Below are positions 1 through 34,019 of a DNA stretch of 34,019 nt, piece after piece; position 1 is the stretch's first letter; each line of letters starts with the position of its first letter. Where the stretch lies: positions 1 to 34,019 of the forward strand of contig JAJYQA010000021.1 in assembly GCA_021794835.1 (NCBI GenBank). The letters are read 5' to 3'. The translations under genes were made by a program, and so were the position numbers. This DNA is from Actinomycetes bacterium. Lineage in GTDB: Bacteria; Actinomycetota; Aquicultoria; Aquicultorales; Aquicultoraceae. The notes under the pieces are model-generated. The model searched no databases. It was given only the letters and a program-made list of their open reading frames with translations, and was not told the origin of the DNA.

Positions 1-54
1 CATCCCGGCTACTCTTCTGTCAGTTGTTTTCCTGGTTTTAAAAATTGCCTTCAA
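1..54 (-). CDS. 5' end of an unidentified gene (partial)
   Basis: A strong Shine-Dalgarno site, AAAGGAGG (GGAGG at 64-68 on the minus strand), lies nine bases upstream of a TTG codon at 54-52. The frame stays open for 18 codons to the window edge and reads MKAIFKTRKTTDRRVAGM. The basic N-terminus is too short to assign to a family. The gene is divergent from the TPR gene at 440 and shares its upstream region. That this is a real start rests on the RBS and the open frame only. Confidence 0.5.
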   Translation of the reverse strand, partial: MKAIFKTRKTTDRRVAGM

Positions 55-160
55 AATATTTCACCTCCTTTTTGATAGAGTAAAAAGTACTAGCGGTATA
101 GCTTAATATGGGGCTACAGTATTGCTATCATTAATATAGATGGTATCCTCTAAGTACCAC

Positions 161-187
161 GATATACTCTAGATATCGCAACGTCAA
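161..187 (-). promoter_or_regulatory. Possible minus-strand promoter overlapped by a palindrome
   Basis: On the minus strand TTGACG (187-182) is followed after 15 bases by TATATC (166-161). The spacer is shorter than optimal. The palindrome at 160-178 covers the -10 side, as expected of an operator. It would serve the partial gene at 1-54. Confidence 0.3.
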
Positions 188-256
188 TACCCATGGCGGT
201 ATCCATTAAAAATACCGCTAGAGTATCTATGGCATTGCAGCTTAGTAACTATTGAT

Positions 257-285
257 TTGCTTAATAGCGTGATATGTCGTATACT
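257..285 (+). promoter_or_regulatory. Possible sigma-70 promoter for the TPR/NHL pair
   Basis: TTGCTT (257-262) and TATACT (280-285) are separated by exactly 17 bases. The -10 matches consensus at five of six positions and the -35 at three. Transcription from here would give a 5' leader of roughly 150 bases before the ATG at 440. No known riboswitch was recognised in that leader. Confidence 0.35.
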
Positions 286-439
286 TAATTTAATTTCGGA
301 AGGTATAACCATAGTATAAGTACTTCGTACTTGAGCTGGGTTCTAAGGAAGAGCTAGCTGTAAAATCCAGAAGTTCACGCAAAAATTTTTAATTAAAACT
401 TGAATAAGCAATAAAAGCGAAAGAAGTGATGGAGAGGCT

Positions 440-1120
440 ATGGGAGAAAAAACTGAAGACCCTCAAGAGCGTCCAGCCGACACCGAGCAAAAGGTTCAAA
501 GAAGTACAGCTGATTACTGGTTACCCAGGTTGATTGGCGTAGCAGTAATCATAGCTTTAATTCTGGTTGCAGCTATAATCAACCAAATATTTGCAACTAG
601 AAACAATCCTACAATGGAGGACGCACAGATTGCCCAGATTCAAGAAAAATTAAAGGTAAATCCAGGCGATTACGGGCTTAATGTTGATCTCGGTAACGCT
701 TATCTTGAATTTAAAGAATACGACAAAGCAATCGCCCAATTCCAAAAAATAGGAAAGCTTTACCCAAAAGTAGGCGTCTATCATTATGGCCTGGCAAAGG
801 TATACTACGAGCAAGGTAAAACCGATAAAGCCCTTGCTGAGCTTAATGCCAGTTTGAAAAAGTTCCCATGGGATGCCGGGAGCAACCTCCTGTTGGGAGA
901 GATTCTCTTAGATAAAAAGGAGTACTCTAAAGCAGAAGAAGCTTTTAAAAAGTTAACCCAGTCCGACCCGACACTGGCCGATAGCCACTATCTGCTGGGA
1001 GTGACCTATGAGAAACAGGGGCGAAATGACCTGGCAATAAATGAGTATCGGGAGGCCTTGCGGCTGTACCCTAATTACAACAAAGCCAGTGAAAGCCTTA
1101 AAAGGTTGGAGAGAAAATAA
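440..1120 (+). CDS. Membrane-anchored TPR-repeat protein
   Basis: The 226-residue protein has a short charged N-terminus (residues 1-30), one membrane span (about 31-51) and a soluble region of about four tetratricopeptide repeats (roughly 78-211, with the usual G-Y-A spacing such as LGNAYLEFKEYDKAI). The topology puts the TPRs on the outside, where they would act as a protein-binding scaffold. GGAG at 431-434 supports the ATG at 440. The gene sits 38 bases before the NHL-repeat gene and faces two multihaem cytochromes, so a role in assembling or docking an electron-transfer complex is possible. TPR proteins of this shape (NrfG/CcmI-like) occur in cytochrome maturation, but no haem-lyase motif is present. 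The exact role is unknown. Confidence 0.8.
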   Translation: MGEKTEDPQERPADTEQKVQRSTADYWLPRLIGVAVIIALILVAAIINQIFATRNNPTMEDAQIAQIQEKLKVNPGDYGLNVDLGNAYLEFKEYDKAIAQFQKIGKLYPKVGVYHYGLAKVYYEQGKTDKALAELNASLKKFPWDAGSNLLLGEILLDKKEYSKAEEAFKKLTQSDPTLADSHYLLGVTYEKQGRNDLAINEYREALRLYPNYNKASESLKRLERK

Positions 1121-1158
1121 CTTCGAGATAAAAATATGTTTAGCTGGGGGGAATTCTT

Positions 1159-2148
1159 TTGCGGTATAAGACGGTTGTTTTAAGCACCATATTGACCCTG
1201 CTTATTGGGGTACTTTTGGTTCTTTTCTATATTTACTTCACCCTCGTCGGCAAACTTCCGGTAATGGGTGAGCAGGTTTCCAACCCGAAGGGGATTATTC
1301 ACATCCTATCCATCTACGGCTACGGCAAGAAACCGGGGGAGCTCTTAAATGGTCCAACCGGTGTTGCCGCCGACAGAGAGGGCAGGATTTTTATATCTGA
1401 TACGCAGCATAAGCGAGTGCTAATCTTTGATGAAAGAGGGGTTTTTCTAGGCAGGTTAGGAACTTTCGGCAATCAACGAGGACAGCTCAGCCAGCCAGAC
1501 GGTATCGCCACAGGACCGGACGGAACGATCTACGTGTGCGACCCAGGCAGAAATGCCGTATTAGCTTTTGGCTCCGACTTAAAATTTAAAAACGAGATCG
1601 ACAATGAGCAAATTCCCCTTGCGGTTTTGGATGCCGGAGACAGGCTCTACGTATTGGGCTATGACCACCTCAGCATATACGATAAGAATTTCCGCCTGCT
1701 TACAAAAATAGGTAAACGGGGAAAAGACATCGGCGATTTTGATTTTCCCCACGGTATAGCCATTCTAAGGAACGGCAATATTGTAGTATCGGATGGTAAC
1801 AATATGCGGCTTGTAGCCTACAAAAGTGGCACCAACAAGGCGGCTTGGGTGGTTGGCGAGCCTCCAAAAAAAATGGACACCGAGCAGCGTAAATTCGGCC
1901 TTCCGGTAGGTATAGCTTTAGACAATAACGACAATATTTACGTGATGGACGCGCTTCGCAGTACAGTGCATATTTACAGCCCGGACGGAAAGAAACTTGC
2001 GGAATACGGCGAGATGGGCGACCGCGAGGGACAATTTAACTACCCTTCTGATATAGCTTATTTAGGAGGAGATAAATTCGCAATCTCAGATACAATGAAC
2101 AACCGGGTCCAAATAGTGAGAATTGCCGCTCCGGCGCAGGGGCAGTAA
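1159..2148 (+). CDS. Membrane-anchored NHL-repeat beta-propeller protein
   Basis: This is a 329-residue protein with a TTG start preceded at seven bases by GGGGGG (1146-1151). Residues 7-29 form a signal anchor. The rest contains five to six NHL-type blades (for example near residues 65-95, 111-138, 194-220, 247-277 and 293-320), with the recurring pattern P-x-G-(I/V)-A ... D-x-x-x-x-R-V. NHL propellers are scaffold or ligand-binding domains and often sit beside multihaem cytochromes in extracellular-electron-transfer loci. It follows the TPR gene and ends 22 bases from the convergent stop of the second cytochrome gene. It has no CXXCH motif itself, so it is not a haem protein. A structural or docking role is inferred from context. 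Confidence 0.8.
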   Translation: MRYKTVVLSTILTLLIGVLLVLFYIYFTLVGKLPVMGEQVSNPKGIIHILSIYGYGKKPGELLNGPTGVAADREGRIFISDTQHKRVLIFDERGVFLGRLGTFGNQRGQLSQPDGIATGPDGTIYVCDPGRNAVLAFGSDLKFKNEIDNEQIPLAVLDAGDRLYVLGYDHLSIYDKNFRLLTKIGKRGKDIGDFDFPHGIAILRNGNIVVSDGNNMRLVAYKSGTNKAAWVVGEPPKKMDTEQRKFGLPVGIALDNNDNIYVMDALRSTVHIYSPDGKKLAEYGEMGDREGQFNYPSDIAYLGGDKFAISDTMNNRVQIVRIAAPAQGQ

Positions 2149-2170
2149 GGTAATAAGGTAATTATTTATT

Positions 2171-3259
2171 TTATTTATTTGCATGACATCTTTTGCAGAA
2201 ATCCTTAGGGCTGCTGGTTTTATTATGACAACTTCGGCACCGCTCTCCGGCCCCCGGGTCATTACCGGCAATGGCGTGCAGTCTTTTCCAATCTATTCCC
2301 ACGTGCCCATTCGGGAAGTCATGGCATTTATTGCAGAATAACTTTAAATCATGACAGCGGAGGCAGAGCTGTTTTTTATCAAAAGCTGCTTCTTTAGCAT
2401 GCAGTACTTTACCTGTAGCCCAATCAGGTGGATGCGGTAGCTCGATTCCATGGCAGTCTATACAAATTTTAACGGGGTGACAGCCCCGGCAATTTTCTAG
2501 TTTCTTGATCTCGACAGTTGGGTAAACGAGCTTGCTATTCTTTTCTGCAACAGTACCGATATCTTTGACGTGGCAAACTTTACATTCGCCCGCTACTTTC
2601 TTATTGTCGTGGCATTTAAGGCAGACATTCATCACCGCTTTTGCCGGCGATGTTTTAGAGGCCGCGCCTTTATTCCGGTGCTCTATAATATGGCAGGTAA
2701 GGCATCTCTCGCCTGTTTTCAAAAAATCGCTATGCCTTATTCTTATATTTGATACCGTAACGGTCTTGGCCATAATATTTTCATGACATTTAAGGCAAGT
2801 TACGTTATCCACGGTAGTCTCTCTGGGCGAGCTAGATTTCAATTTAGCTACCGCATTCAGCAGTCCGGCTGTTCTCTTTATCGAGTAAATCCTAACATCA
2901 TCAAAACGCTCAGCAGAAAATAGTAAGAAGTTAAAGAAGCCGGGTTTTTGGTGGCACGACCTGCAATCAATATTTAAGCTTGTCCTGGGCAAGGTCAAAG
3001 GATGACCGGATACTTTCGCAACTTCATATTGCTTGTGGGCGCCATGACAAAGGTTACAGAATCCTTGCTGGGTAGTCGCAACCGAAAAACCAGCTGCAAG
3101 AAGCGCGAAAAACGAGCTGAAGATAAGTATAAAAATAGAAAAGGAGACAAGGACCTGCCGTGGGCTAGTTTTTTCCTTCCTGGACTCTGCTTTGCCCGGT
3201 AAGAACAAAAGCACGATAACCAGCAGTATTAAAACAACAATAATAATAGCGCCCAGCAA
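2171..3259 (-). CDS. Membrane-anchored 12-haem c-type cytochrome (second of pair)
   Basis: The 362-residue protein has two hydrophobic segments (about 2-20 and 37-60) and then 12 CXXCH haem-binding motifs, the first (CNLCH) at residues 68-72. The first two motifs and the segment after them resemble the NapC/NirT quinol-oxidising fold, so it may take electrons from the quinone pool and pass them outward along the haem chain. Coordinates start at TTG 3259, the nearest ordinary start codon, but this TTG has no SD site. The frame stays open upstream to a CTG at 3370-3368, which is preceded by AGAGGTGAT overlapping the stop of the upstream cytochrome gene. Translation therefore probably starts there, adding 37 residues. 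Its partner at 3378-4343 is a paralogue. Confidence 0.88.
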   Translation of the reverse strand: MLGAIIIVVLILLVIVLLFLPGKAESRKEKTSPRQVLVSFSIFILIFSSFFALLAAGFSVATTQQGFCNLCHGAHKQYEVAKVSGHPLTLPRTSLNIDCRSCHQKPGFFNFLLFSAERFDDVRIYSIKRTAGLLNAVAKLKSSSPRETTVDNVTCLKCHENIMAKTVTVSNIRIRHSDFLKTGERCLTCHIIEHRNKGAASKTSPAKAVMNVCLKCHDNKKVAGECKVCHVKDIGTVAEKNSKLVYPTVEIKKLENCRGCHPVKICIDCHGIELPHPPDWATGKVLHAKEAAFDKKQLCLRCHDLKLFCNKCHDFPNGHVGIDWKRLHAIAGNDPGAGERCRSCHNKTSSPKDFCKRCHANK

Positions 3260-3377
3260 GACTATAAAGTCAAGCAGGTTTGCTTGCGGATTTTCTATAA
3301 CCTTAGTAATGCGACCCAGACTAAATAGGTTTATAAATTTATCTTTCGCCAGATCAAATGAGCCTAACAGGAATATA

Positions 3378-4343
3378 TCACCTCTTCATAACATCTATTC
3401 CTAGTACTTTTTTGATCGTAGCCGGGGATGGATGAATATGCTTTATATGGCACGAATCACAATCCTCGGTTTTATGGCAGTTAAGGCATTTATCCTTTCC
3501 TATGCGCTTAGCTTCTTTTGGATGGAGCGGCAAGAAATTATCTGGGTGCGGCATTTTCGTCTGATGACAATTAGTGCAAAAGCTCTCGGCATGGCAGCCC
3601 AAACAAGCTTTTCGGTCCGATTTTGCTTCATCTCCATGGTATAAAAGCCAATCATCGGGGTGGGGCAGGGTTGAATCATGGCATTTTCTACAGAGGTTTC
3701 CTGAATGACAGCTCGTACAAGTTCGAAGGTCCCCCGCACCGTGAAGCGTTTTCCAGTTCTTACCATGCGTTATTTGCCACGCCCCCTTCTCGGCTACAAA
3801 TCGCCCCTTTGTTTTGCTATGGCATGTATCACAATCTTCGCTAAGCCCATTTTTCTTATGGCAGACAATGCATGACCCCATGCTGGGATGAGTTGGGTTG
3901 GTCGTTGCTTTGCCGTGCGCAACGGTATTATGGCAATCTGTGCAACGGCCACCATTTTGAAGAATTCCTTTATGGCTGACCGTTATGCCGTTTCGCGTGA
4001 TCGTTTTTTTGATATCTGCGGAGTGACAGCCCTCACATGCCTCGTTTTCAACACGCGCCTTGATCGGCCGATCGTAAGAATTAAAGACATAGGATACCAC
4101 CCAAGCGTTAAATTTTGCACGTGTTGTAAACGGCGATTCCTCTGAGGATGTATGGCAACTTGCACAGTTATATTTTTTATGAGGTGATTTCGCCCAGGCG
4201 CTTGCCTCCTGGCTATGGCATATGCTGCAGGAAACTGCAGGATAATAGGGCAATGGGACGATGAGTACAAAAAATACTACCGATACTATCCCCAGGAAAA
4301 TTGCGGTCGATATAAGTATTTTTTTTAGGGTTATCTTTCTCAT
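3378..4343 (-). CDS. Membrane-anchored 12-haem c-type cytochrome (first of pair)
   Basis: This 321-residue protein has one N-terminal membrane span (about 9-30) and 12 CXXCH motifs beginning with CSICH at residues 39-43. Several haem motifs are followed by PHPDDW or PHPDNF-like segments, which are also found in the neighbouring cytochrome, so the two are related. The N-terminal two-haem region is NapC/NirT-like. The likely role is electron transfer from membrane quinol to outer acceptors; the terminal acceptor cannot be read from sequence. The ATG at 4343 is three bases after the stop of the YerC-like gene, so translation is probably coupled. Its own stop overlaps the likely SD of the next cytochrome gene. 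Confidence 0.9.
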   Translation of the reverse strand: MRKITLKKILISTAIFLGIVSVVFFVLIVPLPYYPAVSCSICHSQEASAWAKSPHKKYNCASCHTSSEESPFTTRAKFNAWVVSYVFNSYDRPIKARVENEACEGCHSADIKKTITRNGITVSHKGILQNGGRCTDCHNTVAHGKATTNPTHPSMGSCIVCHKKNGLSEDCDTCHSKTKGRFVAEKGAWQITHGKNWKTLHGAGDLRTCTSCHSGNLCRKCHDSTLPHPDDWLLYHGDEAKSDRKACLGCHAESFCTNCHQTKMPHPDNFLPLHPKEAKRIGKDKCLNCHKTEDCDSCHIKHIHPSPATIKKVLGIDVMKR

Positions 4344-4346
4344 TTA

Positions 4347-4649
4347 CTAGTTCTCTGCTCCCTTTATCCTTTCAAGAACAAGCCGGTAGCCGTCCGCACC
4401 GTACTCGAGGTACCTTTTCACTCTTGAGATGGTAGCCGTGCTTGCGCCGGTATCCTGTGCAATATCCTGGTATGTTTCACCAGCGGCAAGCTTTTTGGCA
4501 ACGGCCCATCTTTGAGCCATGGATTTTATCTCAGCTATCGTGCACAAATCTTCGAAGAATTTATAGGCTTCTTTTCTATTTTTTAGAGATAGTACTGCAT
4601 CAAATAGTTCGTCTGCTTGGTCTGTTTTTATCCTCTCGTCAATTGCCAA
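4347..4649 (-). CDS. yerC: YerC/TrpR-family DNA-binding regulator
   Basis: The 100-residue protein matches the YerC/YecD branch of the TrpR superfamily. It has a helical N-terminal half and a helix-turn-helix at about residues 58-81 (ETYQDIAQDTGASTATISRV). The TTG start at 4649 is supported by GGAGGT eight bases upstream. The gene lies three bases before the first 12-haem cytochrome gene and probably shares its transcript. YerC proteins are widespread in Gram-positive bacteria and their ligand and targets are poorly known. Control of its own cytochrome operon is an inference from the arrangement. Confidence 0.85.
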   Translation of the reverse strand: MAIDERIKTDQADELFDAVLSLKNRKEAYKFFEDLCTIAEIKSMAQRWAVAKKLAAGETYQDIAQDTGASTATISRVKRYLEYGADGYRLVLERIKGAEN

Positions 4650-4689
4650 CTTATGACACCTCCAGAGGCTTATGTTTCTAACGCATTAA

Positions 4690-4746
4690 ATCTTTATTAT
4701 TTTAGCATAAAAAAAGCAGACCGGAAGTAAAGTAACTTTAGTGCTG
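4690..4746 (-). terminator. Possible terminator after the FAH-family gene
   Basis: Downstream of the stop at 4747 the minus strand carries an imperfect hairpin, ACTAAAG/CTTTACT, followed by GGTCTGC and seven T residues. The stem has a mismatch, so termination is uncertain. The run separates the end of the amino-acid operon from the yerC-cytochrome operon. Confidence 0.3.
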
Positions 4747-5505
4747 TCAGACCTTAATGACCTTATTCCTTAGCGTCCCAATGCCCTCAATGGTTATTTC
4801 CAGCTCGTCTCCGGGAACTATTGGTCCTACGCCGGGCGGGGTCCCGGTTAGGATAACGTCGCTCGGGCAAAGAGTCATGACGTATGAGATAAAGGACACG
4901 AGAAACTCGGGCTTAAAATGCATATTAGAGGTATTTGAAGATTGCTTAACTTCACCGTTTAGTTTTAGCTCGATGTCAAGATGATACGGTTCAATGTCGG
5001 TTACTACGTACGGTCCGATCGGGCAGAATGTATCAAAGCCCTTTGCCCTGGTCCATTGCCCATCTTTCTTTTGCAGATCGCGCGCGGTTACATCGTTTGC
5101 GCATGTATATCCAAGAATATGGTTTAAGGCCTTTGTGGTGGGAACATGCCTTGTCGTATCCTTTATAACTACGGCCAGCTCGGCCTCATACTCAATCCAC
5201 TTACTCATGCTGGGGTAGATTATGTCGTCATTGGTGCCTATTACAGTTGATTGGGGCTTTAAGAAAATCAGAGGCTCCTCAGGCATCTCCATATTTAGCT
5301 CGCGCGCATGGTCCGTGTAGTTCAAGCCGACCGCCACTATCTTTGACGGTATTACCGGCTCTAGAAGCCTAACCTCCTTAAGGGAATACACCTTCTCGGT
5401 AGACGTGAACGGGTTAAAAGGAGTGCCATCGATCAGCCTGACCATGTCACCTTCGAGAATTCCGTAAGCAATCGGCCCACCGTACGAGAACCGGACGAAC
5501 TTCAA
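4747..5505 (-). CDS. Fumarylacetoacetate hydrolase (FAH) family enzyme
   Basis: The start is TTG at 5505, with GGAGGAGG nine bases upstream, giving 252 residues, the usual length for bacterial FAH-family proteins. A longer frame to 5562 adds a hydrophobic stretch without an SD site and is rejected. The metal-binding acids are visible at E107 and E109 (EYEAEL) and D138 (ANDVTARD), with H66 in VGLNYTDHA. Family members include acylpyruvases, oxaloacetate decarboxylases, oxaloacetate tautomerases and aromatic-pathway hydrolases, and sequence alone does not choose between them. It is the last gene of the branched-chain operon, 70 bases after cimA. This context favours a housekeeping oxaloacetate or acylpyruvate role over aromatic degradation. 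Confidence 0.85.
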   Translation of the reverse strand: MKFVRFSYGGPIAYGILEGDMVRLIDGTPFNPFTSTEKVYSLKEVRLLEPVIPSKIVAVGLNYTDHARELNMEMPEEPLIFLKPQSTVIGTNDDIIYPSMSKWIEYEAELAVVIKDTTRHVPTTKALNHILGYTCANDVTARDLQKKDGQWTRAKGFDTFCPIGPYVVTDIEPYHLDIELKLNGEVKQSSNTSNMHFKPEFLVSFISYVMTLCPSDVILTGTPPGVGPIVPGDELEITIEGIGTLRNKVIKV

Positions 5506-5575
5506 GATAAACAGCCTCCTCCAAAGTAAAACTGCTGTCAGCAATATCGAAATCTCGACCAATAGTGTTATAAGG

Positions 5576-7201
5576 CTAACTTTTCTTTACTGCTTCACCA
5601 TTTAATATACCGATACCGTTCGGTCCATCCTCCACATGTACCTTTTTATGCATAAGACCGTATTCGATACTATCAACTAGAGCCTGCCAGCTTGCCTCGA
5701 TGATGTTCTCTGAAACGCCGATCGTGCCCCAGGTTTTTTGCCCGTCGCCGCTCTCAATAAGAACCCTGGTTATGGCAGCAGTACCTTTTTTCTCATCAAG
5801 CACGCGGACCTTAAAGTCGTTAAGCTCGATATCGGCAATTGCCGGATAGACAGACTCAATGGCCTTTCTTAAAGCTGCGTCAAGAGCGTTAACGGGGCCG
5901 TTTCCTTCTGCGGTCTCGATAACTGTTTTGCCGCCAACTTCAAGCTTTATAGTTGCCTCGCTTGCCACCTTGCCGTCTTCGCGCTTCTCCATAATTACCC
6001 TGAACCGCTTAAGCTTAAAGAACTGGGAATGTATCCCCAGTGATTTACGCAAGAATATCTCAAGGGATGCATCGGCCGCCTCGAAATGATAGCCGACATG
6101 CTCAAGGCCCTTTATTCGATTAAGAATATCGTTTACTTTATGCGGCTCTTCGGAAAGATCGATACCAAGTTCTTGCGCTTTAAGTACAATCGTGCTTCTG
6201 CCGGCAAGCTCGGATACGACAACCCTTTGGATATTCCCTACGAGGCCTGGGTCGACATGCGCATAGCCCTTCTTCTCGCGCTCGACCGCGCTTGTATGTA
6301 ACCCCGCCTTATGCGCAAACGCGCTATAGCCTACATATGCCTGATGAGGATAAGGGCTTAGATTGGCGATCTCGCTTACGAAGTTTGATACCTCGGTAAG
6401 CAGTTTAAGTTGCTCCGGTGAAACAACTTCGATACCCAGCTTTAGTTGAAGCGCAGGTATTACCGAGCAGAGATTTGCATTTCCGCACCGCTCGCCATAT
6501 CCATTAATTGTACCCTGCACCTGAGTTGCGCCTGCCTGAACAGCGATTATCGAGTTTGCAACAGCACACTCCGAGTCGTTATGTGTATGTATCCCAATCG
6601 GGGTCTTAACCTTTTGCATTACCGACTCGATGATATCCTTTATTTCAAATGGCATCGTCCCGCCGTTGGTATCGCACGGCACAAGCCAATCGGCCCCCGC
6701 GTCTTCTGCCGCCTTGAGTGTTGCCATGGCATAATCCGGGTCATCCTTATATCCATCGAAGAAGTGCTCTGCATCAAAGAACACTTCAAGACCATTCTTC
6801 TTTAGATAAGCAACCGAGTCGGCGATCATATTGAGGTTTTCTTCGGGGGTCGTCCGCAACGCCCGCTCGACATGGATTTTCCAGCACTTGCCGACAATAC
6901 ATGCACCGGCAGCACTGCTTGCAACAAGGGCTTTTAAATTGAAATCATCTTCGGCTTTGATATTTTTTCTGCGGGTGCTTCCAAAAGCAATAATTTTTGC
7001 GTTTTTAAGTTTCAGGTCGCGGACGCGTTTAAAAAACTCAGTATCCTTTGGATTAGAGCCTGGGAAACCGCCCTCGATATAATGAATGCCGAGCTTATCC
7101 AGCTCGCGGGTAATTTTCAGTTTATCCGTTACGGAAAACGATAGTCTCTCGCGCTGCGAACCATCCCTTAGCGTTGTGTCGTAGAGTTTGACCTCTGGCA
7201 T
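5576..7201 (-). CDS. cimA: (R)-citramalate synthase
   Basis: This 541-residue member of the isopropylmalate/homocitrate synthase family is of the CimA type. It condenses acetyl-CoA with pyruvate to citramalate, the first step of threonine-independent isoleucine synthesis. The N-terminus has YDTTLRDGSQRE (metal ligand near D8), the metal-binding HTHND lies at 205-209, and TINGYGERCGNANLCS at about 231-246 is typical of this branch rather than of LeuA. The C-terminal portion (about 400-541) is a LeuA-type dimerisation/regulatory domain, suggesting feedback by isoleucine. The ATG at 7201 has a weak upstream AAGGGA. It lies between ilvE and the FAH-family gene. LeuCD and LeuB, encoded upstream, could supply the next two steps. 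Confidence 0.93.
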   Translation of the reverse strand: MPEVKLYDTTLRDGSQRERLSFSVTDKLKITRELDKLGIHYIEGGFPGSNPKDTEFFKRVRDLKLKNAKIIAFGSTRRKNIKAEDDFNLKALVASSAAGACIVGKCWKIHVERALRTTPEENLNMIADSVAYLKKNGLEVFFDAEHFFDGYKDDPDYAMATLKAAEDAGADWLVPCDTNGGTMPFEIKDIIESVMQKVKTPIGIHTHNDSECAVANSIIAVQAGATQVQGTINGYGERCGNANLCSVIPALQLKLGIEVVSPEQLKLLTEVSNFVSEIANLSPYPHQAYVGYSAFAHKAGLHTSAVEREKKGYAHVDPGLVGNIQRVVVSELAGRSTIVLKAQELGIDLSEEPHKVNDILNRIKGLEHVGYHFEAADASLEIFLRKSLGIHSQFFKLKRFRVIMEKREDGKVASEATIKLEVGGKTVIETAEGNGPVNALDAALRKAIESVYPAIADIELNDFKVRVLDEKKGTAAITRVLIESGDGQKTWGTIGVSENIIEASWQALVDSIEYGLMHKKVHVEDGPNGIGILNGEAVKKS

Positions 7202-7216
7202 GAATAATCAGTCCCT

Positions 7217-7295
7217 TGTTCCTAGTACTGGAACACATTAATTATTATGTCGTTGTAAGTAAAGCGAAGGCTTTACTTGCTCTTCGCAATTACAA
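7217..7295. repeat. Cluster of short perfect hairpins between ilvE and cimA
   Basis: TGTTCC/GGAACA (7217-7222/7230-7235) and AAGTAAAGC/GCTTTACTT (7257-7265/7270-7278, loop GAAG) are perfect inverted repeats. TTGTAA (7253-7258) pairs with TTACAA (7290-7295), and GCGAAG (7264-7269) with CTTCGC (7283-7288), giving alternative folds. No U-tract follows on the minus strand, so this looks more like a processing or folding element than a terminator. Confidence 0.5.
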
Positions 7296-7330
7296 TTCAC
7301 CATATTATCTATTCACTTGTACTGCAGAAG

Positions 7331-7400
7331 GCCCGATTTATCGGGCAACTATATTCTTCCTGTTCGCCGGCTCACTAGCTCACCGGCTCCTACGTGCTCC
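7331..7400 (-). repeat. Dispersed repeat with GCCCGAT hairpin, copy 1 (ilvE 3' end)
   Basis: The hairpin GCCCGATTTATCGGGC (7331-7346) is followed by AACTATATT and a stutter of GCTCACC-like words. It matches the elements at 17222 and 26231 in the same orientation. The ilvE stop codon (7351-7349) and the last dozen ilvE codons lie inside it. Confidence 0.7.
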
Positions 7401-8302
7401 AGCCAGTGCAAATATTTATCATACTCGCCCTTTACTACTGTAAAAAACTTCTCCTGGAGTGCAACCGTGATAGGGCCGGGCTTACCAATCTCCCGCTTAT
7501 CCACCTCTCTGATAGGTGTTATCTCAGCGGCAGTTCCTGTTATAAATATCTCATCGGCCAAGAACAGATCAGACCTTACAAGATCACGCTCGACTACCTC
7601 AAAGTCCATATCTTTCGCCAATTCTATCACAGTATTTCTGGTTATACCCTCTAGTATGCTTGACGCCGTTGATGGAGTACGAAGTACGCCGTTTTTAACC
7701 ACAAATATGTTTTCGCCGGTTCCTTCGGATATAAACCCCCTTGAATCAAGCATGATCGCCTCTTCATAGTTGCTATAGATGGCTTCTATTTTGGCAAGGA
7801 TTGAGTTTATATACTGTCCAGTGGCCTTTGCTGCGGGCGGTAGGGAGTTTGGGTCGATTCTTCTAAACGAGGAAATCATAGCTTTTATGCCGTTTTCAAG
7901 ACCATCGTCACCGAGGTAGGTGCCCCAGGACCACATCGCTATGGCAACATCGACCGGCGAATTTAACGGGTTTAGACCCATCTCTCCGTAGCCCCGGTAA
8001 ACAATCGGGCGGATATAACAGCTTTTAAGCTTATTGATTTTAATAAGCTCCTTTGTTGCCTCTACAAGCTCCTCGACTGAATATGGCACCGGCATCATAT
8101 AGACCTTTGACGAGTCCATCAGCCGCTCCATGTGTTCGGTAAGGCGGAATACGGCAGTGCCCCTGGGAGTTTCATAGGCTCTGATGCCTTCAAACACACC
8201 CGAGCCATAATGCAGGGCGTGGGTCAATACATGTACCTGAGCTTTATCCCAATCTACGAATTCTCCGTTTAACCATATTTTATCGACTTTCTCTATTGGC
8301 AT
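7349..8302 (-). CDS. ilvE: Branched-chain amino acid aminotransferase
   Basis: This is a 317-residue class IV PLP aminotransferase that transaminates the 2-oxoacids of valine, leucine and isoleucine, using glutamate. The PLP lysine is K159 in AAKATGQYINS; the hallmark EAIMLDSRGFISEGTGENI lies at about 180-200. The N-terminal HALHYGSGVFEGIRAY is typical of the IlvE family. The C-terminus is about a dozen residues longer than usual, and this tail (AGELVSRRTGRI) is translated from a dispersed intergenic repeat, so it is probably not functional. The start ATG at 8302 lies 17 bases after leuB. Confidence 0.94.
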   Translation of the reverse strand: MPIEKVDKIWLNGEFVDWDKAQVHVLTHALHYGSGVFEGIRAYETPRGTAVFRLTEHMERLMDSSKVYMMPVPYSVEELVEATKELIKINKLKSCYIRPIVYRGYGEMGLNPLNSPVDVAIAMWSWGTYLGDDGLENGIKAMISSFRRIDPNSLPPAAKATGQYINSILAKIEAIYSNYEEAIMLDSRGFISEGTGENIFVVKNGVLRTPSTASSILEGITRNTVIELAKDMDFEVVERDLVRSDLFLADEIFITGTAAEITPIREVDKREIGKPGPITVALQEKFFTVVKGEYDKYLHWLEHVGAGELVSRRTGRI

Positions 8303-8319
8303 CTCGCTTTACCTCCCAG

Positions 8320-9375
8320 TTATTTTCTCACAAACTCCGCGACCATATTGCCGACCTCGGATGTGCTGTAGCCCATCTGGCCGGCGGCAAGGCTCTTTAT
8401 CTTCTCGCTTGTTACCTTAATAACTGCTGCCTCTATTTTTTTAGCAACTTCTTTTTGTCCAAGGTGCTCGAGCATAAGCTGTGCCGCCGAGATTGCGGCC
8501 AGCGGATTGATTATATTCATGCCGGTATATTTCGGGGCAGAGCCGCCGATCGGCTCAAACATCGAAACACCTTCCGGATTGATGTTTCCTCCTGCGGCAA
8601 TACCCATACCTCCCTGAATCATCGCGCCAAGGTCTGTTATAATATCGCCAAACATATTATCCGTTACAATAACGTCAAACCACTCCGGGTTTTTAACAAA
8701 CCACATGCTAATCGCATCAACGTGCGCATAATCCGCCGTAATATCCGAATACTCCTCCGCTATATCGTAGAACGCGCGCTCCCAGAGGTCAAATGCATAC
8801 GTTAAGACATTGGTCTTGCCGCAAAGCGTAAGCTTTTTGTCTTCGTTGCGCTCGCGTGTATAGTCGAAAGCGTAGCGGATGCAGCGCTCAACGCCTTTGC
8901 GGGTGTTAATGCTCTCCTGGACAGCTACCTCATCAGGGGTTCCTTTCTTCAAAAAACCGCCTGCACCGGTATAGAGACCTTCCGTGTTCTCGCGGACTAC
9001 AACAAAGTCTATATCTTCGGGGCCTTTATCTTTGATCGGGGTGTAAACACCCGGATATAGCTTAACCGGCCTTAGATTTATATACTGGTCAAGCTCAAAC
9101 CTAGTTCTCAAAAGGATACCTTTCTCAAGAATTCCCGGCTTGACATCCGGATGGCCAATTGCACCAAGCAGGATAGCATCCAGCTTGTGGAACTCCTCGA
9201 CGGCAGAGTCGGGCAGGATTTCGCCGGTTGCCAAGTACCTATCACCACCGAAATCATAGTGAACAAGCTCATACTTAAAGTTGGCAACCTCGCTTGCCGC
9301 CTCTAAAACTTTTAATGCTTCCCTTGTAACCTCAGGACCGGTTCCATCGCCGGGCATAACTCCGATCTTATACAA
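8320..9375 (-). CDS. leuB: 3-isopropylmalate dehydrogenase
   Basis: A 351-residue beta-decarboxylating dehydrogenase that oxidises 3-isopropylmalate to 2-oxoisocaproate in leucine synthesis. It starts at TTG 9375 with GGAGGAG upstream. It has the substrate-binding stretch [17 protein letters not shown] (87-103), VRENTEGLY (127-135) and [10 protein letters not shown] (239-248). The segment after 105 (YPGVYTPI) and [14 protein letters not shown] match the actinobacterial LeuB type. An oddity is that the coenzyme loop reads GGSAPKYTG, with K282-Y283 where NAD-dependent LeuB enzymes have Asp-Ile, suggesting NADP use. It follows leuD in the leuA-leuC-leuD-leuB-ilvE order. Confidence 0.92.
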
Positions 9376-9426
9376 CGTATCTCCTCCAAACTTTTTCTAT
9401 GCTTATTCGGCCCTTACTCAGCCAAT

Positions 9427-9921
9427 TTACGCTTTTACCTTATCTTTTATGTAATTTATCAAGCCGCCCTGGCGGACAATGTTGTTAATAAATTCCGGGA
9501 GTGGCTTTGCCCGATAGACCTTGCCGGTGGCAAGATTGGTTATCTCACCCTTATCTGTATCAACCTGAATCTCATCGCCAGGATTGATACCGTCTACCGC
9601 CTCTGGACTCTCCAGAATGGGAAGACCCATGTTAATAGAATTGCGGTAGAATATTCTGGCAAACGATTTGGCGATTACACAAGATATCCCAGCTGCCTTA
9701 AGCGCAATCGGCGCGTGCTCCCTTGATGAGCCACAACCGAAATTCTCCTCAGCAACGATAATGTCACCTGCGCTTATTTTATTTACAAATTCGGGATCGG
9801 CATCTTCCATAGCGTGCCTACCAAGCTCAGCGGGGTCGCTGGTCTTTAAATAACGTGCCGGTATAATTAGATCTGTATCGATATCCCTCCCGAATTTCCA
9901 AACGTGTCCTCTATATTTCAT
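9427..9921 (-). CDS. leuD: 3-isopropylmalate dehydratase, small subunit
   Basis: The 164-residue swivel-domain subunit pairs with LeuC to isomerise 2- to 3-isopropylmalate, and possibly citramalate to methylmalate in the isoleucine route. Visible motifs are [15 protein letters not shown] (13-27) and [10 protein letters not shown] (about 63-72). The YLKT loop sits at the substrate-selecting position and resembles clostridial LeuD (YLNT). The ATG at 9921 follows CCGGAGG. A second small subunit at 23032-23535 differs at this loop. Confidence 0.93.
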
Positions 9922-9937
9922 ATAAACCTCCGGTTTA

Positions 9938-10021
9938 GTTCATGGTTCATTGTTCATCGAGTGAAAGCAAGTAATGAGAGTAAGTAACTTTTGATTATAT
10001 AATTTAGATTCTTCGACTACG
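9938..10021 (-). repeat. Stutter words and 60-base dispersed repeat, copy A
   Basis: GTTCAT occurs three times at seven-base spacing (9938, 9945, 9952). Directly beyond it, 9962-10021 matches 17099-17158 over about 60 bases at close to 90% identity by eye. Both copies lie in intergenic gaps of the same operon and in the same orientation. Confidence 0.7.
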
Positions 10022-10059
10022 GGCCTCCGCTCCTATAAAAATGACCTCTCTAGACTCTT

Positions 10060-10097
10060 TAAATCTTTCACCAGTCTTTAACTCTGGACCCTGGCCC
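10060..10097 (-). repeat. Stop-adjacent stutter element after leuC
   Basis: Right after the leuC stop the minus strand reads GGGGCCAGGGTCCAGAG, followed by the complement of TTCACCAGTCTTTAA (10067-10081). The same 15-mer occurs perfectly at 17253-17267 and in degraded form at 26286 and 30568. The GGCCAGGG module also follows the stop at 33887. Confidence 0.6.
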
Positions 10098-11357
10098 CTA
10101 TAGCTGTTCGGGGCTAATAATCTTCCCGGCAACCGCTGAGGCTGCAGCTACCGCTGGACCACTTAAGTATACTTCGCTCTCTGGATGACCCATGCGCCCC
10201 ACAAAGTTTCGATTGGTAGTGGCAAGAGCCCTCTCACCCTTAGCCAAGATTCCCATATGTCCCCCGAGGCAAGGACCGCAGGTAGGTGTGCTAACCGCCG
10301 CTTTTGCATCAATGAATATCTCCAGCAGGCCCTCTAGCATAGCTTGACGATAAATCTCCTGCGTGGCCGGGATGATAATACAGCGCACGTTTTTGCCAAC
10401 CTCACGTCCTTTTAATATCTGTGCCGCAATCCTTAAGTCTTCAAGCCTCCCGTTTGTACATGAACCAATAACCACCTGATCAATTGCAATATCGCCAACA
10501 CCGCTTATACCCCGTGTGTTCGACGGCAGGTGCGGGAAAGCAACCTGGGGTTCGATATCCGAAACATCCCACTCATATATTTTCGCATACTTGGCGTTAT
10601 CATCACTTTTGTAGGCGGTATATTCGCGGTTTGAGCGCCCCTGTATATAGTCAAGGGTTTTCTGATCCGGCTCGATAATACCGGACTTTCCACCTGCCTC
10701 AATCGCCATATTGCACATGGACAGCCGCCCATCCATGGAGAGGGCCGTTATCGCCTCTCCCGTAAACTCCATAGCTTGGTAAAGAGCACCGTCCACACCT
10801 ATCTGCCCTATGGTGTAAAGGATCAAGTCCTTTCCCGAAACCCAGGGGTTTAGATGACCGTTAAAGACAAACTTAATAGATGGCGGGACTTTGAGCCAGA
10901 TCTCTCCGGTCGCCATTGCAGCAGCGATATCGGTTGAGCCCATTCCGGTCGAGAATGCCCCGAGCCCGCCGTAAGTGCAGGTATGGGAATCCGCACCGAT
11001 AACAGCATCTCCTGGCAACACCAGACCCTGCTCGGGCAGAAGCGCGTGCTCAATCCCCATCCTTCCAACTTCAAAGTAGTTGGTAAGGTCTTGCTCATGG
11101 GCAAACGTCCGAAGCATTTTGCACTGTTCCGCCGAGTCGATGTCTTTGTTGGGTGCGAAATGGTCGGGAACCATTACTACCTTATCCTTATCGAAAACAT
11201 CTTTTACGCCAATTTCTTTAAATTGTTTGATCGCAATAGGTGCGGTAATGTCGTTGCTTAGAACAAGGTCAAGCTTTATATTAACCAGGTCGCCTGAATT
11301 TACGCTGTCTTTTCCTGTATGAGCTGCAAGGATTTTCTCGGTTATCGTCATCCCCAT
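10098..11357 (-). CDS. leuC: 3-isopropylmalate dehydratase, large subunit
   Basis: This 419-residue iron-sulphur subunit works with LeuD. The [4Fe-4S] ligands are C300 (GSCTNGR), C360 and C363 ([13 protein letters not shown]); [20 protein letters not shown] (121-140) is the catalytic region. The length is that of the archaeal-type, 420-residue LeuC found with a separate ~165-residue LeuD. The first ATG (11357) is preceded by CGGAG at eight bases, so it is preferred over the second ATG two codons in. It lies between leuA and leuD. It is a paralogue of 23611-24864. Confidence 0.94.
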
Positions 11358-11394
11358 AATTATTACTCCGTTTCCCTTACTTGCTGATTATCGC

Positions 11395-11486
11395 TCATTT
11401 ATCAACCAACGATGGTTGTTTCTACAACGGCTTTAGCTGTCAGCTTTCAGCCGTCAGATTATTTAAAGCTGATTGCTGATTGCTTC
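11395..11486 (-). repeat. Stop-adjacent stutter element after leuA
   Basis: Immediately after the leuA stop the minus strand reads AATCAGC twice, then GCTGA-type words three times, which fold back on the first pair. A small hairpin ACCAAC-GAT-GGTTGT lies at its far end. No coding potential was seen. Confidence 0.6.
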
Positions 11487-13001
11487 TTAGCTACTTAGGG
11501 CTTTATTGATAGCATTCAAATAGGCTTTGGCGCTAGCCTCGATGATGTCCGTGCTCACACCCCGGCCCAGAACGGGTTTGTCGTTAATCTTAAGCTGGAT
11601 GGTCACATCACCCTGCGCATCAAGACCCTCGGTAATCGAATTTACGTTGTAGCTGATAAGCTCGCCCCCCACACCGGTAGCCCTCTTGATGGCTTTACAA
11701 GCTGCATCAACCTGGCCGTCGCCCACAGAGGTTTCCTCGACTACCTCGCCGTTTTTCTGTAGACGAACCGTCGCAGTAGGAGTGGTGTCGGTGCCGCTAT
11801 AAACATAAATATAATCAAGCGTATACATGTCGGAGGCGGTTCTAACCTCGTCGGCAAGTATCGCCTCGACATCGACGTCGGTTATTTTGGCTTTCTTGTC
11901 GGCCAAATCTTTAAACCGCTCAAACGCCTTCTCTAGCTCATCATCGGAAAGTTGGTATCCCAACGACTCCAGGTGCTTTCTAAACGCATGCCTTCCGGAT
12001 GTTTTACCAAGTACCAGCGAGCTCTCATTTATACCGACCCTTTTAGGATCGATTATCTCAAACGTAGACCGTTCTTTAAGGACGCCGTCCTGGTGGATAC
12101 CCGATGAATGCGCAAAAGCATTTTTCCCAACGATCGCTTTATTAAACTGCACCTGGTATCCGGTCAGGCTACTGACCAGGCGGCTTGTCTTGGCAATTTC
12201 TTCAGTTTTTATATTCGTATACTTGCCGAGTAATTGCCGTCTTGTATCGAGTATCATCGCGACTTCTTCAATCGACGTATTTCCGGCACGCTCACCTAAG
12301 CCGTTAATCGTGCCCTCAACCTGAACTGCACCATTCACAATGGCAGCCAGCGCGTTTGCGGTTGACATACCAAGGTCATTATGGCAATGAACGCTTACTA
12401 TAATATCGTTCATCGCCGGGACAGCCTTGAAGAGATCGGCAATCAGTTTCCCGAATTCATCAGGGGTAGCATACCCAACGGTGTCGGGTATGTTTACAAC
12501 TGTTGCGCCATTCTCTATCGTCGCTTCGATAAGTTTACAAAGAAAGTTAAAGTTGGCACGGCTGGCATCCATCGGCGAGAACTCGACGTCATCGACGTAT
12601 GACTTGGCCCTCTTGACAGCGCTAGCCGCCATCCGAATGACCTCTTCCCTTGTTTTCCTTAGCTGACGCTCAATTTGTATATCTGAGGCCATGACAAAGG
12701 TATGTATGCGCGGACGCTCGGCTTTCTTTACGGCCTCCGCAGCCCTATCTATATCATCATCGACAACTCTTGCAAGTGCGGCAATTACCGGCTCCCGCAC
12801 CTTTTCGGCAATAGTACTTACCGCCTCAAAATCGCCGGGAGACGTAATTGGAAACCCTGCCTCTATAACATCTATACCAAGTTTAGCCAGCTGGTCAGCT
12901 ATCTCGAGCTTCTCCCTGGTGCTTAAGCTTATGCCCGGGGATTGCTCGCCGTCTCTTAAGGTTGTATCAAATAAATATATACGGTTTTTATCTAAAGCCA
13001 T
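11487..13001 (-). CDS. leuA: 2-isopropylmalate synthase
   Basis: A 504-residue enzyme that condenses acetyl-CoA with 2-oxoisovalerate, the committed step of leucine synthesis. FDTTLRDGEQSPG (11-23) gives the metal-binding D12, SVHCHNDLG (203-211) the two histidines H205 and H207, and GTINGLGERAGN (about 230-241) the glycine-rich motif. Residues from about 370 form the LeuA dimer domain that carries leucine feedback. The ATG at 13001 has GAGGTGA seven bases upstream. It follows serA and precedes leuC. Confidence 0.95.
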   Translation of the reverse strand: MALDKNRIYLFDTTLRDGEQSPGISLSTREKLEIADQLAKLGIDVIEAGFPITSPGDFEAVSTIAEKVREPVIAALARVVDDDIDRAAEAVKKAERPRIHTFVMASDIQIERQLRKTREEVIRMAASAVKRAKSYVDDVEFSPMDASRANFNFLCKLIEATIENGATVVNIPDTVGYATPDEFGKLIADLFKAVPAMNDIIVSVHCHNDLGMSTANALAAIVNGAVQVEGTINGLGERAGNTSIEEVAMILDTRRQLLGKYTNIKTEEIAKTSRLVSSLTGYQVQFNKAIVGKNAFAHSSGIHQDGVLKERSTFEIIDPKRVGINESSLVLGKTSGRHAFRKHLESLGYQLSDDELEKAFERFKDLADKKAKITDVDVEAILADEVRTASDMYTLDYIYVYSGTDTTPTATVRLQKNGEVVEETSVGDGQVDAACKAIKRATGVGGELISYNVNSITEGLDAQGDVTIQLKINDKPVLGRGVSTDIIEASAKAYLNAINKALSS

Positions 13002-13039
13002 AGCTTTTTCACCTCTATTCTTAAGAGCTGGACCCTACC

Positions 13040-14623
13040 TTATAGGATCATGAATTTTGCGAAACTTATGCCCGCGCCGTTCTTGATCTCTTCGATCACA
13101 TTATCAGGGATGGGGATATCAACATTTACCCCCATTAGGGCCTCGCCACCAAGTTTCTTTCGGCCAACTTGCATGTTTGCAATGTTGATATTGTATTGGC
13201 CGAGTATTGTTCCAACCTTTCCGATCATGCCGGGGACGTCTTCGTATCTGAAGAACGCTATGTACTTGGATGGAACCATATCAATATCAAACTTATAGAC
13301 ATTGATAAATCGCTCCTGGTTCTTTTTGCCAACTAGCGTACCGGCGACCATTACGTCGTCGCCGCCATCACGCCCTTTCACCCTGATTACATTGACGTAA
13401 TCCTGAGAAGAGGATTTTTTGCTTTCGTTAACCTCAATGCCCCTCTCTTCGGCAAAGATCGGTGCGTTTACATAGTTGACTTGCTCCTCAACAACCCCAT
13501 CAAAAACACCCTTTAAGACAGCGATCGTAAGAAGCTTTGTATCATATTTAGAAATCGGACCAACGTATTCAATATCTAATGAGTGGATTCCTTCTTCAGC
13601 AAGCTTATTAAAAAGCTTGCCCAGCTTCTCGGCCAGCGGCAGAAACGGCTTTACCGCCTCCATCGCCTCAACCGATATAAGTGGGATATTGACTGCGTTG
13701 CTTACAAACTCTCCCTTAAGGCCCGCTATTACCTGGTCGGCAATTTGGGTGCCCGCCCTGTCCTGCGCCTCCACGGTAGAGGCACCCAGGTGCGGTGTGC
13801 ACACCGTTAGGCTAAAATCTAGCAACGGATTACCTACAGGCGGCTCCTCGTCAAATACATCAATTCCAACCGCTGCAACTTTGCCGTTTTTGATCGCGTT
13901 AACGAGCGCTTCGGTTTGGTAAATACCGCCACGGGCGGTGTTGACGAGCCTTATACCGTCCCTCATCATCGCAAACTCGCGCTCACCAAACATCCCTATT
14001 GTTTCCTTGGTCTTTGGAAGGTGAACCGTTAGAAAATCCGCCACTTTAAGTACATCTTCAACCGTAGTGGCACGCTCGATGCCAAGCTGGGCAAATCTAT
14101 CCTTTGAGACATATGGATCGTAGGCCAGCACCTTCATTCCAAGGCCAAGCGCCCTAGATGCTACTAGAGTCCCGATACGGCCAAGGCCGATAATGCCAAG
14201 AGTCTTTTCGTAGACCTCGACGCCTTGAAATTTACCTCTCTCCCACTTGCCGGCCTTTACCGAGGCATCGGCCTGAGCAATATTTCTAGCGCACGCCATC
14301 ATAAGAGCGATCGCGTGCTCTGCGGCCGAGACGATGTTGCTCTGCGGCGCGTTGGCAACAATGATGCCGCGCTTGGTTGCAGCCTCCAGGTCAACGTTAT
14401 CCACACCAATTCCGGCCCGACCAATAACTTTTAGATTATCGGCACGCTCGATAACCTTTTCGGTTACTTTGGTTGCGCTTCTAATTACCAGAGCATCATA
14501 TTTACCTATCTCTTCAAGTAACTCATCTGCCGTCATGTCGGTCTTTACATCAACTTTAAAACCGGCGGCTTTTAATTTATCTATACCAGCTTGAGCAATC
14601 TTTTCCTTAACAAGAATTTTTAT
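13040..14623 (-). CDS. serA: D-3-phosphoglycerate dehydrogenase
   Basis: The enzyme oxidises 3-phosphoglycerate, the first step of serine synthesis. Visible are GRAGIGVDNVDLEAA, the Rossmann motif GIIGLGRIG, ARGGIYQTEALV, HLGAST, an allosteric-substrate-binding domain and a C-terminal ACT domain (YIAFFRYEDVPGMIGKVGTI), giving about 527 residues. The start is odd. The protein logically begins (M)KILVKEKIAQAG, and GGGAGGG (14637-14631) stands seven bases upstream, but the codon there is ATA (14623-14621). The only ordinary start in frame is TTG at 14656, which lacks an SD and lies inside a hairpin repeat. I chose ATA; the TTG form would be 538 residues. Confidence 0.9.
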   Translation of the reverse strand: MKILVKEKIAQAGIDKLKAAGFKVDVKTDMTADELLEEIGKYDALVIRSATKVTEKVIERADNLKVIGRAGIGVDNVDLEAATKRGIIVANAPQSNIVSAAEHAIALMMACARNIAQADASVKAGKWERGKFQGVEVYEKTLGIIGLGRIGTLVASRALGLGMKVLAYDPYVSKDRFAQLGIERATTVEDVLKVADFLTVHLPKTKETIGMFGEREFAMMRDGIRLVNTARGGIYQTEALVNAIKNGKVAAVGIDVFDEEPPVGNPLLDFSLTVCTPHLGASTVEAQDRAGTQIADQVIAGLKGEFVSNAVNIPLISVEAMEAVKPFLPLAEKLGKLFNKLAEEGIHSLDIEYVGPISKYDTKLLTIAVLKGVFDGVVEEQVNYVNAPIFAEERGIEVNESKKSSSQDYVNVIRVKGRDGGDDVMVAGTLVGKKNQERFINVYKFDIDMVPSKYIAFFRYEDVPGMIGKVGTILGQYNINIANMQVGRKKLGGEALMGVNVDIPIPDNVIEEIKNGAGISFAKFMIL

Positions 14624-14641
14624 TGTCGTTCCCTCCCTAAT

Positions 14642-14709
14642 TAAGCCAAGAGTCAATAGTAAGATTTAGTGTTTTCATTGGCTATTTGGCTCTTGCCTAT
14701 TGGCTGCTT
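14642..14709 (-). repeat. Stop-adjacent stutter hairpin between aminotransferase and serA
   Basis: After the aminotransferase stop the minus strand reads AGCCAATAGGCAAGAGCC, AAATAGCCAATG and, further on, CTATTGACTCTTGGCTTA, which pairs with it imperfectly. It ends just before the serA SD site. Confidence 0.6.
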
Positions 14710-15864
14710 TTAAAACGGATTATCCATAAAAACTTTCTCGGCTGCCTGAACACCAATGCCTGATGTGACCGGATAATCCATTTTTGCAAGTACCATCTCT
14801 ACACCAGCCAATGTAGTTATAATATCAAATCTATCGAAATATCCCAGGTGGCCAATCCTAAATATCTTGCCTTTGAGGTAATCCTGGCCACCTGCAACCG
14901 TTATGCCATACTCGCTTTTAAGAAGCTTTACCAATTTGCCACCGTCCACACCGTCAGGAATCCAGGCCGGTGTCACCGCGTTGCCCCGGCCCTCCGGCGG
15001 GGCAAAGAGCTTAAGACCCATGGCCTCTACGCCCGCCCTTGTAGCTTCTGCCAGAATTGCATGGCGTTTGATAATATTTTCAAGGCCCTCGTTTCGCATC
15101 AGGTTTATGGCCTCGCCAAGTCCGACGATTAAAGATACCGCCGGCGTAAAAGGAGTGGTCGGTTCCGATTTATGCAGTGAGTCGGCGTATTTCTTCCAGC
15201 TAAAGTAAAATTTCGGCAAAGTGGATTTTTCTACCGCGGTCCAGGCCTTTTCGCTTACCGATATTGCCGCAAGACCGGGCGGCATCATAAGACCCTTCTG
15301 CGAGCCGGTCATAACGACATCAAGATTCCACTCATCGGCCTTACACTCGACCGCCCCAATACCCGTGATTGAGTCGACGACCAAAACTGCATCATAGTCT
15401 TTAACTATCTCACCAATTGCTTTAACATCATTTAAAATACCGGTCGATGTCTCGCTTTGTACAACAAAGACTGCTTTTATGTCGGGATTGGCATCGAGTT
15501 CGCGCTTTATATCTGCGGGATTAACAACCTGCTCCCATGGATACTCGAGCTTGATGACATTCATGCCGTAGGTCTCATTTAATTTAACCAGGCGATCCCC
15601 AAACTTACCATTTGAGCAGCAGATAACCTTATCCCCAGAAGATAACAGATTAACCACCGATGATTCCATAACGCCGGTTCCCGACGACGCAAAAATGAAA
15701 ACATCGTTTTTAGTCTCGAAGATATACTTCAAGCCCTCCTCAATTGAGATGAGGAGCTCGGTGAACCTGGGCGTGCGATGATGAAACATCGGCCTCGCCT
15801 GCGATAGCAAAACCTCTGCTGGAACCGGTGTCGGCCCCGGCGTCATCATATATTCTTTACGCAT
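14710..15864 (-). CDS. Class V aminotransferase (serine-pyruvate / phosphoserine type)
   Basis: A PLP-dependent alanine-glyoxylate/serine-pyruvate aminotransferase-family protein. The N-terminal MMTPGPTPVPAEV, the ASSGTGVMES motif and the PLP lysine in TGSQKGLMMPPG identify the family. The better start is ATG 15864 (384 residues), with GGGGG seven bases upstream, rather than TTG 15870. It is encoded directly before serA. In many anaerobes and methanogens such a pair makes serine, with this enzyme replacing SerC, so phosphoserine aminotransferase activity is likely. Alanine-glyoxylate or serine-glyoxylate activity cannot be excluded. Confidence 0.88.
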   Translation of the reverse strand: MRKEYMMTPGPTPVPAEVLLSQARPMFHHRTPRFTELLISIEEGLKYIFETKNDVFIFASSGTGVMESSVVNLLSSGDKVICCSNGKFGDRLVKLNETYGMNVIKLEYPWEQVVNPADIKRELDANPDIKAVFVVQSETSTGILNDVKAIGEIVKDYDAVLVVDSITGIGAVECKADEWNLDVVMTGSQKGLMMPPGLAAISVSEKAWTAVEKSTLPKFYFSWKKYADSLHKSEPTTPFTPAVSLIVGLGEAINLMRNEGLENIIKRHAILAEATRAGVEAMGLKLFAPPEGRGNAVTPAWIPDGVDGGKLVKLLKSEYGITVAGGQDYLKGKIFRIGHLGYFDRFDIITTLAGVEMVLAKMDYPVTSGIGVQAAEKVFMDNPF

Positions 15865-15887
15865 GAACAAACCCCCAAAAAAATATA

Positions 15888-15976
15888 GAATCCAGGAGCC
15901 AGGAGCCAGAATATTTAAGACTTTCCTGCAAGTCCTCTTCCTTCTGGATTCTGAATACTGAATTCTGGCTTCTGAT
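15888..15976 (-). repeat. Stop-adjacent stutter hairpin after ilvC
   Basis: On the minus strand, immediately after the ilvC stop, words such as CAGAAGCCAGAATTCAG and TATTCAGAATCCAGAAG repeat. The far end, read on the plus strand, is AATCCAGGAGCCAGGAGCC, which forms the opposite arm of a long imperfect hairpin. Confidence 0.65.
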
Positions 15977-17002
<1,026 letters not shown>

Positions 17003-17044
17003 TTAAACTAATATCCAACCTATTAATTGTAACACAAATCCCAG

Positions 17045-17072
17045 CTTAAGGGGATAATTAGCTCGCCTTAAG
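17045..17072. repeat. Inverted repeat upstream of ilvC
   Basis: CTTAAGG (17045-17051) and CCTTAAG (17066-17072) form a seven-base-pair stem with a 14-base loop. A GGGTCCAGGG word, shared with other gaps, follows at about 17074. No terminator U-tract is present. Confidence 0.4.
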
Positions 17073-17098
17073 AGGGTCCAGGGAAAAGATTAATAATA

Positions 17099-17285
17099 TG
17101 AAAGCAAGTAATGAGAGTAAATGATTTTTGATTATATAATTTAGATCCCTCAACTACGCTCGGGATGACTACTCCTTTCACCTTTTCACCATTTAACCCT
17201 TTAGCCTACCCACCGTGGGACGCCCGATAAATCGGGCAACTACATTGTCCTATTCACCAGTCTTTAATTCGACATTCGAAATTTC
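17099..17285 (-). repeat. Composite repeat region after ilvN (copy B plus GCCCGAT hairpin copy 2)
   Basis: Reading from the ilvN stop on the minus strand, the order is: an AATTTCGAAT / GTCGAATTAAAG module with the complement of TTCACCAGTCTTTAA (17253-17267); the AACTACATT tail and hairpin GCCCGATAAATCGGGC (17222-17237); CCCAC/GTGGG (about 17208-17218); a stutter of TTTCACC words; and the 60-base repeat matching copy A (17099-17158). The stretch 17144-17169 resembles a GTCATCC...GGATCT intergenic motif that I recall from unrelated bacterial genomes. Confidence 0.7.
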
Positions 17286-17774
17286 CTAGACCTCAGCAAG
17301 CTTTCCGCGTGCGAGCGCAACTTTGCCTGTCCTGACAAGCTCTTTTATTCCATACGACCTTAATAGATCCTCAAGGGCTTGGATTTTGTCGGCTGTACCG
17401 GTGATCTCTATGGTCAGAGTATTTTTGCTCACATCAATAATGTTGGCCCTGAATATATTTGCGGTTTCTACTATCTCAGGCCTCATATTTGGTGCAGCGT
17501 TGACTTTCATCAAAACCAGCTCCCGCTCAACAGAATCCCTTGGATCAAGGTCGCTTATCTTAAGCACGTTGACCAGCTTATGAAGCTGCTTGGTTATCTG
17601 CTCAAGCCTCAAGTCGTCCGCATCAACTACGATCGTCATGCGGGAGGTGTCCGGGTCCTCGGTCGGGCCGACGGCGAGGCTGTCGATATTAAACCCTCTC
17701 CTACTGAAGAGGCCGGAGACCCTAGCTAAAACACCCGGTTTATTTTCCACGAGTACCGACAGGATATGTTTCAT
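17286..17774 (-). CDS. ilvN: Acetolactate synthase, regulatory (small) subunit
   Basis: A 162-residue ACT-domain subunit that activates IlvB and confers valine feedback. It begins MKHILSVLVENKPGVLARVSGLF with an N-terminal ACT domain, followed by the ALS small-subunit C-terminal domain (about residues 80-160). ATG 17774 has GGGGGAGAGAG upstream; the longer frame to 17807 is a read-back into ilvB. The start lies inside ilvB, overlapping its 3' end by 35 bases, so translation is coupled and subunit ratios fixed. A composite repeat follows its stop. Confidence 0.93.
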   Translation of the reverse strand: MKHILSVLVENKPGVLARVSGLFSRRGFNIDSLAVGPTEDPDTSRMTIVVDADDLRLEQITKQLHKLVNVLKISDLDPRDSVERELVLMKVNAAPNMRPEIVETANIFRANIIDVSKNTLTIEITGTADKIQALEDLLRSYGIKELVRTGKVALARGKLAEV

Positions 17775-19521
17775 CTCTCTCCCCCTCTTCTTCCACTTCT
17801 TCGTCAATCATTTGGCTTATAGCTGCACCCGGAACACCGCCAAGCATCTCGTCGATTGAAGTGCCCGGTGCGACCATTGGGAACACATTCTCTTCCCTTG
17901 CAACCATAAAATCTATCAGGATGGGCTCGCGAGACTCGATGGCCCCTTTTAAGGTCTTCTCGACATCCTCAATCTGGGTCACGCGAATACCTTTTACGCC
18001 GTAAGCCTCCGCCAACTTCACAAAATCGGGTGTACCAACATCAAGATCGCTCTGGGAGTACCTTCTGTTATAGAAAAGCTCCTGCCACTGGCGAATCATG
18101 CCCAGATACCGGTTATCTAAAATGGCGATTATAATCGGCAACTTGTTTGCCGCAACGGTCGCCAGCTCCTGTGAGACCATCTGGATACTCCCATCGCCAT
18201 CGATATCGACAACAACTGCATCCGGGCGACCGATCTGTGCGCCAACCGCCGCCGGCAGGCCAAATCCCATGGTGCCAAGCCCACCCGAGGATATAAAGCT
18301 TCTCGGTGTGTTGCATCTATAGAACTGAGCGGACCACATTTGATTCTGACCGACCCCAGTGGTCACTATCGTATCTTTACCTTTAGTTAGCTTGCTGATC
18401 ATCTCAATAACGTATTCCGGCCTGATCTGGCCATCTTGATGATAATGAAGCGGATACTTCGTCTTCCACTCTTTAATCATTGCGTGCCATCTGGACTTAT
18501 CGGCATACGGTTTGTCTATCTTATTAACCGCAGCAATCAAGTCTTTTAGGACTATCTTCGCGTCGCCGACGATCGGCAGATCGACCACAACGTTCTTGCT
18601 TATCTCTGCCGGGTCGATATCTATGTGGACGATCGTTGCGTGCGGCGCAAAAGTCGATATTTTGCCGGTTACGCGATCATCGAAGCGAACACCGACCGCA
18701 AGGATAAGGTCGCTGTCCATTATCGCGTAGTTGGCGTAACGCGTGCCGTGCATTCCGGGCATGCCGACCGATAGCGGATGATCATCCGGGAAAGCACCTT
18801 TACCCATTAAGGTCGTCGTGACCGGAGCCTCGAGTATCTCTGCGATATCCTTTAACTCCCTCCACGCCTCGGACTTGTTGATTCCGCCGCCGGCATAAAT
18901 AATCGGCTTCTCTGCTTTAGCCAGAAGCTTTGCCGCCTCTTTGATTTGCTTTGCATGGCCTTTGTAGACCGGCTTATATCCGGGGATAACCAAATCCTCC
19001 GGGTACTTGAAGTCTATCTCTGCTTTTGAAATATCGCTCGGTATATCGATCAAGACCGGCCCAGGTCTGCCTGATTTGGCAAGTGCAAATGCCTGCCTGA
19101 TTATGGTGGGCAGCTGATTAACATCTTTTACGAGGTAGTTATGCTTGGTTATCGGCAACGTAATACCGGTGATGTCGGCCTCCTGGAATGCGTCCGTTCC
19201 GAGTACGGTCGTCGCCACCTGTCCTGTAATGGCTACCATCGGAATGGAATCCATCCACGCGTTGGCTATACCGGTTACCAGGTTGGTAGCCCCTGGCCCG
19301 GACGTGACAAGGCAAACTCCTACCTTTCCGGTAGCCCTCGCATACGCATCCGCCGCATGGCCGGCACACTGCTCGTGTCTAACCAGAACGTGACGGATCG
19401 TCTTGCAATCGTAGAGAGCGTCGTAGATAGGCAGTACCACCCCACCTGGGTAGCCGAAGATTACGTCTACGCTCTCCCTCTCCAAACTCTTAATTAATGC
19501 TTCTGCTCCTGTCATACGCAT
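17740..19521 (-). CDS. ilvB: Acetolactate synthase, catalytic (large) subunit
   Basis: A 593-residue ThDP-dependent enzyme that makes 2-acetolactate from two pyruvates, or 2-acetohydroxybutyrate. The catalytic E50 lies in RHEQCAGHAADAYARA, the ThDP/Mg motif GDGS at 442-445 ends with ILDN (467-470), and VGVRFDDRVTG (276-286) belongs to the FAD-binding central domain. The usual QGAAHAADGYARA reads QCAGHAADAYARA here, a mild variation. ATG 19521 follows a full AGGAGGTGAT at ideal distance. The last 30 or so residues are acidic (EEVEEEGERDE), and their codons overlap ilvN. It follows ilvD by 30 bases. Confidence 0.95.
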   Translation of the reverse strand: MRMTGAEALIKSLERESVDVIFGYPGGVVLPIYDALYDCKTIRHVLVRHEQCAGHAADAYARATGKVGVCLVTSGPGATNLVTGIANAWMDSIPMVAITGQVATTVLGTDAFQEADITGITLPITKHNYLVKDVNQLPTIIRQAFALAKSGRPGPVLIDIPSDISKAEIDFKYPEDLVIPGYKPVYKGHAKQIKEAAKLLAKAEKPIIYAGGGINKSEAWRELKDIAEILEAPVTTTLMGKGAFPDDHPLSVGMPGMHGTRYANYAIMDSDLILAVGVRFDDRVTGKISTFAPHATIVHIDIDPAEISKNVVVDLPIVGDAKIVLKDLIAAVNKIDKPYADKSRWHAMIKEWKTKYPLHYHQDGQIRPEYVIEMISKLTKGKDTIVTTGVGQNQMWSAQFYRCNTPRSFISSGGLGTMGFGLPAAVGAQIGRPDAVVVDIDGDGSIQMVSQELATVAANKLPIIIAILDNRYLGMIRQWQELFYNRRYSQSDLDVGTPDFVKLAEAYGVKGIRVTQIEDVEKTLKGAIESREPILIDFMVAREENVFPMVAPGTSIDEMLGGVPGAAISQMIDEEVEEEGERDETYPVGTRGK

Positions 19522-19551
19522 TCACATCACCTCCTGGATAATTAATGGCTC

Positions 19552-21216
19552 CTACTCTATAATGGCGCCTTTTGCGGCGGACGAGACCGTCCGCGCATAA
19601 AGGGCGAGATAGCCTTTTTTGATTTTAAGCTCTGGTACACGCCAGTTTCTCAACCTGTCCTCTATCTCATAATCGGACAACTTCACGTTTAACTTTCTAC
19701 CTGGGATATCAATTTCTATGGTATCGCCATCTTTAAGAGCCGCTATCGGGCCTCTCTCTTGCGCCTCGGGGGATATATGGCCGATTGCCGCACCCCTGGT
19801 GCCTCCCGAGAAACGCCCATCGGTTATAAGGGCAACTTTATCATCCAGCCCCATGCCGGCAAGAGCCGACGTTGCGGTGAGCATCTCACGCATCCCCGGG
19901 CCACCCTTTGGCCCCTCATAGCGGATGATTACGACGTCACCCGGCTTGATTTTATTTCCAAGAATCGCTCTTGTTGCCACATCCTCACTATTAAACACCT
20001 TAGCAGCTCCGGAGTGCTTAAGCATGCTCTCTTTTACCGCCGATTGTTTAACAACCGCACCGTCCGGCGCAAGGTTGCCAAAGAGTATCGCAAGGCCACC
20101 CGTCTTTGAGTACGGTTTATCAAGCGGACGGATAACATCTTTGTTTAGAACCTTTATGCCTTTCAAGTTTTGGGCAAGTGTCTTGCCGGTTACCGTCATA
20201 ACACCTGTGTTAAGATGTTTGCCTGTATTTAACTCGGACATGACGGCCATGATGCCGCCTGCCAAGTAAAGATCTTCAAGATGATGATGGCCCGCCGGAC
20301 TTATTTTGCAAAGATTCGGCGTATTTAAGCTGATCTTGTCCACTGCATTGAGGTCGAATTTGACCCCTATTTCGTGGGCGATAGCCGCAAGGTGGAGCAC
20401 GGTGTTTGTTGAACCACCCAGGGCCATATCAACGGTTAGCGCGTTATTAAATGATTTCTCGGTCATGATTTTATCCGGCGTTATGTCCTTCCCCAATAGA
20501 TTCATAACCGCCACACCGGCCTGTTTAGCAAGCCTGATCCTCTCGGAGAACGGGGCCGGTATGGTACCGTTGCCCGGCAGCCCTATACCTAAAGCCTCGG
20601 TCAGGCAGTTCATTGTGTTTGCGGTAAACATACCGGCGCACGACCCGCATGTTGGGCAGGCGCAAGACTCAAACTCGTTTAGCTCTTCTTTGGTCATCTT
20701 GCCTGCAGTGGTAGCCCCTACCGCCTCAAAAACACTGATGAGGTCGATCTCTTTACCCCGGTATTTGCCGGCAAGCATCGGGCCGCCGCTTACAACTACG
20801 GTCGGTATGTTAATCCGGGCTGCCGCCATCAGCATACCCGGTATTACTTTATCGCAGCTCGGGATGAGGACAAGCGCGTCAAAGCGATGGGCCTCAACAG
20901 TAAGCTCAACGGAATCCGCGATAATCTCTCTACTTGGAAGCGAATACTTCATACCGGCATGATTCATCGCGATGCCATCACAGACACCGATCGTTGAAAA
21001 CTCAAAAGGCGTCCCCCCGGACATGCGTATGCCAGCTTTTACGGCCTCCGCAATCTTATCCAGGTGTATGTGACCCGGTATTATATCGTTTGCCGAGTTT
21101 GCAACTCCAATTAAGGGACGACGGATTTCCTCGTCCGTCAAACCAGTAGCTTTCAGTAGCGACCTGTGCGGTGCTCTTACTACCCCTTTTTTAACCTCAT
21201 CACTTCTGTACGCCAT
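19552..21216 (-). CDS. ilvD: Dihydroxyacid dehydratase
   Basis: A 554-residue iron-sulphur enzyme that dehydrates dihydroxyisovalerate and dihydroxymethylvalerate to the 2-oxoacids. Cluster cysteines are C121 (PSCDKVIPG) and C193 ([18 protein letters not shown]). The third position used by the [2Fe-2S] plant-type enzymes is glycine (IPGHIHL at 46-52), so this is the E. coli/Bacillus-like branch. The C-terminal swivel domain has [22 protein letters not shown] 21216 follows CCGGAGG. It is the first gene after the T-box leader and so should respond most directly to the sensed tRNA. Confidence 0.95.
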
Positions 21217-21250
21217 AGAAACCTCCGGTTTCGTTCATTATTCATAAAAT

Positions 21251-21284
21251 AAAAAAAGCCTCTCAATCCCAATGGAACGAGAGG
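21251..21284 (-). terminator. T-box leader terminator
   Basis: On the minus strand CCTCTC (21284-21279) pairs with GAGAGG (21264-21259) around a 14-base loop. A run of seven T residues follows (21257-21251). It stands directly after the T-box sequence and 34 bases before the ilvD ATG, as required for tRNA-controlled attenuation. Confidence 0.9.
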
Positions 21285-21557
21285 ATTCTCACGCGGTACC
21301 ACCCAAATTCAGCAAGGCCAGCTATCAATTAGAGCATATCAGGCCTGCTGCTCTTATCGCCCGTAACGTGGGCCACGGACCAAACTACTTGGCATTTCTG
21401 CTGTTCAGATGGCCAGCTCCAGGGCGACATTCAACTTACATCCTATACCGGCTTCTCACCACCCCCGGCTCGCTCAAATAGTAAGAAAGTTTACTACTCC
21501 CCTTCATAGCCTTTATCCTTTGTAAGCAATTGCATTTTCCCTGCTCGGAGAATATTA
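21251..21557 (-). ncRNA. T-box leader upstream of ilvD (branched-chain aa tRNA sensor)
   Basis: The minus strand carries the canonical T-box TGGGTGGTACCGCG (21305-21292) followed by the terminator. Upstream are Stem I landmarks: the AGTA bulge region in GGGGAGTAGTAAA, a GAGCGAGCCGGGGGTGGTG distal-loop region, and TTGAATGTCGCCCTGGAGC, where the specifier is expected. The most sensible specifier codon is GTC (21428-21426) followed by a purine, pointing to valyl-tRNA; this is by-eye alignment and less sure than the T-box itself. Uncharged tRNA would stabilise the antiterminator and let the ilv-leu-ser operon be transcribed. Confidence 0.93.
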
Positions 21558-21563
21558 GATGGA

Positions 21564-21592
21564 ATTATACAGAACGCATGCTTGGGTGTCAA
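21564..21592 (-). promoter_or_regulatory. Consensus sigma-70 promoter of the ilv operon
   Basis: On the minus strand TTGACA (21592-21587) and TATAAT (21569-21564) are both perfect matches, with a 17-base spacer. Transcription should start near 21557, at the beginning of the T-box leader. Confidence 0.9.
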
Positions 21593-21652
21593 GATACTTT
21601 TCACAGTTGCGCCTTCCGTAAGTAGTTCATAGATAATTTGCGTCGTAGAAGC

Positions 21653-21838
21653 TTATTTTACCTCTACTTTTTCAACTTGCTGCTCTTTCTCTTCCTCTTT
21701 ACCCTCGGATGCCTGCTTAAGTGATTTTATGCCCTCGCCAATTGCCTTTCCAATCTCGGGTATCCTTTTTGGGCCGAATATCACTAAGACAACGACTAAA
21801 ACTATAATCCAGTGCATAGGTGATAGGCCGCCAAACAT
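21653..21838 (-). CDS. tatA: Sec-independent protein translocase TatA
   Basis: A 61-residue protein with the TatA/E plan: a short N-terminus, one transmembrane helix (about 9-20), the FGPKRIPEIGKAIGEGI hinge and amphipathic helix, and a charged tail (EGKEEEKEQQVEKVEVK). It forms the pore of the twin-arginine pathway. No TatC is in the window. ATG 21838 follows AAGGAGAT. It appears to be a single gene with its own promoter between the second leu-like set and the T-box. Confidence 0.93.
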   Translation of the reverse strand: MFGGLSPMHWIIVLVVVLVIFGPKRIPEIGKAIGEGIKSLKQASEGKEEEKEQQVEKVEVK

Positions 21839-21872
21839 GGTTACAACATCTCCTTTTTATAAGCTGTACCAA

Positions 21873-21900
21873 TTTATATAATAATATCACCAATTCTCAA
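21873..21900 (-). promoter_or_regulatory. Likely tatA promoter
   Basis: TTGAGA (21900-21895) and TATAAA (21878-21873) stand 16 bases apart on the minus strand, each matching consensus at five of six positions. They lie 35 to 60 bases upstream of the tatA start. Confidence 0.5.
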
Positions 21901-21951
21901 GTTTATCTACCAGGCTGGCGCATAATGATGCTTAATTCGTAATTTTTGAAA

Positions 21952-23013
21952 TTATCCGGTTATTTTATTAATAATCGCGTCCGCCATGCCGGATGTCGTG
22001 GCAGTGCCGCCCAGGTCGTAGGTTACATGTTTTCCCTCGGCAATAACATCGCGAGTTGCGTTGAATACTTTGTCCGCCGCTTCTCTTTCGCCGATGTGCT
22101 TTAACATCAAGACGCTTGTTAAGATAAGCGCGCTCGGGTTGACCTTATTCTGGCCAGCATATTTTGGCGCGCTCCCGTGAACCGGCTCAAAGACCGCGTG
22201 CTCCTCACCGATATTTGCGCCAGGGACCATACCAAGGCCTCCAACAAGACCTGCACAAAGGTCGCTTAAGATATCACCATAGAGATTAGGGCAAACCAAC
22301 ACGTCATACAGCTCGGGCTTTTGCACAAGTTGCATGCACATGTTATCAACTATCCTGTCCTCGGTCTCGATATCCGGATACCTTTCGCCGATTTCCCTTG
22401 ACACGCGAAGAAACAATCCATCGGTGTGCTTCATTATGTTTGCCTTATGAACGGCGGTTACTTTCTTGCGACCTTCACGGCGCGCGTAATCGTACGCGAA
22501 CCTAACGATGCGCTCGGTGCCACTAATCGAGATAGGCTTTATACTTATGCCGGCGTCTTCGAAGCGCATCTTGGCCCCGTGAGCTTTTAGAAAACCAATC
22601 AGCTCTATGGCGTCTTTGCTACCCTCTTCAAACTCAATACCCGCATATAGGTCCTCGGTGTTTTCGCGAACGATTACCAGATCGATATTGTCGTAGCGGC
22701 TCTTAACGCCCTTTAGGCTGTAGATGGGCCTTAAGTTTACGTAAAGATCAAGCTCTTTGCGGAGGGCAACATTTACACTTCTAAAGCCGCTACCCACCGG
22801 TGTCGTGATCGGGCCCTTGATGGCAACTTTATTCCTTTTTATCGACTCAAGGACGTGGTCGGGGAGTGGGGTGCCGTATTTATCCATAACATCGGCACCG
22901 GCCTCCTGTATGTCCCATTCAATTTTGACACCGGTTGATTCAACCACGCGGCGCATCGCCTCTGATATCTCCGAACCGATCCCATCGCCGGGGATCATAG
23001 TAATCGTGTGCAC
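21952..23013 (-). CDS. Isocitrate dehydrogenase-type beta-decarboxylating dehydrogenase
   Basis: A 353-residue paralogue of LeuB. The substrate loop reads [19 protein letters not shown] (78-96), giving S79, N81 and R85 in the S-x-N-x-x-L-R pattern of isocitrate dehydrogenases. As I recall, isopropylmalate and Thermus homoisocitrate enzymes lack this Ser-x-Asn. [13 protein letters not shown] (115-127), K190 and NLYGDILSD (243-251) complete the active site. K284-Y285 in [10 protein letters not shown] match the NADP-binding pair of E. coli isocitrate dehydrogenase. GTG 23013 has GGAGGG upstream. It ends the four-gene set with the LeuD-like, LeuC-like and NifV-like genes. Its expected product is 2-oxoglutarate; homoisocitrate oxidation is the main alternative. 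Confidence 0.88.
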
Positions 23014-23031
23014 TATCGGTTCCCTCCAGAC

Positions 23032-23535
23032 CTATACATCCAGGGCAAATCCGCCATGCTTGTGGAAATGCTCCAAAAGACCGCCATCGTTTAGTATCTT
23101 AATCATGACATCGGGAAGCGGTTTTGCTGTAATACTTACGCCTTTGGTGAGATTTTTAATTTCGCCCTTACCTACATCAACCTCTAGCTCGTCACCCTGG
23201 TCGATTTGGGTGGTATCGCAGATAAGTACCGGCAATCCCACATTGATGGCGTTGCGGTAGAAGATACGCGCAAATGATTGGGCAAGAACCGCACCGACAC
23301 CGGCAAGTTTAATAATGGTTGGTGCGTGCTCGCGGCTTGAGCCCAAACCGAAGTTTTTGCCGCCCACAACGAAGTCGCCGGGTTTCACCTTTTTCGCGAA
23401 CTCCGGGTCGGCATCCTCAAGCACATGCTTTGCAAGTTCCGGTAGGTTAGTCCTTAAGTGAAACAACCTCCCCGGGGCTATATGATCTGTACTTATACTA
23501 TCTCCAAATTTGAACGCTTTACCTTTGATTTGCAT
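23032..23535 (-). CDS. Aconitase/homoaconitase-type small subunit (LeuD-like)
   Basis: A 167-residue swivel-domain subunit, paralogous to LeuD. Instead of [13 protein letters not shown] it reads STDHIAPGRLFHLRT (15-29). The STDHI element recalls aconitase (TTDHISPAG), and R28 stands where archaeal homoaconitase small subunits have the Arg of their YLRT loop. The [10 protein letters not shown] motif (63-72) is present. These changes favour a tricarboxylate substrate such as aconitate or homoaconitate over isopropylmalate. ATG 23535 is preceded by GGAGG. A 20-base-pair hairpin separates it from the large-subunit gene upstream, and the dehydrogenase begins 18 bases after its stop. Confidence 0.87.
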   Translation of the reverse strand: MQIKGKAFKFGDSISTDHIAPGRLFHLRTNLPELAKHVLEDADPEFAKKVKPGDFVVGGKNFGLGSSREHAPTIIKLAGVGAVLAQSFARIFYRNAINVGLPVLICDTTQIDQGDELEVDVGKGEIKNLTKGVSITAKPLPDVMIKILNDGGLLEHFHKHGGFALDV

Positions 23536-23553
23536 TTAATCCTCCGTAATTGG

Positions 23554-23605
23554 GGGGACGTTCCTGAATAACTGAATAACTTCCAAGTTATTTAGGAACG
23601 TCCCC
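23554..23605 (-). repeat. 20-bp near-perfect hairpin between the aconitase-type subunits
   Basis: GGGGACGTTCCTGAATAACT (23554-23573) is complementary to 23586-23605 at all 20 positions if one G-U pair is allowed. The loop is 12 bases. It starts five bases after the large-subunit stop. No U-tract follows, so it is a structural or mobile REP-like element rather than a terminator. Confidence 0.85.
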
Positions 23606-23610
23606 GGGCT

Positions 23611-24864
23611 CTAGAGATATTTCCTTGGGTCGGCAATTGCTCCCTCGATTGCAGCAGCGGCTGCAACTGCAGGCGAGCCAAGGTAAATAAACCCTTCGGG
23701 GTTTCCCATCCTGCCCTTGAAATTCCTGTTTTGGGTAGCCAGGCAGGCCTCGCCATCTCCCAGTATACCGGCATGAACGCCGACGCACGCGGCGCAGCCG
23801 GGGTTAATTACCGCCGCACCGGCCGCGATTAGTTTTGCTATCAATCCCTCTTCAATGGCTTTCAGATAAACATCGCGCGATGCCGGGCAGACCAGAAGCC
23901 TGGTGTTGGGGTGGCGCGACCTTCCTTCAAGCATCTTGGCAGCAATTCTTAAATCCTCAATGCGACCGTTGGTGCAGGTTCCAATAAGTACCTGATCGAT
24001 TTTAGTGCCCGCAATATTCTCTATGGTCTTAGTGTTATCAACTGTGTGCGGGCAGGAGATAGTCGACTCAAGCTCGGACACGTCTATCTCAAAAACCCGC
24101 TCATAAGTTGCATCGGGATCGGCTGCGATCGGGCGCCACTTATCTCCGCGGCCCCTCTCCTCAAGGTATTTCCTGGTTGTCTCATCGGATGCAAAAAGCC
24201 CGGCTTTTGCGCCCGCCTCAACGGCCATGTTGGCAAGAGTAAACCTGCCCGACATATCCATCGCATCAATAGTCGGGCCGCAGAACTCAAGTGCTTTATA
24301 TGTTGCCCCATCAGCACCGATCATTCCTATAAAATGAAGGATTAAATCCTTCGGATAAACACCTTTCTTAAACCCGCCGGTAACATAGACCTTAAATGTC
24401 TCGGGAACCCTAAGCCACGTTTTACCCGATGCAATGCCGATCGCCACATCGGTCGATCCCATACCTGTGGCAAAAGCACCTAAAGCACCGGCGGTACATG
24501 TATGCGAGTCCGCACCTATTAAAACCTCACCCGGGTTCATGTAGTCTTCAACCATCCGCTGATGACAAACACCCTCGTTAACATCAGAGAGGATTGCCCC
24601 CGTCCTCGTTGCAAAGTCACGCAGGATTTTGTGGGCGTTTGAGAGCTCTTTTCTCGGGCTCGGCGCCGCATGGTCAATAAAAAGTACCGTGCGTTCCGGT
24701 CTTGCAGCTTTCTCCATACCTAACTTCTGCAGCTGCTGGACCGCGAGCGGGCCGGTACCATCCTGGAGAAGAGCCGCATCGATATCGGCTACTACTATAT
24801 CTCCGGCATAGGCGCCGGTTCCGCTATGCTCGCTTAGTATTTTTTCAGCAATTGTCTTACTCAA
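23611..24864 (-). CDS. Aconitase/homoaconitase-type large subunit (LeuC-like)
   Basis: A 417-residue iron-sulphur subunit, paralogous to LeuC at 10098. Cluster ligands are C297 (GTCTNGR), C357 and C360 (NPGCAACVGVHAG); DSHTCTAGALGAFATGMG begins at 119. It differs from the leucine enzyme in QDGTGPLA (34-41) versus SNDITAPIA, and in the AAPSPRKELSNAH region. TTG 24864 overlaps the stop of the NifV-like gene by eight bases, so the two are translationally coupled. With the LeuD-like subunit it should dehydrate and rehydrate the product of the NifV-like synthase. Automatic annotation as a second isopropylmalate dehydratase would probably be wrong. Confidence 0.88.
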   Translation of the reverse strand: MSKTIAEKILSEHSGTGAYAGDIVVADIDAALLQDGTGPLAVQQLQKLGMEKAARPERTVLFIDHAAPSPRKELSNAHKILRDFATRTGAILSDVNEGVCHQRMVEDYMNPGEVLIGADSHTCTAGALGAFATGMGSTDVAIGIASGKTWLRVPETFKVYVTGGFKKGVYPKDLILHFIGMIGADGATYKALEFCGPTIDAMDMSGRFTLANMAVEAGAKAGLFASDETTRKYLEERGRGDKWRPIAADPDATYERVFEIDVSELESTISCPHTVDNTKTIENIAGTKIDQVLIGTCTNGRIEDLRIAAKMLEGRSRHPNTRLLVCPASRDVYLKAIEEGLIAKLIAAGAAVINPGCAACVGVHAGILGDGEACLATQNRNFKGRMGNPEGFIYLGSPAVAAAAAIEGAIADPRKYL

Positions 24865-26065
24865 CGCGTGACGAGACCTCCTTTCCCGTCTTGCGCATAT
24901 AATCCTGGTAGATATACACTAACTCTTTATCAAAGAGAGAACGCTTTAATTCTATAGCAATCCTTCTTACCTCGGTAAGTATATCCTGAGCTGCAATCGG
25001 GTCTAGCTCCACGCCAAATTCCTTAAACTTGTTTACAATCGCCGCCGAGCCAGAATGCTTGCCTATGACAAGCTGACGCTGCAAACCCACTTCCTCTGGC
25101 GAGAAAACCTCGTAAGTCTTGGGATTTTTAATAATACCGTCGGCATGGATACCGGACTCATGGGCAAAAACATTCGTTCCGACGATCGCTTTCCAGATCG
25201 GGACAGTTCTAGCCGACGCCCTTGCAACATACTCGGATAATTCACGGAACATCTCAGTCTTAAAACCAAGATCAGTGTGGCCCACATATTTCATCGCCAT
25301 GACGACCTCTTCGAGAGCGGCGTTACCCGCACGCTCACCAAGACCGTTTACCGTAGTATTAACCCAAGTCGCTCCGGCTTTGATACCCGCAAGAGCGTTT
25401 GCGGTTGCCATACCAAAATCATTGTGAGTGTGCATTTCTATATCGATACCGGTCGCCAGTTTAAACTTTCTGATCACGGTAAATGTCTGGAAGGGGTCAA
25501 GAATACCGATGGTATCGCAGAAACGTATGCGGTCCGCTCCGGCTTCTTTAGCGGCAATGCCGAATTCGACCATGTAATCGAAATCAGCGCGCGAGCCGTC
25601 CTCAGCGTTAACCGAAACATAAAGACCATGCTCCTTGGCAAATTTAACCGATTTAACGACGCTATCGATAACCCACTGGCGGTCTTTTTTTAGTTTGTGG
25701 TCGATATGAATATCGGAGGTAGCAATAGAGATTGCAACGGCATCAACGCCGCAATCTATAGAGTGCTGGATATCACTGATAACTGCCCGATTCCAACCAA
25801 GAACGCTTGCCCGAAGGCCAAGGCTTGCAATTTCCTTAATAACCGCCTTCTCATCGCCGCCCATAGCCGGAATACCGGCCTCGATCTGAGCCACACCAAC
25901 CTGGTCAAGCAATTGTGCTATCCTTATTTTCTCATGATTTGAGAAAACAACACCCGCCGTCTGCTCGCCGTCACGCAGGGTAGTGTCATCAATTTTAGTC
26001 TGCGATGGATCAATGTCAGCATAAGAATGCTGAAGGTCAAAGCTATCTAATTTCTTATCAACCAA
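24857..26065 (-). CDS. NifV-like synthase (homocitrate synthase or Re-citrate synthase)
   Basis: A member of the isopropylmalate synthase superfamily. The start is TTG 26065 with TTTGGAGGT six bases upstream (402 residues); the frame to 26101 lacks an SD. IDDTTLRDGEQTAG (25-38), EAGIPAMGGDE (62-72) and HTHNDFGMA (212-220) are NifV/homocitrate-synthase motifs. There is no LeuA regulatory domain. Re-citrate synthase of clostridia and Dehalococcoides belongs to this same branch. The downstream aconitase-type subunits and isocitrate-type dehydrogenase favour oxaloacetate as acceptor, giving citrate. Homocitrate for lysine is the alternative, but no lysW or other lys gene is nearby, and no nif gene is in the window. 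Confidence 0.85.
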   Translation of the reverse strand: MVDKKLDSFDLQHSYADIDPSQTKIDDTTLRDGEQTAGVVFSNHEKIRIAQLLDQVGVAQIEAGIPAMGGDEKAVIKEIASLGLRASVLGWNRAVISDIQHSIDCGVDAVAISIATSDIHIDHKLKKDRQWVIDSVVKSVKFAKEHGLYVSVNAEDGSRADFDYMVEFGIAAKEAGADRIRFCDTIGILDPFQTFTVIRKFKLATGIDIEMHTHNDFGMATANALAGIKAGATWVNTTVNGLGERAGNAALEEVVMAMKYVGHTDLGFKTEMFRELSEYVARASARTVPIWKAIVGTNVFAHESGIHADGIIKNPKTYEVFSPEEVGLQRQLVIGKHSGSAAIVNKFKEFGVELDPIAAQDILTEVRRIAIELKRSLFDKELVYIYQDYMRKTGKEVSSRVE

Positions 26066-26138
26066 GGTACTACCTCCAAATATATATAAATTAAAGTTCA
26101 TTGTTGGAATATATTGCTAAATATAACCGTAGACTCTT

Positions 26139-26168
26139 ATTTTAGAGTAAAAACGAGGGTTAAGGCAA
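26139..26168 (-). promoter_or_regulatory. Possible promoter of the NifV-like operon
   Basis: TTGCCT (26168-26163) and TAAAAT (26144-26139) are 18 bases apart on the minus strand. The -10 lies inside the 16-base palindrome ACTCTTATTTTAGAGT (26133-26148), which could be an operator. Confidence 0.4.
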
Positions 26169-26230
26169 GAACTATTGTTCGATAGTTGGATAGCGCCGCA
26201 GTTAGTACCATTTCATCCATACCGTAGAAT

Positions 26231-26334
26231 GCCCGATAATCGGGCAACTACATTTTTCCGATTCACCCATTCACCGACTCACCGATTCACCGGTTTTTAA
26301 TCCGATGTTCGAAGTTCGCAATTCGAAATTCCCA
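26231..26334 (-). repeat. Dispersed repeat with GCCCGAT hairpin, copy 3 (slipin 3' end)
   Basis: Directly after the slipin stop the minus strand reads AATTTCGAATTGCGAAC and CTTCGAACATCGG, then a TTAAA module, then about four GGTGAATCGG-like units, then ATGTAGTT and the hairpin GCCCGATAATCGGGC (26231-26245). It shares this order with the region after ilvN. Confidence 0.75.
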
Positions 26335-27321
26335 TCATTCGTTTTTCTTAAAAAGCCCTGCTATTTTCTCCGCCACATCGAGAAACTCGGTCGGGAATAG
26401 TACAACTGTGTTAGATGCGCTTGGGCCAAGCCCATCTATGGTTTGAAGGGTTCTAAGCTGCATGGCCCCCGGGCTTTTGGCCATAGTCGCAGCAGCTTCT
26501 GATAGATTTACAGCCGCAAGCTTGTCGCCCTCGGCCTTGGTTATGGTTGCCCGCTTCTCGCGTTCAGCCGAAGCCTGCCGCGACATCATCTTCTTTAACT
26601 CCTCGGGCATATCGATATCAAGCAGGCGAATAGAGTCTATGTGAATTCCCCATTCCTTAATATGCTCCTCCACGATCTCTCCAATCCTCTCCTGGATTTG
26701 CTCGCGCTCGGTTAAAAGGTCATCTAGAGAAAGCGAGCCTACAACATCGCGCAGAGAGGCCTGGGCATACTGAGCTATTGCAAATCTAAAATCCTGCACC
26801 TTGGTTACCGCCAGCTCGGCATCAGCGACGTAAAAGAAGATGACGCCGTCAATCATCGCCGGTACGTTATCTTTTGTTATCACGTGCTGGCCGGGGATAT
26901 TTAAGGCGAGAACACGGTTATCGACAAACCGAACAAAGTCTAAGAAGGGCACGATATAGATTACACCCGGTCCTCTAACCGCCTCAAAGCGGCCGAGGCG
27001 TAAGACGACACCGCGCTCCCACTGGGCCGCCACGCGAACCCCCGAGATAAAAAGCGCAATTAAGCCAATGAGAATAACCCCTATAACAATGCCAGCCGGG
27101 CTGGTTCCAAACACTAGAAAAATTATCCCCGCAGCAATAATGGACGGAAGTACGGTTAGGACCATCCGAAGCGTCCCGCCAAGAGAGACATGTACCCCGG
27201 TTGGTGCTGCAAATTGCTTACTCGGCGATGGTGTTATCTGACTCATATTATCCTGGTCTCCTTTCCCACCCGGCGTGGGAGAATTCGATAAAATATTTAA
27301 AATATCCCTTAGATTAGGCAT
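26335..27321 (-). CDS. Slipin-type SPFH/band 7 membrane protein
   Basis: A 328-residue protein with a variable N-terminus, two adjacent hydrophobic stretches (about 53-93) and an SPFH domain starting at GVVLRLGRFEAVRGPGVIY. A helical C-terminal part (MSRQASAEREKRATITKAEGDKLAA region) follows, typical of stomatin/slipin proteins that form ring-like membrane scaffolds. ATG 27321 follows AAAGGTGAGC. A second ATG 25 codons in also has an AAGGAGA site and cannot be excluded. Slipins are often paired with an NfeD protease gene; none is adjacent here. The C-terminal end lies at a repeat element. Confidence 0.88.
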   Translation of the reverse strand: MPNLRDILNILSNSPTPGGKGDQDNMSQITPSPSKQFAAPTGVHVSLGGTLRMVLTVLPSIIAAGIIFLVFGTSPAGIVIGVILIGLIALFISGVRVAAQWERGVVLRLGRFEAVRGPGVIYIVPFLDFVRFVDNRVLALNIPGQHVITKDNVPAMIDGVIFFYVADAELAVTKVQDFRFAIAQYAQASLRDVVGSLSLDDLLTEREQIQERIGEIVEEHIKEWGIHIDSIRLLDIDMPEELKKMMSRQASAEREKRATITKAEGDKLAAVNLSEAAATMAKSPGAMQLRTLQTIDGLGPSASNTVVLFPTEFLDVAEKIAGLFKKNE

Positions 27322-27429
27322 TTGCTCACCTTTCGACCAGTAGTAAATGTTCTACGTAATACACCAAAGTTCCTGCAAATCCACTAAAAATTACGGGTTA
27401 TTGTTAAGCCGATATCTGGGTGCAACACC

Positions 27430-27479
27430 GCGGAAGATCATTCGGCAATCGAAAATCGTATATCGAAAATTGGCAATAC
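27430..27479 (-). repeat. Stop-adjacent stutter element after gatB
   Basis: Immediately after the gatB stop the minus strand repeats AATTTTCGAT, ACGATTTTCGAT and GCCGAAT words. It is similar in style to the TTTCGAAT modules after ilvN, the slipin gene and gatC. Confidence 0.5.
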
Positions 27480-28937
27480 CTATTCCTGTAGCTTTTCTCT
27501 AAGCAACCTATTTATAAGCTGCGGATTACCGCGTCCTTTTGTAAGGCGCATTGCTTGGCCGACAAGAAATCCAAACGCTTTGTCTTTACCTGCGCGATAT
27601 TCCTCAACTGTAGAGGCGTTTTCTTCAAGTACAAGGTCGATGATCTTTGCTATTTCTTCCTCATTGCTTATCTGGGTCATGCCCTTTTCTTCAACGATAA
27701 CCTGTGGAAGCTTGCCCGTCTCAAACATCTCCGGGAATATCTCTTTTGCGATCTTGCCGCTTATAACGCCTTTATCCATTAGTTTAAGCAGTTCAGCAAG
27801 GTGCTTTGGTGTCACCGCAGTCTCATCTATCTCAAGGCCTTCGGTATTTAGGTAATAAGACATGTCGCCAAGCATCCAGTTAGCCACCGCTTTTGGATCG
27901 CCCTTGTAAAGTTTAACTGTCTCCTCAAAGAAGTCTCCCATAGCCTTGCTCTCGGTAAGTAGGTTTGCTTCGTGCACCGGCAAACCGTACTCCCTCATAA
28001 ACCTCTGCTTGCGCTCATCGGGAAGCTCCGGTAGCTGCGCTCTTAAGTACTCTACGTAATCGCTAGTAAATTCCATCGGTACAAGGTCTGGATCGGGGAA
28101 ATAGCGGTAGTCATGCGCGTATTCCTTCGTCCTTAGCGTGCTTGTGATGCCCTTGGCCTCATCCCAGTGCCGTGTCTCCTGAACAATGTCTTCGGGCCTG
28201 CCTTCATTAAGTGCTTTTGTCTGCCGCTCGATCTCATAGGCCAGTGCCCTCTGAAGCGACCTGAACGAGTTAAGATTTTTCAGCTCGGCTTTTGTGCCAA
28301 ATTCGGCTGATCCCTTCGGCCTAATCGATACGTTCGCATCAACCCGCATAGAGCCCTTTTCCATGCTGACATCCGACACCCCAAGAGATTGAAGTATGGC
28401 ACGGAGTTTCTGCGCATAGGCCTTAGCCTCTTCTGGGGTGCGTATATCCGGCTCAGAGACTATCTCCATAAGCGGCACACCGGCGCGGTTGAAATCGACC
28501 AGGCTATATTCCGCTCCGGCGATCCTTCCTGCTCCACCAACATGAATCAGCTTTCCGGTATCCTCTTCGAGGTGGATTCTGGTAATGCCAATCCTGGTCT
28601 GGTAATCACCCATGTCCAGATCAATAAGCCCATTGATGCAGAGCGGTTGGTCATATTGAGATATCTGGTAATCTTTCGGCATGTCGGGATAAAAGTAGTT
28701 CTTGCGGTGGAATAGACTGTAAAGGTTGATATCGCAGCCAAGTGCAAGTCCAGATTTTATGACATATTCAACCGCCTTTTCATTTGCAACCGGCAAAGAC
28801 CCGGGCAGTCCAAGGCAGACCGGGCAGGTCTGCGTATTTGGGGCTTCCCCAAATACGGTGCTGCATTTGCAAAACATTTTGCTTTTAGTAGCAAGCTCAA
28901 CGTGTATCTCTAAACCGATTACACTCTCGTATTCCAT
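27480..28937 (-). CDS. gatB: Aspartyl/glutamyl-tRNA amidotransferase subunit B
   Basis: A 485-residue subunit that binds mischarged Asp-tRNA(Asn) or Glu-tRNA(Gln) and activates it for amidation. [23 protein letters not shown] is the standard N-terminus, and [19 protein letters not shown] carries the zinc cysteines. The C-terminal YqeY-like tail runs to the end. The start is ATG 28937 with GGGAGG just upstream; a frame extending to 28979 runs into an inverted repeat and is rejected. Order on the strand is gatC, gatA, gatB, with repeat elements in both gaps. Confidence 0.95.
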
Positions 28938-28951
28938 TTTGCCTCCCGTAC

Positions 28952-29081
28952 TAGATACTAGAAACTCGATCGGCCCCACCGGGCCTAACTAGAAACTAGA
29001 TAAAAAACCATCCCCTTAAATCTCTTATCTTTTAACCCACACTCTAGACCTTCAACTCTAGTTTCTAGTTTCTAGTATCTA
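28952..29081 (-). repeat. CTAGAAA stutter with 15-bp perfect inverted repeat (gatA-gatB gap)
   Basis: TAGATACTAGAAACT (28952-28966) is the exact reverse complement of 29067-29081. Between and around them CTAGAAAC/GTTTCTAG words repeat (28985, 29057, 29064, 29083). The right arm contains the gatA stop codon. The centre carries GGCCCCACCGGGCC-like sequence near 28972. Confidence 0.85.
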
Positions 29082-30538
29082 ATTTCTAGCTTCGGTTTCT
29101 CGTTCCATCCAAAGTTCTGCTCAAAACTATAGGCAACCTTCAAAATCGCTTCTTCGCCAAGTGCCCTTCCAATAATTTGTAAACCCACCGGCAGGCCGTT
29201 AACGGTGCCGCACGGCACCGATATGCCGGGCAGACCGGCTAGATTGACCGGTATCGTACAGATATCCGACAGATACATCTGCAACGGGTTTGCAATCTTC
29301 TCGCCTATCTTAAACGCAACCGTTGGCGAGGTTGGCGAGACCAAAACATCAAATTCCTCAAATGCTTTATTGAAGTCGCGCACGATAAGAGTTCTCACTT
29401 TCTGAGCTTTACCGTAATATGCCTCATAGTACCCGGCGCTTAGAGCATACGTCCCAAGCATTATTCTTCTCTTGACCTCATCGCCAAAACCCTCGGCCCG
29501 AGTGCGCATGTACATATCCATCAGGTCGTCAGGATCCGGTACGCGGTAGCCGTATCTTACGCCATCAAACCGTGCAAGATTTGAGCTTGCCTCCGCCGGC
29601 GCGATGATATAGTAAGCCGACAGGCCATACTCCAGGTTTGGAAGGGAGGTCTCGGCAACTAGTGCACCATTCTTCGAGAATATCTCCAATGCGTTTTCGA
29701 CTACTTTTTTAACTTCTGGATCGATGCCCTCGGCCATTAATTCTTTAGGAATGCCAATCCTTATGCCCTTAAGGTCGTCCACTAGGGACTTCGTATAATC
29801 AGGTCTATCTATCTTTACCGACGTAGAATCCATCGGGTCGTGCCCGACCAAGTGGTTTAAAACAATCGCACAGTCGGTGACGTCCTTAGTAAATGGACCT
29901 ATTTGATCGAGAGATGAGGCAAAAGCTACAAGCCCATATCTTGACACCAACCCATAGGTCGGTTTCATCCCGACAATCCCGCAAAGCGACGCCGGTTGCC
30001 GAATAGAGCCGCCGGTATCCGAGCCCAGGGAAAATATCGCCTCGTCCGCAGCAACCGCAGCCGCTGAGCCGCCGCTTGAGCCGCCGGGAACCCTCTCTAG
30101 GTCCCATGGGTTGCGCGTTGGGAAAAATCCGGAGTTCTCGGTTGAGGAGCCCATGGCAAACTCATCCATATTGGTTTTCCCGGTCATTACTATGCCCTCA
30201 TCAAAAAGATTCTGGACGGCGGTTGACGTATAGACCGGGATAAAGTTATCAAGGATTTTTGAGCCGCAGGTCGTGCGTATTCCCTGGGTGCACATGACAT
30301 CTTTAATTGCGGTAGGAATGCCCGCAAGCGGACCGACTTTTTCACCGGCGGCAATTTTTTCATCTACCTGCCTCGCCTGCTCAAGTGCGACCTCTTTCGT
30401 TATCGTGAGGTAAGATTTTACCCCGTCCTCAACACCTTCGATGCGCGAAAAAACGCTCTCGGTAACATCCTTCGCGCTAACTTCCTTATTTAAGAGCTTT
30501 TCGTGAAGCTCGTGAATCGTCATTTGATAGAGTTCCAT
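29072..30538 (-). CDS. gatA: Glutamyl-tRNA(Gln)/aspartyl-tRNA(Asn) amidotransferase subunit A
   Basis: A 488-residue amidase-signature enzyme that releases ammonia from glutamine for the GatB site. The catalytic triad is visible as K79 (GIPTAIKDV), S154 (PGGSSGGSA) and S178 (SDTGGSIR), at the same numbers as in well-studied GatA proteins. The ATG at 30538 follows GGAGGG by three bases; M6 is a possible alternative start. The last few codons (about EIRY and the stop) are formed by the CTAGAAA repeat element. It lies 70 bases after gatC, which are filled by another repeat. Confidence 0.95.
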
Positions 30539-30559
30539 TAACCCTCCAAGTTAATAATC

Positions 30560-30611
30560 ATTCGCTGTTCACTGTCTTTAATTCGTCTTCGACGTCCGAA
30601 ATTCGAAATTA
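30560..30611 (-). repeat. Stop-adjacent TTTCGAA/TTAAAGAC repeat after gatC
   Basis: The gatC stop TAA (30611-30609) begins the string TAATTTCGAATTTCGG. TCGAAGACGAATTAAAGAC and AGTGAACAGCGAATG follow. This is the same module order as after ilvN (17286) and the slipin gene (26335). Confidence 0.7.
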
Positions 30612-30893
30612 CACGATTCTCGGTACCATAAATGCCTGGTCTTCTCCTTTTGGGGCATTTGACAAGGCGGCCTCGGGTGTCAGGCATTCGCCCACTTTAT
30701 CCTCACGCAAGACATTTTTTAGCGGAATAGCATGCGAAGTGGGCGGAATATCTTTAACATCAAGCTCTGAAATCTTTCCCGCATGTTCAAGAATAACATC
30801 TAACTGCTGCGTGAACTTTTGGGTTTCTGCGTCCGTCAAATCCAGCCTGGCCAGCCACGCAACGTGTTTTACCTCTTTTTCACTGATCGCCAT
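30609..30893 (-). CDS. gatC: Asp/Glu-tRNA amidotransferase subunit C
   Basis: A 94-residue protein, normal length for GatC, which wraps around GatA and stabilises the GatCAB complex. MAISEKEVKHVAWLARLDLTDAE and the conserved DVLREDK-like segment (KNVLREDKVGECLT) identify it. ATG 30893 follows CCGGAGG. Its presence with gatA and gatB means the cell makes Gln-tRNA and/or Asn-tRNA by transamidation. Confidence 0.93.
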   Translation of the reverse strand: MAISEKEVKHVAWLARLDLTDAETQKFTQQLDVILEHAGKISELDVKDIPPTSHAIPLKNVLREDKVGECLTPEAALSNAPKGEDQAFMVPRIV

Positions 30894-30926
30894 AACAACC
30901 TCCGGCTAAGAAACTTAAAAATCAAT

Positions 30927-33675
<2,749 letters not shown>

Positions 33676-33678
33676 TTA

Positions 33679-33705
33679 GGGTCCAGGGTCCGAGGACCGG
33701 GGACC
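33679..33705 (-). repeat. GGTCC/GGACC stutter hairpin upstream of ligA
   Basis: GGTCC occurs at 33680 and 33687 and its complement GGACC at 33694 and 33701, forming a 12-bp stem with two mismatches. The same GGGTCC words occur after leuC (about 10085) and upstream of ilvC (about 17074). Confidence 0.6.
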
Positions 33706-33743
33706 AGGGTTTAAAAAGATTCTTAGAATACGACAACATAATT

Positions 33744-33770
33744 TTAGCGCATATTTTTTATATGCGCTAA
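33744..33770. repeat. Perfect 11-bp hairpin with T5 loop
   Basis: TTAGCGCATAT (33744-33754) and ATATGCGCTAA (33760-33770) are perfect inverse complements around TTTTT. It lies in the 217-base gap between the deacetylase-like gene and ligA, which contains no gene. It could be an operator or an RNA hairpin. Confidence 0.6.
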
Positions 33771-33814
33771 GCCTATAAGAGCACAAATTAATCTAAGGGT
33801 GGCAAATTAAATAA

Positions 33815-33846
33815 GCAATAAAACAAGGGTGGAGTTTGCCTCCGCC
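33815..33846 (-). terminator. Likely terminator of the deacetylase-like gene
   Basis: On the minus strand GGCGGAG (33846-33840) pairs with CTCCACC (33834-33828), loop GCAAA, with one G-U pair. CTTGTTTTATT follows, a moderately good U-rich tail. Confidence 0.5.
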
Positions 33847-33886
33847 ATTCAATTATTTACCCTGGCCCCTGAACCCTTTATTGCCC

Positions 33887-34019
33887 CTACTCAAACAACC
33901 CCGGCACCGTAACTATCTTATATCCCCTAGCCTGTATCTCCCTGATTAGACTGGGAAGTATCTGGGCAGTTTGCTGGCTGTCGCAATGCTCAAGGATAAT
34001 GGCCCCGTTGCTTAGGTTG
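33887..34019 (-). CDS. C-terminal end of a probable polysaccharide deacetylase (partial)
   Basis: Read from the window edge, the last 44 or so codons give GAIILEHCDSQQTAQIL followed by PSLIREIQARGYKIVTVPGLFE and a TAG stop (33889-33887). The G-A-I-I-L ... L-P-x-L-I-x-x-I-x-x-R-G-Y-K-x-V-T-V-P pattern is the usual C-terminus of NodB-type polysaccharide deacetylases. The common final His (I-L-x-H) is present in LEHCD. The catalytic Asp and His-x-x-x-His lie outside the window. A GGGGCCAGGG stutter follows the stop. Confidence 0.75.
   Translation of the reverse strand, partial: NLSNGAIILEHCDSQQTAQILPSLIREIQARGYKIVTVPGLFE

Follow-up and report, generated by a model that had tools for sequence, protein, structure and literature searches.

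How does a gene for a core enzyme come to end within dispersed repeat sequence? The question is raised by ilvE, which lies in a stretch of 34,019 nt (contig JAJYQA010000021.1, the window analyzed here) of the 44-contig, 2.04-Mb genome of an uncultured actinomycete (GCA_021794835.1, referred to as G000). The original prediction held that one hairpin repeat, found three times in the window and always in one orientation, runs into ilvE and provides both its stop codon and about 12 extra residues, thus rewriting the end of the protein. All three hairpins are indeed present, each followed on the plus strand by AACTAYATT and TTCACC-like words (Table 1). The account that we consider probable is that a mosaic of a GTAG-type repetitive extragenic palindrome (REP) and a short tandem array now occupies the 3′ end of an ilvE gene that had lost its stop codon earlier, and that the present stop is derived from the REP.

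Table 1. Repeat copies and adjacent genes in the window
Feature	Position	Strand	Remarks
REP stem-loop 3′ of ilvE	7331-7346	-	plus strand GCCCGATTTATCGGGC, sense GCCCGATAAATCGGGC; loop TAAA, not the usual TTTA
REP head at ilvE	7347-7353	-	sense TATAGTT, consensus TGTAGTT; TAG at 7349-7351 is the ilvE stop
Diverged period-8 GGTGAANN array, encoding IlvE tail AGELVSRRTGRI	7352-7387	-	residues 306-317
ilvE, branched-chain aminotransferase	7349-8302	-	317 aa; conserved fold to near residue 304
REP copy near ilvN, perfect consensus	17222-17244 (stem 17222-17237, GCCCGATAAATCGGGC)	-	array words on both sides
ilvN, acetolactate synthase small subunit	17286-17807	-	
REP copy near Band 7 gene	26231-26252 (stem 26231-26245, GCCCGATAATCGGGC)	-	loop one base shorter
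SPFH/Band 7 protein gene	26335-27321	-	G002 ortholog lacks the entire composite repeat

At the window copies, the sense strand of the repeat is the minus strand, which is also the strand of the neighboring genes, and it reads TGTAG-TT-GCCCGAT-TT-ATCGGGC. In the hairpin repeat, a GTAG head and a TT spacer lead into a 7-bp palindrome around a TTTA-like loop; the consensus-type single-stranded REP, as opposed to the ilvE variant, is TGTAGTTGCCCGATTTATCGGGC. Within the window there are two matches to GCCCGATNNATCGGGC at two or fewer mismatches (0.2 by chance) and eight GC-rich stems of 7 bp that pair perfectly around short loops, each overlapping stem being counted, versus 1.4 in shuffled sequence. 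The stem starts 2 nt past the stop codon at ilvE, 48 nt at ilvN, and 89 nt at the Band 7 gene, and the folding energy of the ilvE stem-loop as RNA is −12.2 kcal/mol. The gene downstream of ilvE occupies 5576-7201. An Rfam search of the window gave nothing at the hairpins, the only match being a T-box leader (RF00230, 116.8 bits, 21270-21516, minus strand) upstream of a minus-strand run of amino-acid biosynthesis genes. The window also contains a further dispersed repeat of 60 nt (9962-10021 and 17099-17158, 90% identical), one copy of which adjoins the ilvN REP block.

A genome-wide count, as suggested at the outset, found 10 exact hairpins in G000 (none with a reversed-pattern control) and, for the 23-mer that includes the head, 26 places at three or fewer mismatches (control, none). 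The majority head across these 26 places is TGTAG, the ilvE copy having the near variant ATAG. Stem cells are paired in 94% of cases, compared with 28%-42% in slid control structures, and there are seven compensated, both-side stem changes versus 1.7 in shuffles (variant stem types include GCCTGAT/ATCAGGC and GCCCCAT/ATGGGGC). The shared orientation holds for the three window copies but not genome-wide, where 15 places are forward and 11 are reverse. Inverted or facing pairs, as in BIMEs and REPINs, involve several of the G000 copies and also occur in G002 and other MAGs. The copies are dispersed, mostly extragenic, and close to gene 3′ ends; for the 26 copies, long-ORF ends located within −200 to +60 of the head number 17 on the head side and nine on the other side. 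By sequence, the window hairpins are GTAG-type REPs: the palindrome carries GTAG or a near variant on one side, the stem falls within the 6-9 bp range, the loop is short, and compensated variants occur. A high copy number, often above 100 per genome, is usual for REP families but does not define them, and the 26 places in G000, even at three mismatches, are few for such a family, which counts against our preferred account. In one paper, the exact hairpin string also appears within the terminal part of the cyanobacterial small RNA Yfr1, which we judged to be a coincidence.

The original prediction treated the hairpin and the words next to it as a single element, and here it needs to be revised. 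The GGTGAANN words beside the REPs are spaced 8 nt apart, in what we call the period-8 array. Four units precede the REP copy at 26231, and the ilvE and 26231 blocks align with a score of 67 (shuffled maximum, 39). Within 60 nt on either side of the 26 G000 REPs, GGTGAR occurs 37 times in the sense and once in the antisense direction (2.2 expected). The corresponding counts are 18 and two around 37 REP copies in G002, two and zero around 24 copies in G003, and 13 and three around 99 copies from other phyla (7.6 expected). Scanning for three array units (two or fewer mismatches, overlapping matches counted, and a reversed control of zero in every genome) gave 44 matches in G000, nine in G001, 40 in G002, 42 in G003, nine in G005, 29 in G007, and none in G008. 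Because G007 has its 29 array matches yet no exact hairpins, the array and the REP are, as judged from these patterns, two separable and independent repeat families. The array is mostly one-stranded relative to the REP, and papers on heptanucleotide tandem repeats did not mention it. The largely open-access literature that was searched contained no description of the GGTGAANN array or of the 23-mer as a REP. As a separate observation, other short-period arrays (AGCCAATAGCC, GGGTCCAGGGTTAAAA, and AGCTGATGGCTGA) follow the same stop codons in congeners (L269, L270, L012, and L372), so that one intergenic module seems to take the place of another.

Translation of ilvE is set to stop at the TAG contained in the REP head (ATAG in this copy). 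The protein ends ...WLEHV-GAGELVSRRTGRI, and the DNA of the tail consists of four diverged array units (GGTGAGCT-AGTGAGCC-GGCGAACA-GGAAGAAT) that are followed by ATAG, TT, and the stem. IlvE residues 306-317 are thus array-encoded and the stop is REP-derived, which bears out the claim that the stop and about 12 residues come from dispersed repeats. The head and the array are coding, as the idea of an element running into ilvE would have it, but the hairpin itself sits past the stop and outside the ORF.

Comparison with relatives suggests where the protein formerly ended. Escherichia coli IlvE aligns to residues 3-304 of the window protein only, and an alignment of C termini (also suggested at the outset) has 26 of 29 relatives stopping at 304-306. 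The remaining three are extended to 313-317: G001 ends at 313 with the tail EVEEKSPAF, G002 at 317 with KSGEPVTGERVNQ (array DNA), and G005 at 314 with EQEAAVPAQD. We looked for the window tail in DNA without the repeat, and no examined relative shares the tail. Two of the four extended tails, those of G001 and G005, lack the array, and in the ilvE tree the four extended genomes (G000, G001, G002, and G005) form one clade with support of 0.951. Because they do so, and because two of their tails are array-free, the stop loss is probably older than the present repeats; in other words, the original stop was probably lost first, with repeats later overwriting an existing tail. This probable order is based on a tree in which support for the genus itself is only 0.385. 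A repeat has therefore rewritten this protein end insofar as it supplies the tail and the stop, but it does not appear to have caused the extension, as the array-free tails of G001 and G005 indicate. The IlvE cores of the two congeners are 87%-91% identical to that of the window protein while the tails differ, from which we infer a tail that is probably tolerated and of no particular use.

The hairpin is far from confined to this genome. Exact copies occur in seven of 11 genomes of the family (10 in G000, one in G001, 39 in G002, 72 in G003, five in G005, and one each in G006 and G008), and a scan of genome contigs for the exact 23-mer TGTAGTTGCCCGATNNATCGGGC found at least 119 stretches. Titles among the 80 matches listed name Nitrospirae, Proteobacteria, Poribacteria, Chloroflexi, Nitrospinota, Elusimicrobia, Doudnabacteria, Zixibacteria, Stahlbacteria, and Actinomycetota (these being MAG labels). 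In the cross-phylum MAGs, the REP often faces an inverted second palindrome that ends in CTAC, as in BIMEs. Little is common to these stretches beyond the 23 bases; thus, the REP core is the widespread part. With this case, several uncultured lineages join those with GTAG REPs.

Turnover at individual sites was evaluated at 18 REP sites near stops in G000 and G002 (25 candidates, of which 20 were searched and two lacked an ortholog). The counterpart site also has a REP in three of the 18 (L077, L078, and L243, as judged by eye from the printed stretch), and the others have other repeats or none. There are two clean empty sites in G002, one at L062 and the other, from a separate comparison, at the Band 7 gene; at such sites, an insertion here and a deletion in the sister would look the same. 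Further REP-supplied stops occur in G002, a sister species, at murG and rnr, both of which have REP-free orthologs in G000. The G002 murG product terminates as ...ETAEITTT at the head TAG, and the G000 ortholog ends ...ETAKRHE. Long ORFs end at a head TAG in one of 26 places in G000, two of 37 in G002, none of 24 in G003, and four of 99 in other phyla; the last four were not used, as their translations look noncoding. A bolder reading for this bacterial family, in which a composite of strand-locked array and cross-phylum REP turns over rapidly just after stops and replaces the C termini of core enzymes (IlvE and MurG) with array or REP codons, the array being a second element, mobile or prone to copying, that travels with REPs or is generated at REP sites, is one that we offer tentatively and consider doubtful.

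Taken together, the course of events may be envisaged as follows. The ilvE stop codon after ...WLEHV was probably lost in an ancestor common with the neighboring genus. The dispersal of GTAG REPs is ascribed to tyrosine (Y1) transposases that act in trans, and in this genus one-orientation REPs beside period-8 arrays constitute mosaic blocks just 3′ of genes that come and go between congeners. In the lineage of the window, the DNA 3′ of the lost stop would have become array plus REP, and the ribosome would now read four diverged array units and stop at the head TAG, adding 12 array-encoded residues.

Other histories could be proposed for the same protein end. An array-REP block inserted at or beside the ilvE stop could itself have caused the extension, in which case the extensions in sister genomes would be independent. 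GGTGA words stand at one and the same codon offset past WLE in G000 and G002. That a REP could land at a stop codon is suggested by the rnr gene of G002, where the REP directly adjoins a TAG on its 3′ side and the REP-free G000 ortholog stops at this TAG as well. We nevertheless find this history unlikely, because with G001 and G005 extended without array DNA and all four genomes in the clade supported at 0.951, a single earlier stop loss needs fewer events. A related idea is that REPs insert 3′ of a TAG-containing target, such that a TAG stop would naturally attract them and part of the head would belong to the host. The G002 rnr head is AATAG where the REP-free ortholog has AAGTAG, and the ilvE head is ATAG, as would be expected, but the head TAG is the stop of a long ORF in only three of 63 copies in G000 and G002, other comparable sites have no TAG at the junction, and the end of murG was rewritten. 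The comparison of the 18 loci did not bear the idea out, and we regard it as quite improbable.

Two further possibilities concern the nature of the hairpin and of the reading frame. A GC-rich hairpin right after a stop, on the coding strand, could be an intrinsic terminator of the ilvE transcript. We rejected this reading as very improbable, given that the hairpin is not followed by a T-run, that scanning 7100-8400 for terminators gave no hit at the hairpin and a number of sites no higher than in shuffles, and that the hairpin sequence is dispersed in both orientations. That the extended frame is an assembly or sequencing error in the MAG is scarcely credible; one small indel close to the former stop could produce it, but three more genomes continue past the stop at that position and group with G000. 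We favor an early loss of the ilvE stop followed by the arrival of the array and REP.

As for mobility, the original prediction pointed to a REP-type tyrosine transposase, and Y1-family genes are present (four Y1_Tnp matches in G000), but they resemble the DnaA_C-bearing kind. The REP is near just one of the 31 Y1_Tnp loci examined in the family (L053, with inverted copies some 790 nt ahead of the ORF and some 150 nt behind it), which also counts against our preferred account, and the genome's own Y1 proteins resemble subclass 2.1, with one Bac_DnaA_C match that is below Pfam's cut-off. According to the available part of one survey, DnaA_C-bearing Y1 proteins form subclass 2.1 and have no REPs nearby (PMC6006769). 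For these reasons, we infer, rather than observe, that the REP is moved in trans by a Y1 enzyme. Hairpins of any GT[AG]G type were found near Y1_Tnp genes six times in the 31 loci, versus 0.9 in shuffles, and a matching hairpin set around the gene occurs only at L222, where it is of another sequence type. The three GTAG hairpins of that locus, which is in G008, all belong to one different type (GTAGGGGC..GCCC), making it a better REPtron candidate in the family. The ilvE copy departs from the consensus in its head (ATAG) and loop (TAAA), a further point against the preferred account, and because loop positions matter for REPMb of Marinomonas in the accessible text of PMC8266576, this copy is probably immobile.

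Given that the stem starts so close to the stop, it is possible that the hairpin delays termination or shields the 3′ end of the mRNA. E. coli work cited in the available portion of PMC5082802 has REPs within 15 nt of a stop stalling ribosomes, and the 2-nt distance at ilvE falls within this range, which makes a direct test of stalling possible.

The closest known systems are the GTAG-tagged REP families (24 published families; Di Nocera et al. 2013, PMC3733652), which the window REP resembles by description. In the sections of that paper available, these have the terminal GTAG, a 6-9 bp stem with a very short loop, alternative complementary stem residues, inverted dimers, and a location 3′ of genes, and the head often provides a TAG stop codon. 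Unlike those families, the window REP is found beside a period-8 array, and in MAGs of phyla that the available text does not name. The REPtron Mb of Marinomonas sp. MWYL1 likewise has a perfect short stem, a TTTA loop, and a GTAG head, but its cognate TnpAREP was assayed, whereas the window REP was recognized by its sequence (PMC8266576, available text). Rickettsia palindromic elements, as outlined in PMC3733652, are palindromic repeats that also become protein sequence, although they reside inside ORFs and are CGTC-tagged, unlike the window REP. In Coxiella burnetii, QMITE2 extends EnhC and so, as in IlvE, provides C-terminal residues, an indel determining whether the repeat is read, but QMITE2 is a MITE with terminal inverted repeats, whereas the window case combines a REP with a tandem array (PMC5896051, in the part available). 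Repeat-supplied stops and C termini are thus an effect already described in the accessible text of these sources (PMC3733652; PMC5896051). The ilvE case is ordinary in kind, but it is a well-resolved example in which, with relatives included, one can see the stop in its former place, its loss, and a new stop from the repeat, and it illustrates how dispersed repeats reshape protein ends.
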